This document shows positions 1-64,000 of a stretch of DNA of 64,000 nucleotides, piece after piece (positions within the stretch are counted from its first letter, which is position 1; the number at the start of each line of letters is the position of its first letter). A model generated the notes under the pieces. That model did no database searches, was not told the origin of the DNA, and worked only from the letters and a program-made list of their open reading frames with translations. Source of the stretch: an uncultured Gammaproteobacteria bacterium. GTDB taxonomy: Bacteria > Pseudomonadota > Gammaproteobacteria > Pseudomonadales > Pseudohongiellaceae. Made by a program: the position numbers and the translations under genes. Location of the stretch: contig CAJXRP010000004.1 in assembly GCA_913060495.1 (NCBI GenBank), forward strand, positions 62,001 through 126,000, written 5' to 3'.

Positions 1-27
1 GCGCCAAGACACTTTTAACCCGTCGAA

Positions 28-780
28 TTATCGGGCCCAGTCAGAGAGTCGCGAACGTAAGCGCATAGCCGCTTGGCTGTGAATCTGACTTACTCGAGAC
101 TCACTCACCCCAATAACCTCACCAATTTCTTTCAGGTTTAGCTCCTCGTCATAGTACAGCGCGAGTACAAGCTTCTCCCGATCAGGCAGACCATCGATAG
201 CCTTAGCTAAGTGCGCCTTGAACGTAGAACGCTGCAATCCATCGCAAGGGCCGGGAAGCTCACCAACCGCTAATTCAATAGCCGAGTCATCGCCTTCCAT
301 GATGTCGTCAAAACTAAACAATCGGCTGCCACTCGCATCCTGCAAGATCGCATAATAGGCATTGAGATCAATCTCCATCTCTTTCGCAATATCCGGGTCT
401 TTCGCATCTTTACCCGTACGGGCTTCGATAGCCTTTATGGCCTCTGCAACTTTGCGAGACTTGCGGTGTACCGATCTGGGCGCCCAGTCTCCCTTTCTAA
501 CTTCATCCAACATAGATCCACGAATTCGTATACCAGCATAGGTTTCAAAGCTCGCGCCCTTAGAGACATCATATTTTTTCGCAGCCTCCAAAAGCCCGAT
601 CATGCCCGATTGAATTAGATCATCAATCTGAACACTGGCGGGCATTCTCAGCAATAGGTGATGGGCGATGCGCTTCACGAGTGGCGCGTAGCGCTCCACT
701 ACAGCCGTTAGGTTCTCATCTGACGCCTCACCATTTGGTAAGACCGGTTCGTAAACTTTAGCTTCAGTTGCCGAAGTCAT
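28..780 (-). CDS. fliA: RNA polymerase sigma factor FliA (sigma-28)
   Basis: This is the flagellar/chemotaxis sigma factor that directs RNA polymerase to late flagellar promoters. At 250 residues it has the usual FliA length. Region 2 is visible at about residues 30-105 (the stretch VQIDDLIQSGMIGLLEAAKKY and the motif FETYAGIRIRGSMLDEVRKG are typical of sigma-28), followed by region 3, and a region 4 helix-turn-helix at about 200-245 (LKEIGEVIGVSESRVSQIHS). The start at 780 is preceded on the minus strand by AGGATG, a good ribosome binding site. FliA usually ends an flhF-flhG-fliA operon. Here about 670 bp without a gene lies upstream, so it probably has its own promoter, and the window ends 27 bp past its stop. 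It implies that the organism is flagellated. The identification is secure. Confidence 0.95.
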   Translation of the reverse strand: MTSATEAKVYEPVLPNGEASDENLTAVVERYAPLVKRIAHHLLLRMPASVQIDDLIQSGMIGLLEAAKKYDVSKGASFETYAGIRIRGSMLDEVRKGDWAPRSVHRKSRKVAEAIKAIEARTGKDAKDPDIAKEMEIDLNAYYAILQDASGSRLFSFDDIMEGDDSAIELAVGELPGPCDGLQRSTFKAHLAKAIDGLPDREKLVLALYYDEELNLKEIGEVIGVSESRVSQIHSQAAMRLRSRLSDWAR

Positions 781-1452
781 TTATATCATCCTATTTTTTA
801 TAATTGCGATTCATACCGACAAGAGTCGATATAAGCCCACCGAGAGCACTCGGTAGGTAGGGAAATCTCGGCAACAAGGCTAAGCCCACCACTTTGACCA
901 CAGGCAGAATCTTGCACCCAGCAAAAATCCCCCAACACCCTGAAAGGCAATGGCGGAATTGATGTACGCTGATTCGTCCTTCTACTGCGATAAAGCTCTT
1001 GGCTGTCATGCCTTAGCATGCTCCGTTTTTTTTGTTTTACTTCTGTAATTCCATTTAATTTTTTACTTTCTAAACTAAATCCCACTTCTGACGATTTACT
1101 CTCAAGCGCGACCAAACTAACAAAAAGGACTTGCTCAGAAATCACTCTGACTGCGCCTGCCACCTACGCAAAACCCCAAAAATACATTCCTTCTGCATAA
1201 GCGCTACAGTCCATACTGATTAAAGACGGACCGATGCATCTATACAGAGCAATTATTGTTCCAAGCCGTTGTAATTCTGAATATTTTTTAATTGGAGTAG
1301 GTATTACGAGGGCTGCAGAGCTAGAAGTGTTTTTTGAAGGATTTAGACGGCGCCAGAAAAGCGCCAAAAAGTTGACTGTTTGCTGCTACAAGGCAGATCG
1401 GCGCCAGAAAAACATCGCTGCAATGCGAAGATTCTGGCGCGCAGGCCAATGA
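781..1452. other. 672-bp gene-free stretch between dcd and fliA
   Basis: No convincing gene: the short open frames on both strands lack ribosome binding sites and resemble nothing. It should hold the fliA promoter, reading leftward. It contains a weak plus-strand terminator-like hairpin at 1007-1020 (CATGC/GCATG with a T8 run at 1026-1033), and two copies of CGGCGCCAGAAAA at 1348-1360 and 1399-1411, each starting a hairpin (see the separate entry). What transcript the plus-strand terminator would serve is unknown. Confidence 0.6.
1348..1440. repeat. Duplicated GGCGCCAGAAAA hairpins downstream of dcd
   Basis: The 13-mer CGGCGCCAGAAAA occurs at 1348-1360 and 1399-1411. The first copy can fold as GGCGC/GCGCC (1349-1353 with 1361-1365). 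The second forms GCGCCAGAA/TTCTGGCGC (1401-1409 with 1432-1440), with a nested TCGC/GCGA stem inside. It ends 12 bp from the dcd stop codon, so on the minus strand it would sit at the end of the dcd transcript. No U-run follows on that strand, so it is not a classical intrinsic terminator; it could protect the 3' end or be a small dispersed repeat. Confidence 0.6.
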
Positions 1453-2022
1453 TTACGCTTTCGGAGGGGTAACGCCAAGCTGGCCCATATATTTTCCACC
1501 GCGCTGCTTATAAGTAACTTCGCACTGCTCGTCGGATTGATAGAACAACATCTGCGCCACGCCCTCATTAGCGTAAATCTTTGCCGGCAAGGGAGTCGTA
1601 TTGGAAAATTCGAGGGTGACATGGCCTTCCCACTCAGGCTCCAGCGGCGTCACATTAACGATGATGCCACAGCGCGCATAGGTCGACTTGCCCAAACAGA
1701 TAGTGAGCACATCTTTCGGGATGCGGAAATATTCTATAGTCCTAGCCAAAGCGAATGAGTTAGGCGGAATAACGCAGAATGGCTCATCGATTGAGACAAA
1801 GCTGGATTCATCAAAATTCTTTGGGTCCACAACACTGGTCGTATGCACATTCGTAAAAATTTTGAATTCAGTAGCGCATCGCACATCGTAGCCGTAACTG
1901 GAAGTGCCGTAAGAAATCACTTTCTCGCCATCCACGTAGCGAACCTGATCGCCGACGAACGGCTCTATCATTCCCTGTGTGGTTGACATTTCTCTGATCC
2001 AGCGATCGGATTTAATACTCAT
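1453..2022 (-). CDS. dcd: dCTP deaminase
   Basis: Deaminates dCTP to dUTP, the main route to dTMP precursors in gammaproteobacteria, in the cytoplasm as a homotrimer. The protein has 189 residues and is co-linear with Pseudomonas Dcd: it starts [10 protein letters not shown], has SSYGYDVRC at about residue 42, the core [21 protein letters not shown] (with the catalytic Glu in the following [10 protein letters not shown] stretch) and the C-terminal RGGKYMGQ tail that closes over the substrate. The start at 2022 has an AGAGAG-type ribosome binding site. The apbC/mrp gene often found beside dcd is absent; a divergent rubredoxin gene lies across a 318-bp gap. Confidence 0.96.
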
Positions 2023-2340
2023 AACTCTCTACCCAAGATTAAATAATTACTTCGGAACAAACTGACAACAGCCTCGTGGCCTCGGCTAATTCACCTAGCC
2101 AAGAGAACGCGAATGATAGAGCCAATCCATCATGGAATCATCCCTTATTTACCTTTTAAGCTCCCTGCATTACTTCTTTCTCGTCGTGTATGAAGACCGA
2201 AGCAGCGCAAAAACAGGCTGAAAATAGCTGCCCTTTGCAGTATGATGCGGCGCCTATCGTAACGAGTATTATTGTTCGATTTTACTACGCAAACCCAGCT
2301 TACCGAGAGGGTTTTGCAGAACCTATATCTGGAGGATATC
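2023..2340. other. Divergent intergenic region dcd / rubredoxin
   Basis: A 318-bp gap between divergently read genes, so it should contain both promoters. An open frame in the rubredoxin frame extends back to a TTG at 2272, but the extension is not rubredoxin-like. I see no other gene, repeat or strong promoter match. Confidence 0.5.
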
Positions 2341-2505
2341 GTGAGAAAATGGCAGTGTTTAGTGTGTAGTTTTATCTATGAGGAAGCCCTAGGGTTGCCG
2401 GACGATGGCATTCCTGCGGGGACTAGCTGGGATGACATACCTGATGACTGGATGTGCCCAGAATGCGGCGTCGGTAAAGAAGATTTCGAAATGATCGAAA
2501 TCTAG
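2341..2505 (+). CDS. Rubredoxin
   Basis: A 54-residue electron carrier with one iron bound by four cysteines. The two knuckles are visible: C6-x2-C9 (QCLVC) and C39-x2-C42 (MCPECG), with the conserved aromatic residues W4, Y13, W30 and W37 and the usual GLPDDGIPAGTSWDDIPDDW core. The start is the GTG at 2341, chosen because a GGAGG sits at 2331-2335 and because a rubredoxin begins here; the upstream in-frame TTG at 2272 would add 23 non-homologous residues. In Pseudomonas relatives rubredoxins serve alkane hydroxylases or oxygen detoxification; no such partner is seen here. It is followed after 74 bp by metG and may share its transcript. Confidence 0.9.
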   Translation: MRKWQCLVCSFIYEEALGLPDDGIPAGTSWDDIPDDWMCPECGVGKEDFEMIEI

Positions 2506-2579
2506 TAGTAGCAACACAGTGCACGAGAGCTGAGCCCAAGCAAGCCAGCTCAATAAATGACATAGAAAATTGGTAGGTA

Positions 2580-4646
2580 GTGAACGTGAGTCAGCGAAAG
2601 ATATTGGTAACTAGTGCTTTGCCTTATGCAAATGGAGGCATCCATCTTGGGCACCTCATGGAAGCCATTCAGACAGATATTTGGGTTCGCTTGCAGAAAC
2701 TTCGAGGTAACGACTGTGTCTATGTCTGTGCCGATGATGCTCATGGTACGGCGATCATGCTCAGCGCTGAACAGCAGGGAATAACACCAGAACAGCTAAT
2801 CGAAAACGTAAGCAATGAACACCAGAGAGATTTCGCAGACTTCTTGATTCAATTCGACAACTATCATTCGACCCACTCGGAAGAAAACCGAGAGTTCTCC
2901 GAGCACATCTATAAAATCCTCGACAAGAACGGACACATAAACAGAAGAAGCATTACCCAGCTATTCGACCCAGAGAAGAAACTATTTCTGGCCGACAGAT
3001 ATGTCACAGGCACCTGCCCAAAATGTAAGGCGGAAAATCAGTATGGAGACAACTGCGAGGCTTGCGGCTCCACCTACAGCCCTTCCGAGCTAATTGATCC
3101 ACGCTCCTCGATCTCTGGCGCGACGCCAATTGAAAAAGATTCCGAACACTTCTTCTTCGCCTTGCCCGAATTTCGCGACATGTTGTCAGAATGGACTCGC
3201 AGCGGAACCCTGCAAGACGCAGTGGCTAATAAACTCAGAGAGTGGCTAGACACCGAGCTACAAGAATGGGACATCAGTCGTGATGCCCCCTACTTCGGAT
3301 TTGAAATTCCCGGTGCTCCAGGTAAATATTTCTATGTCTGGCTAGACGCACCGATAGGCTACATGGCGAGTTTTAAAAACCTTTGCGATCGTACCGATTA
3401 CAACTTCGATGACTACTGGCAGGAAGGCCAGGATTCGGAACTGTACCATTTCATTGGTAAAGACATTATCAACTTCCACACACTATTCTGGCCCGCGATG
3501 CTGACCAGTGCTGGATATCGAACACCTTCTGCAGTCCATGTGCACGGTTTTCTTACCGTGGATGGCACAAAGATGTCCAAGTCACGGGGCACGTTTATTA
3601 ATGCTCGTACCTACCTAGACCATCTAAACCCTGAATATTTACGCTATTTTCTCGCCGCAAAGCTATCTAACGGCATCGACGATCTCGATCTAAATCTTGA
3701 GGATTTTGCACAGAGAGTCAATTCAGACCTAGTTGGCAAGGTAGTAAACATAGCGAGTCGCTGTGCCGGCTTTATCGGCAAAGGCTTCGATGGATACCTA
3801 GCAGAAAATCCAGACAACCCAGACTTACTCGCTGAAATTCAGGCTGCCAAAAACGAAATCGGTGATTATTTCGAGTCTCGAGAATACAGCAAGGCGATTC
3901 GCCTAATCATGGCTCTCGCCGACAAGGCCAACCAGTACATCAATGACAAAGAGCCTTGGGTTATTGCTAAAACTGACAAGCAATCACCAGAGCTTCAAGC
4001 AATCTGCAGCAGCGGCATAAACGCATTTCGCTTGCTCATGTGCTATCTAAAACCGGTACTACCCAACATGGCAGCAGATGCAGAACAGTTTCTAGCTATC
4101 GAGCCACTAAGGTGGGATGACGCCGATAGTCTTTTACTTGGCCATAAGATCAATAAATTTAAACCACTGATGACACGCGTGGAAGCAGACAAGGTACAAG
4201 CCATGGTAGACGCTACCCAGAAAGAGTTCGAAATACAGGCACAATCTAAAGCGAAGTCCGAAACAAAGAAGCAGCCGCAAGAAAATATTACCGGTTTCGA
4301 GGATGAGATCGATTTCAACGATTTCGCCAAGGTTGATTTGCGAGTCGCTAAGATCACCAGTGCCGAACATGTCGAAGGCGCCGATAAATTACTGAAGCTA
4401 GTATTGGATTTGGGCAAAGATAAAAATGAGGAAGACATTACGCGAACCGTTTTTTCCGGTATCAAGTCAGCGTACGACCCAGAAAAACTAGTCGGCATGC
4501 TGACTGTCGTCGTGGCAAATCTCAAACCCCGCAAAATGAAGTTCGGCATGTCTGAAGGAATGATTCTCGCCGCCGGACCTGGTGGAAAAGAAATCTGGTT
4601 ATTCGAGCCCCATGCCGGCGCTCAGCCAGGGATGCGCATCACTTAG
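2580..4646 (+). CDS. metG: Methionyl-tRNA synthetase
   Basis: Charges tRNA-Met. At 688 residues it is a full-length type-1 MetRS. The Rossmann catalytic domain opens with the HIGH variant H22-L-G-H25, the zinc knuckle carries CPKC at about 146-149 and CEAC shortly after, and KMSKS is at residues 331-335. The anticodon-binding helical domain follows, and a C-terminal Trbp111/EMAP tRNA-binding domain starts at about residue 575 ([21 protein letters not shown]). The start is GTG; either 2580 or the in-frame GTG at 2586 fits the weak GGTAGGTAG ribosome binding site. A stem-loop follows the stop codon (separate entry). The identification is certain. Confidence 0.97.
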
Positions 4647-4713
4647 CAGTTGCTGCTCTAAATCTGCAGATCGAGACTTAGACCCAAGCTCTGGATCTGT
4701 AGCAAGCAGCTGC
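4646..4713 (+). other. Imperfect hairpin right after metG
   Basis: An outer stem pairs GCAGTTGCT (4646-4654) with AGCAGCTGC (4705-4713), and an inner stem pairs CTGCAGATC (4664-4672) with GATCTGTAG (4694-4702), each with one G-U pair. No U-run follows, so it could be an RNA-processing or 3'-protection element, or a Rho-linked terminator between metG and the protease gene. Only the pairing is seen; the role is inferred. Confidence 0.45.
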
Positions 4714-4896
4714 AAGATTACCAGCCTATGCGGGCCCCCTCTACTGCAGGTTCTGTGCCCAGAGCAAATCACGATGCCGGGCAACGCGACTGGCGCTGTA
4801 GTCATTAACATATTAAGCTTCAGCACTCGATCGCGTGTTGGCGTGCAGCACCCTGCCGCTACGCAAATCATATTTCCAAACCAGAGGTCTTCTGCT

Positions 4897-6408
4897 ATGC
4901 GTTTTCCTAACAGCTTTTTTGGCAAACCGCCCCGCATGTTCTTACTAGCTCTATCATTATTGTTCTTAGCCAGTAACGGCGCAGTAGCTCAGAATAGCGA
5001 AATACGAGCAATCGAAGACTCTGTAATTAAAATCTACACCACGCAATCTGCTCCCGATTATTTCACACCTTGGCGCCTGCTCTCACCGAGACAAAGCAGC
5101 GGTTCAGGCTCGGTGATTTCGGGCAATCAAATTTTGACGAATGCACATGTCGTAGCAAATGCGAGTTACGTACAGGCACAAAAGCACAATGACCCGCAAC
5201 GCTATCTAGCAAGGGTGACTTTCATTTCCCATGAAGCCGATCTGGCTCTAATTACAGTCGACGAACCCGGTTTTTTCAGCGATTTAAAAGCGCTAAGCAT
5301 TGGCGATCTACCCGAGCCACTGCAGGAAGTCTCGGTGTATGGATATCCAATTGGCGGGAAATCTCTAAGCATTACCAAAGGCATTCTCTCCCGCGTTGAA
5401 CAACAAGTGTATGCCCATGCAGGCGCCTATCTACTTGCCGGCCAAATAGATGCTGCCATTAATCCAGGTAATAGTGGTGGGCCGGTCATAGTCGACCAGC
5501 AGATCGTTGGCGTAGTCATGCAAGCCAACAGTGGCGGTCGCGCAGAAAACCTTGGCTACTTCGTCCCCCCCAGTATGATCCGACACGTACTAACCGACAG
5601 TGAAGATGGCATCCACGACGGCTTCCCCGATTTGGGCTTTCGTACACAAACTCTCGATAGCCCCTCGGCAAAGAAAGCCTATGGCTTAAGTGATGAACAG
5701 AACGGTGTAATAGTCATTAAGGTCTTCGATGACGCCCCTGCACAAGGCGTTCTGCAGAAGAATGATGTCATTCTCCAAATCGATGATTTCGATATTGCCG
5801 AGGACGGCAGCATTCGACTATCAGAGGATGTTCTTACCGACTACAAGCACGCGATCAATTTACACCACGTAGGGGACTCGGTTGATATCACCTATGTCCG
5901 CAAAGGGAAAGTTCGAACAGCCAGTCTCGACGCACGTAAGGCTCTGGACAGCTACAGTTTAGTTACAGGAGAACAATTCGATAAGATCCCCGAATACTAT
6001 ATTTATGGAGGAATTCTGTTCGTCCCACTCAATATGAACCTCATCAAACGTTGGGGCAATGACTGGAGCCGCACTGCACCGGTAAGCCTCTTACAGGCTC
6101 GTAACGAGTGGAGCTCTCCCGAGCGGCGACAATTGGTTGTGGCTCTTCAAGTCATGGCCGCCGATGTTAACCTTGGTTATCACGACTGGCGCAACTGGAT
6201 CGTGGAGGTCGTCAATGACGAGCCCGTAAAAGACTTCGCTCACTTCGCAGACCTTATTAAGAACAATACAAACGACAACATCGTAATGGAAAACAAGAAT
6301 GGCTATCAGCTAGTGATAAACCACGAACAAGCCCTAGAGAGTGAAGCCAGCATCCTTGCTCGCTACCAGATACCTGCTGGCCGCTCGGCCAACCTTCTCG
6401 AGGACTAA
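4897..6408 (+). CDS. Secreted trypsin-like (DegP/HtrA-type) serine protease with PDZ domain
   Basis: Probable periplasmic serine protease of the Deg family, 503 residues. A signal peptide with a hydrophobic core at about residues 14-25 ends in AVA-Q near residue 31. The catalytic triad is visible as H84 (TNAHVV), D115 (ADLALI) and S193 (NPGNSGGPV). A PDZ domain follows at about 245-340 (GVIVIKVFDDAPAQGVLQKND), and the C-terminal third (about 345-503) is the extended, poorly characterised module seen in plant-type Deg proteases rather than the second PDZ of DegP. The start is ATG 4897, with AGAGG just upstream; the open frame runs back into metG, but that extension is not secretory. Substrates are unknown. 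It stands alone before the rnf operon. Confidence 0.85.
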   Translation: MRFPNSFFGKPPRMFLLALSLLFLASNGAVAQNSEIRAIEDSVIKIYTTQSAPDYFTPWRLLSPRQSSGSGSVISGNQILTNAHVVANASYVQAQKHNDPQRYLARVTFISHEADLALITVDEPGFFSDLKALSIGDLPEPLQEVSVYGYPIGGKSLSITKGILSRVEQQVYAHAGAYLLAGQIDAAINPGNSGGPVIVDQQIVGVVMQANSGGRAENLGYFVPPSMIRHVLTDSEDGIHDGFPDLGFRTQTLDSPSAKKAYGLSDEQNGVIVIKVFDDAPAQGVLQKNDVILQIDDFDIAEDGSIRLSEDVLTDYKHAINLHHVGDSVDITYVRKGKVRTASLDARKALDSYSLVTGEQFDKIPEYYIYGGILFVPLNMNLIKRWGNDWSRTAPVSLLQARNEWSSPERRQLVVALQVMAADVNLGYHDWRNWIVEVVNDEPVKDFAHFADLIKNNTNDNIVMENKNGYQLVINHEQALESEASILARYQIPAGRSANLLED

Positions 6409-6566
6409 TAGCCGCAGAGTGGAATCACCGGCTGTGTCGGGCGCGCACTTCGACTCAGCTGTTCTGCTCTTGCGGGCATGATAGTATTCGCCAACTCGAT
6501 TTCACTGCGCCCCTGCGGGCTCACTCAAGTAGCCGCTTAGCGTAACCGTTGGAGAAGCATTGCTTC

Positions 6567-7142
6567 GTGACAAACTATCTCAGCATCATTGTTGCCGCCG
6601 CTCTCGTCAATAATCTACTATTGATTCAGCTTTTCGGCGTCTCCTCACTCTTCTATTCGACTAAAAGATTGCCTCAGGCAGTTGAATTTGCGCTATTTAA
6701 CTTCGTAGTTCTCTTTCTCTCTTGCGTTGTTAACCTGCTTATTTATCGTTTCTTTTTAATCCCACTGCATCTCGAATTTTTTAGACTTGTGGCTTTTGTT
6801 GCGACAAGCGCCCTATTAACCACCTTTTTCCTACAGATAATCACCAAGCGTTTTCCTTATTCCATTAGGCAGCAGGGCTTACTGCTGTTTCTTACTGGCG
6901 GCAATAGTGCGGTACTGGGGTCAACCCTACTAAGCAGCAGCAGCGTACTCGCTCTTAGTGAGAGCATCACCTCCAGCTTTGGTGCTGCATTAGGTTATTC
7001 CCTGATGATTATAGGATTCGCCGCTCTGCGCATCCGCCTAGAATTTGCAGATGTCCCTGCGCCATTTCGAGGCAGCGCTATCCAACTCATCACTGCCGGC
7101 TTGGTAGCAATCAGCCTACTTGGCTTTGCCGGATTAACTTAA
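6567..7142 (+). CDS. rnfA: Rnf/Rsx complex membrane subunit A, lacking the cluster cysteines
   Basis: Six-helix inner-membrane subunit of the Rnf ion-translocating electron transport complex; 191 residues against 193 in E. coli RsxA, aligning without gaps. The start is GTG 6567 because MTNYL matches the family start MTDYL and GGAG lies at 6551-6554; a TTG at 6549 is also in frame. In characterised Rnf/Nqr complexes this subunit gives two cysteines to a [2Fe-2S] cluster shared with RnfE. Here both aligned positions are serine: S26 (codon 6642-6644, in FGVSS where E. coli has LGLCP) and S114 (codon 6906-6908, GNSAVLG for TNCAVLG). The C-terminal ADVPAPFRGSAI motif is intact. First gene of rnfABCDE-nth. 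Confidence 0.9.
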   Translation: MTNYLSIIVAAALVNNLLLIQLFGVSSLFYSTKRLPQAVEFALFNFVVLFLSCVVNLLIYRFFLIPLHLEFFRLVAFVATSALLTTFFLQIITKRFPYSIRQQGLLLFLTGGNSAVLGSTLLSSSSVLALSESITSSFGAALGYSLMIIGFAALRIRLEFADVPAPFRGSAIQLITAGLVAISLLGFAGLT

Positions 7143-7145
7143 AAA

Positions 7146-7733
7146 ATGCTTCCCCTGATCTCACACTGGCTCACACAGCTCATCATTGGCGCAGGCCTCT
7201 TGCTGATCTGTGTATATGCGCTGCAAAAAATTTACCAATACGTACATCAGCAGCTAGGGATACAGAAATCTCTCGTGACACGTATCAATCGTGCGCTGCC
7301 GCAGACTCAATGTGGGCAGTGCGGTCATCCTGGCTGCCTTCCCTATGCTCGGGCCATAAGTTTGGGCGAAGCCAGCAATAAATGCCCACCCGGAGGCCTA
7401 GAGACAATTCTCGAACTCGCCGAATTGCTGAATGAGCCGGTGCGCGGCCTCGATCCAGCTCATGGACAATTTAGAGACTTCAGTGTGGCGGTCATTAGAG
7501 AAGATGAATGCATCGGTTGCACAAAGTGCATTCAAGCTTGCCCTGTTGATGCAATCCTAGGCGGCCCCAAGCTAATGCATACCGTAATCGAATCTGAATG
7601 CACAGGCTGCGATCTATGCGTCGAACCCTGTCCTGTTGATTGCATCGATATGGCCAACCACATAGCACCATCACTCTCCCAAACTACCCCGCTCTATTTC
7701 GCTACGCACAACTCACTTGGAGTTAGCACGTGA
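7146..7733 (+). CDS. rnfB: Rnf/Rsx complex ferredoxin-like subunit B
   Basis: Cytoplasm-facing iron-sulfur subunit that passes electrons from RnfC toward the membrane. It has 195 residues (E. coli RsxB 192): one N-terminal membrane anchor (about 9-28), a four-cysteine domain C56-x2-C59-x4-C64-x15-C80, and two 4Fe-4S ferredoxin motifs at C122/C125/C128/C132 and C152/C155/C158/C162. All cluster ligands are present, in contrast to RnfA and RnfE. The gene starts 3 bp after rnfA and overlaps rnfC by 4 bp, so translation is coupled. Confidence 0.95.
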
Positions 7734-9364
7734 GCGCGCTTAAACAATTCGCTGCGAAATATTTTGGCGAAGATCCAGTCTTTGCTAGGCGAACTTTTGG
7801 TGGTATCCAGCCCCCGACATTTAAGGAGCACTCTTTACGCTCGCGAATAATGTCGTCGCCGATTCCCCCACAGCTAACTATTCCGATTGGCCCGGGAAAT
7901 AGTGGAGAGATCTCTCTCCTAGTAGGCATAGGAGAGCGTGTTCTTAAATACCAGAAATTGGCCGTTATGACTTTTTACGCGGAAGGTCGTTCTGAAGTGC
8001 CTGTGCATGCCCCTACTTCAGGCGTGATAATTTCGATCGAAGATTCGGTTGTTGCAGACCACTCGCAACAGCAACAACGCTGTATAACTCTTGCGTCCGA
8101 CGGACATGATGAGGCAAAAAAAATCGAAGGGCAGCCAGATTATGTGCGACTAGGCAGCGCAGGTATAGTTTCGAAAATTCGTGACGCGGGAATTATTGGC
8201 ATGGGAGGCGCTGGCTTTCCAACTGCAGACAAACTCGCTGGTTGCGGCGATGCTGGCCCCGAATTTCTCATCATAAACGCCGCGGAGTGCGAGCCTTACA
8301 TTACTGCAGATGAAGCGCTCCTCAGGGAACGAGCAGACAGTGTTGTGATGGGTGCAAAAATACTGAAACAAGCCAGTGCAGCTCGACGCTGTATATTCGC
8401 TATAGAAGACACCAAACCCGACGCAATAGCCGCCCTTCAGCAAGCATTGAAAGAGCAATTAAGCATCGCGGCATTCTGCGAACTTGTGCTTATACCCAGC
8501 AAATATCCAGCGGGCTCTGAAAGACAACTCATCCAATGTGTCACGGGCATTGAGGTAACCACAGGTCTGCATCCTACTGAGAATGGCGTATTGATGCACA
8601 ACGTTGGCACAGCATATGCCGTCTATGAAGCAATTGTTAACGGCAAGCCCTGCATCAGTCGATTCACTACACTGTGTGGTCAGGCGTTAAAGACACCGAA
8701 GAATTTTGAGGTATTAATCGGCACCGCGACTGACTACCTATTCGAACTTTGCGGCATCGAGCCTACCAATAAACAGAAGAGCATCCTTGGTGGCTCACTG
8801 ATGGGGAATGAGCTTACTAGTGATAAAGCCGTAATATGTAAAACGACAAACTGCCTCATTGCAGCAAGCGCAAATGAAATTCCAGCCTCAGCGCCAGAAA
8901 AGGCCTGCATACGTTGTGGGTTCTGTGCAGACGCCTGCCCCTCCAGACTCCTGCCACAGCAACTCTTAGCGTTCAGCAGAACATCAGATACTACGCAACT
9001 ACTCGAACATGGATTGTTTGACTGCATAGATTGCGGCGCCTGCGACTACGTCTGCCCAAGCCATATACCACTAGTTAGCACTTTCAAAGAGAGCAAGACG
9101 CTCATAGAGAACCATGAACAGAGTTTGCTACGCAGCGATTACTGGCAACATAGATTCCAATTTCGCCAATACCGAATAAAGAAAGAGAAGGATCAGGTAT
9201 TGTCGAGAAAGAAAGAAGTACCTGAACAGCCTGTACAGATAGCCGAGCAAGCACCTAACACACAAAATAACGAAGCAGATATCATCTCCAAAGAGCAAGC
9301 TAGCCGAGACATCGCCGCAGCAGTGGCGCGAGTCAAGGCACGCAGAGACGAGAAAAACAAATGA
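7730..9364 (+). CDS. rnfC: Rnf/Rsx complex NADH-side subunit C
   Basis: Peripheral subunit that oxidises NADH (or ferredoxin in other species) and holds FMN and two 4Fe-4S clusters. It has 544 residues, shorter than E. coli RsxC, whose extra length is a repeat-rich tail. The glycine-rich nucleotide loop [13 protein letters not shown] and the [10 protein letters not shown] motif are intact, as are the cluster ligands C393/C396/C399/C403 and C432/C435/C438/C442. The last 80 residues are charged and low in complexity. The GTG start at 7730 overlaps the rnfB stop (GTGA). It retains everything expected for electron input. Confidence 0.95.
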
Positions 9365-10515
9365 GCAGCTTAAAGGCCGACACGCCCTTTCAACATACTG
9401 GAAGAAATGTTGCCCAACTCATGCAAACGCTCTTGTATGCGCTTTTGCCTGGAATCGCTGCCTCGCTCTGGTTTTTTGGCTTCGGAATTCTAATCAATAT
9501 AGTTATCGCTATTACATTCGCAGTGCTTGCCGAATCCGCGATGCTGCGGTTACGGAATCGGGATATACGCGCACATTTATCTGACAGAAGCGCACTTGTT
9601 ACTGCGCTCCTTTTTGCGATCGCCATTCCTCCCGGTTCGCCTTGGTGGCTTGTGGCGCTTGGAATCCTGTTCTCAATAGTAATTGCAAAGCATCTATATG
9701 GTGGTCTTGGACAGAACCCATTCAACCCGGCGATGTGCGGCTATGCAATGTTGCTACTAGCCTTCCCGATAGAGATGACTGGCTGGCATATTCCAAACGA
9801 AGTCATCAACGGACCGCTGACCGCCGACGCTCTAGGCATACCAATAACAACTGCAGAGCGAGAATTTTTAAGCCCACTGGGCTGGAACGGATTCAAGCAG
9901 GCACTACTACTCGCCTTCCCATTCGCCGCCTCAAGTGCCACCGACGTAAAGGAATTTGTCGATGGCCTAGCGCTGGCTACTCCCCTCATCGAATTCAAGA
10001 TGGCCGGGAAAAGCGCACTTTTAGCCGCTAGAGAATCTGGCGCCTCCCTGTTCGCCAGAGACTCAGAAACGGCATGGGAGATTATCAATATCAGCTATTT
10101 ACTCGGCGGACTATTCTTACTCTATAGAAAGGTCATCAGTTGGCACATACCACTGGCAATCATCTCTACTATCTTCCTCCTTGCCGCTACATTCTACGCC
10201 CCTGGCAGTGTTGCAATTTACGGCACGCCCTATCTTCATCTATTTGGAAGCGCCACGATGATAGGTGCATTCTTCATAGCCACGGACCCGGTCAGCGCCG
10301 CCACCACTAGGCCAGGCAAGCTTGTTTACGGCATCATAATTGGAGCATCCATCTACTCCATTAGAGTATGGGGCAGCTATCTTGATTCTATTGCTTTCGC
10401 AGTATTGTTTGGCAATTTTTGCGCCCCTTTTCTAGACCACTATTGCAGGCCTAGAATATTTGGCCATGGATTACGCGGCAAGCCTCGTCCTACCGATGGA
10501 ACAATAAAACCATGA
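9361..10515 (+). CDS. rnfD: Rnf/Rsx complex membrane subunit D
   Basis: Polytopic NqrB/RnfD-family membrane subunit, 384 residues (E. coli about 352). It has the conserved KHLYGGLGQNPFNPAM motif, the C-terminal ATMIGAFFIATDPVSAATT motif and many hydrophobic helices. In characterised RnfD, FMN is bound covalently to a threonine in a D-x-x-S/T-x-A-T context. Here the aligned stretch is D201-G-L-A-L-A-T207 (9961-9981): the threonine is kept but the S/T three residues before it is alanine. Flavinylation is therefore uncertain rather than excluded. ATGA overlaps join it to rnfC and rnfE. The rnfG gene normally found next is missing. Confidence 0.93.
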   Translation: MSSLKADTPFQHTGRNVAQLMQTLLYALLPGIAASLWFFGFGILINIVIAITFAVLAESAMLRLRNRDIRAHLSDRSALVTALLFAIAIPPGSPWWLVALGILFSIVIAKHLYGGLGQNPFNPAMCGYAMLLLAFPIEMTGWHIPNEVINGPLTADALGIPITTAEREFLSPLGWNGFKQALLLAFPFAASSATDVKEFVDGLALATPLIEFKMAGKSALLAARESGASLFARDSETAWEIINISYLLGGLFLLYRKVISWHIPLAIISTIFLLAATFYAPGSVAIYGTPYLHLFGSATMIGAFFIATDPVSAATTRPGKLVYGIIIGASIYSIRVWGSYLDSIAFAVLFGNFCAPFLDHYCRPRIFGHGLRGKPRPTDGTIKP

Positions 10516-11231
10516 ATGAGCTGGAACTACAGGCAGGCAGGGGCGGCATGATATTGGAGAACAATCCTGTGCTGGTACAGCTACTCGGCCTGAGTCCTGT
10601 GCTGGGGGTTTCTACTACAATTACCAGTGGGGCTGGGCTCGGTGTCGCAACATTTTTTGTCTGCGTCTTTTCCTGTCTCACTGTCTCGCTGTTGAAGAAC
10701 TCTATCCCCCATAAATGGCGCCTTGTTTGGTATATGTTAATACTCGCCGGCTACACCACCATCGTCGAAACAATTGGCCAACTTTACTTCTACCCTCTCT
10801 ATCTAAAACTTGGCGTTTACCTCCCCCTGATTTGCTGCAACGTGGCAATCTTGATTCGCATGGAGACAGTCGCTGCGAAATCCAACTGGCCTGCGGCCAC
10901 TGTGGATGCCACAAAAAATGGCCTTGGCATTCTAATCGCGCTTTTCTTATTCGCAGCGGTTCGGGAAGCATTGGTTAGCGGGACCTTCTTCGCTAACTGG
11001 CAGCTGTTGCTTCCCGCTAGCAACGAGATCGCCACCGCAGCAAGCAACCTAGATGACACGCGCCTATTTCAATTCGCCAACACTCAGGCAGGCGCCTTCA
11101 TACTGCTAGGCATGCTAATCGCGCTATTCAATTCACTAACACAGACAACGAACAGCGCAGCGGCCGCTGAAGCAGAAGAGGTTGTCCCAGCCAAGAGAGC
11201 TCGAGTCACAGGTAGGCTAAGCAAAGAATGA
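10512..11231 (+). CDS. rnfE: Rnf/Rsx complex membrane subunit E, lacking the canonical cluster cysteines
   Basis: Six-helix RnfE/NqrD-family subunit, 239 residues. It aligns to E. coli RsxE through ENNPVLVQLLGLSPVLGVS and the VREAL region. In characterised complexes two cysteines here complete the intramembrane [2Fe-2S] site. The first (LGLCP in E. coli) is S28 (codon 10593-10595). The second (TNC) aligns to V111 (codon 10842-10844), although C108 and C109 lie two and three residues before it and might substitute. A hydrophilic C-terminal tail follows the last helix. It overlaps rnfD and nth by 4 bp each, so rnfG is absent by clean junction rather than by decay. Confidence 0.9.
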   Translation: MNELELQAGRGGMILENNPVLVQLLGLSPVLGVSTTITSGAGLGVATFFVCVFSCLTVSLLKNSIPHKWRLVWYMLILAGYTTIVETIGQLYFYPLYLKLGVYLPLICCNVAILIRMETVAAKSNWPAATVDATKNGLGILIALFLFAAVREALVSGTFFANWQLLLPASNEIATAASNLDDTRLFQFANTQAGAFILLGMLIALFNSLTQTTNSAAAAEAEEVVPAKRARVTGRLSKE

Positions 11232-11866
11232 ACAAAGAAAAAAGAACAGAAATTTTCACGCGCCTTAGACGCGAAAACCCAGAACCGAAAACCGAACTAG
11301 AATACAGCAGCACTTTCGAGCTGTTGATATCGGTAATCCTATCGGCACAAGCGACTGACATCAGCGTCAACAAGGCAACTAAAAAGCTCTACGCCGTTGC
11401 CAACACCCCCGAGGCAATATACGCCCTAGGAGTGGCCGGACTAAAAATGTATATAAAGACGATAGGCCTGTTTAATACTAAAGCCGTCAATGTCATCAAG
11501 ACCTGCGAGATCTTAATTCAAGAACACGATTCGATAGTGCCTGACAAAAGAGAGCTGCTGGAAGCGCTTCCAGGGGTTGGCAGAAAGACTGCCAATGTAG
11601 TGCTAAACACAGCATTTCGCCAGATCGCTATGGCTGTAGACACACATATATTTAGGATATCGAATCGCACTGGAATAGCGCCGGGAAAGAACGTACTAGA
11701 AGTAGAGCGCCGGCTGATAAAACTAGTGCCGGAAGAATTTCTACTCGACGCGCATCACTGGCTAATTCTACATGGACGCTACGTCTGTCTGGCACGCAAG
11801 CCCCGTTGCGGAGCTTGCGTTATCGAAGACCTTTGCGAGTTTCGCAAAAAGGTCTACGCCGAATAG
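11228..11866 (+). CDS. nth: Endonuclease III (DNA glycosylase/AP lyase)
   Basis: Removes oxidised pyrimidines and cleaves abasic sites in base excision repair. It has 212 residues and almost the exact E. coli numbering: helix-hairpin-helix LPGVGRKTANVVLN with catalytic K120, catalytic D138 (AVDTHIF), and a 4Fe-4S loop of C187, C194, C197 and C203. It is the last gene of the rnf operon and overlaps rnfE by 4 bp, the arrangement known from E. coli and Pseudomonas. Only 27 bp separate it from the convergent argG. Confidence 0.97.
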   Translation: MNKEKRTEIFTRLRRENPEPKTELEYSSTFELLISVILSAQATDISVNKATKKLYAVANTPEAIYALGVAGLKMYIKTIGLFNTKAVNVIKTCEILIQEHDSIVPDKRELLEALPGVGRKTANVVLNTAFRQIAMAVDTHIFRISNRTGIAPGKNVLEVERRLIKLVPEEFLLDAHHWLILHGRYVCLARKPRCGACVIEDLCEFRKKVYAE

Positions 11867-11893
11867 CCAGTCATTAAATGATTATGCAACGAC

Positions 11894-13105
11894 CTATAAT
11901 CGGCCTTTCTGCGCAGCAATTCTTAATCGCAATGCATTGAGCTTAATAAAGCCTTCAGCATCACCTTGATTATAAGCGCCAGCATCATCTTCGAATGTCG
12001 CAACATCTTCATCGAACAAAGAATGCTGAGACTCCCTGCCAACTACTATCACATTACCCTTATAGAGCTTAAGTCTTACTTTACCATTCACGAACTTCTG
12101 CGACTCATCAATCAGAGTCTGCAATGCGATTCGTTCTGGAGAGAACCAATAGCCATTGTAAACGAGCGTGGCATAGCGAGGCATTAGATCGTCTTTCAAA
12201 TGGGCTAGCTCACGATCTAGGGTTAGTGATTCCATCGCACGATGGCCTTTCAACATGATCGTGCCGCCCGGTGTCTCATAGCAGCCTCGCGACTTCATGC
12301 CCACATAGCGATTCTCGACAATGTCCGATCTGCCGATCCCGTTCGCCCCACCGACGCGATTGAGCTCTGCCAACACTGTAGCAGGAGACATCTTTTCGCC
12401 ATCTATTGCGACAATATCGCCACGCTTATATTCCAACTCTATATAAGTCGCAACATCCGGCGCCGCTTCCGGTGATACAGACCAGAGCCACATATCTTCA
12501 TCAGGCTCAGCGCCCGGATCTTCCAACAGATCACCTTCGTAGGAGATATGCAGTAGGTTAGCATCCATGGAATAAGGCGATTTCGTTCCTAGCTTCTTCT
12601 CTACTGAAATGTTGTTCTCGGCACAGTAGGTCAGCAACTTATCTCTCGAGTTCAGATCCCAGGTTCGCCATGGAGCTATAACCTCGATGCCTGGGCTAAG
12701 CGCATAGGCGCCGAGCTCGAATCGAACCTGATCGTTTCCTTTTCCTGTCGCTCCGTGGGAAATAGCATCTGCATTAGTCTGAGCAGCGATCTCTACGAGC
12801 CGCTTGGCGATTAGCGGACGTGCGATTGAGGTTCCTAACAAGTACTCACCCTCATAAATAGCATTCGCACGGAACATGGGATTCACATAGTCACGCACGA
12901 ATTCTTCGCGCAGGTCCTCTATATAAATTTCCTTAATACCCATGGCTTCCGCTTTCGTTCGTGCTGGCTCGACCTCCTCTCCCTGACCGATGTCGGCAGT
13001 GAATGTCACCACTTCGCAGTCATAAGTCTGCTGCAACCATTTGGCGATTACCGAGGTATCGAGACCCCCTGAATAAGCTAAAACCACTTTGTTTATATCT
13101 GACAT
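11894..13105 (-). CDS. argG: Argininosuccinate synthase
   Basis: Joins citrulline and aspartate with ATP in the penultimate step of arginine synthesis. It has 403 residues, and the P-loop motif AYSGGLDTS sits at residues 9-17. The start is ATG 13105 ([14 protein letters not shown]), preceded on the minus strand by GGAG at about 7 bp; the frame stays open further upstream, but that 17-residue extension is not conserved. The citrulline-binding stretch [14 protein letters not shown] is present. It works with ArgF, whose gene lies 4 kb away in this window. Confidence 0.97.
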
Positions 13106-13425
13106 AACGGGACTCCAAACCTCTATACTCTCTGAGCTAAAATCAGAGCAACTCAACCGTCAAAGCAGTAATTCACTGCTCCTAAGCTGAATCTAAGTTG
13201 AAAAATAGTCTACAAATGCACCTAGGCCTTTGAATATCGACCTTGGCACTAAAAAGGAGGCGTATTCTACCACCATCCAACACTATGGATCACTACTAAC
13301 GCCCCAATTAGAAAATATTGAGAGTAGTAAAGGCAAATCACTTCAAATGGGCAATTCAGCTGTCTGTCTAATTCCGTTACAATAGCCTGGCAATCTCGCC
13401 TTAGAATACACAGAAGCACGCATCA
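13106..13425. other. Divergent intergenic region argG / pyrC
   Basis: A 320-bp gap holding the argG promoter (leftward) and the pyrC promoter (rightward). A TACAAT at 13378-13383 is a plausible -10 for pyrC, 43 bp before its start codon; the -35 at 17 bp spacing (TTCAGC, 13355-13360) is a poor match. I found no clear ARG box or attenuator. Confidence 0.4.
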
Positions 13426-14475
13426 ATGAGCCTCACAACTCTCAGCATTACCCAGCCCGATGACTGGCACTTACATCTGCGCGACGGTGAGGCACTTAAG
13501 ACTACCGTTGCCCATAGCGCACGAGTCTTTGCCAGGGCAATTGTCATGCCCAACCTCAAGCCCCCAGTCACCACTGTGGCACAGGCGCTTTCCTACAGGC
13601 AGCGAATTGTTTCCTGCATACCCAAGGGAAGTACTTTTGACCCGCTAATGACGCTTTATTTAACTGAACAACTGAATTCGCAAGAAGTGCAGCGTGCCCA
13701 CGAAGCAGACTGCGTTCAGGGCATCAAATTCTATCCTGCTGGGGCAACTACAAACTCAGAGAGTGGCGTAGCAGAACTGGAATGCGTCTACCCCGCTCTG
13801 GAGAAGATGGCTGAAGTCGGCTTGCCGCTTCTTATCCACGGCGAAGTCACCGATACCGAGATAGATATCTTCGATAGAGAGCGCGTCTTTATAGAGACGA
13901 TCCTCGAGCCGTTGACACAAAAATTTCCAAAATTAAAGATTGTCTTAGAACATATCACCACCAAAGACGCTGTTGATTTCGTATCGAGACAAGGTAAAAA
14001 CATAGCTGCAACGATTACCCCGCATCATTTGCTGCTCAATCGCAATGATCTGTTAGCTGGTGGGGTCAGGCCGCACTTTTACTGCCTACCGATCCTAAAA
14101 AGAAACATTCACCAGCGCGCCCTCATCGAAGCTGCCACTAGCGGAAACAGCAAATTCTTCCTCGGCACTGATTCCGCACCACACTCGATAGAAACGAAAG
14201 AGACTTCCTGTGGCTGTGCCGGAATTTATTCTGCCCACGCTGCACTGGAGCTGTACACAGAGGTCTTCGAAGCAGAGGGCGCTCTCGACAAACTGGAAGG
14301 CTTTGCGAGCTTCTTCGGTGCAGATTTTTATAATCTACCCCGCAATCAGACACAAATCACTCTCAGCAAAACCCCTTTCACTGTACCGAAAGAATATTCA
14401 TTCGGTAGCGGCAGTGTCATACCCATGCGCGCAAACGAGTCCATCTCTTGGTCCGCCTACGAGGCTACAAAATGA
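13426..14475 (+). CDS. pyrC: Dihydroorotase
   Basis: Cyclises carbamoyl-aspartate to dihydroorotate, the third step of pyrimidine synthesis. It is a class II enzyme of 349 residues. Zinc ligands and catalytic residues are visible: HLHLRDG near residue 16, the carboxylated lysine in [13 protein letters not shown] at about 105, histidines in LIHGEV and VLEHITT, and the catalytic aspartate in GTDSAPH. It is translationally coupled to rnt by an ATGA overlap. It acts right after PyrB, encoded 20 kb away in the same window. Confidence 0.97.
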
Positions 14476-15119
14476 ACGACTCAGAAGAGGAAGAAAACTA
14501 CTTACTCGCGAATAGATTTCGAACATACCTTCCGGTTGTAGTTGATATTGAAACTGGCGGGTTTAATTCACAGACAGATGCAATTTTAGAAATATCTGCA
14601 GTGATATTGGGCATGGATGAAAAGGGAATTCTAGGCATTGAACAGACTTACTTTCACCGCATTATCCCCTTCGAGGGCTTAAAGCTCGAAGAAGCTGCGC
14701 TGAAATTTACCGGTATAGACCCTTTCCATCCACTTCGCGTCGCTCGACCGGAGAGAGAAGTCATGCAAACGATGTTTGGCATGGTCCGCGATGCGGTGAA
14801 AGCCAAGCATTGTAAGCGAGCCATATTGGTGGGCCACAATGCTCACTTCGATTTAGGGTTCGTGAATGCCGCCAGCGAAAGACATAACTTAAAGAGAAAT
14901 CCGTTTCACCCTTTCTCTTGTTTCGACACCGCTACACTTAGCGGCTTAGCATTTGGACAAACTGTTCTTGCGAGGGCGTGTGAGACGGCGGGAATTGACT
15001 TCGACAATGATGAAGCCCACTCCGCACGCTACGATGCCGAAAAGACTGCTGAACTGTACTGTCAGATCGTTAATACTTGGCAGGAACTCGGTGGCTGGCC
15101 TCTTGGTCAAACAAGATAA
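14472..15119 (+). CDS. rnt: Ribonuclease T
   Basis: DEDD-family 3'-5' exoribonuclease that trims tRNA and other stable-RNA ends. It has 215 residues, the E. coli length. The start ATG 14472 overlaps the pyrC stop, which fits both length and coupling; a longer frame from 14448 lies inside pyrC. Exo motifs are visible: [10 protein letters not shown] (D and E), [11 protein letters not shown], and [13 protein letters not shown] with the catalytic His and Asp. The pyrC-rnt pair is also found in Pseudomonas. Confidence 0.95.
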
Positions 15120-15191
15120 GGCGTAACTAGGCCAGCACACAGAATATCAAGAATCGATGCTTTTAGACCGATAGCGCTGAATTACCGCCGT

Positions 15192-15512
15192 TTAAGAGTC
15201 GTCTTCGACAGTATCAACTAAAGTCTGCAATTCACCTTTCTCATGCATTTCGGTGATAATGTCGCAACCACCCACGAGCTCGCCCTTGACGAATAACTGT
15301 GGAAAAGTCGGCCAGTTTGAAACAGTAGGCAACGTAGAACGCACATCAGGATTTGCCAAAATATCGACATAAGCAAAGCGCTTGCCACAAGACATTAATA
15401 ACTGAGTTACCTGCGCTGAAAAGCCACACTGAGGTTGTTCAGGATTACCCTTCATGTAGAGCAGAATGCTATTTGAATCGATTTGCTCTTTGATAGTTTC
15501 TTCAATGCTCAT
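15192..15512 (-). CDS. grxD: Monothiol glutaredoxin (Grx4 type)
   Basis: CGFS-type glutaredoxin that binds a [2Fe-2S] cluster with glutathione and helps deliver clusters. It has 106 residues with C29-G-F-S, preceded by KGNPEQPQ, and the glutathione-binding TFPQLFVKGELVGGCDI stretch. It is convergent with rnt across 72 bp. The rnt-grxD neighbourhood resembles Pseudomonas. Confidence 0.95.
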   Translation of the reverse strand: MSIEETIKEQIDSNSILLYMKGNPEQPQCGFSAQVTQLLMSCGKRFAYVDILANPDVRSTLPTVSNWPTFPQLFVKGELVGGCDIITEMHEKGELQTLVDTVEDDS

Positions 15513-15685
15513 TAGTACTGCCCCGTTTGCTTATTGATAACTTATTGATGAAGATTATTCAGCTTCGTTGCTGAAGACTGCTTGCGAGCGCGGAAGTTTA
15601 CAACGGCTATAGCGCTTTGTCAGTATTGCTGTTTACCTGAACGTTGAATTCGCCACCGACCGCTCACAAAGCTAGGAGATGGAGA

Positions 15686-17245
15686 CTAGTCAGGGGATTT
15701 CAAGTTGCTAGGTCTTCCCCATGCGCCGCCGCCCGGTGTCTCTATAAGTAATCTATCACCCTTTTTTACTAGCACAGAACACTTTCCCGGTAGTGTCTCG
15801 CCATTCAGTGAATTGCGTCCCTGCACGCCCTGCCCGCCTCCATTAAGGCCCCAGGGGGAGATTGCCCGGCGCTCGGTAAGCAGGCTCAACTGCGCTTGAT
15901 CAAGAAATTCATATTCGCGAGCAATACCCGCACCACCGTCATGCTTACCCTTCCCTCCGCTGCCGCGACGAACTGTATAACGGTGTACACGCAACGGGAA
16001 GTGCATCTCCAAACTCTCGATTGGAGTATTTAGGGTGTTGGTCATATGACTGTGCACTGCATCGCGACCTGCCGCTGTTGGTCCTCCGCCAATCCCGCCC
16101 GCTAGTGTTTCGTAATAATCCCAACGCACACCTGTCTCATCGTCGATATGGCCCATAGCAACGTTATTCATCGTGCCCTGGCTCGCAGCCGGGATGCGCG
16201 CTGGAAGAGCTTTTGCTAGTGCACCAAAGACAAGATCTACGAGGCGGCTGGAAGTCTCCACGTTACCGGCAGCTACAGCCGCTGGTCGATTCGCATTTAC
16301 GATTGAGCCAGATCTAGTCTGCAGATGTATGCGACGAAATAAACCCTCACAAGCTGGAGGGTCTTCCGTCAAGAGACAGCGAACACAATAAAATGCTGCA
16401 GCAGCGACAACGGATTCTGGGCAATTTAAATTCCCAGCAACTTGCTCTGAGCTCTCGGTAAAATCCAACTCCAAATGATCCGACCTAATGCGCAAAGTAA
16501 GCGCCAGTTCTATGGTCGACTGACCACAACCATCATCATCTAAGTAGTCAGTGAAGCTGTAGTCCCCAACGCGCAGACCGGCAATGGTGTTGGCAGTGAT
16601 ACGATCAGCGTAGTCATTTAATTCCTTCATGCCCTGCTCGTAGTCTTTGATAGTCATTAGCGCTAACAAGGACTGCAGCCGCTGCACTCCAAGCGTATTT
16701 GAACCGGCCTGCGCCGCAAAGTCTCCGCTCAGCACCCCTCCCTGCATCTGTAAAAGCGTGAGCGCATCCTGCTGTAGCTCTCCTGATTTGAACAACAGGG
16801 TGGGGGGAATTATTAGCCCCTCTTCTTCCAAGCTTGAAGAAATCGGCATCGACCCCGGCGTATCACAACCAATATTTGCGTGGTGCGCCCTGTTTGCAAC
16901 GAAACCGATTAAAATCCGCCCTTCTTCGACGAAGACCGGCGCAACCAAAGTTACGTCAGGTAGATGAGTTCCCCCTAAATAGGGATCGTTGAGCACCAGC
17001 ATATCGCCGCTGCTCCATTTAATGTTCTCTACTATCGATTCCATGGCGAACGCCATGCTACCCAGATGCACTGGAATATGAGCCGCCTGTGCAAATAGCT
17101 TGCCCGCTGGAGAGAATAAGGCGCAGGAATAATCCAAGCGATCCTTAATATTCGGCGAGAATGCCGTGCGTCGAAGCACTGTACCCATCTCATCGCAAAT
17201 CGCCGAGACTCGACTAGAGAAAAGCTTTAGTTCTATTGGGTTCAT
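15686..17245 (-). CDS. Hydantoinase B / oxoprolinase family protein (HyuB-like)
   Basis: A 519-residue member of the hydantoinase-B/5-oxoprolinase beta family: the start MNPIELKLFSSRVSAICDEMGTVL, the block NDPYLGGTHLPDVTLVAPVF, the motif GFVANRAHHANIG and the glycine-rich C-terminus (RRGSGGKGKHDGGAGIAREYEF) are all typical. Family members hydrolyse N-methylhydantoins, 5-oxoproline or similar rings together with an ATP-using HyuA partner. No HyuA gene lies beside it here, so it is an orphan or its partner is elsewhere. The substrate cannot be told from sequence. Confidence 0.88.
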   Translation of the reverse strand: MNPIELKLFSSRVSAICDEMGTVLRRTAFSPNIKDRLDYSCALFSPAGKLFAQAAHIPVHLGSMAFAMESIVENIKWSSGDMLVLNDPYLGGTHLPDVTLVAPVFVEEGRILIGFVANRAHHANIGCDTPGSMPISSSLEEEGLIIPPTLLFKSGELQQDALTLLQMQGGVLSGDFAAQAGSNTLGVQRLQSLLALMTIKDYEQGMKELNDYADRITANTIAGLRVGDYSFTDYLDDDGCGQSTIELALTLRIRSDHLELDFTESSEQVAGNLNCPESVVAAAAFYCVRCLLTEDPPACEGLFRRIHLQTRSGSIVNANRPAAVAAGNVETSSRLVDLVFGALAKALPARIPAASQGTMNNVAMGHIDDETGVRWDYYETLAGGIGGGPTAAGRDAVHSHMTNTLNTPIESLEMHFPLRVHRYTVRRGSGGKGKHDGGAGIAREYEFLDQAQLSLLTERRAISPWGLNGGGQGVQGRNSLNGETLPGKCSVLVKKGDRLLIETPGGGAWGRPSNLKSPD

Positions 17246-17446
17246 ACTAAGGAGCTCATACTTTGTTATTCAAATCCTCGTGGGCAATTGCCCCGCCGAC
17301 CAGTTCTGGTTAACATGCGGTCATTCAACAGGTAGCGCGAGCTGCCTTTTTTAGTTTTTGGCCCCACTGATTCATCATTAGCACTGCATTTGCTTAGATG
17401 ATCCAAGCCCTGAAACTTCCAACGACTCTATAAGCAGATAACATCG

Positions 17447-18343
17447 ATGAGTGTAAAACATTTTCTTACCCTGCAGGACCTCAGCAGCGATGAATTGAAC
17501 CATATTATTCAACGCGCCGGCGAACTGAAGAAGAATCCCGAATTGGCAATCCCACAGCCAAGGAAGACACTTGGACTAATATTCGAGAAATCCTCGACTA
17601 GAACCAGACTCGCTTTCGAAGTTGCCATGAATCAACTCGACGGTTCTGCCGTATTTCTTGCCAATGCAGACTCGCAACTTGGCAGAGGCGAACCTATCGA
17701 AGATAGCGCCCGCGTGCTTGCTGGCATGGTGGATTGCGTTGCCATACGGACATTTGAGCATGAGAAGCTAATGCGCTTTGCTGAGTATTCCTCTGTGCCT
17801 GTCATCAATGCACTTACCGATGACTTTCACCCCTGCCAATTACTCGCCGACGTACAGACCTTTGTCGAGCATCGCGGGAGCATAGCTGGCAAAACAGTAG
17901 CCTGGATAGGTGATGGCAATAATATGTGCCATTCCTACATCAACGCAGCTGACAAGTTCGACTTTCAACTTAACATTGCCAGCCCGGAAGGCTTCGAGCC
18001 AAGCGCCGAGCTGAGCAAAGCACACAAGAATCGCATCCAGCTTAGCCGTGACCCAAAAAAGGCAGTGCTTGACGCAGATTTGGTTGTCACCGATGTGTGG
18101 GCCTCCATGGGGCAGGAAGAAGAGCAGAATCAGCGAATTAAGAGTTTCGATGGTTTCCAGGTAGATGATCAACTAATGGCTTTAGCAAATTCTGACGCCC
18201 TGTTCATGCACTGTCTTCCCGCGCATCGTGGCGAGGAAGTGAGCGCCTCAATCCTCGACGCAGAAGACAGCATAGTGTGGGATGAGGCAGAGAACCGCAT
18301 GCATTCACAGAAAGCGCTTATCGAGTTCCTTCTTTCGCAATAA
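17447..18343 (+). CDS. argF: Ornithine carbamoyltransferase
   Basis: Forms citrulline from ornithine and carbamoyl phosphate in arginine synthesis. It has 298 residues. The carbamoyl-phosphate motif EKSSTRTR is at about residues 47-54, HPCQLLAD at about 128, and the ornithine-side motif [10 protein letters not shown] near 260. It is monocistronic. A strong stem-loop without a U-run follows the stop (18365-18392). ArgG, the next enzyme, is encoded nearby. Confidence 0.97.
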
Positions 18344-18364
18344 TCTGGCTAATTTCCTGCGATT

Positions 18365-18392
18365 CGCGCACCACTATATGTAGTGGTGCGCG
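18365..18392. terminator. Perfect 12-bp stem-loop after argF
   Basis: CGCGCACCACTA, loop TATG, TAGTGGTGCGCG: twelve perfect pairs 21 bp past the argF stop. No T-run follows on either strand, so it is either a Rho-assisted terminator, a 3'-end stabiliser, or a palindromic binding site. Confidence 0.55.
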
Positions 18393-18515
18393 ATATGCAG
18401 ACAATCGCCTGATTTAGCACGAGTTTTAGCCTGATTCCTGCACCTTCTTGAGTCGTTCCAATAGCTCGCAATTGTTTCCGAGTCAGCTGCGTTTTTTTCC
18501 AATAACAACAACAGC

Positions 18516-18546
18516 CTACTCACACTTTACCCACAATTTACTCACA
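18516..18546 (+). promoter_or_regulatory. Three DnaA-box-like 9-mers at 11-bp spacing upstream of nrdA
   Basis: The 9-mers CTACTCACA (18516), TTACCCACA (18527) and TTACTCACA (18538) repeat with an exact 11-bp period. TTACCCACA differs from the DnaA box TTATCCACA at one base; the other two differ at two or three. DnaA is known to control nrdAB in E. coli. Binding here is inferred; the phased repetition is seen directly. Confidence 0.5.
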
Positions 18547-18604
18547 GAGAAAATACTTGCATTCATACGCCAAGCGCATTATCTTGTGTCTTCGATTTAT
18601 AGCT

Positions 18605-18620
18605 TGTCTATATATTGTAT
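18605..18620 (+). promoter_or_regulatory. Weak NrdR-box-like site (distal)
   Basis: TGTCTATATATTGTAT matches the inverted form of the proximal NrdR-like box at 12 of 16 positions, sharing the core CTATATATTGT. It lies 213 bp upstream of the main box, an unusual distance, so it may be chance in an AT-rich stretch. Confidence 0.25.
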
Positions 18621-18785
18621 TAGTTGGGCGTAAATCAAGGGCTTGCATCTCTTAGAGATACTAATAAAAATTATTGCAACGCTGGGTGGTTAATAAGATT
18701 TTACACCCGAATAATAATAGAAGCACTTGATCACAAAGGACTTTTTCGTCCTATTTTCGGGCTTACTTTTTGAGTTCCCAAAAAA

Positions 18786-18833
18786 ATTCAAAATATAATT
18801 AAAGTCCAGCCGCAAAAACACAATATATAGTGT
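18786..18833 (+). promoter_or_regulatory. Pair of NrdR-box-like sites upstream of nrdA
   Basis: ACACAATATATAGTGT at 18818-18833 is a near-palindrome matching the 16-bp NrdR box. A degenerate partner, ATTCAAAATATAATTA (18786-18801), lies exactly 32 bp before it, the spacing of about three helical turns typical of paired NrdR boxes. NrdR represses ribonucleotide reductase operons when dATP is abundant. The first site is strong, the second weak. Confidence 0.65.
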
Positions 18834-18909
18834 ATGGCTTACCGATTTTCGGCCACGAGATCTGCTTGTATCGATTTCACAGCCAAATCTGGCCAGACGG
18901 GTTCTATTT

Positions 18910-18964
18910 CGCCGCAATATTTGCAGCGGCGAAGTTTGAACCACTAGGTTCTGACCCTTGGGTC
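18910..18964 (+). promoter_or_regulatory. Three adjacent small hairpins in the nrdA leader
   Basis: CGCCGC/GCGGCG (18910-18915 with 18926-18931), GAACC/GGTTC (18938-18942 with 18947-18951) and GACCC/GGGTC (18953-18957 with 18960-18964) sit almost end to end. They begin about 160 bp before the nrdA start codon and downstream of the NrdR-like pair. They could be structured 5' leader RNA or a set of protein-binding palindromes. Confidence 0.45.
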
Positions 18965-19070
18965 TTAACCAGCAGTAGGTTTAACCCAAAGCGCTTAGCT
19001 AGTTTGAGCCACAAAATAATACAGTCCAAATAAGAATATTTAGCAGTAGACACCAAATTCGGAGCTAATA

Positions 19071-21923
19071 ATGCAGACAGATGTACAAACAGCAGTTGAT
19101 CCCGCCTCCCCCGCCACCTCAGTAAGCAATGAACCAGCAGCTCTTGCAGCGACAGCCCCAGGACAGCTACGTGTAATTAAGCGTAATGGCTCTGTGGTTA
19201 GCTACTCTGAATCGAAGATCTCCGTTGCGATTACGAAGGCCTACCTAGCCGTTGAGGGTGGAAACGCTGCGGCCTCTTCGCGCATCCATGAATCGGTCCA
19301 GCAGCTAGGCCGTCAGATTACTGAAATTTTTCGTCGTCGCATGCCTTCCGGAGGCACGATCCATATTGAAGACATTCAGGACCAGGTTGAACTCGCCCTA
19401 ATGCGTTCTGGCGAGCACAAAATCGCTAGAAGCTATGTTATCTATCGCGCCGAACACGCGCGTATACGCGAACAGAAGACTGAAGATACAAAGCCTGCTC
19501 AAGCTGAAATAATTATCACGCTAGACAATGGAGAAAAAGGCCCTCTAGATACACAGCGCCTACAGACTGTAATCAACGAAGCCTGTGAAGGACTAGAAGA
19601 TGTCTCTGCCGAAGCCATCTACCAAGAAACCCTTAAGAATTTATACCCTGGCGTAAAAATGGAAGACGTTCGTACCTCATTGGTGATGACCGCTCGCACC
19701 ATGGTAGAAAAAGACCCGAACTACTCCTACGTTACCGCTAGACTTCTCATGGACACGATCCGTGCCGAGGCTCTTGGCTTTCTCGGCATCGCCGAATCAG
19801 CCACTCAGTCAGAGATGCACTATCGCTATGCTGCAACACTGAAGCCTTACATAGAGAAAGGTGTAGAACTTGGTTTGATCTCACCACATCTACTTGAGTA
19901 TGACTTAGGCATCCTTGGAGAGGCTCTGCAAGCTGATCGAGATATGCAATTTACTTACCTCGGCTTACAGACACTCTACGACCGCTACTTCATTCATAGC
20001 AATGAAACGCGTTTCGAGCTACCGCAAGTATTCTATATGCGAGTCGCTATGGGCCTAGCGAGCAATGAAGAGAATCGAGAAGAGCGCGCGATCGAGTTTT
20101 ATAACTTGATCTCTAGCTTTGATTATATGGTTTCGACGCCACAGCTATTTAATTCTGGTACGCTGCGCCCACAACTCTCTTCTTGCTTCCTGACTACAGT
20201 GCCTGATGATCTTCACGGCATCTACTCGGCCATTAGAGACAATGCCATGCTTTCCAAATGGGCAGGCGGACTTGGCAACGATTGGACACCAGTGCGCGCA
20301 CTCGGCGCTCACATCAAAGGCACAAACGGTAAGTCACAAGGCATCGTTCCTTTTCTTAAGGTTGTCAACGACACAGCGGTCGCCGTAAATCAAGGCGGCA
20401 AACGTAAGGGTGCCGTATGTTCATACCTAGAAACTTGGCACCTTGATATCGAAGAATTCCTCGAACTCCGCAAGAACACCGGAGATGAGAGGCGTCGCGC
20501 TCATGACATGAACACAGCTAACTGGATACCTGATTTATTCATGAAGCGAGTATTCACCGAAGGCGATTGGACACTCTTCTCTCCGAATAACGTTCCCGAG
20601 TTACACGACCTTCACGGCAGAGCCTTCGAAGAAGCCTACGTTGAATATGAGCGCAAGGCGATGGCTGGCGAGATTGAAGTCTACAAGACTATCAAGGCTG
20701 CCGATTTATGGCGCAAGATGATTTCCATGCTGTTCGAAACCGGACACCCTTGGATAACGTTTAAAGACACTTGCAACGTGCGCTCACCACAGCAGCACAT
20801 CGGCGCGATTCATTCTTCGAATCTTTGTACAGAAATTACTCTGAACACGAGCAAAGATGAGATCGCCGTTTGCAATCTTGGCTCAGTGAACCTAATCAAC
20901 CATGTCTCTGAATCCGGACTGGATCAGGAGAAACTGAAGTCGACAATTAAGACAGCTGTTCGCATGTTGGACAACGTTATCGACATTAATTATTACTCCG
21001 TACCTCAGGCTAAGAATTCAAACCTGAAGCACAGACCAATCGGCATGGGCATCATGGGTTTTCAGGACGCCTTGTACATGCAGCGCATCCCCTACTCCTC
21101 CGATCAGGCTGTAGAATTTGCAGATGTTTCTATGGAGGTGATTAGTTATCACGCTATTCAAGCTTCCAGCGAACTCGCTGAAGAACGCGGCCGCTATGAA
21201 ACTTACGACGGCTCGTTATGGGATCAGGGTGTATTACCCATCGATTCCCTCAAGCTACTTCAGGAAGAACGTGGCGAAGACTACCTAGACGTCAATATGG
21301 AACAACGTCTTGACTGGGATAGTCTGCGAGCACGCATCCAGCAGACTGGCATGCGTAATTCGAATGTATTGGCAATTGCGCCAACTGCCACGATTGCAAA
21401 CATCGTCGGTGTCTCGCAATCCATTGAGCCTACATATCAAAACTTGTATGTGAAATCGAATTTGTCCGGTGAATTTACGGTTGTAAACCCATTCCTAGTT
21501 CGCGACCTGAAGAAGGCAAACCTTTGGGATAGCGTAATGGTAAACGATCTGAAATATTACGAAGGCAGCGTACAGAAGATCGATAGAGTTCCTGACGATA
21601 TCAAGCACATCTATGCCACAGCGTTCGAAGTAGAGCCACGCTGGCTCGTCGACGCAGCAAGCCGTCGACAGAAGTGGATCGATCAGGCGCAGTCTCTCAA
21701 TCTCTACGTAGCTGGCGCAAGTGGTAAGAAACTAGACATCACTTATCGTATGGCCTGGTTAAGGGGTTTAAAGACTACTTATTATTTACGCGCACTAGCA
21801 GCGACAACGACTGAGAAGTCTACAGTGTCTGACAATACTCTTAATAAGGTATCTAGCGGTGAAGCTGCGCCGGTGCCTCAGGCATGCTCAATCGCTGAAC
21901 CAGATTGCGAAGCCTGTCAGTAA
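19071..21923 (+). CDS. nrdA: Ribonucleoside-diphosphate reductase, alpha subunit (class Ia)
   Basis: Catalytic subunit reducing ribonucleoside diphosphates to deoxy forms. With 950 residues it is longer than E. coli NrdA (761) and resembles the Pseudomonas aeruginosa form. Two ATP-cone domains are visible, at about residues 33-135 (LRVIKRNGSVVSYSESKI) and about 145-235; such double cones control activity through dATP. The catalytic core has LSSCFLTTVPDDL, the NLCTEITLNTS stretch with active-site Cys and Glu, and the glycyl-barrel block MRNSNVLAIAPTATIANIVG. The C-terminal shuttle cysteines are in CSIAEPDCEACQ. It is followed by nrdB after 108 bp holding a small hairpin. Confidence 0.97.
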   Translation: MQTDVQTAVDPASPATSVSNEPAALAATAPGQLRVIKRNGSVVSYSESKISVAITKAYLAVEGGNAAASSRIHESVQQLGRQITEIFRRRMPSGGTIHIEDIQDQVELALMRSGEHKIARSYVIYRAEHARIREQKTEDTKPAQAEIIITLDNGEKGPLDTQRLQTVINEACEGLEDVSAEAIYQETLKNLYPGVKMEDVRTSLVMTARTMVEKDPNYSYVTARLLMDTIRAEALGFLGIAESATQSEMHYRYAATLKPYIEKGVELGLISPHLLEYDLGILGEALQADRDMQFTYLGLQTLYDRYFIHSNETRFELPQVFYMRVAMGLASNEENREERAIEFYNLISSFDYMVSTPQLFNSGTLRPQLSSCFLTTVPDDLHGIYSAIRDNAMLSKWAGGLGNDWTPVRALGAHIKGTNGKSQGIVPFLKVVNDTAVAVNQGGKRKGAVCSYLETWHLDIEEFLELRKNTGDERRRAHDMNTANWIPDLFMKRVFTEGDWTLFSPNNVPELHDLHGRAFEEAYVEYERKAMAGEIEVYKTIKAADLWRKMISMLFETGHPWITFKDTCNVRSPQQHIGAIHSSNLCTEITLNTSKDEIAVCNLGSVNLINHVSESGLDQEKLKSTIKTAVRMLDNVIDINYYSVPQAKNSNLKHRPIGMGIMGFQDALYMQRIPYSSDQAVEFADVSMEVISYHAIQASSELAEERGRYETYDGSLWDQGVLPIDSLKLLQEERGEDYLDVNMEQRLDWDSLRARIQQTGMRNSNVLAIAPTATIANIVGVSQSIEPTYQNLYVKSNLSGEFTVVNPFLVRDLKKANLWDSVMVNDLKYYEGSVQKIDRVPDDIKHIYATAFEVEPRWLVDAASRRQKWIDQAQSLNLYVAGASGKKLDITYRMAWLRGLKTTYYLRALAATTTEKSTVSDNTLNKVSSGEAAPVPQACSIAEPDCEACQ

Positions 21924-21946
21924 CATTTGTCATTAACAACAGCGAA

Positions 21947-21963
21947 CGCAGGTCTAGCCTGCG
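21947..21963 (+). other. Intercistronic hairpin nrdA-nrdB
   Basis: CGCAGG, loop TCTAG, CCTGCG: a perfect 6-bp stem 23 bp after the nrdA stop. It may adjust nrdB expression or protect the upstream mRNA; no U-run follows. Confidence 0.4.
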
Positions 21964-22031
21964 CTAAGCACCGTGTTAGTAATTTTCTAGCACGAACTAA
22001 TAGAAGAAAGAAAAGAGATTAAGGAAATACT

Positions 22032-23330
22032 ATGCTGTCATGGGATGAATTCGAGAAGGAAGATGGAGTAGAACCGCTAGTTAAAGCCATCGCTCCTGAG
22101 CCTGTAAAAACTGAAACAATCGCGGATGAGCCAGTCGCGGCCGTGAATGAAGCGCCGGCTGCGCCCCTAAGCGCTAGAGAGCAGGTCGCAAACTTCCAAT
22201 CAAATCTTGATGCCTCTGAAGAGAAGAAGAATGCTGACGCCTTGCAAAAGGCTATCGACGATTTAGCAGAGCTTGATGTCGAAGTTGGAATAGAAGAGCT
22301 TGAAGGCTCCGCTAACCGAGTCGCTGTCGATGACAAGCGCATGATTAACTGTCGTGCCGATCTAAACCAGCTTGTTCCTTTTAAATACGACTGGGCTTGG
22401 CAGAAATATCTAGACGGTTGCGCAAACCACTGGATGCCGCAAGAAGTTAACATGACGGCTGACATTGGATTGTGGAAAACTCCGAATGGACTAACCGATG
22501 ATGAGCGCCTCATAGTGAAGCGCAACCTCGGCTTTTTCTCTACAGCTGACTCATTGGTTGCTAACAATTTGGTGCTGGCTGTCTATCGCCTAATTACCAA
22601 TCCTGAATGCCGACAATACATTTTGCGTCAGGCTTTCGAGGAAGCCATTCATACCCACGCCTATCAGTACTGCATCGAATCCCTGTCCATGGACGAGGGT
22701 GAGATTTTTAATATGTACCACGAGGTACCTTCGGTAGCTAAGAAGGCATCTTGGGGACTTAAATACACGCAAGAATTAAGCGATCCAAAATTTAACACAG
22801 GCACCATTGAGAACGATCAAGCCCTTCTCAAAAACCTGATCGCCTTTTACTGCTGCCTTGAGGGCATATTTTTCTACTGCGGTTTTACTCAGATATTATC
22901 CATGGGTAGACGCAACAAGATGACTGGCACCTCGGAGCAGTTTCAATACATTCTTCGCGATGAATCAATGCATCTGAATTTCGGCATCGACATGATCAAT
23001 CAGATCAAGCTGGAGAACCCACAGCTTTGGACTGACGAGATGAAGGAGCAGGCTACGCAGATGATTCTGCAAGCCACAGCGCTAGAGATCGAATACGCGC
23101 GAGATACTATGCCGCGCGGCGTACTTGGAATGAACGCCGCAATGATGGAAGAGTATCTGCAATTTATCGCAAATCGAAGACTCATTCAGATTGGTCTGCC
23201 TGAGCAGTTCGCGGGAGTTGAGAATCCATTCCCTTGGATGTCTGAAATCATGGACTTGCGCAAGGAAAAGAACTTCTTCGAAACCCGAGTCATCGAATAT
23301 CAAACTGGCGGTGCTTTGACCTGGGATTAA
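22032..23330 (+). CDS. nrdB: Ribonucleoside-diphosphate reductase, beta subunit (class Ia)
   Basis: Holds the diiron-tyrosyl radical that starts NrdA catalysis. It has 432 residues: about 85 N-terminal residues are an acidic, Ala/Glu-rich extension, and the R2 fold begins at about residue 95 ([20 protein letters not shown]). The metal/radical signature [11 protein letters not shown] has the E-x2-H-x3-Y spacing of E115/H118/Y122 in E. coli, so the radical tyrosine is present. Later ligands lie in the CLEGIFFY and [10 protein letters not shown] motifs. The start ATG 22032 has an AAGG ribosome binding site. No ferredoxin-type yfaE follows. Confidence 0.96.
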
Positions 23331-23387
23331 GGTCTAGCATTAAGATTTAGTGCCGGCTCTCCAGAGTCGGTACCAAATGGAGCACAT

Positions 23388-23747
23388 ATGAGCGAAAAAA
23401 AATACGCTGACGACGATCCTGAACGTACCCTCGTCACGCTAGACCAGCTTAGTCAGACCATTGAGGTCATGACTAGCGTAGTGAATAGGCTGCGCCGTCA
23501 TTTAAGCGATCAGATCAAGGCACAACTGGAGTCTCAGATTGAGACAAAGGAAGAATTAGAAGCACTGGTAGCTGCACAGATCGAATCACCTGTTCAGGCA
23601 GCCAGCAGTGAACCTAACGCCGAAAACGTAATTGCCAAGTCTCCGCAAGACGGGAGCGAGCGAGAGCGGGAAAGAGATAGCTTCGTTGTAGAGATCAACC
23701 AGCAAGAAGCAGAGCCTGTTCGAAAGTCAACAAAGACCCTCCACTGA
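23388..23747 (+). CDS. Small acidic coiled-coil protein of unknown function downstream of nrdB
   Basis: A 119-residue, highly charged protein. Residues about 15-65 (LDQLSQTIEVMTSVVNRLRR and onward) look like one amphipathic coiled-coil helix; the rest is low-complexity, rich in Glu, Ser and Arg. It has no signal peptide or membrane segment. A hairpin with 8 pairs (23353-23370) lies just upstream and the start ATG 23388 follows an AATGGAG-type ribosome binding site. It lies 57 bp after nrdB in the same direction and may be cotranscribed, which hints at, but does not show, a link to nucleotide reduction or the cell cycle. I do not recognise a family. Confidence 0.65.
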   Translation: MSEKKYADDDPERTLVTLDQLSQTIEVMTSVVNRLRRHLSDQIKAQLESQIETKEELEALVAAQIESPVQAASSEPNAENVIAKSPQDGSERERERDSFVVEINQQEAEPVRKSTKTLH

Positions 23748-23790
23748 CACACCTGTCTTGTGACAGATTAAAGCGGCCACGCTATTCGAC

Positions 23791-24369
23791 ATGACGAAGC
23801 CCATAGGTGCCATCATATTAGCGGCTGGTTTCAGCAGCCGCTTCGGCAGCAGTAAACTACTCGCCGAGCTATTAAACGGAAAGTCGGTATTTCAACAGAC
23901 AACAGATCGAATTGCCGAGGCGTTCCCCAACCGAATAGTTATAACGCGCCCCGAGATGACCCCGCAGCTACAAAAACTAGCAAAGGAAACACCGATCCTC
24001 AGCTTCGAAAACGCCGACCAAGGAATGGGGGCGACCCTTGCATTCGCTGTACAACACATTGGCGATTGGGAGGGCTGTGTGGTTTGTCTCGCTGATATGC
24101 CATTTATCGAGACCTCAACCTATCAGCGCATCGCCAAGCAAGTCACCGTTGATTCAATAGTTACTCCGATATTTGATTCTAGAGTGGGAAACCCCGTCGC
24201 CTTTGGCAGAAGGTATTTTGCCGACCTAGCAGCACTAACTGGTGATAGCGGAGGCAGAGGACTCACTAACAAGTATCCTAAGGCAGTTCGAGCACTACAA
24301 GTCACTGACCCGGGTATACTACAAGACATCGACACCCCGGGGGAGCTAGCTCGTTATCAAGACGCCTAA
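23791..24369 (+). CDS. MobA/MocA-like nucleotidyltransferase
   Basis: A 192-residue member of the NTP-transferase family that includes molybdenum cofactor cytidylyltransferase (MocA) and guanylyltransferase (MobA). The N-terminal nucleotide loop is LAAGFSSRFGSSKLL, the metal aspartate is in CLADMPFI at about residue 100, and the acceptor-side block is VGNPVAFGRRYF ... LTGDSGGRGL. MocA modifies the cofactor for xanthine-dehydrogenase-type enzymes, matching the XdhC-like protein encoded at 38.7-39.7 kb, but no such dehydrogenase lies in the window. Specificity is not settled by sequence alone. Confidence 0.8.
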   Translation: MTKPIGAIILAAGFSSRFGSSKLLAELLNGKSVFQQTTDRIAEAFPNRIVITRPEMTPQLQKLAKETPILSFENADQGMGATLAFAVQHIGDWEGCVVCLADMPFIETSTYQRIAKQVTVDSIVTPIFDSRVGNPVAFGRRYFADLAALTGDSGGRGLTNKYPKAVRALQVTDPGILQDIDTPGELARYQDA

Positions 24370-24480
24370 AGAGCCTAGCATTGGGATGACAACGCAGCAA
24401 AATCGGCGATCTGGTCGAGCCGTATTGCATGATGAGCTGCTTTCGCCCTACAATCTTCGCGTCTATAGGAATCGAACTCC

Positions 24481-24741
24481 ATGAAGAAAGTTAAGAACGA
24501 GAGCGAACTCTTAAAAGAAGCGATCCGTGTTGGCACGCGCTATTTCGAGGCCCGTGGCGCTGGAAAATTCGAAACCACCGATCATGCCGATATAAAGGTA
24601 CGTGCTATCTATCTGCTGCTCGTAAAAGATGCTGTCATACAACCCCTAGCAACCGGTGATGAGAACGTTCTTAACATGCGTCACAAGCTAGCCATTTGGA
24701 TTTCCAAGAACCTTCCTGCCGATCATCATCTGCTACAATAG
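24481..24741 (+). CDS. Small conserved protein (DUF5062-like)
   Basis: An 86-residue soluble protein beginning MKKVKNESELLKEAIRVG and ending WISKNLPADHHLLQ. It resembles, from memory, the short DUF5062 proteins of Vibrio and other gammaproteobacteria, whose function is unknown. It has an AGGA ribosome binding site and ends 6 bp before the cyclophilin gene, so the two are probably cotranscribed. Confidence 0.7.
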   Translation: MKKVKNESELLKEAIRVGTRYFEARGAGKFETTDHADIKVRAIYLLLVKDAVIQPLATGDENVLNMRHKLAIWISKNLPADHHLLQ

Positions 24742-24747
24742 ACCGCC

Positions 24748-25608
24748 ATGCGCCAACCCACTATTCACAGCCTTTTCCTGCTAATTGTTAGCCTGTATGC
24801 CTCGCTAAACACTGCGACCGCCGACGTTTCCACGGCACTACTCGCCATGGAGAATCAGCAGAATCCTTTAGTATTAGTAAGCACATCACAGGGTGAAATC
24901 TACCTTGAACTCTTCCCCGCGGAGGCGCCTAACAATGTCGAAAATTTTATCGCACTGGCCGAAGGGGCAACAGAATTCACAAACCCAAACACTGGCGAGG
25001 CAATCGAGTCTAGGTACTACAACGGCATGCGCTTTCATCGCGTAGTGCCGGGCTTCATCATTCAAGCAGGAAGCGCAGCGTATAACCCTTTGGGACTCCA
25101 GGTTGGTCTCCTCGATGATGAGATAAATGCAGACGCCCTAGGTTTGAATCTAATACCGGCACTAAACCCCGACGGCAGCTTCGCCGATGCTCTCAACATT
25201 GAGTCAAAGCAGGATTTTCATGGGGAAATTTTAACGCCTCTTTATTTGCAGAGAAATATTTCAGATTTTGATGAGGCGCTAAGCCGGCAGTATCAAACAC
25301 TCGAGACACTTCAGGGCTTGAGTGTAAAATCTGTCTACGAGAATCAAGGCTATCGCTACGATGACACTCTGCTGAGCAGACCTATTGAACGCGGCACCGT
25401 AGCTCTGGCGAACTCAGGGCCAGATAGCAATGGACCCGAATTTTTCATCAGCCTAACTGCCGCCGAATGGCTTTCCGGTAAATACACGGTAATAGGAAAA
25501 GTTGTCGAGGGTCAGCAAGTGATGGATAGAATTGGAAGCACCGCTATCGATCCAGATCAATTTTCTAGCCTTAGCACCTTGATATACTCTGTGCGTAGAG
25601 CAAACTAG
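24748..25608 (+). CDS. Secreted cyclophilin-type peptidyl-prolyl isomerase with a large insertion
   Basis: Probable periplasmic prolyl isomerase, 286 residues. An N-terminal signal peptide (hydrophobic at about 7-20, ending TATA-D) is followed by the cyclophilin start STSQGEIYLELFPAEAPNNVENF, the catalytic-loop motif MRFHRVVPGFIIQAG at about residues 94-108, and the closing half GTVALANSGPDSNGPEFFISL at about 218. Between the two halves lie about 105 residues rich in Asp, Leu and Asn that a standard 165-residue cyclophilin lacks. The insertion has no motif I recognise and may bind a client or partner. Confidence 0.85.
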   Translation: MRQPTIHSLFLLIVSLYASLNTATADVSTALLAMENQQNPLVLVSTSQGEIYLELFPAEAPNNVENFIALAEGATEFTNPNTGEAIESRYYNGMRFHRVVPGFIIQAGSAAYNPLGLQVGLLDDEINADALGLNLIPALNPDGSFADALNIESKQDFHGEILTPLYLQRNISDFDEALSRQYQTLETLQGLSVKSVYENQGYRYDDTLLSRPIERGTVALANSGPDSNGPEFFISLTAAEWLSGKYTVIGKVVEGQQVMDRIGSTAIDPDQFSSLSTLIYSVRRAN

Positions 25609-25637
25609 CAAGAAAACCAACTGAATTTGGAGCTGCT

Positions 25638-25835
25638 ATGTCTAAGAAGAAAGCCAAAAAGAACTCAGAACAAGGCACCTACGCCCTCTGTGTCACTACC
25701 GGGCTCATCGTAGTCGGCCTTGGGCTCGGCCCACTTTTAGGCAGCGTATTAGCATCCAGCGCCGTCGGCGTGTTGACGGGCGGTGTAGCTGGTTACTTAA
25801 TCAATAATCGCAAATCGAGCAGGAAAAACCACTAG
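25638..25835 (+). CDS. Small glycine-rich membrane protein, unknown
   Basis: A 65-residue protein: a basic N-terminus (SKKKAKKNS), one or two hydrophobic Gly/Val-rich segments at about 15-35 and 38-55, and a basic tail (NNRKSSRKN). The arrangement resembles glycine-zipper membrane peptides. The start ATG 25638 follows GGAG. It ends 21 bp before the convergent dinG. No function is known to me. Confidence 0.6.
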   Translation: MSKKKAKKNSEQGTYALCVTTGLIVVGLGLGPLLGSVLASSAVGVLTGGVAGYLINNRKSSRKNH

Positions 25836-25856
25836 CTCTAGGCAGCTAATCCTTTT

Positions 25857-27998
25857 TCAATACTCCGAAGTAGCGTGTCCCGTCTCTTCCGTAAATATCT
25901 CGCGCCTATAGGGCGGCATCGATTCTAGGATCGTCTTACCATAACGCTTACTAACTATACGCTCGTCGAAGAGTGTTATCTTGCCCGTATCAGATTCACT
26001 ACGCAGCAATCGCCCACTGGCTTGAACAAGCCGAAAAGCCGCGTCAGGCACTGCCAATGTCATAAAAGAATTGAGTCCCTGCTGCTCGATCCACTCCGAC
26101 AGAGTCATTTCAATCGGATCATTCGGCACAGCAAAAGGGATTTTAGCTATCAGTACGTGGGTACAATACTTCCCTGGCAGATCGACTCCCTCTGCGAAAC
26201 TGGACAGACCAAAGATCAGACTGCCCTCGCCTTTATCTACTCGCTGCCGGTGGTATTTAATTAGTTGCGACTTCTGAAAATCATCTTGGCATAAAACCAA
26301 ATCGCGCCACAGGGGCGGCAACAACTGCATAACATCCTGCATTTGTCGCCTGCTAGAAAAAAGCATTAGCGATGCACCAGACTTGTCCACTATTCTAGGG
26401 ATTGCCTTCACAATAAAATCTGTATGTTTTTCTGAGTCTGACGGTTCGCAATGCATTTTGGGAATAACTAAGCTAGCAGAATTTGCGAAGTCGAAAGGAC
26501 TCAGGATGCTTAAGTAATGTGTATGCTCGGGTAAGCCAGCACGCATTTTCAGCATATCGAAATTACCCAAGGAGGAGAGCGTAGCCGACGTAAGCACTGC
26601 GCCGGCACAATTCTCCCAGAGTCTTTGTTGCAAATTATCTGCCGCCAAGACAGGGCTTGATGACAAGCCAATATCCGCAAAATTTTCATTGTTATTGTAA
26701 CTAAGCCACCTGGCAATCGGCGCCTTACCCTCAGGATCTACAGATGCATAACTTAACCATAGCCCCAAGTTTGATTCGGCTCGTTTCTGTTGCGAACCTA
26801 TCAAGGGGAACCACTGTTCAGCGAGCTGCCTGCGCTTCACATCACCCCCATCTTCCATCGCGTCTTTCAAGTCATCGCTAATGCTTTGAAATGCAGCAGC
26901 TAGACGTGCAAATAGATTCGCTAGATTAGCAGCCAAGCTTTTCACCTCTTCAGGCACGACTCCAAGAGCAAATGCGTGCTGAATGCGGTTGTCATAGCTA
27001 TCCGACTGATCAACCGACTCAAGAATTTGCTCCAAAATCAGCCATGCATGATCAAGCTGCTCCCGAGTACCAACAAGCAATTTCTGCAACGATTTCTGAG
27101 TCGTACCATCAATGAAGTCATCCTTCTGTAAACGCAGAGACAATGTGTCGGTGCGTTCTAACCACGTATTGGTCGCCTTGATGCGTGTGTAGGCAGAGAA
27201 GTGGTTATTACTCTTGAGTGGTAGGTGGTGTGCTTCATCGAATACGTAGATGCATTTTTCTGGCTCTGGGAGAATTACCCCACCACCTAAAGCCAGATCG
27301 GACAAGACCAGATCGTGATTACTAACGATGCAGTCTGCCTTGTCCATGGAATCACGGGCTTGATAGAAACAGCAGTTTCTAAAATGACTACACTTAGGCC
27401 CCATACATTGAGCATTGTCTACGGTAACCGGCTTCCAGTCGGTATCACTTAGCGAGCTTTCCCAGTCGTCCCGATCCCCTTTCCAGTTACCAGTACTCAA
27501 TTGTTCCAACATCTTTTCGTAGAGCGCATGGTCTCCGTCACCAGGATCGTCTAATTCTTCCCCATACAAGTCCATCATCGCTTGCATGCTGTCATTACCT
27601 CTAAGCAACATATCGAGCTTCGCGAGGCACAAATACCTGCCCCTACCTTTCGCTAAGGTATAACTAAAACTAAGATCAGAGCCTTCTAACACCTCCGGCA
27701 AGTCCTTATGAACTACTTGTTCTTGAAGTGCTACAGTAGCGGTAGCGATTACTACCTTATAGTTTAACGCCTTAGCGAGAGGCAATACCGCCAGCACATA
27801 GGCCATGGTTTTACCGGTGCCAGTACCGGCTTCAACCACGCAGACCGGGGGCTCAGCATCGTCATCGGTAATAGTAGATAAGGTCTTTGCGATCTCAGCT
27901 ATCATCAAACGTTGACCGTAACGCGGAGTGAGATCTCGGGATTCGAGCAACTGCCGATAGGTGGACTGAATATCCTTCTTTACGTCGTCCGCCAACAT
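25857..27998 (-). CDS. dinG: ATP-dependent DNA helicase DinG
   Basis: An XPD-like superfamily 2 helicase with an iron-sulfur cluster that unwinds D-loops, R-loops and damaged forks. It has 713 residues. Walker A is EAGTGTGKT near residue 55, the Fe-S cysteines are spread over about 125-215 (YLCLAKL, CMGPKCSHFRNCCFYQ), the DEAH box is FDEAHHLP, and the C-terminal helicase motifs include FGLSSFAEGVDLPG and QASGRLLRSESDTG. Length and motif order fit E. coli DinG (716). The start 27998 is divergent from the DUF349 gene. Family members are SOS-controlled in E. coli; I did not confirm a LexA box here. Confidence 0.94.
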   Translation of the reverse strand: MLADDVKKDIQSTYRQLLESRDLTPRYGQRLMIAEIAKTLSTITDDDAEPPVCVVEAGTGTGKTMAYVLAVLPLAKALNYKVVIATATVALQEQVVHKDLPEVLEGSDLSFSYTLAKGRGRYLCLAKLDMLLRGNDSMQAMMDLYGEELDDPGDGDHALYEKMLEQLSTGNWKGDRDDWESSLSDTDWKPVTVDNAQCMGPKCSHFRNCCFYQARDSMDKADCIVSNHDLVLSDLALGGGVILPEPEKCIYVFDEAHHLPLKSNNHFSAYTRIKATNTWLERTDTLSLRLQKDDFIDGTTQKSLQKLLVGTREQLDHAWLILEQILESVDQSDSYDNRIQHAFALGVVPEEVKSLAANLANLFARLAAAFQSISDDLKDAMEDGGDVKRRQLAEQWFPLIGSQQKRAESNLGLWLSYASVDPEGKAPIARWLSYNNNENFADIGLSSSPVLAADNLQQRLWENCAGAVLTSATLSSLGNFDMLKMRAGLPEHTHYLSILSPFDFANSASLVIPKMHCEPSDSEKHTDFIVKAIPRIVDKSGASLMLFSSRRQMQDVMQLLPPLWRDLVLCQDDFQKSQLIKYHRQRVDKGEGSLIFGLSSFAEGVDLPGKYCTHVLIAKIPFAVPNDPIEMTLSEWIEQQGLNSFMTLAVPDAAFRLVQASGRLLRSESDTGKITLFDERIVSKRYGKTILESMPPYRREIFTEETGHATSEY

Positions 27999-28228
27999 CG
28001 AGCTATGTCCTTGAGTTTCTTTCTTATACGGCTAGTTGATCTGCGAATTATAGCATTTGTATGCCAGTATCCCGCGAATTTCTCCGAATTCGCCTTCAAC
28101 CGGAATCTTTTCTGTTTTGATCGAAACAACATCTGCTACACTTGAGCCACAGTTAAATTGCACGTTCATTACGCTGACTAGTCAGTAGCAAAATTACAAT
28201 AACCCAGTTAAAGCCTTCGGTTCGTAGT

Positions 28229-30763
28229 ATGACAATTCCCTCAAATTCTGTACCCCCCCTCATAGACAATACTTGGCTAAATCAAGACTCTGCACAACGC
28301 CTGGTTACAATTGAGAAACTAGACCTCAAAGATTCCGGCATAGCCGAGTTCCTTCTCAAAGTCGCACAAGAGGATGAGTATGAGGCTGTCCGTTTTTCAG
28401 CCATCGCTAGCATCATTCGCTTAGAAGCGCTCGAACAACTTCAGAGCTTAGGCGGTAAAGTGCAGGAAAGTGCTCAGCAGCAAGTTTACCGAATTATCGC
28501 CGGCACATTAGAAAGCAATCACAGCGAACAAGAGCGTATCGAAAGATTAAAGCAGCTACCCAGTAGCGGAGTTAAACAAGTAGCGCTGACAACAAAGCTA
28601 AAGACAATTGGCAGCTTAGCAGTTGATGCAATAACAGCGAATGAAGACCTAGCAGACATTTGCCTATTCGCTGCTAGCGTTCATGTGCGTAAATCCTCCG
28701 CCATTAAAATTACTGACACGCAACTCCTCAAAGAGCTTTTAGCTAAAGTCACAGGAAAAGATAAAACTGTCACCAAAACATTAGTCACCCGTCTAAAAAT
28801 TGATTCTAGCAGCGACAGTAAAATTAGCAGCCCTGCCGCCAAAGCTAAAGAAGATGCACCCAAGGCGAAAACGACAGACAACGAGGCAATAGAAACCACT
28901 AAGCCAGAGAAAGCTGAGAAAGCTGATACTCCACTCGTGGAGCCTAGCGCTGAATTTGATGCCGTTGAGAAAGAAGCCACAAAACTCAGCTACAAGAACA
29001 CTGCCCGACTTTTTGAGCTTCGCTCACAACTGAGAAAACTGCAGGCACGACTTGCCGATACTGAGGCAGAACTTACTACAAAGATTGAAAGCCTACAGGC
29101 AAACATCGCAGAAAAAATCACCAAGAACAATGAATACCAGGAACAACTGAAGACAAAAACCGAAGAATTACTCATTGCCCTCGCCGAGGCACTCGAAGCA
29201 GGTAATTCAGAAAGCGCGACGCAATGCTGGGACAAGATTCAAGGGAATATTAGCAATACTGCCAATCAGGTGCGCGCCGAACTTCTTAAGAAGTCCAACG
29301 TACACAAAGAAAAGCTCATAGAACTTCGCGATTGGAAAATATTTGCAGCCACTGAAAAGAAAAAAGAACTAATCACACAGATGCAGCATCTAATCGATTC
29401 TAAGATGCACGCTTCCGATCGCTCAAAAAACATAAGCAAGATGCACAAAGAATGGAAGACCCTCGGTCGCTCGAGCCAGAATGAGCAACTTTGGAAGGAG
29501 TTTAAGAAGCTATCAGACCAGGCCTATGAGCCTTGCAAAGAACATTTCAAAGAACGAAAGCAGTTGATGGCCGAGAACCTGCGAAAGCGCCGAGAGATCT
29601 GCGACTCTTTAGAAGCCGAACATAAACTGCTACAAGATGCTGACGACGAGCCAGACATCTCCAAGCTAAACAAACTTCTCAACGAATCCGAAAAGGATTG
29701 GAAGGCGTACGCCCCAATAGAACAAAGCAAAATTAAAAGCTTGCAGAAACGCTTCTACGAGACAGTCAATCAGTTACGTAAATTACGCAAGAGCAAACTA
29801 TCAGTTAGCGCCAAAGAAAAACAAGCATTAATAGACCAAGCACAGGAACTAGCCAAGGCTGACGACAACAAGCACGCCATGAATGAGGCGAAACGCTTGC
29901 AGCAGGAATGGAAAAAAATCGGCCCCACTTCTTACCGAGAAGACCAAAAATATTGGCAAGATTTTCGCGCTGCCTGTGACACTATTTTTAACAAGCGCAA
30001 TGAGGCTTCGAATGAATTACGCGAAGATCTCCAGAAAATTGAGACCCAACTCAAAGAGATACTTGCCGCCCTTGATTCGATAGCGAAAAAGGATGATGCT
30101 GCCTTCCGCGAATCACGAGCCTCTTATCAGGATTTAGCTCAAGAATTTTCGAATTCTCTAGACCCTCGCATCAAGTCACAACGCAAGCGGTTGCTTGACC
30201 GTTTTAACGCAGTAAAGCGACAGATCGATTCCAGATTTCGAGCGCTGCCCGATAAACGACAACAGCAATTAATGCAGAACATTCTCGATAAAGCGTCTAC
30301 GCTACAGAATATCGAGAACGCCCTATTAAATGAAAGCGATATAGAAAAATTTAGCACACTCAATCAGGCTTTCGACTCTGATGCTTGGAATAATGCCGAG
30401 AAGAGCGGAAATGCTGAAATAGATAATTTACTGAACGCGCGAAAGAGCGCAGTACTCGCTACGAAGTCTAATGTTGAGCTGGAAAAACTATGCATTCAGT
30501 CCGAAGAGACGTTTACCCAGCTCTGCGTACAGGCGGAAATTCGAGCTGACGTTGACTCTCCTGCAGAAGACAAAGCACTGAGAATGAAGTTTCAACTAGA
30601 GCAACTGCAGAGCGGCTTCGGTCAGGCCAAGCCTGAGCCTAAACAGAATCTAAAATATGCTATGCAAACAGAACTTGAATCTATGGCCCTGGGCCCACTC
30701 AGGGAATCCGCTCGAGAAACTTTAACGGCTCGATTGATTCTGGTATTGCAGAAACTACGCTAA
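28229..30763 (+). CDS. DUF349 repeat protein
   Basis: An 844-residue, helical, highly charged protein. The N-terminal third (about 1-180) looks like HEAT-type helical repeats, followed by a Lys/Glu/Ala-rich linker (about 185-245). A coiled coil follows at about 255-330. From about 375 to 700 there are several copies of the DUF349 unit, each with a signature like MHKEWKTLGRSSQNEQLWKEF or LQQEWKKIGPTSYREDQKYW. Such proteins are common in gammaproteobacteria and their role is unknown; a link to cell division or envelope stress is only speculation. Its last 9 bp overlap the end of the convergent acyltransferase gene. Confidence 0.85.
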   Translation: MTIPSNSVPPLIDNTWLNQDSAQRLVTIEKLDLKDSGIAEFLLKVAQEDEYEAVRFSAIASIIRLEALEQLQSLGGKVQESAQQQVYRIIAGTLESNHSEQERIERLKQLPSSGVKQVALTTKLKTIGSLAVDAITANEDLADICLFAASVHVRKSSAIKITDTQLLKELLAKVTGKDKTVTKTLVTRLKIDSSSDSKISSPAAKAKEDAPKAKTTDNEAIETTKPEKAEKADTPLVEPSAEFDAVEKEATKLSYKNTARLFELRSQLRKLQARLADTEAELTTKIESLQANIAEKITKNNEYQEQLKTKTEELLIALAEALEAGNSESATQCWDKIQGNISNTANQVRAELLKKSNVHKEKLIELRDWKIFAATEKKKELITQMQHLIDSKMHASDRSKNISKMHKEWKTLGRSSQNEQLWKEFKKLSDQAYEPCKEHFKERKQLMAENLRKRREICDSLEAEHKLLQDADDEPDISKLNKLLNESEKDWKAYAPIEQSKIKSLQKRFYETVNQLRKLRKSKLSVSAKEKQALIDQAQELAKADDNKHAMNEAKRLQQEWKKIGPTSYREDQKYWQDFRAACDTIFNKRNEASNELREDLQKIETQLKEILAALDSIAKKDDAAFRESRASYQDLAQEFSNSLDPRIKSQRKRLLDRFNAVKRQIDSRFRALPDKRQQQLMQNILDKASTLQNIENALLNESDIEKFSTLNQAFDSDAWNNAEKSGNAEIDNLLNARKSAVLATKSNVELEKLCIQSEETFTQLCVQAEIRADVDSPAEDKALRMKFQLEQLQSGFGQAKPEPKQNLKYAMQTELESMALGPLRESARETLTARLILVLQKLR

Positions 30764-31906
30764 GGATTGATTTCGACTGCGGCTAATTACCGGGTTTGCG
30801 TAACTTAGCAAGTAGTGACGATGCAGTTTTTCATCAACCTGGCCCAATCTCTCGAGAAAAAACTCTCGTGATTCAAGCTTTACTTCAGGAAAAGTAAGCT
30901 CCACCCCTGCAGCACTCTCTGGCAGCCAACCTTTTTCTGCCAACAATTCGAAAGCAATATAATTACTATCCCGTAATTTATAACTCTCTAAAATTTGGGA
31001 ATCGATACTAGCGGCAATAGCGTCAGGATCATCGCTTGCATACTTCATCTCGCTACCAAAGGCGACGTGGACTGCCCCCTTAAAACCGATCATTCCAGCC
31101 ACTATGCTCTGAATATCGCTTTTTTCATTCTTAGTAAACGAGCCAGTAGTTTCAATTGCATATAGCTCTTCAGCCTTAAGCACATCGCAAGCGTCATACT
31201 CATAGGAAATTGATACCGGCACGATATGTAGCTTCTGCAAGCTTTCACTAAGCGGCTGTTTACGCTGATACATAGACAACATTTTTAACAGCGCTCCCTC
31301 CGTCTTATCGACACCATCTTTTGCCCGTCCTTCTCGCTGCGCGATCCACACATGGCTGCCATGCTCTATGCATTGATGCATGTATTGTGAAAGCAACGTT
31401 AAGCCTTGTAATAACTCTCTACCCTTCAATGATCGCTGCACAATGAAACTCTTATTCAAGCGCATGAGATCTGATACAAAAGGCTTCTTTAGAAGATTAT
31501 CACCCGTAGCTATCTGCACCGTCCTGTTTCCAGCGTTATACAACATGTAATTTACAAAGGCGGGATCCATCGTAATGTCACGATGATTGCTTATGAAGAG
31601 ATAGCTCTTTTCGCTATCGAGTTGGTCTAACCCTGAGTGTGTAAGGCTCGTCGTCGTATCTTCGATCATCTTGTACATGTAGCCGGCAATAACATCCTGC
31701 ATGCTAGCTACATCGTAAACGGAGGCAACTTGACCCTTCAGCTTCTTACGAGCAATTAGTCGCATCACAGCCGGAAAAAGGCGCGACAATTTTGGCGCAT
31801 AGAAACTGGCAATACTGGAGAGAAATTCAGGGTCAGTGATCAGGCGATCTAAGACGGGTCGAATCTCATCATCGTGATAAGGCCGTATCTCTTTGAATTT
31901 GTCCAT
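30755..31906 (-). CDS. PlsB/PlsC-like acyltransferase
   Basis: A 383-residue glycerolipid-type acyltransferase. The acyl-transfer motif NHRDITMDP (H-x4-D type) lies at about residue 107, followed by the block FIVQRSLKGRELLQGL and the substrate motif IAQREGRAKDG. It is shorter than GPAT PlsB (about 800) and longer than PlsC (about 245), and lacks obvious membrane spans in the catalytic part. It probably transfers acyl groups to glycerol-phosphate or lysophospholipid; the actual substrate is unknown. It lies downstream of sbcB on the same strand. Confidence 0.8.
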   Translation of the reverse strand: MDKFKEIRPYHDDEIRPVLDRLITDPEFLSSIASFYAPKLSRLFPAVMRLIARKKLKGQVASVYDVASMQDVIAGYMYKMIEDTTTSLTHSGLDQLDSEKSYLFISNHRDITMDPAFVNYMLYNAGNRTVQIATGDNLLKKPFVSDLMRLNKSFIVQRSLKGRELLQGLTLLSQYMHQCIEHGSHVWIAQREGRAKDGVDKTEGALLKMLSMYQRKQPLSESLQKLHIVPVSISYEYDACDVLKAEELYAIETTGSFTKNEKSDIQSIVAGMIGFKGAVHVAFGSEMKYASDDPDAIAASIDSQILESYKLRDSNYIAFELLAEKGWLPESAAGVELTFPEVKLESREFFLERLGQVDEKLHRHYLLSYANPVISRSRNQSLA

Positions 31907-32013
31907 TTATTCTTTATATATCAACTGGTTAAGAATTATCAGGAGTTGTGATTTACTGCCCTGCTTTCGGGAGTCGGATTCTATCTGCTTTGCCCGCACT
32001 TGTGTAGCACAAG

Positions 32014-33447
32014 CTATCCAGGCACGGCATCGATAGCGCTAACAGCAGCCACATATTCATCCAAGCTGTTAAACAGATCCTCATTCGAGTCCCCCGCTCT
32101 AGCCTTCGCCTCTGCGTAGCCTTGCTCATATGCAGCAAGCGCCTCACTTGAAAGCAATCTCTCTCGCCTAAACTGGTTCCATTCAGCAAGTTCTTGATCG
32201 TTAAGAGTATCCCGATAATTCCGAGCTCTGTAGCGCTGCAACATTTTACCCAATCTTGCATCTCGAAAAGGCAAATCTAAGCGAGCTAAATCCGTAGCGG
32301 ATGTTGAACGAATCATAGACATCAAATTCTTATCTGAATCCGAGAAGAAACCACCGCTATAGATCATATAGTCAGGATCCGTTTCCTGCTGTCCCGATTC
32401 CTCGGAGAACACTTCAGCGACCTTACTCACGATATCTTTGTTGTCTTGCAGATAACGCCAATGACTCTTACATTTATCTAGATCGACGCCAAATTGCTCA
32501 GCACGCTCAGTAGATAAAACTGCTGGCGAAGCAACGACTGGACACTTATTAATATGAATAGTTTTTAATCCAATACGTTCTGCGCCCTCTTCCATCTGGT
32601 CTCGCGCCGTAAAAATTCTCTTCCTTATATCTTCTACGCTGAGCTTCGCCCAGTTTTCTGGGTTTTCGCGTAAATCGTAGACGATAATTCCATTGTTATT
32701 GGTAGGATGCGGACAAAGCGGCATTACTAAGGCTAGGCAGCCTTGTGTAGCGGGATACATCATAGAAACATGTAACACCGGCTTTCGAGTCACCATGTCT
32801 ATCTCCGACTGTACCGCGCGCTTATTTCGCAGTTTATAGACGTAATCGTATAGCTTCGGTTGTTTCTGCTTAATCAGTTTTGCAAACTCTATAGTCGCGA
32901 TCACATCGGAAAGCGCATCATGAGCATCTGCGTGTTCAATGCCGTTTTCCGCAGTCAACTGCTCCAACCTAAAACTAGTGCTGCCATCTTCGCGCTGAGG
33001 CCACACGATACCCTCCGGCCGAGTCGAGGCACAGAGTCTAGCCATGTCGATTATGTCCCACCGAGAATTACCATTCTTCCACTCCCGCTCGTAAGGGTCA
33101 TAGAAATTCCTATACAGTAGCTGTCTAGTAAGCTCATCATCGAAACGAATGCTGTTATAACCAGCAACACAGGTGCCTGGCTGAGAGAACTCTGCATGGA
33201 TACGCTTGATAAATTCCACTTCGCAGACACCGTCAGCTAATGCTTTCTGAGGGGTAATTCCAGTTATTAGACAGGCCATCGGATCAGGTAAGAAGTCGTC
33301 AGCTGGTGTGCAGTAAAACACTAAGGGTTCGGAAATGATGTTCAGGTCTTCATCGGTGCGAATACCGGCAAACTGAGAGGCCCTATTCCTGCGAGGATCC
33401 TTGCCGAACGTCTCGAAGTCGTACCAGTAAATTGAATTATCTGACAT
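32014..33447 (-). CDS. sbcB: Exodeoxyribonuclease I
   Basis: A 3'-5' single-strand exonuclease used in recombination and mismatch repair. It has 477 residues, the E. coli size. The DEDD-type catalytic start is WYDFETFGKDPRRNRASQF, followed by VAGYNSIRFDDELTR, and AHDALSDVIATIEFAK with the catalytic His and Asp; the C-terminal exonuclease-C region ends in a helical tail. The start ATG 33447 is divergent from pyrB. Confidence 0.95.
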   Translation of the reverse strand: MSDNSIYWYDFETFGKDPRRNRASQFAGIRTDEDLNIISEPLVFYCTPADDFLPDPMACLITGITPQKALADGVCEVEFIKRIHAEFSQPGTCVAGYNSIRFDDELTRQLLYRNFYDPYEREWKNGNSRWDIIDMARLCASTRPEGIVWPQREDGSTSFRLEQLTAENGIEHADAHDALSDVIATIEFAKLIKQKQPKLYDYVYKLRNKRAVQSEIDMVTRKPVLHVSMMYPATQGCLALVMPLCPHPTNNNGIIVYDLRENPENWAKLSVEDIRKRIFTARDQMEEGAERIGLKTIHINKCPVVASPAVLSTERAEQFGVDLDKCKSHWRYLQDNKDIVSKVAEVFSEESGQQETDPDYMIYSGGFFSDSDKNLMSMIRSTSATDLARLDLPFRDARLGKMLQRYRARNYRDTLNDQELAEWNQFRRERLLSSEALAAYEQGYAEAKARAGDSNEDLFNSLDEYVAAVSAIDAVPG

Positions 33448-33757
33448 CAGTTTAACTCTATGCTGACGGTTAGCCCCGTCAAGGCGACCTATAAGGCCTT
33501 AGAAGAGCTAATTATAGCGATTTCTATCAGCTGCGTAAGGCAAGACACTCGAAGATTGGCACAGTACCAATATCCACTTAGCAATTCCTTCTAATCGTCC
33601 ATTTGTAGTAGTATCGCTCTGGTTTATACACTTGATTTAGTAGCGCTAGGCGGAAGCAGCCAATAAGGATGAAATGGCTGCATCCTGCTAGAATACTGAC
33701 TCTCGACTAATTCGACCAGATAAATAGACCCAATACAAACGCAGAGCTTAACAAACC
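33448..33757. other. Divergent intergenic region sbcB / pyrB
   Basis: A 310-bp gap with promoters for both genes. A TAGAAT at 33689-33694 is a plausible pyrB -10, 63 bp before its start codon. Just upstream lie two overlapping inverted repeats (separate entry). I see no leader peptide or U-rich attenuator of the E. coli pyrBI type. Confidence 0.45.
33656..33686 (+). promoter_or_regulatory. Two overlapping inverted repeats upstream of pyrB
   Basis: GCAGCC/GGCTGC (33656-33661 with 33676-33681) and AGGATG/CATCCT (33666-33671 with 33681-33686) overlap and cannot form together. They end 2 bp before a TAGAAT -10-like hexamer. As DNA they could be an operator over the promoter; as RNA, if transcription starts further upstream, alternative hairpins. 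Confidence 0.35.
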
Positions 33758-34771
33758 ATGGAATTTCGCGGCGCCCATATACTTAGCGTGAAGCAGTTTG
33801 AAAGATCAGATGTTGATAGAATCTTCGAAGTCGCTGACACCATGGTCCCCTATGCTCGACGAGAGCGCATTACCAGAGTTCTCGAAGGCGCTATCCTGGG
33901 CAATATGTTCTTCGAACCAAGCACTCGAACTCGAGTCAGCTTTGGATGTGCGTTCAATCTTTTAGGTGGTCAAGTCCGTGAAACCTCCGATGTTAAGACC
34001 TCCTCCATCTCAAAGGGCGAATCGTTGTATGACACAGCCAGAGTCATTAGTGGATATAGCGACATAATAGTGATGCGCCACCCTCAAATGGGCTCGGTTA
34101 ATGAATTTGCCAAAGCCAGTCGTGTACCAGTTATTAACGGCGGTGACGGCCCCAATGAACACCCCTCTCAAGCCCTTCTCGACCTCTATACTATTAAAAA
34201 GGAATTACTGTCTAACGATCGGCAAGTAGACGGCATGAACATCGCGATGATAGGCGACCTCAAGCATGGTCGAACTGTGCACTCCCTTTCACAATTATTA
34301 CTACTGTATGACAACATCACATTCACGCTTATATCGCCTACTGAACTCAAAATGCCCGCTGAAATCGTCTCTGAACTCACCGCTGCAGGGCATAAGGTAA
34401 TCGAAACCGAAGACATGGAAGCCGGCTTAAATGACAATCACACCGTATACCTAACACGCATACAAGAAGAGCGGTTTACGACAAAGCTGGAAGCCGACAT
34501 CTATCGTGGTCGCTTCAGACTGAATCAGTCAATCTATACGCGCTACTGCCAGCCGAACACCGTCATCATGCATCCACTGCCTCGTGATTCTCGTGAAGAA
34601 GCCAACGAGCTCGACAATGACCTCAATCAGCATCCCAGTCTCGCTATCTTTCGACAAACGGATAATGGCGTTGTAGTACGTATGGCCTTATTTGCCTTGG
34701 TTCTCGATGTTGCCGATAAGGTCGATGATTCCGCCACCGATGTTGGATGGTACACACAAGGCAGATTCTAG
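33758..34771 (+). CDS. pyrB: Aspartate carbamoyltransferase catalytic subunit
   Basis: Commits carbamoyl phosphate and aspartate to pyrimidine synthesis. It has 337 residues. The carbamoyl-phosphate site FEPSTRTRVSF lies at about residues 52-62, GPNEHPSQALLDLY at about 130-143, and HPLPR at about 270. No pyrI regulatory gene follows, and no inactive PyrC-like partner of the Pseudomonas kind lies next to it (pilU is next), so its assembly type is open. Confidence 0.96.
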   Translation: MEFRGAHILSVKQFERSDVDRIFEVADTMVPYARRERITRVLEGAILGNMFFEPSTRTRVSFGCAFNLLGGQVRETSDVKTSSISKGESLYDTARVISGYSDIIVMRHPQMGSVNEFAKASRVPVINGGDGPNEHPSQALLDLYTIKKELLSNDRQVDGMNIAMIGDLKHGRTVHSLSQLLLLYDNITFTLISPTELKMPAEIVSELTAAGHKVIETEDMEAGLNDNHTVYLTRIQEERFTTKLEADIYRGRFRLNQSIYTRYCQPNTVIMHPLPRDSREEANELDNDLNQHPSLAIFRQTDNGVVVRMALFALVLDVADKVDDSATDVGWYTQGRF

Positions 34772-34844
34772 TAGTCGAGAGAATTTCAATAAATTTTATT
34801 TTCTATAAGAAAAATTAGCATCTACAGCGAGCAGGAATACAATT

Positions 34845-35996
34845 ATGGGTTTTAACGACTTACTAAAAATGTTGATCGAGAAAGAGGGTTCCGATTTATT
34901 CTTAACAACAGGCGCACCTCCGAGCATGAAAGCATTCGGAAAACTCACCCCCCTGGTCGACAAGAAACTGCCCGAAGGCATGGTGAAGAAAATTGCCTAC
35001 CAGATTATGAATGCAGAGCAGATAAAGGATTTTGAAAAAAGCCCCGAAATGAACCTTGCTATTGCGGATCCTGACATCGGCCGCTTTCGTGTGAATATCT
35101 TTAAGCAACGAGGCGAGGTGGCTATCGTTGCGCGTAATATCAAGACTGAGATCCCCAGCGCCGCATCTCTAGGCCTGCCTCCCATCCTCAATGATTTGAT
35201 TATGCAGAAGAACGGAATCGTATTGTTTGTCGGCGGCACCGGGTCGGGAAAATCCACCTCGCTTGCAGCCCTAATTGATCATCGCAATAAGAACAGCGAT
35301 GGACACATCATAACTATCGAAGACCCAGTGGAATTCATTCACCCCCACCAGAAATCAATCATTAACCAACGCGAAGTCGGCGTTGACACGAATAGCTATG
35401 AGGAAGCGCTTCAGAACACTTTGCGACAAGCGCCAGACGTAATTCTTATCGGAGAAATTCGAAGCCAAGAAACAATGGAGCACGCATTGGCATTCGCAGA
35501 AACAGGCCACCTATGCTTGTCGACACTGCACGCGAACAATGCAAATCAGGCCTTGGACCGCATCATTAACTTCTTTCCCGAGGAACGACACAAACAACTA
35601 TTTCTAGATTTATCCTTGAATTTACAGGGTTTTGTATCACAACGATTGATTCCGACCGTCGACGGAAAACGAGCAGCAGCAATAGAAGTTTTGCTTGGCA
35701 CTCCTCGAGTATGCGACCTAATCAAGCAAGGCAAGGTCATGGAAATTAAGGAGGTCATGGAAAAAGGCGAGCAACAAGGAATGAAAACTTTCGACTCTGC
35801 CCTCTTCGACCTTTATAAGAGCGGAAAGATTAGCTATGAAGAAGCTCTAAAAAACGCGGACTCAAAAAATAATCTGCGCCTTAGAATTCAACTATCCGAG
35901 GGCAAAAATGCTGACGAAACGGATATCGATGATGCAGATGATTCTGGCGGCCTATCACTTGTTAAGGCAGACGACGACCAAGATAGCTTCTTATAA
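34845..35996 (+). CDS. pilU: Type IV pilus retraction ATPase PilU
   Basis: A hexameric PilT-like ATPase that assists retraction of type IV pili. It has 383 residues. Walker A is GGTGSGKST at about residue 129, the Asp box IITIEDPVEFIH and the Walker B region APDVILIGEIRS follow, then the His box ETGHLCLSTLHANNANQ. The N-terminus GSDLFLTTGAPPSMKAFGKL and the C-terminal acidic tail after LRLRIQLSEG match Pseudomonas PilU rather than PilT. The usual pilT neighbour is missing here. The start ATG 34845 has an AGCAGGA ribosome binding site. Confidence 0.93.
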   Translation: MGFNDLLKMLIEKEGSDLFLTTGAPPSMKAFGKLTPLVDKKLPEGMVKKIAYQIMNAEQIKDFEKSPEMNLAIADPDIGRFRVNIFKQRGEVAIVARNIKTEIPSAASLGLPPILNDLIMQKNGIVLFVGGTGSGKSTSLAALIDHRNKNSDGHIITIEDPVEFIHPHQKSIINQREVGVDTNSYEEALQNTLRQAPDVILIGEIRSQETMEHALAFAETGHLCLSTLHANNANQALDRIINFFPEERHKQLFLDLSLNLQGFVSQRLIPTVDGKRAAAIEVLLGTPRVCDLIKQGKVMEIKEVMEKGEQQGMKTFDSALFDLYKSGKISYEEALKNADSKNNLRLRIQLSEGKNADETDIDDADDSGGLSLVKADDDQDSFL

Positions 35997-36016
35997 GCTG
36001 AGCCTAAGTAGACACT

Positions 36017-37465
36017 ATGCTGAAATACTCGGACTATGCAAAACTAGATGGAATAGCTGCCGCTGAAGGAATTCGTAACAAAGAGTTCAGCAGCACCGAA
36101 CTGACTGCATGCGCAATTGATCGGGCGCTGCAAATTAATTCCAGCCTAAATACCATTGTGCACGAGAGCTTTGACTCCGCGCGCGAGCAAGCTAAGTGGA
36201 TCGACAACAACCCTGAACTTTTTAAACAGAGCCACGTTGCTGGCCTACCCTTCTTGATTAAAGACCTCGCAGAAGTAGAAGGGATTGCTACAAGCTTCGG
36301 CAGCGCCCTTTTCAAGGGCTATGTTTCACCCCAACACTCCAACATCGTAGCGAAGTATGTAGAGGCGGGCCTACCTATTCTAGGTAAAACGAACACGCCC
36401 GAATTTGGACTCACCCTAACTACCGAGGCCCGGGCAAACGGCCCCTGTCGCAATCCATGGAATCTAGATTACTCTACTGGCGGTTCCAGCGGCGGTGCCG
36501 CAGCTGCAGTTGCTGCAGGTATCGTACCGGTGGCCCACGCTAGCGATGGCGGTGGGTCTATTCGCATTCCTGCTTCTTGCTGTGGCCTATTTGGATTAAA
36601 ACCCAGTCGTGGGCTAACGGCAGTTGGAGATACCCTGAACGAATCCTGGGGAGGCATGAGTGTAGGCCATGTACTGAGCCGAACCGTCCGTGATAGCGCC
36701 GCATTCTTAGATGTGATTAAACTAGACCAGTCCCATCTGTATCCATTGCCTACTAGCCCCGATTCTTTTTACGACTCTCTTCATGAACCGTCTACTAAAG
36801 ACAGAAAATTACGCATAGCCGTTCAGTTTGATCATCCCACCGGCGAAAGCATCGATCAGGATTGTCTCCTAGCCCTTCGCAAAGCAGTCGAGCTCTGTGA
36901 ATCCCTAGGTCATCAGGTAGTAGAGACCGCACACCCTATCGATCACGGCCTCGCAGGCAGAGCCATGTCACGTATGATCAATACCTACACCTATCAATCG
37001 GTAGGCAAGAGAGCCGAGCAATTACAACTCGCATTAGAAGACTGCCCTGTCGAATCCTCTACCCTAATGATGGCCAAGCGAGGACAGACAGTGAGCGCTA
37101 CGGCTTATATTGATGCTAGGAACCAGCTGATAGAGGCAGAGCAGCAATTGCAGAATTTCTATCAACAATACGACGTAATTCTTCAGCCGGTACTGAGCAA
37201 GGTTCCTGCTAAACTCGGTTGGCTAGATATGGACAGCGATGACCTGAAAGCCTATGGCAGCAGGTTTACTGCCTACAGCGGTTTTACTGCTCTAGCTAAC
37301 GGAACCGGCCAGCCTTCGATGTCAGTTCCTATGCATGTAACTGAATCGAACTTACCGGTGGGCGCTTTGTTCACGGCAGCCTGGGGAAAGGATGCGACTC
37401 TACTGCAACTTGCAGCACAACTGGAGAGCGCTGCTCCGTGGCCGCAACTAGCAGATAGCGCCTAA
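36017..37465 (+). CDS. Amidase-signature family hydrolase
   Basis: A 482-residue cytosolic amidase of the GatA/AmiE signature family. The Ser-cisSer-Lys triad is visible: Lys in [13 protein letters not shown] at about residue 78, and the two serines in [16 protein letters not shown] and [23 protein letters not shown]. The C-terminal half carries the usual [19 protein letters not shown] motif. It lies 20 bp after pilU but ends at a clear terminator. Substrates vary widely (amides, 6-aminohexanoate oligomers, peptide amides), so I give no specific function. It is not GatA: no gatB/gatC neighbours and only general identity. Confidence 0.87.
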
Positions 37466-37484
37466 TGAGACCGAAATAACGCTG

Positions 37485-37519
37485 AAGGCGCTTGTCACAA
37501 TTCATGACCCGCCTTTTTT
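37485..37519 (+). terminator. Intrinsic terminator after the amidase gene
   Basis: AAGGCG (37485-37490) pairs with CGCCTT (37510-37515), with an inner GTCA/TGAC stem (37494-37497 with 37505-37508), followed by a run of T's through 37519. It ends transcription from the pilU-amidase direction 20 bp past the stop. Confidence 0.75.
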
Positions 37520-37529
37520 CAAGCTGTTC

Positions 37530-37535
37530 TATAAT
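37530..37535 (+). promoter_or_regulatory. Candidate -10 element for the secreted-protein gene
   Basis: A perfect TATAAT lies 96 bp ahead of the start codon, just after the amidase terminator, in a very AT-rich leader. The -35 at the expected distance is poor, so this is tentative. Confidence 0.4.
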
Positions 37536-37630
37536 TAGGTATAGTAATAGAATTGATATTTTTATTATATTATTAATAACAATAACTTAAAGACAGAACT
37601 TAATTAACTACTTAAATCTGGAGACCCGGC

Positions 37631-38650
37631 ATGAAGCTGCAACTTTCGATACTATCAGCCGCCATTACGCTTACCTTGTCAGGCGTAAGCCTTGGCCAAG
37701 AATACCAAACACCCTACACCGAATGGGGCGTGCCAGACCTGCAGGGAAACTGGAAGAATGCCACTGTAATGCCCTTCGAGCGCCCTCGAGAGCTCGGCAC
37801 TAAGCAGGCCTATACTGAAGAAGAGGCAATGCAACTGGAGCAGAGCGCACAGCAAGCGGTCGAGCAAGACAATGAACCACTAGATCCTAACCGACCCGCT
37901 CCCAAGCTCGAGGCTCTGCCACCGGTTGGAAACTATGACCTTTTCTGGACCGATCGCGGCATGTTTTTACCGACGATTGACGGCGAATTTCGAACATCAG
38001 CGATCATCGACCCCCCTAACGGTCGGATACCAGAGAGAGTAGCGGGTTTCCGTGAGCGCATGCAGGAAGTCCGCGCGAATCAACCCGATAGAAACGCCGG
38101 CCCTGAAGGCAGAGGCTTAGGTGAACGCTGCTTAGTGGCATTCGGCTATTCGTCAGGCCCTGTCATGACCCCAGTGATGTACAACAGCCACATGCAAATC
38201 GTGCAATCACCCGGCTACGTGAACATAGTTGTTGAGATGGCTCATGACGCCAGAATCATCAAAATTGCAGATGAGAGAAACCCTGCCGGTGAGTTACACC
38301 AAAAATGGATGGGCGACTCTATCGGTCGCTGGGAAGGCGATACTCTTGTTGTAGAGACTAAGAACTACAACCCGTGGATCACCTATCGCGGCGCACCTAC
38401 AGAGAATCTTACGGTAATTGAAACCTTCAAGCGCGACGCGAACAACAAGATCGTTTACGGATTCACAGTAGATGATCCTACCGTCTATAGCGCCCAATGG
38501 TCAGGAGCTTATCCTCTATCGCGCATGGACGAGCCAGTCTACGAGTATGCCTGCCACGAAGGCAATTACGGCATCATCGGCATTCTCGCCGGCGCCAGAA
38601 GGCTGGAAGCAATGGAGCGGGAAGGGATTGAGCGCGACATCGAACAGTAA
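37631..38650 (+). CDS. Secreted protein of unknown function
   Basis: A 339-residue protein with a clear signal peptide (hydrophobic at about 4-18, cleavage after SLG or LGQ near residue 22). The mature part begins with a WGVPDLQGNW motif and includes GDSIGRWEGDTLVVETKNYNPW at about 231-252, seen, from memory, in uncharacterised periplasmic proteins of marine gammaproteobacteria and Acidobacteria. It has only two cysteines (in GERCLVAFGYSSG and EYACHEGNYGI), which could pair. No catalytic motif is recognised. It is monocistronic, between two clean terminators. The start ATG 37631 follows GGAG. Confidence 0.85.
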   Translation: MKLQLSILSAAITLTLSGVSLGQEYQTPYTEWGVPDLQGNWKNATVMPFERPRELGTKQAYTEEEAMQLEQSAQQAVEQDNEPLDPNRPAPKLEALPPVGNYDLFWTDRGMFLPTIDGEFRTSAIIDPPNGRIPERVAGFRERMQEVRANQPDRNAGPEGRGLGERCLVAFGYSSGPVMTPVMYNSHMQIVQSPGYVNIVVEMAHDARIIKIADERNPAGELHQKWMGDSIGRWEGDTLVVETKNYNPWITYRGAPTENLTVIETFKRDANNKIVYGFTVDDPTVYSAQWSGAYPLSRMDEPVYEYACHEGNYGIIGILAGARRLEAMEREGIERDIEQ

Positions 38651-38665
38651 CGACTTATCCGCCAT

Positions 38666-38695
38666 AAAAAAAGGTAGCCTCGGCTACCTTTTTTT
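38666..38695. terminator. Bidirectional intrinsic terminator
   Basis: A7-GGTAGCC-TC-GGCTACC-T7: a GC-rich stem flanked by A and T runs. It serves the plus-strand secreted-protein gene and the minus-strand xdhC-like gene, which converge here. Confidence 0.9.
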
Positions 38696-38724
38696 ACGCA
38701 TTCAAAATACTAACTGCTGGTCGC

Positions 38725-39696
38725 TTATTGCTGCTGATACCTGACAGCTGTTATTTCTGCCATCACCGCTATTGCAATCTCAGCTGGTGTTTTGCTATTG
38801 ATCTGAAACCCAATCGGCGCATGTAAGCGAGCGATCTCCTCAGCAGTTAGCCCAAGCTCTGGTAAGCGCTCTCGCCTTGCCGCTGACGTCTTAACTGAAC
38901 CCATCGCCCCGATATAGAATGCATTCGTCTTCAATGCCTCCATTAACGCCATATCGTCCACTCTAGGATCGTGAGCAAGCGCAATAATGCCACTATAGGG
39001 ATTACTGAAACGCTCTCGCACGACATCATCAGGTAATTGCGGCGTAGTCTCCACGCCAGCCACAGACCAATTGTCTAAATAATTTGGCCGCGGATCACAC
39101 AGCGTAACGTCATATTCCAAGGCAATCGCCATTTCGGCAACGAATTTCGCCACATCCCCCGCCCCAAGTATTAATAGTCGATACATGGGACTGAGACTAT
39201 GCGTCATCTGCGTGCCATCGATGACTACAGCATCTTCACTACTTTGTGCCTCAGCCGAGATAAAACCATTCGCCAAATCCACTATGCGGCTGACTTTGCT
39301 GTGGTTCTCCAAATCGCCGGCTAAACGCTGAAATACGGTGCGATTCTGCTCGTTACTATCTATATATTCCAGCAATACGTGGAGCTGACCACCACAGGGA
39401 AGCTTTAATCGAGCCTGCTCCTCCAGCGTCACTCCGTACTTAACGATGAAAGGGATAGACTCTTTGTCATACTGCGCCTTGAGGCTTCCATCGCGAAGCT
39501 GTTCCAGGAAGTCTTCCTCGATACAACCACCAGAAATGGAACCCACTAACTCGCCATCCATAGTGCAGGCCATCATTGCACCTACGGGTCTAGGCGAAGA
39601 CCCCCAGGTCTTTAAAATAGTACACAGCCAAACCGGCCGCTGACTACTCAGCCATGATTCAACATGGGAAATGATTTGCTGCTGGCTACTTTGCAT
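38725..39696 (-). CDS. XdhC/CoxI-family protein
   Basis: A 323-residue protein of the XdhC family, whose members help insert the sulfurated molybdenum cofactor into xanthine dehydrogenase or related enzymes. The N-terminal XdhC/CoxI domain has KTWGSSPRPVGAMM and GSISGGCIEEDF; LPCGGQLHVLLE follows; the C-terminal Rossmann domain has LILGAGDVAKFVAEMA and ALAHDPRVDDMAL. No dehydrogenase genes are adjacent, so the client enzyme must lie elsewhere. The MocA-like transferase gene at 23.8 kb is a functional match. Confidence 0.87.
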   Translation of the reverse strand: MQSSQQQIISHVESWLSSQRPVWLCTILKTWGSSPRPVGAMMACTMDGELVGSISGGCIEEDFLEQLRDGSLKAQYDKESIPFIVKYGVTLEEQARLKLPCGGQLHVLLEYIDSNEQNRTVFQRLAGDLENHSKVSRIVDLANGFISAEAQSSEDAVVIDGTQMTHSLSPMYRLLILGAGDVAKFVAEMAIALEYDVTLCDPRPNYLDNWSVAGVETTPQLPDDVVRERFSNPYSGIIALAHDPRVDDMALMEALKTNAFYIGAMGSVKTSAARRERLPELGLTAEEIARLHAPIGFQINSKTPAEIAIAVMAEITAVRYQQQ

Positions 39697-39762
39697 AATC
39701 TCTATTCGGTAACGGCGAGGACTGGAGTCGAAAACTGTGTGCGAAGTTAAATTCTAGCCCCA

Positions 39763-41166
39763 TTACACAATCCTCTCTTTCCATTTCCCACGGCGGAAAA
39801 CAAGGAAGCCTACTATACCAGTGAGAATATCCGACGCAAATACTGCCCAAAACACCCCTACCGGACCGAAGCCCAAACCGAGGGCCAAAAAATAGGCAAG
39901 TGGCACCTGAACAACCCAGAAGCAAAACACATTGATCCAGGTTGGCGTCATCGTATCACCAGCGCCATTAAACGCTTGAATGAGGGCCATGCCGGCTCCC
40001 CAAGCTACAAACGCAAACGCAAAGATCGTCAGGCACTGCACTGCGTATTCGATCACTTCCGGCTCATCAGTAAAGAAACCGACGATGGAACGCGTAAACA
40101 ACAACATCACGAGCGACGCGAAACCCATATACATCGAGTTGTATTTCACTATATGCCATACCGAAGCTTCTGCTCGCTCTGGATGCCCCGCTCCTAAATT
40201 TTGCCCAACCAAAGTTGCAGCCGCATTGCTCAACCCCCAGGCAGGTAGAATGCTGAACATCACAATACGAACGGCAATCGTGTACCCAGCTACCGCCGCG
40301 CTTCCGAAACCAGAAACAATTTGCATCAGAAAGACCCAGCTAGCTGTAGAAACTAAAAACTGAGACACACCACCAACCGAGATGCGAAGTAATGCAGCAA
40401 TAACAGGCAACTGAAAAACCATGTTCGCAACATGAAGGCGAATCCTTCCACCACCACCGCACAGATAGTACAGCCCGTAAAGAACGCCGGCGCCGCGCCC
40501 GATATTCGTTGCAATAGCTGCGCCTTCAATACCGAGTTCTGGAAAGGGGCCATAGCCGTAGATAAGACAAGGGTCGAGTACTATGTTGATACAGTTCGCG
40601 AGGGTGAGCGCGCGCATAGCTAAACTTGCATCGCCTGCTCCTCGAAATATTGCATTGATTAAGAATAGGAACACAATAGTGAAGCAACTGCCGAACATGA
40701 TCCTCGTATAGCTTTCCCCCGTTTCCAAAACTGCTTCGTCGGCACCCATCAACATAAGAATGTTCTTTGCATAAAAAATACCAATAAGACCAACCACGAC
40801 TGACACAAACACACCAATCCAGATCGCCTGCCCCGCAGCAAGTGAAGCTGCATCGATATCTTTCTCACCAATACGCCGCGCGATCATAGCCGTAGTGCCC
40901 ATGCTAAGCCCGATAGCGATTGCATAGAGCAATGTGATCATCGCCTCAGTAAGGCCCACAGTCGCCACTGCTGCAGTTCCCAAACCGGCAACGAAAAAAA
41001 TATCGACTACCGCAAAGACGGACTCCATTGCCATCTCTAATATCATAGGGATCGCGAGCATTATCGTGACCCGACCTATAGAGCCTTGTGTATAGTCTAT
41101 GTCGCCATCACCAGCCACGGCTTGCTTAAAGAGGATCCATCCATTTTTTATTTTTTGCGCTGTCAT
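39763..41166 (-). CDS. MATE family efflux transporter
   Basis: An inner-membrane multidrug/toxin exporter driven by Na+ or H+. It has 467 residues with about 12 hydrophobic helices in two related halves. Typical motifs are present: IPMILEMAMESVFAVVDIFFV in the first helix, NAIFRGAGDASLAMRALTLAN, and in the second half ALIQAFNGAGDTMTPTWINVF. The start ATG 41166 begins MTAQKIKNGW, with about 30 hydrophilic residues before the first helix. The substrate is unknown. It lies 66 bp upstream of the xdhC-like gene on the same strand. Confidence 0.9.
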   Translation of the reverse strand: MTAQKIKNGWILFKQAVAGDGDIDYTQGSIGRVTIMLAIPMILEMAMESVFAVVDIFFVAGLGTAAVATVGLTEAMITLLYAIAIGLSMGTTAMIARRIGEKDIDAASLAAGQAIWIGVFVSVVVGLIGIFYAKNILMLMGADEAVLETGESYTRIMFGSCFTIVFLFLINAIFRGAGDASLAMRALTLANCINIVLDPCLIYGYGPFPELGIEGAAIATNIGRGAGVLYGLYYLCGGGGRIRLHVANMVFQLPVIAALLRISVGGVSQFLVSTASWVFLMQIVSGFGSAAVAGYTIAVRIVMFSILPAWGLSNAAATLVGQNLGAGHPERAEASVWHIVKYNSMYMGFASLVMLLFTRSIVGFFTDEPEVIEYAVQCLTIFAFAFVAWGAGMALIQAFNGAGDTMTPTWINVFCFWVVQVPLAYFLALGLGFGPVGVFWAVFASDILTGIVGFLVFRRGKWKERIV

Positions 41167-41476
41167 TGGTATTCCACAAAACTAATTATTCAGTACAGAA
41201 AATATTTACCGCGAAGAATGCAGAAGAGTTAAAAGGCTAATCAAAATTGTCGAACTGATACAGTGGGCGAATGCTATGTACTAAAACGCACCAAAAATAG
41301 AGAACTGCATAGCGAAAACGCTACCTGGGGATTAGGCCCTAATTCTAGAGAGGGTAGAATAACTCATTGGACAAGCTTCCAGAGAAAGTACTGGCATTAT
41401 ATAGGGCCCCAGAGAGTTATTCCTAGTTTTTTCGCTCACTCTATCGCAATCCATTAACGCAGTTTAATCTGTAAAA
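41167..41476. other. 310-bp gap upstream of the MATE gene
   Basis: It should hold the MATE promoter (leftward) and the 3' end of the TonB-like gene's transcript. A 64-codon open frame at 41263-41457 has no ribosome binding site and looks random. I see no repeat or terminator with a U-run. Confidence 0.45.
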
Positions 41477-42541
41477 TCAAAACTCGATCGTAAATCCTAA
41501 TGGCCCTTCCCCTATTGAAAGACATCGAGCGAATTGCATAGGAGACATAATATACTTCTCGTAGCTTCTACATTTTTCCCTAAATTTACTATCACTACGA
41601 TTTTCAACTCTCTTGCTTTGCAGTAGTGTCGATTGCTGCTGTACCCAAGTATCAAAAACTCTTCGCGCCATCGCGCCAGCTGCACTCTTGTCGACCATCG
41701 TGTTCATGTGGTCCAAAGAGCGGATGGAATTATTAGAGTAAGTTTCTATATTTTGCTCTAACTCCTCCAGTACATATGTAGAAAGACCTTCCGGCAGATC
41801 ACCCAAGGCGAGCTGTTCAGAAATTCGAGCACTGTGCCGTGCAAGCGTGGAGACCGTCTCCCTAGATCGACTAGTCTCAACCGCCGGATTATGAAAGTCG
41901 TAGACAGGGTTTCGTGTTAGTGCAGAATAATCTCTAACATCACCTTGAGCGCAGCCACTAAATTCGCTCTCTTCTTCTAATTTGTTACAGTCGTAAGTAG
42001 AGAAACGTGAAGCATCACTGCGCTGCAGATTACTCAACACCCGCTGCACAGATTCCACAGATGGCAGAGTAAATTTCTCCACTTGAGGCAACGTACTAGC
42101 ATCCGAATTTTCTGGCGTTGGAATTTCCGCAACTATCGATTCGCTACTATCAGGCACGTTGACCTGTTCACTCACAGGCTGAGATTCAGCCACTGTCGAA
42201 GTTGGATTGGGCTGTTCTAGGGGTAAAGGAGAAACGCTCTCGGGAGGAATCTCTGGAATGGCTTCTTCAGTTTGACCTAGCAATGGATTGATCGGAACAA
42301 ATTCCACCCGAACTAATCTAGGAGCAACCTCCTCCAGCCTGCCCTTATCACTTGCCACGAAATAGAACAGTGTCGATGCGAGCGCAAAGTGAAGAAACGC
42401 TGAAACAATAAAACTCAGCTGAAACCCAGAAAACATCTTCGCCGCTTGCGTCGCTCGCTCGGTATAGTCATCCTCAACGCCCATGTTATCGAAATCGTCT
42501 GAGGCAAAATCTCCCAAGGCTATGTCATCGGCAAATCTCAT
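41477..42541 (-). CDS. Single-pass membrane protein with TonB-like layout, unknown
   Basis: A 354-residue protein. After 38 acidic cytoplasmic residues there is one membrane helix at about 41-63 (FSGFQLSFIVSAFLHFALASTLFYFVAS), then a Pro/Glu/Ser-rich periplasmic stretch (about 85-160), then a helical C-terminal domain with five cysteines (YDCNKL, FSGCAQG, REKCRSYE, FARCLSIG among them). The anchor plus proline-rich spacer is like TonB, but the terminal domain does not look like the TonB fold and no exbBD genes are near. I do not recognise a family. The start ATG 42541 lies 154 bp from ogt. Confidence 0.7.
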   Translation of the reverse strand: MRFADDIALGDFASDDFDNMGVEDDYTERATQAAKMFSGFQLSFIVSAFLHFALASTLFYFVASDKGRLEEVAPRLVRVEFVPINPLLGQTEEAIPEIPPESVSPLPLEQPNPTSTVAESQPVSEQVNVPDSSESIVAEIPTPENSDASTLPQVEKFTLPSVESVQRVLSNLQRSDASRFSTYDCNKLEEESEFSGCAQGDVRDYSALTRNPVYDFHNPAVETSRSRETVSTLARHSARISEQLALGDLPEGLSTYVLEELEQNIETYSNNSIRSLDHMNTMVDKSAAGAMARRVFDTWVQQQSTLLQSKRVENRSDSKFREKCRSYEKYIMSPMQFARCLSIGEGPLGFTIEF

Positions 42542-42695
42542 TTATTCGCTCTTAAGTCTGCCCTTATCTACTCTGCCAACGATCCCAAGATGCGACTGCT
42601 CGATGGCTTATTAATCGTGCGTAGGGAGCTGGCTGCTGACTTATCTAGACAAATTTCTATGCCTAAAGTTCCTCTTTCAGCACGCTGTACGGTAC

Positions 42696-43196
42696 CTAAG
42701 CGAAGTCGAGGCGTGGTGCAATCTGACCCGATTCCAGCTCCAGCAAAAACTGTTTCGTTTCAATGCCGCCACCAAACCCCGTGAGCTTACCCGAACTACC
42801 GATAACCCTATGACAAGGAATAATCACAGGAATGGGATTCACCCCATTCGCAGCCCCCACCGCTCGTGAGGCCTTCGGCTTTCCAATGTTTGTGGCGAGC
42901 TGACCATAGCTCCAAGTCTCACCATACGGGATTTCTGTTAGCGCGCTCCAAACCGATTCTTGAAAGACCGTCCCCTGAGGCATTAATGCTAAATCGAACT
43001 CTTTCAACTCGCCCGCAAAATAAGCATCCAACTGAGAACAAGCTTCAATGAACGGAGCTCTATCCTTTAACCACTCGGCTTCATGTCGGCGCTGCATTTT
43101 TCCGCTTGGAAAACCAAGCAAGCATAGATTGTCACCATCGCCAGCTAACAATAACTCGCCAATCGATGTGTTGTGATAGTGATAGAACATTGTCAT
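42696..43196 (-). CDS. ogt: Methylated-DNA--[protein]-cysteine S-methyltransferase
   Basis: A suicide repair protein that takes the methyl group from O6-methylguanine. It has 166 residues. The acceptor C128 is in IPCHRVIGSSG, preceded by RAVGAANGVNPIPVI and followed by LTGFGGGIETKQFLLELE. The DNA-binding wing has YGETWSYGQLA. It lies 45 bp downstream of the Ada-AlkA gene on the same strand and is almost certainly in the same operon, supplying the O6-methyltransferase domain that the fusion lacks. Confidence 0.94.
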   Translation of the reverse strand: MTMFYHYHNTSIGELLLAGDGDNLCLLGFPSGKMQRRHEAEWLKDRAPFIEACSQLDAYFAGELKEFDLALMPQGTVFQESVWSALTEIPYGETWSYGQLATNIGKPKASRAVGAANGVNPIPVIIPCHRVIGSSGKLTGFGGGIETKQFLLELESGQIAPRLDFA

Positions 43197-43241
43197 AGAG
43201 AGTTCCTTTACTTATTGCTATTCCGCGCAGACTAATCAGTC

Positions 43242-44735
43242 TCATTTGTCGCGAAGAATTTGTTGGTAGTGCTTCCAAAGCAGAATTACAGCGTACGCAC
43301 GCCAAGGCCGCCATGCCTCAGCTAACGCTAACAAGGCTTTCGGCGTCAGCGTTTCCTGATTATTTGTTGCGGCTCGCCGCAATATCAGGTCCGAGTAGGG
43401 AAAGGCATCCGGGTCGCTTAACACGCGCAGCGCTATGTAATGAGCAGTCCAATCGCCGATTCCTTTAATCTCGCAAATACGGCGAACAAATTCTTCCGTT
43501 TCCAGCACACCATCAAAGACAATTTCACCTGTTGTTATCTTCATAGCGACGGCCTTAATAGCCGCGATTCGCTGCCCTACTATGCCCATTCCATTCAAAT
43601 CTGCGCTGGCAAGTGTCGCCGCACAAGGGAAAACCCGCGTTAGATGCGCAGAAGTACCGTTATAGCTTTCGCCATATTTCTCGGCAACTCTTCCTGCGAG
43701 CGTCGTAGCGGCCTTTACTGTCACTTGCTGACCGAGTATCGCTCGCACCGTAACTTCCAATCCATCCCAGCAACCCGTGACGCGTGTACCTGGGTTTTTC
43801 CTAACCACTGCATTTAAAAGCGCATCCTTTCTAAAGAACCGCTCAATTTCCTCGCTGTCCGCCTTCAGATCGAACAACAATCGAACCTTTTCAACGATCT
43901 GGTACAAATGACGGGTGTCAGGGAAATTGATCTGCAGCATCACGCTATGCTCAACCTCAGAAAACTGCGCGCAGATATCCCCTACACATTCATCTATCGA
44001 GATCGTCCTATAGTAGGCGTTCTGCTCTAGATCGATATGCTCGACACCAGGGATTTTTCGATACTCGAGATAGACAAGCATTGATTTGAAATCCAGCGGC
44101 GGCCGATAGGAGAGCCGAACACATATTCCCTCGCCCTTTGAGCGCTGCTTGCCCCGCACACCTTTGCGTAGCTCCTTTGGAGATCTGGCGTAAGTGGACT
44201 TAAAAACGGCGTTAAAACGACGTACGCTGCCAAAGCCAGATGCGAAACAAACTTCCGCAAGAGGCAAATTCGTTTCATCGAGAAGCTTTTTCGCGAAATG
44301 CAGGCGCTGGGTCTGCGCAACCGTGATCGGCGAGGCGCCCACGTATTGCTGGAACAACCTGCTTAACTGACGCGATCCTATATTCAACTGCCCCGCCAGC
44401 TCATCAACCGAACTACCATCGAGGTTCCCTCTTGCGATTAGATGCAGCGCCTTCGAAACCTTATAAGGAGAGCCTATCCACGCCGGTGTGCCTGGCGAGG
44501 ACTCGGGACGACAGCGCAGACAGGGCCGAAACCCAGCCTCAGAAGCACCGGCAGCACTGCGATACAGCTGAATATTCTCTTTCTTTGGAATTCGCACAGG
44601 ACAAATCGGCCGGCAGTAGATGCCCGTGGTTAGGACTCCAATGAAGAAACGGCCATCGAAGCGCGGATCTCGGCTCTGACGGGCATTCTCATATTCATCA
44701 CTGTTAGCTAAGGCACTCATTCTAGAGTTTCTCAT
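43242..44735 (-). CDS. Ada-type regulator fused to AlkA DNA glycosylase
   Basis: A 497-residue fusion. Residues about 15-80 are the Ada zinc domain that takes methyl groups from DNA phosphotriesters (GIYCRPICPVR and FRPCLRCRPE give the four cysteines). An AraC-type helix-turn-helix follows at about 90-185 (DELAGQLNIGSRQLSRLFQQ, SGFGSVRRFNAVFK). From about 205 to the end is an AlkA-like 3-methyladenine glycosylase with helix-hairpin-helix ICEIKGIGDWTAHYIALRVL and the catalytic Asp in the DPDAFPYSDLILR stretch. It should sense alkylation, activate the operon and excise alkylated bases. Either ATG 44735 or ATG 44720 may be the start. Confidence 0.93.
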   Translation of the reverse strand: MRNSRMSALANSDEYENARQSRDPRFDGRFFIGVLTTGIYCRPICPVRIPKKENIQLYRSAAGASEAGFRPCLRCRPESSPGTPAWIGSPYKVSKALHLIARGNLDGSSVDELAGQLNIGSRQLSRLFQQYVGASPITVAQTQRLHFAKKLLDETNLPLAEVCFASGFGSVRRFNAVFKSTYARSPKELRKGVRGKQRSKGEGICVRLSYRPPLDFKSMLVYLEYRKIPGVEHIDLEQNAYYRTISIDECVGDICAQFSEVEHSVMLQINFPDTRHLYQIVEKVRLLFDLKADSEEIERFFRKDALLNAVVRKNPGTRVTGCWDGLEVTVRAILGQQVTVKAATTLAGRVAEKYGESYNGTSAHLTRVFPCAATLASADLNGMGIVGQRIAAIKAVAMKITTGEIVFDGVLETEEFVRRICEIKGIGDWTAHYIALRVLSDPDAFPYSDLILRRAATNNQETLTPKALLALAEAWRPWRAYAVILLWKHYQQILRDK

Positions 44736-44881
44736 TACGCCGTAATAGGAGTTAGGCTAGTTAGACAATGGCATCAAGCATACTCCTTTCCAACATAAAT
44801 ACTGGCCGTTTTCGGACACTATCACCCAAGGAGTAGAGGCGGATATTATTATAAAGTATATTGTTAGAATAAATATTCAAG

Positions 44882-44901
44882 ATATTGTTTTAAAACAATA
44901 T
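44882..44901. promoter_or_regulatory. Perfect 20-bp AT-rich palindrome
   Basis: ATATTGTTTTAAAACAATAT is a perfect palindrome about 150 bp upstream of the Ada-AlkA start and about 60 bp upstream of the candidate ilvD promoter. Its symmetry suggests a dimeric regulator site; which gene it serves is unknown. Confidence 0.45.
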
Positions 44902-44963
44902 TTTATATATATTATTGCTAGTGATTCAGCAAATCCCTCGCAACCTCAAGCAAAAAACGCAAG

Positions 44964-44992
44964 TTGCCGATAGAGCACACTGCGCCTATTAC
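44964..44992 (+). promoter_or_regulatory. Candidate sigma-70 promoter for the ilvD leader
   Basis: TTGCCG (44964-44969), a 17-bp spacer, then TATTAC (44987-44992): four of six matches in each hexamer. Transcription from here would give a leader of about 280 nt before ilvD containing the leader-peptide gene. Confidence 0.4.
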
Positions 44993-45152
44993 ACTGCTTG
45001 CCCAGAGGACTCTCGCTGAGCAGCTCGCCCCAACTGAACGATATGCGTTCATCCTGAACGGGGGCATACAACCCGCCCTATCAAGCGATGACCGCCTTCA
45101 GGAGGGCGAGGTAATTCCATAATCATTCCTCAGGCAGCTAAAGGGGAATGCG

Positions 45153-45206
45153 ATGAGCATCCTGCTGGTGTATATTAGCCGCCTCGCGGCTTCGGAGAGG
45201 CGATAA
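45153..45206 (+). CDS. Probable branched-chain amino-acid leader peptide of ilvD
   Basis: A 17-codon frame, MSILLVYISRLAASERR, with an excellent ribosome binding site (AAAGGGG, 45140-45146) at about 6 bp. Codons 3-8 read Ile-Leu-Leu-Val-Tyr-Ile, and codon 11 is Leu, as expected for a ribosome stalling sensor of branched-chain amino acids (compare E. coli ilvL). It ends 73 bp before ilvD, an enzyme of that very pathway, and its second half overlaps mutually exclusive hairpins. What is missing for textbook attenuation is a clear U-run after the last hairpin. It is too short for gene callers. Confidence 0.65.
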   Translation: MSILLVYISRLAASERR

Positions 45207-45241
45207 TCTCCGGGCAAGACCAGTTCAAAATAGACTGAACT
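45178..45241 (+). promoter_or_regulatory. Competing hairpins in the ilvD leader
   Basis: Hairpin 1, GCCGC/GCGGC (45178-45190), and hairpin 3, CGGAGA/TCTCCG (45193-45212), can form together; hairpin 2, CGCCTC/GAGGCG (45180-45202), excludes both. A further stem, AGTTCA/TGAACT, lies at 45222-45241. A ribosome stalled on the Ile/Leu/Val codons of the leader peptide would decide between these folds. No T-tract follows, so control may act through Rho or through ilvD translation rather than an intrinsic terminator. Confidence 0.5.
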
Positions 45242-45279
45242 ATATTGAAAAATTAACGTCCTAAGAAGTTGGTATAATC

Positions 45280-46959
45280 ATGAATAACAAAGACTTACGA
45301 AAATTCTCTAAGATTGTAGTTGATGGTGTTGAGCAGTCCCCAAGCCGCGCCATGTTGCGAGCCGTAGGCTTCGAAGACGCAGACTTCAAGAAACCACAGA
45401 TCGGCATCGCCTCAACCTGGAGCATGGTTACCCCCTGCAACATGCATATCAACAAGCTTGCTGAAGACGTTAATAAGGGCACTGACAGTGCCGGCGGCAA
45501 AGGAATCATCTACAACTGTATAACCATATCCGATGGTATATCCATGGGCACTGAAGGCATGAAGTACTCCCTCGTCTCCCGCGAAGTCATTGCCGACTCC
45601 GTAGAAACCGTCTCAGGCTGCATGGGCCACGACGGCATAATTACCATTGGTGGCTGCGACAAGAATATGCCTGGCCTGCTAATGGGAATGTCCCGCCTAA
45701 ACCGCCCTTCGATCTTTATCTACGGCGGCACTATCCAACCGGGCCCCAATCACACGAATATCGTGTCTGTTTTCGAAGCCGTTGGCGAACACGCGGCGGG
45801 CAAGGTGTCCGATATTGAACTGAAGAATATTGAAGAAACAGCCATCCCAGGACCCGGCTCCTGCGGCGGCATGTACACAGCAAATACAATGGCCTCGGCA
45901 ATCGAAGCATTAGGCATGAGCCTGCCCAACAGTTCCGCACAGGATGCTATCTCGCCCGAGAAGGTCGCTGACTGTCTGGACGCTGGCGAGGCGATCATGC
46001 ACTTGATTGAAGAAGACATTAAACCTTCTGACATCATGACCCGCCCCGCTTTCGAGAACGCCATCAAGGTAGTTATTGCGCTTGGCGGCTCTACTAATGC
46101 GGTGCTACACCTACTCGCCATGGCACACACCATGGGCGTTGAACTAGAGCTAGACGATTTCACCCGCATCGGCAAGAAGACACCGATGCTCGCAGACCTC
46201 AAACCCAGTGGTAAGTACCTGATGTCGGAGCTCATAAAGATCGGCGGCATTCAGCCACTAATGAAGCGCATGTTAGAAGCTGGAATGTTGGATGGCAGCT
46301 GCATGACCGTGACAGGCAAGACAATGGCCGAGAATCTGTCCTCTGTAGAGCCCTATCCCGAAGGTCAGGACATCATTCGCCCTTTCGACAATCCCATTAA
46401 GAAAGACAGCCACCTTGTTATATTAAAAGGAAATTTAGCCCCCACTGGCGCAGTAGCAAAGATCACTGGCAAGGAAGGCCTCAGCTTCACCGGCAACGCT
46501 CGAGTCTTTGAGTCAGAGGAAGAATGCCTGAAGGGCGTGTTAGACGGCACCGTGATCAAAGGCGATGTTCTCGTGATTCGTTATGAAGGGCCGAAGGGCG
46601 CGCCAGGTATGCGTGAAATGCTAAGTCCTACTGCAGCTATTATGGGCAAAGGCATGGGCGAGGATGTCGCCCTCATTACCGACGGACGCTTCTCCGGCGG
46701 TAGCCACGGCTTTGTAGTTGGTCACGTGACCCCAGAGGCTATAGAGGGTGGGCCGATCGCAATCCTGCAGACTGGCGACAAAATCTCTATCAATGCTGAA
46801 ACAAATGAGGTCAAAGTAGAGCTTAGCGATGAAGAGATCGCCGCGCGGCTAGCAAAGTGGCAGAAACCTCCTGCCCGCTATACTCGAGGAGTGCTAGCAA
46901 AGTTCGCCGCTTCAGTCGCCTCAGCGTCGGAAGGAGCGGTAACGGATAAGTATCTTTAG
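45280..46959 (+). CDS. ilvD: Dihydroxy-acid dehydratase
   Basis: Dehydrates the dihydroxy-acid intermediates to the 2-keto acids that give valine and isoleucine (and leucine). It has 559 residues, the shorter IlvD type. Cluster cysteines are in [20 protein letters not shown] and [14 protein letters not shown], and the C-terminal motif [20 protein letters not shown] is intact. It is not in an ilvGMEDA operon here. A leader peptide with Ile, Leu and Val codons precedes it. Confidence 0.97.
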
Positions 46960-47002
46960 CCGATAAACCTCTAATAATAATTTTCAAAACCAAGGCCTTA
47001 AC

Positions 47003-47530
47003 TTGCCGGATTTCTTCACTAGTATTGGCACCCTGTTAGACGGCAGTTTTTTGCAGTCGGGCGCTCTTTGGGCGCTGTCTACGATTCCGGGGTTTCCACC
47101 AATCATACAGACCGCGCACATCCTCGCTATCGCCGTGGTTATGGGCAGCGTGGTCCTACTCGATCTGCGCATTTTAGGCCTAGCCGTACCCAGCCAGAAA
47201 ATATCAGAAATGACCAGTAGATTAATGCCGTGGTTATGGTGGGCTTTGGCGGCAAACCTTATTTCTGGCTCTTTCTTCCTTTTTGGAAGACCGCTGCGCT
47301 ATTTCAACAACCCAATTTTCGGCTGGAAGCTAAGTTTCCTTCTTCCTGCGGTGCTTTTAGCACTATTTTTCCATGTGATGAGTAATCGGGAAGAAGGTTA
47401 CTGGGAGCTAAACTCCAAACGCCTTTGGAGCGCACGCGCTATAGCCCTACTCTCACTGTTTTTATGGATCATGGTAGCCATGGCAGGACGCTGGATTGCT
47501 TACGTGGAATACATTTACTACCCAGCGTAG
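47003..47530 (+). CDS. DUF6644-like four-helix membrane protein, first copy
   Basis: A 175-residue integral membrane protein with four helices. It shares layout and motifs with the protein encoded at 48078-48572: a histidine in helix 1 (H39, TAHILAI), VDLR/LDLR at the end of that helix, FGWKL before helix 3, a histidine at its end (H124, FFHVMSN) and AGRW in helix 4. Two intramembrane histidines separated by exactly 85 residues in both copies suggest haem b or metal binding, which is inference. The start is TTG 47003 (no better in-frame start upstream). It resembles, from memory, DUF6644; no function is known. Confidence 0.75.
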   Translation: MPDFFTSIGTLLDGSFLQSGALWALSTIPGFPPIIQTAHILAIAVVMGSVVLLDLRILGLAVPSQKISEMTSRLMPWLWWALAANLISGSFFLFGRPLRYFNNPIFGWKLSFLLPAVLLALFFHVMSNREEGYWELNSKRLWSARAIALLSLFLWIMVAMAGRWIAYVEYIYYPA

Positions 47531-47565
47531 TACTTTACTGAATCCGGCGCTAGGGAGTGCTCGAT

Positions 47566-48048
47566 ATGACTATCAAGAGAATCTGTTGCGCGAAATCGCG
47601 CACAAGCATAACAGCCCTGCTGATTCTAGGGCTCCTGACATTTTCACCGTTAGCGATGTCTGGAGAGTACACAGACAGGCTTTCTAATTGTCTCCTTACT
47701 GCTACTACAGACCAAGACAAGCTCAGCCTCGTCAAATGGATGTTTGCTGCGATGGCTCTGCATCCTGCCGTCGATGGTATGGCCGATGTATCCCTCTCAG
47801 CCCGTGAACAGGCTAACAGAGAGATGGCTGAACTGATGATTCAACTTTTGGGCAAGAGCTGTTTCAGCGAAACTCGGCAAGCACTTCAAAACGAAGGCAG
47901 CCTCGCGTTGCAGACCAGCTTTGGTGTCCTTGGGCAGGTCGCTGCCACGAATTTGTTCTCCGACCCAAACGTAGCGGCCGGTCTAGCGAGTATTGAAACG
48001 TACATTAGCGCCGAAGACTTAGAAAACAATATAGAAATTGGGCAATAA
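47566..48048 (+). CDS. Small secreted protein of unknown function
   Basis: A 160-residue protein with a signal peptide (basic start MTIKRICCAKSR, hydrophobic core about 14-28, cleavage near AMSG). The mature part is helical, with one cysteine pair (SNCLLTA and KSCFSE). The start ATG 47566 is preferred over GTG 47557, because AGGGAG lies at a proper distance from it. It sits between two related membrane-protein genes in the same direction, so it is likely to be part of the same system. No family is recognised. Confidence 0.72.
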   Translation: MTIKRICCAKSRTSITALLILGLLTFSPLAMSGEYTDRLSNCLLTATTDQDKLSLVKWMFAAMALHPAVDGMADVSLSAREQANREMAELMIQLLGKSCFSETRQALQNEGSLALQTSFGVLGQVAATNLFSDPNVAAGLASIETYISAEDLENNIEIGQ

Positions 48049-48077
48049 AAAACAGCTTAGACGGAAATGATAACTTA

Positions 48078-48572
48078 ATGGGATTCTTAAATTCACCAAA
48101 ATGGATCGACGTAGAAAACTGGCCAATTTCCTGGGAGATTGGTGGTACTAGCTGGTTTCCGTTTTTAGAGTCAATTCACGTTATTGCTGCTGCCTTTGTC
48201 GTAGGCTCCATTCTTATGGTTGATTTACGATTACTTGGGTTTGCTGCAGTTAAATACCCTATTAGCACTCTCTCCAAGGAATTGGTTCCTTGGAGTTGGG
48301 GTGCATTCGTAATCGCGACCATTACCGGCCTCGGAATGTTTATCACCCGCGCTGCCTCACATGTAGTAAATCCAGCCTTTCAATGGAAAATAGTCCTGCT
48401 CGCCCTCGCCGGCGTCAACATGGCATATTTCCACTTCCGCGTTTACAAAAACATTTCCCAATGGGATAACGACTTACCAACGCCAACACAGTTAAAAGTC
48501 ATCGGAAGCCTATCGCTTTTCCTCTGGTCAGGAGTCATGCTGGCGGGCAGGTGGGTTGGACATATAATCTAG
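48078..48572 (+). CDS. DUF6644-like four-helix membrane protein, second copy
   Basis: A 164-residue paralogue of the protein encoded at 47003-47530, with the same four-helix plan: H34 (ESIHVIAA), MVDLRLLG, FQWKI, H119 (AYFHFRVY) and LAGRWVG. Identity between the two is low outside these motifs, so the duplication is old or the two were always distinct subunits. The start ATG 48078 follows 29 bp after the secreted-protein gene. Confidence 0.75.
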   Translation: MGFLNSPKWIDVENWPISWEIGGTSWFPFLESIHVIAAAFVVGSILMVDLRLLGFAAVKYPISTLSKELVPWSWGAFVIATITGLGMFITRAASHVVNPAFQWKIVLLALAGVNMAYFHFRVYKNISQWDNDLPTPTQLKVIGSLSLFLWSGVMLAGRWVGHII

Positions 48573-48618
48573 TGACAAAGCCAATCATTAAAAACACCTT
48601 AGCTATAAGAATAATTTT

Positions 48619-49698
48619 GTGAAAAAGATAACAGAAAACCCTAAGCTTGATTTCGAAAGAATCAGCGTCTTGTATGAGAACACCAACGTTGGCTATTTTG
48701 GCATTGCCGCTGGCGTGCTTTTTTTCGGTTATATAATCGATCAGCTGGCAAGTATTGACGTTGCTTACCCCTGGATGATTGCCGTTGCCCTCGCTTATGT
48801 TCCGCGCGTCATAATATCTATAACATTTGCACGAAAAATGAAAGCTAGGGAAATTACTTTTGAGAACGTGAAGCCTTGGGAGAATTATTTTTTCTACAGC
48901 AGCATAGTTCCTTTCTTGTGCTTTTCCAGCGCCGTATTCATACCCTATGAGCAGAACGAATTCATCGCCCTCCTCTATTATGCAGTGATCGTGATGACGC
49001 TCATATCTGGAAGCATTTTGACTTACAGCACCTCACTACCCGCAATCTTCCTCTTCATGAATGCAAGCATGCTACCGCTTATAGCGAAAACATTTTGGAT
49101 CCAAGAGGCCCTGTTTAATGCTCTGGGTTTGTTACTAGCCATTGCCTACGTTCTAATCTCACGCCTGATCCCTCGACAGAATAGATTATTGGTCGAAAAT
49201 ATTGCTCTAAGAATCGAGAACGAACATCAATCTTTAACAGATCCGTTAACCAAGCTGGGAAATCGCCGCCGTCTGTATCTCTTGATTGAAACACTAGTCC
49301 CTTCTTCCGTACGGCGAAAAGACCCCTTCAGTATCGTATTATTAGATATCGATAATTTTAAACAATTCAACGATGAATTTGGGCACAGTGCAGGAGACGA
49401 TTTATTGGTTCAAGTCTCCGACATATTGAAAGACTGTTCTCGAGATCAGGACTTGGTCGTGCGTTATGGTGGCGAAGAATTTCTACTCGTGCTGCCTTCC
49501 ACCAATCTGGAATCCGCGCAAATTCTTGTCGATCGTGTTCGCCTCACGATCAAAGAAAAAAGCAGCATCACATTCAGTGGTGGTATTGCGATGCATTCAG
49601 AGAAACATTCTTTTGACGAACTAATAAAGAAGGCAGATGATTGCCTATACACTGCGAAGAGTGAAGGCAGAGACCGCTGCATATTCGCTGAACCCTGA
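48619..49698 (+). CDS. Membrane diguanylate cyclase (GGDEF)
   Basis: Makes cyclic di-GMP. It has 359 residues: about five or six membrane helices in the first 190 residues form an unnamed sensor region, then a GGDEF domain from LTDPLTKLGNRRRLY. The active-site motif is GGEEF (RYGGEEFLLVLP), with the product-inhibition site RDQD five residues before it, so it should be active and feedback-inhibited. The start is GTG 48619. No EAL domain. It lies 46 bp after the membrane-protein trio and may be read through from it. Confidence 0.9.
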   Translation: MKKITENPKLDFERISVLYENTNVGYFGIAAGVLFFGYIIDQLASIDVAYPWMIAVALAYVPRVIISITFARKMKAREITFENVKPWENYFFYSSIVPFLCFSSAVFIPYEQNEFIALLYYAVIVMTLISGSILTYSTSLPAIFLFMNASMLPLIAKTFWIQEALFNALGLLLAIAYVLISRLIPRQNRLLVENIALRIENEHQSLTDPLTKLGNRRRLYLLIETLVPSSVRRKDPFSIVLLDIDNFKQFNDEFGHSAGDDLLVQVSDILKDCSRDQDLVVRYGGEEFLLVLPSTNLESAQILVDRVRLTIKEKSSITFSGGIAMHSEKHSFDELIKKADDCLYTAKSEGRDRCIFAEP

Positions 49699-49887
49699 TA
49701 AACCGCCCTTATTAACTATATAGACTGCAATAACCTGGATAGTGTCGCGCTCCCCTCTTTTCCGATATAGAATCCCCCTATATAGAACAAACTGAGATTT
49801 CCGCCTAGATAGACACTCAAAAGGTGCGAATCAAGTAATGGGCCCCTCGTGGGCAACAAAATCAATTTAGACCCCAAGGACTACGAC

Positions 49888-52032
49888 ATGACTTCTTTTC
49901 TCTCAGTCGACAAGCGCTTTGCCTCTCGCCTTTTGACTGTACTCGCCTCCCTAGCCTTCCTTAACGCATGTAGCGAAGACAGCACACCTCAACCAACTAC
50001 GCCAACCCCATCTGTAGAGATAGCCGCAGATGCTAGCTCCTCAATGCAGGCTATTCCAAACGCCGCAGACGATAGCTTCATCTATGAAGCGGACCGCTTT
50101 GCAGACATTCGCATGCTGCGCTATCAAGTCCCAGGATTCGAGGATTTGAGCGATCAGCAAAAAGAACTACTCTACTACTTGTCTCAGGCAGCGCTCTCCG
50201 GTCGCGACATCATGTACGACCAGAACTACAAGCATAATCTTCGCGTTCGACGCACTCTCGAGGAGGTGTTAAACAACTACGCTGGTGATAGGGATACGGA
50301 AAATTTTACTCACCTCACAACCTATGCGAAACAAGTCTGGTTTGCGAATGGCATTCACCATCACTATTCAGGCCTAAAATTTACACCGCTTTTTGACGAA
50401 CAATACTTTAGCGATGTAATAACAGCAGCAGCGCCCCAAGCTAATTTTCCCCTACGCGAAGGTCAGAGTATTGAGCAATTAATCTCCGAGATAACACCAA
50501 TACTTTTCGACCCAGATATAGACCCAAAGAAGGTCAACACTGCTGACGGCGTAGATAAAGTTGCGACATCGGCGGTTAACTTCTATGAAGGCGTTACCGA
50601 GCAAGAAGTCGTGAACTTTTATGCCGCGCTATCAGATAACGATGACTCGACCCCTGTTTCTCATGGACTAAATTCAAAGCTAGTAAAAGTTGATGGTGAA
50701 ATCGTAGAGCGCGTCTGGCGCGTTGGCGGCATGTACAGTGCCGCGCTGGAGCAAGTTGTTTATTGGTTAGAACGAGCCATTGCTGTTGCTGAGAACGACA
50801 AGCAGCGAACAACATTTGAATTGCTAGTAAAATATTATCGGTCTGGCGACCTTGAAGATTTCGATGCCTATAACATCGCATGGGTCGAAGACACGGATTC
50901 AGCGATAGATGTAATTAACGGCTTCATCGAAGTCTACAACGACCCTCTTGGCTACCGCGGCTCTTTCGAATCCGTAGTCTCTTTTCGCGACGCCGAGGCA
51001 ACACTCAGAATTTCCGCTATTGGCGAGCGCGCACAATGGTTCGAAGACAATTCTCCCATTCAGGATGACCACAAGAAAGCAGATGTAACCGGCATCGATG
51101 GCAAGGTGATCACTGTCGTCATGGAATCTGGCGATGCATCACCAGCAACACCTATTGGCATCAACCTGCCTAATTCCAGCTGGATTCGCGCAGAGCATGG
51201 CTCAAAGTCTGTGAGTCTTGGCAATATTGTAAGCGCCTATAATTCCTCGCCGAGTAAGACACTTGAAGAATTCGCATTTAGTGATGAAGAAATTCTGCGT
51301 AGTCGCACGCACTCAGAACAAGCTGGCGATCTACATACCGACATGCATGAAGTTATTGGGCATGCATCGGGAAAAATCAATGAAGGTGTAGGCACTACAC
51401 GAGAGACGTTACGTCAATACGCCAGCACTCTCGAAGAGGGTCGCGCCGACCTAGTCGCGCTGTACTATATTATGGACCCCATGTTAATCGAAATCGGGGT
51501 AATGGATAGTCTCGATGTTGGGCGCTCCGAGTACGATGGCTACATCCGTGGTGGCGCGATGCTGCAACTATATCGACTGCAGCCCGGCGAGCTAGTCGAA
51601 GAGGCTCACATGAGAAACCGCCAACTGGTAGCTCTTTGGTCTTACGAACAAGGCCTAGAAGAAAACGTCATCGAACGCGTCGTTCGAGATGGCAAGACCT
51701 ATTTCGTTGTGAATGACTATGAAAAACTGCGCGAAATATTCGGCCGACTGTTACAAGAAATTCAACGCATCAAATCCGAAGGCGACTTCGAAGCGGCCAG
51801 AGATCTGGTAGAAAATTACGGCACACAAGTAGATGAAGAACTGCATGCCGAAGTATTAAATCGCTATGCGTCTTTGGACGTTGCACCCTACTCCGGCTTT
51901 GTGAATCCTCGCATAGTTGCCGATGACGACAATGGAGTGGTCAGCAACGTTCGCGTCGAATACCCGAATGACTTCATGTCGCAGATGTTAGAGTATGCAG
52001 CGGATTACTCATTCTTACCGACCGAAAACTAA
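49888..52032 (+). CDS. Lipoprotein dipeptidyl-peptidase III-like (M49) metallopeptidase
   Basis: A zinc peptidase of the M49 family, 714 residues. The start is ATG 49888, chosen because AAGGA lies 7 bp upstream and because it gives a clean lipoprotein signal: a basic start, a hydrophobic core (LLTVLASLAF) and lipobox LNAC, followed by a Thr/Pro-rich linker. The frame stays open 39 bp further upstream. Zinc motifs are HEVIGH (H-E-x2-G-H, as in bacterial DPP III) at about residue 488 and EEGRAD downstream. It probably cleaves dipeptides from short peptides in the periplasm. Confidence 0.88.
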   Translation: MTSFLSVDKRFASRLLTVLASLAFLNACSEDSTPQPTTPTPSVEIAADASSSMQAIPNAADDSFIYEADRFADIRMLRYQVPGFEDLSDQQKELLYYLSQAALSGRDIMYDQNYKHNLRVRRTLEEVLNNYAGDRDTENFTHLTTYAKQVWFANGIHHHYSGLKFTPLFDEQYFSDVITAAAPQANFPLREGQSIEQLISEITPILFDPDIDPKKVNTADGVDKVATSAVNFYEGVTEQEVVNFYAALSDNDDSTPVSHGLNSKLVKVDGEIVERVWRVGGMYSAALEQVVYWLERAIAVAENDKQRTTFELLVKYYRSGDLEDFDAYNIAWVEDTDSAIDVINGFIEVYNDPLGYRGSFESVVSFRDAEATLRISAIGERAQWFEDNSPIQDDHKKADVTGIDGKVITVVMESGDASPATPIGINLPNSSWIRAEHGSKSVSLGNIVSAYNSSPSKTLEEFAFSDEEILRSRTHSEQAGDLHTDMHEVIGHASGKINEGVGTTRETLRQYASTLEEGRADLVALYYIMDPMLIEIGVMDSLDVGRSEYDGYIRGGAMLQLYRLQPGELVEEAHMRNRQLVALWSYEQGLEENVIERVVRDGKTYFVVNDYEKLREIFGRLLQEIQRIKSEGDFEAARDLVENYGTQVDEELHAEVLNRYASLDVAPYSGFVNPRIVADDDNGVVSNVRVEYPNDFMSQMLEYAADYSFLPTEN

Positions 52033-52046
52033 GCAGCTCAGCCCCA

Positions 52047-52685
52047 ATGAACCTGAACAAACTTAAGCGAGCCGAAGAATATTTCCTGGCTCGCTACCCT
52101 GGCGGGTTCTCTCATCCAGAGATGATGGCTATCGGCAAGAAGCATAAGATGGACAGAATGATCTCGCTTAGCCAAGAGCTGTTCGCGAAGAAAAACTTTC
52201 GGGATCCGCCGGAAATTATCGAGAGCATGATAAAAATTGTGTCGCGCTCTTCCATGGTTTCAATTTTTGAGAAACCAAAATTTCGAGACTTCGGCAGAAG
52301 CTTAGAACCAAAACAGAAAAACGCGCTCGCCAGTGGATTAAAAGAACAGCTACATGGCGATGCAGAGAAAGGATTCGAGAAAATCCTAGGTATTATGTTA
52401 AGTGGAAAAATGGCGAAGTGGTCTCTGATTAGCATCTGCCCTGTCTATTTTCGACCACAGGATGAAGTCTTCGTCAAACCAACAACTGCCAAAAAGGCTA
52501 TAGCGCATTTTGAACTACAAAATCTTCATTACAAGCCACAACCCTCATGGGATTTCTATGAGGAGTTTCGCGCAGTGATCAATGAGATGAAGACGAAAGT
52601 TGATCCATCCTTATCACCAAACAGTGCTGCGTTTACCGGGTTCCTGATGATGAGCATGGCGGCAATGGAAGAAGCTGAATTTTAA
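52047..52685 (+). CDS. Conserved-looking protein of unknown function
   Basis: A 212-residue soluble protein, MNLNKLKRAEEYFLARYPGG at the start, then mixed helices and the stretch LISICPVYFRPQDEVFVKPTTAKK in the middle. It has no signal peptide, membrane helix or catalytic motif I recognise. It lies 14 bp after the M49 peptidase and 26 bp before the DUF1272 gene, so it is probably in one operon with them. Coding bias and spacing support a real gene. Confidence 0.75.
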   Translation: MNLNKLKRAEEYFLARYPGGFSHPEMMAIGKKHKMDRMISLSQELFAKKNFRDPPEIIESMIKIVSRSSMVSIFEKPKFRDFGRSLEPKQKNALASGLKEQLHGDAEKGFEKILGIMLSGKMAKWSLISICPVYFRPQDEVFVKPTTAKKAIAHFELQNLHYKPQPSWDFYEEFRAVINEMKTKVDPSLSPNSAAFTGFLMMSMAAMEEAEF

Positions 52686-52711
52686 GATTGCATCAGAGTG
52701 ATGAATTTATT

Positions 52712-53020
52712 GTGTTAGAACTACGACCAAACTGCGAGCATTGCGACAAGGACCTCCCTCCGGAATCAACGCAGGCTCATATCTGTACCTATGAGTGTAC
52801 ATTCTGTAGCCATTGCGTGAAGAATATACTCTACAATGTTTGCCCAAACTGTGGCGGCGGATTCAGCAAGCGCCCCATCAGACCACGAACCGAAAGAAGG
52901 CCTGGTGTGAGTCTGAAACACCAACCGGCATCAGATAAGCGCGTACACACAAAATATTCTGACGAAGAAATAACCCAGTTCGCCGGCGCCACTAAATTAA
53001 CTCGTGCCGAAGACCGTTAA
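52712..53020 (+). CDS. DUF1272 zinc-ribbon-like protein
   Basis: About 102 residues. The N-terminal 60 match DUF1272: LELRPNCEHCDKDLPPES, YECTFCSHCV and CPNCGGGFSKRPIRP, with seven cysteines and histidines arranged as zinc knuckles. Its role is unknown. The GTG at 52712 is chosen as start because the family begins at LELRPNCE; an in-frame TTG at 52688 would add eight residues. It carries a basic tail of about 40 residues beyond the domain. Confidence 0.82.
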   Translation: MLELRPNCEHCDKDLPPESTQAHICTYECTFCSHCVKNILYNVCPNCGGGFSKRPIRPRTERRPGVSLKHQPASDKRVHTKYSDEEITQFAGATKLTRAEDR

Positions 53021-53047
53021 ATAGAAATCCCCAAAAGGCACAACATC

Positions 53048-53299
53048 ATGAAACTACTAGTTCGAAATATGGCACGCAACACCAGTGAAGCAGAACTTAA
53101 AGCCCTCTTCGAGGCTTTTGGCTCCGTTCAGTCTTGCGCGCTAGTTCTAGACCCGAAGTCAGGTGGCTCGAAAGGTTTCGCCTTCGTGGAAATGCCCAAG
53201 CCGGGCGAAGCCAAGGCTGCAGTCAAAAATCTAAATGGTAAGGATGTCGATGGCCAAAGGATCAGAGTCAAAAAAGCAGATAAGACTAAAGACGCCTAA
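53048..53299 (+). CDS. RRM-domain RNA-binding protein
   Basis: An 83-residue single RNA-recognition motif: RNP2 is LLVRNM at residues 3-8, RNP1 is KGFAFVEM at about 41-48. Small bacterial RRM proteins bind RNA, often under cold or stress conditions; targets here are unknown. It has an AAAAGGCA ribosome binding site and follows the DUF1272 gene by 27 bp. It is followed by a large hairpin shared with the convergent pit gene. Confidence 0.92.
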   Translation: MKLLVRNMARNTSEAELKALFEAFGSVQSCALVLDPKSGGSKGFAFVEMPKPGEAKAAVKNLNGKDVDGQRIRVKKADKTKDA

Positions 53300-53345
53300 C
53301 ACAGCAAATACATTGGCTTATTAAATCAATTTGAACCGTTTAGCA

Positions 53346-53410
53346 GCCCCGTTAGTTTAGTTCCAATCGCGCGAAGGCTTCACACTTCTGAAGCTAAATG
53401 ATCACGGGGC
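53346..53410. other. Large hairpin between the RRM and pit genes
   Basis: An outer stem pairs GCCCCGT (53346-53352) with ACGGGGC (53404-53410), a middle stem TTTAG/CTAAA (53356-53360 with 53394-53398), and an inner stem GCTTCA/TGAAGC (53377-53382 with 53389-53394; the last base is shared). It lies between convergent genes and may end both transcripts, although neither side has a U-run. A structured RNA is the alternative. Confidence 0.5.
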
Positions 53411-53451
53411 CTCCTAAGAGAAACCACCGTTGAGAGAGGCAAGTTTGTTTG

Positions 53452-53467
53452 CTAGCTAGCTAGCTAG
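53452..53467. repeat. Four tandem CTAG tetranucleotides at the pit stop codon
   Basis: CTAG occurs four times in a row. The last copy carries the minus-strand TAG stop of the phosphate transporter gene, and the repeat places a second in-frame TAG four codons later. CTAG is usually the rarest tetranucleotide in proteobacterial DNA, which makes a tandem run noticeable; slippage is the simplest source. Confidence 0.8.
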
Positions 53468-54738
53468 GAGAACATTGCCTTGAAGATGAAGAAGAATACT
53501 ATGGAAATTCCTGCGCCGACGGGTAACGTAACCACCCAGGACAGAAAAATTCTACCCACAACATTAAGATTGAGAGCACCAATACCACGAGCTAGACCCA
53601 CTCCTAATACCGCACCTACCAGAGTATGGGTTGTGGACACGGGGATTCCTGTGCCAGAGGCTACTACCACAGTGGTCGCTGCGGCCAATTCGGCGGCAAA
53701 TCCCCTACTTGGCGTTAGCTCGGTAATATTTCTGCCTATTGTAGCTATGACCTTGTAACCCCACATCGCCAAACCCGCAACGATGCCGCCGCCACCTAAG
53801 ATTAAAATCCAGAACGGCAGGCCGGATTGCTCAACAAATACGCCACCGCTTTGTACTACGCCATTTACAGCAGCCAATGGCCCGATAGCGTTTGCGACGT
53901 CATTCGATCCATGGGCGAACGCCATCGAACAAGCCGTAAATATCATCAATACACCAAATACTTTTTCGACACTGCCGAAGTGGAAGCTTTCATTATCCGC
54001 CGGAACTTCTTTAATGCGGCGCAGCAAAAAAATACCAATGATCATCGATAGAACGCCAACTCCTGCCGCCATCAGCAAAGACTGAGCAAAACTAAAGTCC
54101 AATCCGACGTGGCGCAAACCTTTTACTAAGGTCACCATCGCGATCATGAAGCCCACTAAGAAAATATAGAAAGGGACATATTTTTTTGCGTTGGCGAAGG
54201 GGTCATCGGTATCGAGAACAAGCTTCTGTACGCTACGGAATATAAAGAAGGCGATGATGCCGGAACACATAGGAGACACAACCCAGCTTGCCACAATGGC
54301 CCAGACCTTGCTCCACACGACGGCATCAACCGAGATACCAACCACAGCGAAGCCTACGATCGCACCGATGATCGAATGCGTCGTTGAAACGGGCCAACCC
54401 TTGTGAGAAGCAATCAACAGCCAAGTACCCGCTGCTAAGAGCGAGGAGAGCATGCCGTAAACCAGCAGTTCGGGAGAATCTGTAAACCCCGCCTTTTCAA
54501 TATCAATTATGCCACTACGAATGGTAGAGGTGACCTCTCCGCCAGCTAAGTAGGCTCCGGCAAATTCAAAAATCATGGCGATGAATATCGCCTGCTTGAT
54601 CGTAACCGCTTTAGCTCCAACCGATGTGCCCATTGCATTGGCGACGTCATTGGCACCCACACCCCAAGCCATGAAAAAGCCGAACACACAGGCCATGATC
54701 AAAAATATAGTGCCGTATTGAGAAATTATGTCAGACAT
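53464..54738 (-). CDS. Low-affinity inorganic phosphate transporter (Pit family)
   Basis: An inner-membrane metal-phosphate symporter, 424 residues with about ten or more helices. The two repeated family signatures are visible: GVGANDVANAMGTSVGAKA in the N-terminal half and FAHGSNDVANAIGPLAAV in the C-terminal half, together with GWPVSTTHSIIGAIVG and GIPVSTTHTLVGAVLG. It forms an operon with the DUF47 gene 33 bp upstream. High phosphate affinity is not expected from this family. Confidence 0.93.
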   Translation of the reverse strand: MSDIISQYGTIFLIMACVFGFFMAWGVGANDVANAMGTSVGAKAVTIKQAIFIAMIFEFAGAYLAGGEVTSTIRSGIIDIEKAGFTDSPELLVYGMLSSLLAAGTWLLIASHKGWPVSTTHSIIGAIVGFAVVGISVDAVVWSKVWAIVASWVVSPMCSGIIAFFIFRSVQKLVLDTDDPFANAKKYVPFYIFLVGFMIAMVTLVKGLRHVGLDFSFAQSLLMAAGVGVLSMIIGIFLLRRIKEVPADNESFHFGSVEKVFGVLMIFTACSMAFAHGSNDVANAIGPLAAVNGVVQSGGVFVEQSGLPFWILILGGGGIVAGLAMWGYKVIATIGRNITELTPSRGFAAELAAATTVVVASGTGIPVSTTHTLVGAVLGVGLARGIGALNLNVVGRIFLSWVVTLPVGAGISIVFFFIFKAMFS

Positions 54739-54771
54739 GTATCACCCAGCTGTGAAGCTTTAGTATTCTTC

Positions 54772-55446
54772 TTATCGCGCAATCAACAGCAGTAGCCGAG
54801 CGCCCACACTTTCTGAAATATCTGCCAGATCGCCGATCTGATCGATGATTTTGTATAGAAACATTGCATGAATAGGAGGCAGGGACTCCTCCAAATCATA
54901 CAACTTCGCCCGAAGCTTAACCTGGCTCACATCAGTTTGATGTTCAAGTTCATCCAGCTCACCAATCAGGCCCTCAACAAGATCGACTTCCTTTCCACGG
55001 AACCCCGTCTCCAGCAATTCGTCCAGCTCGTTAATTACTTTGAGTGCTTGAGTCGATGCCTGCAGACTCTCGTTAAAATAGTCGCGCACTTCCTGCACCA
55101 AGCTCTCTGGAATTTCCATGCGCCTTCCTAGCATTAGACCCGCTATATCTTTCGCGCGATTGGCTAACTTGTCCTGAGTATGCAACAGCTCTAACAAATC
55201 TGTTCTAGACACCGGAAGAAACAGACTCTTCGGCAGGTTCGTGCGCACATCGCTTTTAAGATCGTCAGCTATATTTTCCTGATCTCGGATTTGTTGCTGC
55301 GCTGCAAGAGCCGCGTCCCAGTCTTTAACGAAGCTCGCTTCCATAAACTCGCCTAACAGCTCAACACAATGGTGAGCTATCGCCATATGTTCCTGTATAG
55401 GCCTGATCGGAGAACGCCCAAATAGAGCACTTATTGTAGGTGACAT
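54772..55446 (-). CDS. DUF47/PhoU-like phosphate transport accessory protein
   Basis: A 224-residue all-helical cytoplasmic protein of the TIGR00153/DUF47 family, distantly related to PhoU and typically encoded with Pit transporters, as here. The N-terminal LFGRSPIRPIQEHM, central LPKSLFLPVSRTDLLELLHTQDKLANRAKDI and the helix pairs fit the family. It probably adjusts Pit activity; the mechanism is not known. The start ATG 55446 is preceded by an AGG-containing leader. Confidence 0.9.
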   Translation of the reverse strand: MSPTISALFGRSPIRPIQEHMAIAHHCVELLGEFMEASFVKDWDAALAAQQQIRDQENIADDLKSDVRTNLPKSLFLPVSRTDLLELLHTQDKLANRAKDIAGLMLGRRMEIPESLVQEVRDYFNESLQASTQALKVINELDELLETGFRGKEVDLVEGLIGELDELEHQTDVSQVKLRAKLYDLEESLPPIHAMFLYKIIDQIGDLADISESVGARLLLLIAR

Positions 55447-55653
55447 AATATTGACCTGATTTGGTTTGTTCGGAGTATAGTTTTACTCATTAATGATGAC
55501 TACAGTTTTGTCATTTTATTGTAATAATATTTCGATGACTTTCTGCAATTCATTTAACAACAATGAAATGGCACTGAGTAATAGCAATTGCCAAGTAATA
55601 ACGTGGTGTTACACTACGGATTCTCAGCAAAATAACAATAACGAGGAGTGAGC

Positions 55654-56460
55654 ATGAGCAATCTCACCACGCAGTTGAGGCCCCTCCTGACAGCGGCATT
55701 TATTGGCCTGCTCTTATCCACAAGCAGCAGCCTTGCCGAAGATGCAGGCAATCTCTATAACACTACTTTTGATATCAATGCTGGCCTCAGGTATTTCGAG
55801 CGGCAATGCTCGCGCTGTCACGGTTTCGACGCAAAAGGCAGCGATGAGACCGGCGCACCTGACCTTACGGGCCGACTATCCCGCGCGAGCTCTGAGGTCG
55901 GGATATTCAACATCATCCGCACAGGCATTCCTGGGACAGCCATGCTTCCTGTGGCTGCCGATGTAGCTGACGCCCAAGTATGGCAGCTAGTAGCCTATAT
56001 AGGCTCCCTCAGCACAGACCCTGCGAACATCGACCTACCAGGCTCCATCGTCAGTGGTGCCGGTCTATTCACAAACAAAGGGGCGTGTAATAGCTGCCAT
56101 ATGATCGATGGACAAGGCGGCAGACAGGGGCCAGACCTTTCGCGAGTTGGCGAGAGGCGCAGCCCAGAAGAGCTACTTAGCGATATGCTCACCCCCCATA
56201 CGGACGTTGCCCCGCGTTGGTGGACAATGCGCGTGACGGACAACGATGGAGTCGTCAGAGAAGGCCTGCGCATGAACGAAGACAGCTTCTCACTGCGGAT
56301 TATGGATAATGATGCAAATCTTTGGTCCTATCCGAAAAATCAAATCGCCTCTTTCGAGCGGCTCGAAACTTCCACAATGCCGAGCTATTCCCAGACTTTG
56401 TCCGACAGCGAAGTAGATGACCTTGTGGCCTATCTATTCTCACTGCGAAAGGAGAACTAA
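55654..56460 (+). CDS. Periplasmic cytochrome c with two haem-binding motifs
   Basis: Electron carrier, 268 residues. The signal peptide ends near residue 29 (SSSLAED). Two c-type haem sites are visible: C52-S-R-C-H56 and C145-N-S-C-H149, each in its own cytochrome-c fold, with likely axial methionines in GTAMLP and STMPSYSQTLSD. The start is ATG 55654, because GAGGAG (55643-55648) lies 5 bp before it; GTG 55648 overlaps that site. It ends 2 bp before the PQQ dehydrogenase gene and is its likely electron acceptor. Confidence 0.93.
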   Translation: MSNLTTQLRPLLTAAFIGLLLSTSSSLAEDAGNLYNTTFDINAGLRYFERQCSRCHGFDAKGSDETGAPDLTGRLSRASSEVGIFNIIRTGIPGTAMLPVAADVADAQVWQLVAYIGSLSTDPANIDLPGSIVSGAGLFTNKGACNSCHMIDGQGGRQGPDLSRVGERRSPEELLSDMLTPHTDVAPRWWTMRVTDNDGVVREGLRMNEDSFSLRIMDNDANLWSYPKNQIASFERLETSTMPSYSQTLSDSEVDDLVAYLFSLRKEN

Positions 56461-56462
56461 GT

Positions 56463-58100
56463 ATGAACAAATTCCCCCTATTGCTAACTGGCATTTTTCT
56501 AAGCCTGCCTCTGCAGGCACAGGAAGATGAGTTTCAAACCGTTATCACACCTGCATTTAGCCCGGTGACTTGGGAGCGCCTTGTTAATGCGGAGAATGAA
56601 CCCGAGAATTGGATGATGTACTCAGGCACCCTAGACAGCCAACGGTATAGCCGGCTCGATCAAATCAATACGAACAACGTGACAGAATTAGAGATGAAAT
56701 GGTCATATCAGATACCCGTGATAGACCGCGCAGAAACAGTACCCACTGTCGTCGACGGAATCATGTTCATCACTGAGGCGCCTAGTAACTTGACGGCAGT
56801 TGACGCACGAACCGGCAGAGTCTACTGGCGCTATGATCATGAACTACCAGAAGACCTTCGAATTTGCTGCGGAAGAAACAACCGTGGCGTAGCCATACTC
56901 GGCGAAACGTTATTTATGAGCACCTTGGACGCTCACCTCGTAGCCATCGATGCGCGCACGGGAAATGTTCTCTGGGACGTCGAAGTAGCTGATTACGAGG
57001 CCGGTTACAGCAAGACTGCCGCACCGTTGATAGTAAAAGACAAAGTAGTCACTGGTATCGCCGGTGGTGAGTTCGGCATACGTGGCTTCATTGATGCCTA
57101 CGACCCCGTTACCGGCGATCTCGAATGGCGCACCTATGCTATTCCTGGCCCGGGCGAGCCCGGCAATGAAAGCTGGTCCGGTGACTCTTGGAAAACCGGA
57201 GGTGCAGCCACATGGATCACTGGCTCCTACGATCCAGATTTGAACCTCATCTACTGGGGCACAGGTAACCCCGGCCCAGACTGGAATGGTGATGTCCGCC
57301 TCGGCGACAATCTCTATTCCGATTCGGCTTTAGCCTTGGATGGCGATACCGGCGAGATTGCATGGCACTTCCAATTCACACCTCACGATGTCCATGACTA
57401 CGACTCGATTCAGGTGCCGATTCTGGCCGACATCGAATACCAGGGCAGCACACGCAAGGTAATGATGTGGGCGAACCGCAACGCCTTCTTCTACACTATC
57501 GATCGCGAGACCGGAGAATTCCTTGAAGGTGAAGCATATGCCTCACAGACATGGGCGCAGGGTTTAGATCCAAATGGACGCCCCATTCGTGTGCCTGGCA
57601 TGGCACCGACCTATGAAGGTATTTTGGTCTCCCCACCAATTGTCGGCGCAACCAATTGGTATTCACCCGGCTATAGCCAGCAGACAGGCTTGTTCTACGT
57701 CACCTCTTTCGATGGGGAACAGGAATTTTTTAAGCGGGATGAGGACTACGAAGAGGGCGAGCGCTTCACCGGTGGCGGCGGACGCTACAATCAGCCGATG
57801 GATGCATTTCATAGTTCCATTCGAGCTATCAACCCTGCTACCGCTGAAATCGAATGGGAGTTCCCAATCATGCCTCGCTCTTCTGCAGGCATCACCACTA
57901 CCGCCGGAGGCATCGTATTCACTGGCAGCGCAGATGGTTATTTCTTTGCCCTAGATGCAGCCAGTGGCGAAGAGCTCTGGCATATCTCCTTAGGCGCGCG
58001 GGTACATGCGGCCCCAATGACATATGCTATAGACGGACAGCAGTTTGTAACAATAGCATCCGGCAACGTGGTATATACCTTCGGATTAAAAGAGAATTAA
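56463..58100 (+). CDS. PQQ-dependent dehydrogenase (quinoprotein alcohol dehydrogenase type)
   Basis: A periplasmic quinoprotein, 545 residues, with a signal peptide (MNKFPLLLTGIFLSLPLQAQ). The eight-bladed propeller is typical: tryptophan-docking repeats, the vicinal cysteine pair in DLRICCGRNNRG that lines PQQ, WGTGNPGPDWNGDVRLGDNLYS, and the catalytic aspartate in HDVHDYDSIQVP. It has no haem domain, so it depends on a separate cytochrome c, encoded just upstream. The substrate is probably a primary or secondary alcohol but cannot be fixed from sequence. PQQ synthesis genes are not in the window. Confidence 0.9.
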   Translation: MNKFPLLLTGIFLSLPLQAQEDEFQTVITPAFSPVTWERLVNAENEPENWMMYSGTLDSQRYSRLDQINTNNVTELEMKWSYQIPVIDRAETVPTVVDGIMFITEAPSNLTAVDARTGRVYWRYDHELPEDLRICCGRNNRGVAILGETLFMSTLDAHLVAIDARTGNVLWDVEVADYEAGYSKTAAPLIVKDKVVTGIAGGEFGIRGFIDAYDPVTGDLEWRTYAIPGPGEPGNESWSGDSWKTGGAATWITGSYDPDLNLIYWGTGNPGPDWNGDVRLGDNLYSDSALALDGDTGEIAWHFQFTPHDVHDYDSIQVPILADIEYQGSTRKVMMWANRNAFFYTIDRETGEFLEGEAYASQTWAQGLDPNGRPIRVPGMAPTYEGILVSPPIVGATNWYSPGYSQQTGLFYVTSFDGEQEFFKRDEDYEEGERFTGGGGRYNQPMDAFHSSIRAINPATAEIEWEFPIMPRSSAGITTTAGGIVFTGSADGYFFALDAASGEELWHISLGARVHAAPMTYAIDGQQFVTIASGNVVYTFGLKEN

Positions 58101-58118
58101 TAAGAGACGTCCCAAGTT

Positions 58119-59630
58119 ATGCATACCTTTGCCGACCCTCTTAAATACGCAGCTCGAATGGCGCCCACAAAAACAGCCGTTATAGATGGAACTGAGTCCG
58201 TCGACTATGCAGAGCTACATAGACGCTGCCGACTCTTAGCAGGCAGCCTAAAGGCATTGGGGCTGAACAAGGGAGACCGAGTCGCAATATTAGCGAATAA
58301 CGGCCAGCGCTATATTGAAACCTACATGGGTGTTCCTGCCGCCGGCTTAGTCGTAGTCCCACTTAATACCCGCCACGCAATGGCTGAATTAAAATACGCC
58401 CTCGAAGACTCGCAGACAAAAGCGCTGCTCATCGACCGGGATCCTGGCGAGTTAGCCGATTGTGTTGATCATGTCATCATGATTCCCGATGCCTATGACA
58501 CGATGCTGAATGCGGCAACAGAAATCGAGCTCGGAATTGACGTTGAAGAGAGCGACTTAGCCGGTCTGTTTTATACAGGTGGCACTACGGGTAAATCCAA
58601 AGGAGTGATGCTAAGCCATCGCAACCTCATCGCGAATACATTTCACTATCTCGCTTCGGTTCCGCAGCGAGAAGATGATGTAATGCTAGTGATGGCGCCG
58701 CTATTTCATGCCGCGGGCTCTCTCGGCGTAATCGGCAACATCTGGACACTAGGCACTCAGGTAACTCTTGCAGCGTTCGCACCAAAAACCGCCCTCGACT
58801 TGATTGCTGAACATGGCATAACAGAAAGTCTTGGGGTTCCAACGATGCTAGCAGCCATCGCAGAGGAACAGCATTTGCGCCCTCGAAAAACCAACACCCT
58901 AAAGACTCTCGCTCACGGTGGATCGCCGATAGCGACGGAGATTTTGCGCCGCACCCACAGCGCTTTTCCGAGCGCAGAGCTCGTTGAAGTTTATGGAGCG
59001 ACCGAGCTCTCCCCGCTTTGCACGGTACTTAGCAATGAACAGAATTTAATTGACTCTCCACTAGCACGGTCCTGTGGCCGACCTGCTCTAGGCAATGAAA
59101 TCGACATACTAGACCCAGATGGCAACACTCTCGCCGCTGGTGAAATTGGCGAAGTAGTTGTACGCGGCCCAAACGTAATGCAAGGCTACTGGAACAAGCC
59201 TGAACAAACTGCAGCTGTACTTAAAAATGGCGCTTACTGGACTGGTGATCTTGGTTACATGGATGATCAAGGCTATGTGTTCTTGGTTGATCGCAGCAAA
59301 GACATGATCGTGACCGGCGGAGAAAATGTGTACTGCACGGAAGTCGAAGAGGTTCTCTACCAACACCCAGTTGTTCTCGAAGCTGCAGTGTTTGGCGTAC
59401 CTGATGACAAATGGGGAGAAGCGGTCTGGGCGGTAATCGTGCCGCGAGAAGGAAACGATATCGAGTCGGCACAGGTAATTGAATTCTGCCGCGAACGAAT
59501 AGCTGGATATAAAGTGCCCAAGGGCGTCGACATACAGCTCGAACCTCTCCCTAAGTCAGGACCGGGAAAAGTTCTAAAAAGAGAATTAAGAGCACCACAC
59601 TGGGAAGACCAAGAGCGATCGATAAGCTAA
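58119..59630 (+). CDS. AMP-binding acyl-CoA synthetase
   Basis: Activates a carboxylic acid to its CoA ester through an acyl-adenylate. It has 503 residues with all core motifs: LFYTGGTTGKSKGVMLSH (phosphate loop), YGATELSP, YWTGDLGYMDDQGYVFLVDR, MIVTGGENVY and the C-terminal catalytic lysine in PKSGPGKVLKREL. Length and motifs suggest a medium-chain or aromatic acid substrate. It starts 18 bp after the PQQ dehydrogenase gene; an alcohol oxidised in the periplasm to an acid could be activated here, which is inference. Confidence 0.9.
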   Translation: MHTFADPLKYAARMAPTKTAVIDGTESVDYAELHRRCRLLAGSLKALGLNKGDRVAILANNGQRYIETYMGVPAAGLVVVPLNTRHAMAELKYALEDSQTKALLIDRDPGELADCVDHVIMIPDAYDTMLNAATEIELGIDVEESDLAGLFYTGGTTGKSKGVMLSHRNLIANTFHYLASVPQREDDVMLVMAPLFHAAGSLGVIGNIWTLGTQVTLAAFAPKTALDLIAEHGITESLGVPTMLAAIAEEQHLRPRKTNTLKTLAHGGSPIATEILRRTHSAFPSAELVEVYGATELSPLCTVLSNEQNLIDSPLARSCGRPALGNEIDILDPDGNTLAAGEIGEVVVRGPNVMQGYWNKPEQTAAVLKNGAYWTGDLGYMDDQGYVFLVDRSKDMIVTGGENVYCTEVEEVLYQHPVVLEAAVFGVPDDKWGEAVWAVIVPREGNDIESAQVIEFCRERIAGYKVPKGVDIQLEPLPKSGPGKVLKRELRAPHWEDQERSIS

Positions 59631-59632
59631 TT

Positions 59633-60502
59633 TCAGCAATAGGCTGCAACCAACTCCTCACTGGCCTGCCACAAACGCCGCGCATCTTCATCCGTTGCAA
59701 ATTTTGCAATTTCCGCACGCTTGCGCTCGTAAAAATACTGTCCTTGCGCACCGGTGCTCGCCTTATCCTGTGAACTGGCAAGCCAGATAAAAGTATCTGA
59801 TCCCTGTTCGGTACTTTTCATGAAGGGATATATGACTAAGCCTAGAATTCGCGCGAGTGCGCCCCCCTTACCCCAGATCGGCGTCCTCACTGCACCTGGA
59901 TGAAATGAGCTCGTTACTACGTTTTTCTCTGCCAGATGATTCTGTAATTCTCGCGCAGTGAGCAGGTTCATCAGTTTGGAACGGCCATATGCCTTCAAAG
60001 TGCTGTAGCCTTGCTCTAAACCGAGATCTTCAAAATCCAGCGCACTATTGAAGTGACCATACGAACTAGTAAAGACGATTCGTACAAGACCTTCATCAGC
60101 TGCATTTAGGATTACCGGCAATAGCTTCTTCGTCAGTAAGAAACCACTCAAATGGTTAGTTACAAGCGTAGTTTCGAGACCCTCATCAGTCACTGTTCGA
60201 CTTCCATTCGCTCCTCCGGCATTGTTGCAGAGCACATCGATCTTGGGGAAATCTAGTAACAATTTGTCTGCCATCTCACTTACGCTCGCCAGGGAACTAA
60301 AATCTGCCAGATAGAGGCTGACATTCTCGTTGCCCGTAGTAGCGACTATCTCCGCAACGGCAGCGCGGCCCCTTTCCTCGTTTCGGCAGACTAGCGCGAC
60401 ATTTGCCCCGAGCCCAGCGAAACGCCTCGCTGCAAACAATCCAATACCGCTATTCGCCCCCGTTACTACATAATTTTTCCCACTCAAGACCGCGTCAGTC
60501 AT
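59633..60502 (-). CDS. Short-chain dehydrogenase/reductase
   Basis: An NAD(P)-dependent oxidoreductase of the classical/retinol-dehydrogenase-like SDR group, 289 residues. The cofactor motif TGANSGIG is at about residues 13-20, NNAGG at about 90, catalytic Ser in FTSSYGHF and Y-x3-K in AYGRSKLMN. The start ATG 60502 is chosen over a frame extending to 60523, because AGGGAA lies about 7 bp before it and the family starts there. It is convergent with the acyl-CoA synthetase gene, with 2 bp between stops. The substrate is unknown. Confidence 0.9.
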   Translation of the reverse strand: MTDAVLSGKNYVVTGANSGIGLFAARRFAGLGANVALVCRNEERGRAAVAEIVATTGNENVSLYLADFSSLASVSEMADKLLLDFPKIDVLCNNAGGANGSRTVTDEGLETTLVTNHLSGFLLTKKLLPVILNAADEGLVRIVFTSSYGHFNSALDFEDLGLEQGYSTLKAYGRSKLMNLLTARELQNHLAEKNVVTSSFHPGAVRTPIWGKGGALARILGLVIYPFMKSTEQGSDTFIWLASSQDKASTGAQGQYFYERKRAEIAKFATDEDARRLWQASEELVAAYC

Positions 60503-60723
60503 CAACTTTTCCCTGCTTTTCAATAAACAATATTTTTGAATCTTACACTGAATTCGCTTCGATCCACCCTATTTAGACATTTTGAAGAATCTGATATTCA
60601 CAACTACCTGTTAGCTGTGGAGCCCAGCTTGGTATTTTCCAATCGGCAGCTGCATCTTGTACTATTCCCTAACAAGTCAGTGGCTAGCCTCACACCGAAA
60701 GATGATAATTCGAGCCCTATATT

Positions 60724-61296
60724 ATGAGTGATACAACAATAAGCAGGTTTAAAGTCCCCAAACTCGACGGTCTCCCCGAGGACATTCGGCAACGCATCCT
60801 AGCCGTACAGGAAAAAGCTGGCTTCATTCCAAACATTTTTCTTGCATTGGCTCATAGGCCAGATGAGTTTCGCGCCTTCTTCAGCTACCACGACGCACTC
60901 ATGGAAAAATCTGAGGGACTTACTAAAGCAGAACGCGAAATGATCGTGGTGGCAACCTCAGGAATCAACCAGTGCCTCTACTGTGTCGTTGCACACGGAG
61001 CAATCCTGCGCATTCGTGAGAAGAACCCACTCATTGCTGATCAGCTTGCAACAAACTATCGAAAGGCTGATATAACGCCGAAGCAGGGCTTGATGCTAGA
61101 TTTTGCAGTCAAAATATCACAGCAGGCCCATGAAATTCGTGAGACCGATATGCAGACCCTGCGCGAAAATGGATTTAGCGATGATGAAATCTGGGATATT
61201 GGCTCGATCACAGCCCTCTTCGCTTTGTCAAATCGTCTCGCCAATATGGCGGACATTAAGCCTAATCCTGAGTTCTACACCATGGGAAGAAGCTAA
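60724..61296 (+). CDS. AhpD-like / carboxymuconolactone decarboxylase family protein
   Basis: A 190-residue protein of the peroxidase-related AhpD-like group: the redox motif C-L-Y-C-V-V-A-H (CxxCxxxH) sits in GINQCLYCVVAHGA at about residue 82, preceded by LTKAEREMIVVATS. The N-terminal KVPKLDGLPEDIRQRI and the C-terminal helical part match the family. It may act as a thiol-dependent peroxidase or peroxidase partner; activity is not shown by sequence. The ATG at 60724 has no strong ribosome binding site. It is the last gene before the MBL-cNMP protein. Confidence 0.88.
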   Translation: MSDTTISRFKVPKLDGLPEDIRQRILAVQEKAGFIPNIFLALAHRPDEFRAFFSYHDALMEKSEGLTKAEREMIVVATSGINQCLYCVVAHGAILRIREKNPLIADQLATNYRKADITPKQGLMLDFAVKISQQAHEIRETDMQTLRENGFSDDEIWDIGSITALFALSNRLANMADIKPNPEFYTMGRS

Positions 61297-61449
61297 ATCG
61301 TCTAAAAATCAGTAACTAGGTGCTAAATTTGCCCAATCAACGCTGATTTATACCCATGTTTTTCTTCCCCTGATACAGCTCAGATTGTACTCTCCTAGAG
61401 TTAATCGCCGGCAAGCTAGCTTGTGAAAATAATAAATAGAATTAATTAG

Positions 61450-63651
61450 ATGGCTATCAAAAACCCAAATATTCCAGCTAGTGCTTACAGTGGAAATAGT
61501 ACGCAAATCCAACCCTCTACGGGCAGTCGTCTTTTTGAAGATGATTTAGGTACTATCCTGCTGGGCCAACCACCGGAAGTGCTGAAGGGACTGCTGCTAC
61601 ACGGCGTTACTAATTTCGACACCCTCGTCCTCCCTGACGTGAAAGAAAAAAGTGGATCACTCACCAATAGCCTCGAATTCCCTCTGTATTTTTTCCTGTT
61701 TGTTAGCAAAGGCCTTGAACAGGGTCGTCGACTCAATTTAGTCGGTGAGCAAGCGGACATTAGCCACGCCCTAAGACTATTGCGCATTACCCTATTTGGG
61801 CCGACTCGAGACGAGCTCGACAGCTGGCAGACAGACCCTGCCCTTGCCGATGAATGGCTCGCTGCCAGCAATGAACTCGCCCTTAAAGACAAATACGGCG
61901 AAATCATCCCAGTCCAAGACTTCTTTAATATCCTGCCATTCAAGGATGGCTGGGTGAAAGTGGGCGAGCAGACGATTAGTCACATCGATACCGATGTGTT
62001 CGATATCGGCTCGGGCGGCAGCACGGTAAGAATTGACTTGAATGAAGACACGAACATTCAGCCCCCCTATAAGGTTGAGCCAGATTATGTGCCTGGTGGA
62101 CTAGTTAAGATGGGCATTGAGGTACTAGGTGGAGCATCAGGCTTCACCCCCACCGAGCCTTGCACCGGACTCGCATTCTGCTACAACGGCGAGTACATAC
62201 TGATCGATGCAATCCCCTTTCTAGATCAACACCTATTCGCCCGAGGCATCTCCAAGAATCAAGTTGCGGCGGTGTTTCTCACCCATTTGCACGACGACCA
62301 CTCATCACTATTCCCGTTAATGTTGATGCCTCATCGCGTTGATCTCATCACTACACGTGAGATCTTCAATATGGCGATGGAAAAAATATCCTGCGGCATA
62401 GGCTGGACACTCGCGGCTGTATGTGAACATTTCAATCTAGTCGAAGTGACACCAGGCGAACGCCTAAACTATTTCGGCTTAACCATCGAGACTCATGTTA
62501 CCGTCCATAGCATTCCTACAATTGGTGCAACGTTCTCGACGGTAAACAAAGGCATTGAAAGAGAAGTATGTGTGATCGGTGATAATCACTCTATGAGTGC
62601 TATCAGAGATATGGCACAGCGCGGCCTGATTCGTGAGAGCACTGCCAAAAACTTAGAGCGCTTATATTCCGACAGATTTTCCTTGTTAGTAGCAGACGGC
62701 GGCGCCGGTGCGATTCACGGCGACCCTGCGGATGCAATTCAATCTGCTTCTGATCGTGTTGTCTTCGTTCATGTTGAAGAACTCGCAAATGAATTTAATA
62801 CAACATTCTCACTAGCTACTTCCGGCAAGCGTTACACGATTCTAGACGGTGACTCTGCGATCTATACTTCGCAGATAAATCACTATCTCACCGAATGGCT
62901 GGGAAGACCTTTTCCAAACCGATGGATGCGCAGCTTGCTAGCCGAGGAAGAAATTCGACGTTACAACGCAGATGACGTAATCCTAGTTCAGGATGCAACA
63001 ACCCGCGGCTTCGTCTATCTAATATTGACCGGCTACTGTGATGTAGTAAGACACGATGGCCTAAGACTGACTAAAGACGCCGAACTGCAGGCCGGCGATA
63101 TACTCGGTGAGATGGCCGTGATAACCGGTAGCGGTACGCGCAATGCTAGCGTCATAGCCAAGACTCCTGTGACCCTCTGCGTCTTCTCGGAAGAAACATT
63201 CAAATCGTTCATCGTCGCCGAAGGTTTTCAAGACAAGCTACTACAGCAGTGGTCACTACGACCTGCTATCGCTAGACAGCCTCAGTTCGAGCATATGACA
63301 TCAACAGTCTTAGAGAAGCTTTGCCACGCTGCAGAATCTCTAATCCTGCATGAAGGCGACAGCTATGAATTGTCAGAATACACATGGTGTTTGCTGGCAG
63401 GTGGAGAGGCTTCACTGAATGGTAAAAGCATGTACCGCTATGAAGACTATGGCGCCAGGCCTTTTGCCGAATCCGATAGCGGCCCCATTGTTACTAAAGA
63501 AGGCTGCACGCTGATACTGTTTGATGCCAGACGACTGGATCGACTGCGTATGAGAACACCACAACTGAATTACTATCTGCGAAAACTTCGCGGCAAGGAA
63601 CTAAGCAATCATGTTCCTTGGATTCTAGGTCAGGTTGATAGCCACGCCTAG
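61450..63651 (+). CDS. Metallo-beta-lactamase fold fused to cyclic-nucleotide-binding domain
   Basis: A 733-residue cytosolic protein. Residues about 1-200 are an unfamiliar N-terminal part. From about 225 to 485 there is a metallo-beta-lactamase fold with the metal motif H279-L-H281-D-D283-H284, followed by VHSIPTIGATF, a metal-bridging VCVIGDNHS and a late histidine in VFVHVEEL, so a binuclear site looks complete. From about 500 to 620 there is a cyclic-nucleotide-binding beta-barrel (AGDILGEMAVITGSGTRNASVIAKTPVTLCVF). The last 110 residues look like a second, degenerate barrel. It may be an enzyme or diiron sensor gated by cAMP or cGMP. It converges on a response-regulator gene. Confidence 0.82.
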   Translation: MAIKNPNIPASAYSGNSTQIQPSTGSRLFEDDLGTILLGQPPEVLKGLLLHGVTNFDTLVLPDVKEKSGSLTNSLEFPLYFFLFVSKGLEQGRRLNLVGEQADISHALRLLRITLFGPTRDELDSWQTDPALADEWLAASNELALKDKYGEIIPVQDFFNILPFKDGWVKVGEQTISHIDTDVFDIGSGGSTVRIDLNEDTNIQPPYKVEPDYVPGGLVKMGIEVLGGASGFTPTEPCTGLAFCYNGEYILIDAIPFLDQHLFARGISKNQVAAVFLTHLHDDHSSLFPLMLMPHRVDLITTREIFNMAMEKISCGIGWTLAAVCEHFNLVEVTPGERLNYFGLTIETHVTVHSIPTIGATFSTVNKGIEREVCVIGDNHSMSAIRDMAQRGLIRESTAKNLERLYSDRFSLLVADGGAGAIHGDPADAIQSASDRVVFVHVEELANEFNTTFSLATSGKRYTILDGDSAIYTSQINHYLTEWLGRPFPNRWMRSLLAEEEIRRYNADDVILVQDATTRGFVYLILTGYCDVVRHDGLRLTKDAELQAGDILGEMAVITGSGTRNASVIAKTPVTLCVFSEETFKSFIVAEGFQDKLLQQWSLRPAIARQPQFEHMTSTVLEKLCHAAESLILHEGDSYELSEYTWCLLAGGEASLNGKSMYRYEDYGARPFAESDSGPIVTKEGCTLILFDARRLDRLRMRTPQLNYYLRKLRGKELSNHVPWILGQVDSHA

Positions 63652-63676
63652 AGACAGTGCGCCTGATCGATCTTGA

Positions 63677-64000
63677 TCAGCGCTTTAGCCTTAGCAGCAA
63701 CTGATCGATGCGATCTATCGAGAACGGCTTGGAGAAACTGCCAACCACGTTCAAATTCATCTCCTTGCCAATATTCTTGGTGAGCTTTATCTTCTCTTTG
63801 TCCATGCCACTGATCAGCACGATCATCGAGCGGCTATCTATGCTCTGCAAGAAATTAAAGACGGCGAGCCCGTCGTAGCCCTTCTCCGACATATCCATGT
63901 CTTCATCGAGACCCAAATCCAAATCTAGGAAAATTAAATCCGGCTCAAATTTTCGATAGGCATCCTTCACCTCTCTGAAATCATTAACAGATACCACGTC
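63677..64000 (-). CDS. Response regulator receiver domain, truncated by window edge
   Basis: The C-terminal 108 codons of a receiver protein; the start lies beyond 64000. The phosphorylatable aspartate is in DLIFLDLDLG, the conserved Ser/Thr position in IVLISGMD, and the lysine in GSFSKPFS. The first strand with the acidic pair is missing here. An acidic insertion (DEDMDMSEKG) follows the phosphorylation site. No output domain follows the receiver, so this end of the protein is receiver only. It ends 25 bp from the MBL-cNMP gene, with CTGATC/GATCAG (63663-63680) over the stop. A link between the two is inferred from position. Confidence 0.85.
   Translation of the reverse strand, partial: DVVSVNDFREVKDAYRKFEPDLIFLDLDLGLDEDMDMSEKGYDGLAVFNFLQSIDSRSMIVLISGMDKEKIKLTKNIGKEMNLNVVGSFSKPFSIDRIDQLLLRLKR

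Follow-up and report, generated by a model that had tools for sequence, protein, structure and literature searches.

In canonical Rnf complexes, a U-shaped electron path between ferredoxin and NAD drives ion pumping. The E. coli operon for the SoxR-reducing Rsx complex is presumably followed by nth, as is the locus described here, and we take the RnfB-type ferredoxins of families PRK06991 and PRK08764 (NCBIfam) to be solitary or to adjoin nth. Passages of PMC4014512 read NQR as an Rnf derivative in which an RnfC without cofactors gave rise to NqrA.

We analyzed a window of 64,000 nucleotides from an uncultured member of the Pseudohongiellaceae (Gammaproteobacteria) that carries an rnfABCDE operon followed by nth (Table 1). 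All five rnf frames are uninterrupted, as the original prediction had stated; that of rnfA starts at TTG 6549 or GTG 6567 (residues are numbered from GTG 6567). RnfB has a hydrophobic N-terminal helix, one 4-Cys domain, and two [4Fe-4S] ferredoxin motifs with 12/12 Fe-S Cys, and RnfC has an NADH/FMN domain (GMGGAGFP) and two [4Fe-4S] motifs with 8/8, which agrees with the expectation that the cytoplasmic clusters of both subunits are intact. RnfA and RnfE both pass the broad Pfam cut-off (PF02508) and miss the curated ones (129.2 of 240 and 119.8 of 229.3 bits for RnfA; 178.6 of 184 and 145.1 of 213.4 bits for RnfE). NQR-type subunits were not found in the operon: NQR models score far under their cut-offs for RnfA, C, D, and E, and RnfB is present. 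The window's genome encodes all six Rnf subunits, A–E in the operon and a diverged, unlinked RnfG, alongside a separate NQR above curated cut-offs. The idea that NQR simply took over, or is required for the change, was rejected: one genome (G034, 95% complete) has a Cys-less operon and a single match in each of two genome searches, so that no NQR was seen.

Table 1. Positions of the rnf operon, nth, and selected codons in the window.
Feature	Position	Strand	Remark
rnfA, Cys-less (S26, S114)	6567..7142	+	TIGR01943 119.8 bits, cut-off 229.3
Ser26, first RnfA cluster-ligand position, codon TCC	6642..6644	+	Ser in 32/32 genus genomes scored
Ser114, second RnfA cluster-ligand position, codon AGT	6906..6908	+	Ser in 31/32, Gly in G404
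rnfB	7146..7733	+	TIGR01944 211.9 bits, cut-off 68.7
rnfC	7730..9364	+	PRK05035 536.2 bits, cut-off 345
rnfD, membrane flavin subunit	9361..10515	+	TIGR01946 358.8 bits, cut-off 207.05
Thr207 of RnfD, codon ACT, candidate FMN-linked Thr	9979..9981	+	Motif LALATPL retained
rnfE, Cys-less at ligand positions (S28, V111)	10512..11231	+	ATG 10512
Ser28, first RnfE cluster-ligand position, codon AGT	10593..10595	+	Ser in 28/28 genus genomes
Cys108 of RnfE	10833..10835	+	Near V111
Cys109 of RnfE, codon TGC, new Cys, one residue before Asn110	10836..10838	+	25/27 genus genomes
Val111, second RnfE cluster-ligand position, codon GTG	10842..10844	+	V/I/F/M/L in 27/27
nth (endonuclease III)	11228..11866	+	Four-base overlap with the rnfE end

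RnfA aligned to the solved chains 7zc6_A, 8ahx_A, 9eri_A, and 7xk3_E with E values of 2.9e-24 to 4.5e-18, and RnfE to 9eri_E, 8ahx_E, 7zc6_E, and 7xk3_D with 7.5e-22 to 4.7e-19. The Cys columns of these chains align with S, S, S, and V in the window, confirming the proposal that S26 and S114 of RnfA and S28 and V111 of RnfE (C108 and C109 close by) stand in place of the ligand Cys of the intramembrane [2Fe-2S] cluster. When the four positions were scored in relatives, both RnfA Cys were gone in 32/32 genomes of the genus (g1; genomes with rnfA were taken, among them G007 and G500 without an RnfD match, rather than all 41 RnfD-bearing ones). All four Cys are present in 17/17 outgroup loci from other families, and both RnfA Cys are kept in 25/25 further order-level loci, drawn from the best 30 loci of 390 genomes, 29 of which were read. 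The Cys loss is therefore neither chance nor an assembly error. The RnfA search query came from Cys-less rows, which biases its 79 loci towards the Cys-less state. A second genus (g23) has lost the ligands too, with different replacements: in RnfA the first position is E or D and the second S, and in RnfE the first is A and the second G or A. Within g1, exactly two of 20 Ser columns in RnfA and one of 13 in RnfE are invariant, and these are the three former Cys positions (counted over related rows with locus L102 left out; the rnfE frame lists 15 Ser columns, two of them upstream of the ATG). Two RnfA residues of the Na+ path have gone as well: T110 is Thr in 25/25 canonical and 0/36 clade rows, and E88 is Glu in 22/25 canonical and 0/36 clade rows.

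The full set of Fe-S Cys is present in 33/33 clade rows for RnfB (one row stops at a contig end) and in 32/32 for RnfC, and the flavin Thr of RnfD (ATPL) is retained in the g1 rows seen; the RnfC NADH loop is missing in L102. Values of dN/dS (rnfA 0.06–0.38, rnfC 0.15–0.36, rnfD 0.08–0.24) lie below 1 instead of near it, indicating purifying selection.

The supposedly missing rnfG is absent from the operon only. A whole-genome FMN_bind search placed a diverged copy on contig 14 of the same genome, after nuoN (111.7 bits, E 5.3e-35 in a small set of frames), which scores 87.8 bits against the RsxG model, under the cut-off of 178. Neither ETPGLGD nor the VKKDGG stretch is present in this copy, whose flavin Thr has become Ser (DQFVGAS), a residue that ApbE takes less well than Thr according to passages of PMC12052999. 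The relocated gene tracks the operon: among g1 genomes, counted without kinship correction, 29 have both RnfD and RnfG, 12 RnfD only, 4 RnfG only, and 39 neither, so that it is absent from 12/41 RnfD-bearing genomes. RnfG was scored as present at E 1e-35 or better, which includes a copy with an internal TAG (G003) and the broken copies of G007 and G016, the two genomes with broken operons; short fragments in G475, G477, G481, and G496 were scored as absent. G404 was scored as RnfD-bearing since its locus (L102) was read, and G474, whose weak match lies on a different contig, as lacking RnfD; otherwise the table would be 30/12/3/39.

Across the family, the metG-nth locus forms a graded series from full Rnf down to rnfB adjoining nth, its neighbor in the reduced loci; the end of the series is often RnfB alone, or just its two-cluster ferredoxin domain. 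Of the 137 family genomes, 113 match RnfB strongly (E of 1e-20 or lower) and 69 have a full RnfD; by hand count, 46 have RnfB but no full RnfD, and 2 have RnfD but no strong RnfB. In G473, RnfD is accompanied by a broken piece of RnfB. Strong RnfB is absent from 24/137 genomes, 9 of them at least 90% complete (e.g. G497 and G489). Absence in these tables weighs little for incomplete genomes (G425 73%, G429 77%); the listed completeness of G279, G299, and G430 is 100%. One further set of loci was picked by RnfB match and contains RnfB by construction. G218, G441, and G444 keep RnfB and the Fe-S domain of RnfC alongside a shortened RnfD without the Thr motif. The ligand loss marks one step in the dismantling of Rnf across the family, during which RnfB is retained more often than any other part.

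Loss of the ligands also covaries with RseC, which scored above cut-off in 14/137 family genomes, all with four Cys, while at least one ligand Cys is lost in 49/49 scored genomes without RseC; the window's genome (G000) has none above cut-off. In an independent-pairs test, RseC and the four-Cys state each changed four times; the pairs on well-supported branches were concordant (2/2), a number too small for significance. Because of this covariation RseC is a candidate maturation factor for the RnfA/RnfE cluster. Published passages report Rnf assembling without RseC in some species (PMC11729352) and rseC absent in 7/30 Rnf acetogens (PMC9124969). A more specific scenario, which we advance tentatively and consider doubtful as a whole, would make RseC a dedicated [2Fe-2S] assembly factor of RnfA/RnfE (the Rnf counterpart of NqrM), lost in the family together with the ligands; the membrane domain would have been rebuilt on the invariant three-Ser site, and the redox-driven pump would have become an NADH:RnfB reductase that pumps no ions, and eventually an isolated ferredoxin that acts together with endonuclease III. 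The SoxR-like client of the original prediction found no support: the best SoxR match in the window's genome reaches 55.7 bits against a cut-off of 116.9, which 13/137 family genomes exceed, and RseC is lacking too. Its central claim, a coherent and selected loss of the transmembrane electron path, fared better, with the A/E ligands, RnfG motifs, and RseC gone, the cytoplasmic clusters intact, and purifying selection in place.

Our best explanation, which we hold with about even confidence, is that the operon encodes an Rnf-derived complex without the intramembrane [2Fe-2S] cluster: an NADH-RnfC-RnfB module that does not pump and sits on a membrane scaffold without its wire, at one stage of the family-wide reduction. 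Since that cluster would no longer be built, the canonical U-shaped path could not run. Electrons from NADH would enter the FMN and two [4Fe-4S] clusters of RnfC, pass to the three [4Fe-4S] clusters of RnfB, and from there reach RnfB-dependent cytoplasmic clients without ion coupling; RnfA, RnfD, RnfE, and the relocated RnfG would serve as the membrane scaffold. Nth or another Fe-S protein as the client is a guess from gene order. Several observations count against this explanation: the conserved flavin Thr of RnfD, which a purely cytoplasmic RnfC-RnfB step does not need; the possible flavin Ser kept in the relocated RnfG; the three Ser, which are invariant rather than drifting and suggest that the membrane site still does something; and the non-universality of RnfB (24/137 without a strong match), with some lineages lacking rnfG or the RnfC NADH loop. 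The consulted passages of the Rnf literature likewise contain no description of direct RnfC-to-RnfB transfer.

The Ser columns are the starting point for a different reading, in which the intramembrane site has been rebuilt and can still bind a cofactor or ion: the three invariant Ser (two in RnfA, one in RnfE) and Cys109 of RnfE could hold a cluster with unusual O ligation, some other metal, or Na+. That all three genus-invariant Ser columns are former ligand positions fits this, as do the presence of Cys109 in 25/27 genomes and the Ser codons, which are mostly one base from a Cys codon (26/32, 31/31, and 27/28), yet no Cys was seen there. We nevertheless regard it as unlikely, with the fourth ligand position hydrophobic in 27/27, Cys109 replaced once by Ala and once by Ser, RseC lost, and unrelated residues at these positions in other genera. 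The conserved RnfD Thr could instead mean that half of the path survives: RnfC would pass electrons from NADH to the riboflavin and FMN of RnfD, which would reduce a quinone or an acceptor in the periplasm, leaving a structural role for RnfB, RnfA, and RnfE. The RnfC NADH loop, its Fe-S Cys, and the ATPL Thr of RnfD are indeed conserved in the g1 rows seen (except the RnfC loop of L102), and the window's genome has two ApbE genes; however, the 46-to-2 bias towards RnfB without full RnfD, and the loci that keep RnfB and the RnfC Fe-S domain beside a short RnfD without the Thr motif (G218, G441, and G444), make it quite unlikely.

A last reading, also improbable, sees the membrane subunits as a relic in decay, whose frames stay open mainly because the operon and its translational coupling serve rnfB and nth. 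Decayed operons in G007 and G016, an rnfE stub in G218 that still overlaps nth, and the repeated loss down to rnfB-nth would be expected from such a relic, but not the low dN/dS of rnfA and rnfD or the invariant Ser, and coupling to nth does not explain why an unlinked rnfG is kept with the operon. Under our preferred explanation of a non-pumping module, the family would amount to a natural experiment in which the wire has been removed from an ancient redox pump and the remainder is still under selection. At one locus, a pump of six subunits can be followed through graded stages down to a ferredoxin, RnfB function becomes separable from pump function, and the role of RseC becomes testable.

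Compared with the Rnf complexes (RnfABCDGE) of A. vinelandii (8ahx), A. woodii (9eri), and C. tetanomorphum (7zc6), the window shares the gene order A-B-C-D-(G)-E before nth, the Fe-S Cys of RnfB and RnfC, the NADH domain of RnfC, the flavin Thr of RnfD, and the A/E fold (Foldseek probability 1.00 to 9eri_E, 8ahx_E, and 8ahx_A, from AlphaFold models of modest pLDDT, 64.7 for RnfA and 71.3 for RnfE, used for fold identity only). It differs in the lost A/E cluster ligands, in the loss of T110 and E88 of RnfA, in an unlinked rnfG without ETPGLGD, and in the absence of RseC. The Rsx complex of E. coli (RsxABCDGE with RseC and ApbE) belongs to the same gene family, whereas the window's genome has neither RseC nor a SoxR over the family cut-off. 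The ferredoxins PRK06991 and PRK08764 share the RnfB Fe-S domain and resemble the end state of the family series; RnfB of the window scores under both cut-offs (205.3 of 281 and 171.3 of 220 bits) and, unlike them, retains its N-terminal helix and partner subunits. Na+-NQR has a homologous core and took the opposite route: it kept the A/E-type cluster and lost RnfB, whereas the window lost the ligands and kept RnfB.

The rnf genes of the window and those of two related loci are listed below. Curated NCBIfam subfamily cut-offs are passed by RnfB, RnfC and RnfD of the window, while RnfA and RnfE fall below theirs (119.8 bits vs 229.3 and 145.1 bits vs 213.4, respectively) and both meet the broad Pfam cut-off. 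The best folds for their predicted models, which are of modest confidence, are the Rnf/NQR A and E chains (TM on query 0.68 to 9eri_E, 0.74 to 8ahx_E and 0.66 to 8ahx_A). When the two proteins are aligned to Rnf and NQR chains of known structure, the four cysteine columns that hold the intramembrane [2Fe-2S] cluster fall on RnfA S26 and S114 and on RnfE S28 and V111, and the codon coordinates of the original prediction for these positions agree exactly with the sequence. RnfC carries Cys342 in 32/32 clade rows, and this residue is absent in L056, the sole outgroup locus compared.

Coordinates and arrangement of the features in the window and in two related loci
Feature	Coordinates	Strand	Description
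metG			Precedes the rnf operon in the window
HtrA-like protease gene			Also precedes the rnf operon
rnfA-rnfB-rnfC-rnfD-rnfE-nth	6549-11866	+	Single close-packed run
rnfC	7730-9364	+	Within the run
Frame named argG by eye		opposite	Beyond nth
Locus L101 (PMCP01000144.1, fen_1219)	4193-7872		metG-rnfA-rnfD-rnfG-rnfE-nth, without rnfB and rnfC
Locus L102 (CAJXVC010000001.1; genome G404)	10148-11809		RnfC without the GGAGFP NADH/FMN loop

The window's genome belongs to genus g1 of family f1, a clade in which some named records carry the names Pseudohongiella or Pseudohongiellaceae. The predicted ligand loss proved common to this genus: among the 32 g1 genomes from which rnfA was taken, the first RnfA position is Ser in all and the second is Ser in 31 and Gly in one, and in RnfE the first is Ser (28/28) and the second V, I, F, M or L (27/27). 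Outgroup loci from other families have all four Cys (17/17), and further loci at the order level keep both RnfA Cys (25/25). Among 79 named loci, both RnfA Cys are found in all 46 of L103-L148, and L070-L100, L101 and L102 do not retain both. L101 has Asp/Ser in RnfA, Ser/Cys in RnfE and a canonical RnfG with ETPGLGD; it is a different Cys-poor Rnf core. In L069 (G054), rnfA (with two Cys), rnfB, rnfC and rnfD were read, and rnfG and rnfE were not found in the stretch.

The relaxed selection (dN/dS near 1) named in the original prediction as the contrary outcome is not seen. Over 9 to 11 close pairs (Nei-Gojobori; frames taken stop to stop, adding a few codons), dN/dS is 0.06-0.38 for rnfA, 0.11-0.61 for rnfB (the pair at 0.61 takes in an upstream stretch), 0.15-0.36 for rnfC, 0.08-0.24 for rnfD and 0.17-0.44 for rnfE, with nth at 0.04-0.23 for comparison. 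Only 2 of the 20 Ser columns of the window's RnfA are invariant over 31 genomes, and 1 of the 13 of RnfE over 27; all three are former ligand positions, an outcome with a chance of about 1 in 2470 (1/190 × 1/13) were the invariant Ser columns placed randomly, a crude figure as the rows are related. A new Cys in RnfE, one residue ahead of Asn110, is present in 25/27 genomes.

The original prediction had taken rnfG to be missing, and indeed no RnfG frame is present in any g1 operon stretch read; however, an FMN_bind search of the window's whole genome revealed a diverged rnfG outside the operon, as a 229-residue open frame directly 3′ of nuoN. This candidate scores 111.7 bits against a model built from 16 outgroup RnfG and matches 8rb9_G (2.5e-10). 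It is followed by a methyltransferase-like frame and then gpsA, the identities of nuoN and gpsA being confirmed; in genus g23 the relocated rnfG lies between sthA and gpsA. In 13/13 aligned g1 copies (two decayed copies excluded) the flavin Thr is replaced by Ser (DQFVGAS; DQFVDAS in G023), and ETPGLGD and VKKDGG are absent; flavinylation of Ser is reported to be still possible, if less efficient (PMC12052999, in excerpt). The copy in G003 has a stop inside the match. Over 84 g1 genomes, 29 have RnfD and relocated RnfG, 12 RnfD only, 4 RnfG only and 39 neither (Fisher p 5.8e-9, uncorrected for kinship), and over 15 g23 genomes RnfG is found in 6/6 with RnfD and 0/9 without. In G007 and G016 the operon is broken, leaving rnfA with a stub of rnfB and a remnant of rnfA, respectively, and the rnfG copies of both genomes are broken as well. 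Three contigs (G474:C71, G476:C52, G478:C193) hold a distant RnfD together with an RnfG-like match, apparently another Rnf copy beside or replacing the Cys-less one. In the Lachnospiraceae and Eubacterium loci among L122-L148, rnfD frames are mostly ~1.6-1.9 kb and the model found no separate rnfG in most; these may perhaps be rnfD-rnfG fusions.

RseC (PF04246) is over cut-off in 14/137 family genomes, all belonging to genera g24, g25 and g147, and all 14 have four Cys; in a fifteenth genome, G012, the match is below threshold and contains four stops. At least one ligand is lost in 49/49 genomes without RseC over cut-off and with a scorable RnfA or RnfE (32 g1, 10 g23, 7 g24), four of the g23 genomes being so eroded that their ligand columns are unsure. 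Genus g24 alternates in state, with G424 (RseC, four Cys) sister to G425 (73% complete; no RseC, RnfA C/S), and a tree of 25 rows has four changes for each trait. This covariation suggests that RseC serves the RnfA/RnfE cluster. The RseC of E. coli is reported to carry a Cys motif able to bind an Fe-S cluster and to be required for SoxR reduction (PMC11729352); in C. ljungdahlii, deletion of RseC stops autotrophy, and the protein was interpreted there as a regulator (PMC9124969). NqrM seems necessary for the NQR cluster (PMC12174285). Against such a role, a control search found no RseC in Methanosarcina acetivorans though an Rnf-Nqr match is present, Rnf assembly is reported to proceed in the absence of RseC in V. 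cholerae and A. woodii (PMC11729352, in excerpt), and 7/30 Rnf acetogens are listed without it (PMC9124969, in excerpt).

Between metG and nth, 48 loci from 47 genomes (46 of f1 and G275), most picked by their RnfB match, show the following grades.

Grades of the Rnf region
Content	Genomes
A-B-C-D-G-E, four Cys	G423, G427
A-B-C-D-G-E, partial Cys loss	G279, G299, G430
A-B-D-G-E, no C	g25 and g147 genomes read, G424
Cys-less A-B-C-D-E	g1; G080, G443 (g23)
Eroded A, B, Fe-S part of C, short D, E stub	G218, G441, G444
B, Fe-S part of C, at least one other frame ahead of nth	G024, G027, G353, G466
B alone, adjoining nth	14 genomes: G501, G019, G030, G239, G259, G145, G196, G438, G318, G447, G451, G458, G460, G449
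137-176 residue frame with eight ferredoxin Cys only, adjoining nth	G022, G480, G508, G018, G036

Of the 137 family genomes, 113 match RnfB strongly (E-value of at most 1e-20), 69 have full RnfD and four a shortened RnfD; 46 have RnfB without full RnfD, two (G473, G504) RnfD without strong RnfB, and 22 neither. RnfB is thus the part kept most often, though not universally, as a strong match is lacking from 24 genomes, of which nine have a completeness of 90% or more. Several reductions fall in separate places of a tree built on the metG, argG and nth genes, which leaves deep forks between genera open; for instance, G030 is nested among g1 rows that bear the operon, and the G018-G501 group is apart from the G024-G027 group. 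In loci L242-L245 (G024, G027, G353, G466), the interval from the Fe-S remnant of RnfC to nth contains frames of up to ~410 residues, one of which (G353) scores 15 bits against the RnfD model. The four-Cys operons L232, L267 and L276-L278 (g25, g147) have no rnfC between rnfB and rnfD, an interval occupied by other genes in L232. In L102, the eight Fe-S Cys of the loopless RnfC remain, as does RnfB, so that the loss of NADH oxidation can apparently precede that of RnfB.

The known electron path runs from RnfB through the A/E [2Fe-2S] cluster, RnfG FMN, RnfD FMN and riboflavin to RnfC (PMC12174285, in excerpt), and Na+ binding is reported to be favoured when the cluster is reduced (PMC11889175, in excerpt). 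The g1 complex has lost the cluster ligands, together with T110 and E88 of RnfA, the flavin surroundings usual in RnfG, and RseC; RnfE R67 remains in 27/32 clade rows and E115 mostly remains, and RnfC and RnfB are complete. On these losses and retentions, the simplest reading is that electrons would pass from NADH via RnfC to RnfB with no pumping. This NADH-RnfC-RnfB route does not account for the Thr retained in RnfD or for the unvarying Ser positions, which keep two rival readings alive.

A whole-word search of a partial literature collection found no paper joining Pseudohongiella and Rnf, and, judging by titles and abstract beginnings there, no Rnf complex of this Cys-less kind is described under the topics covered (RnfA/RnfE/RnfG cysteine, RnfB with nth, RseC with NqrM or Rnf, solitary RnfB, Rnf gene loss).
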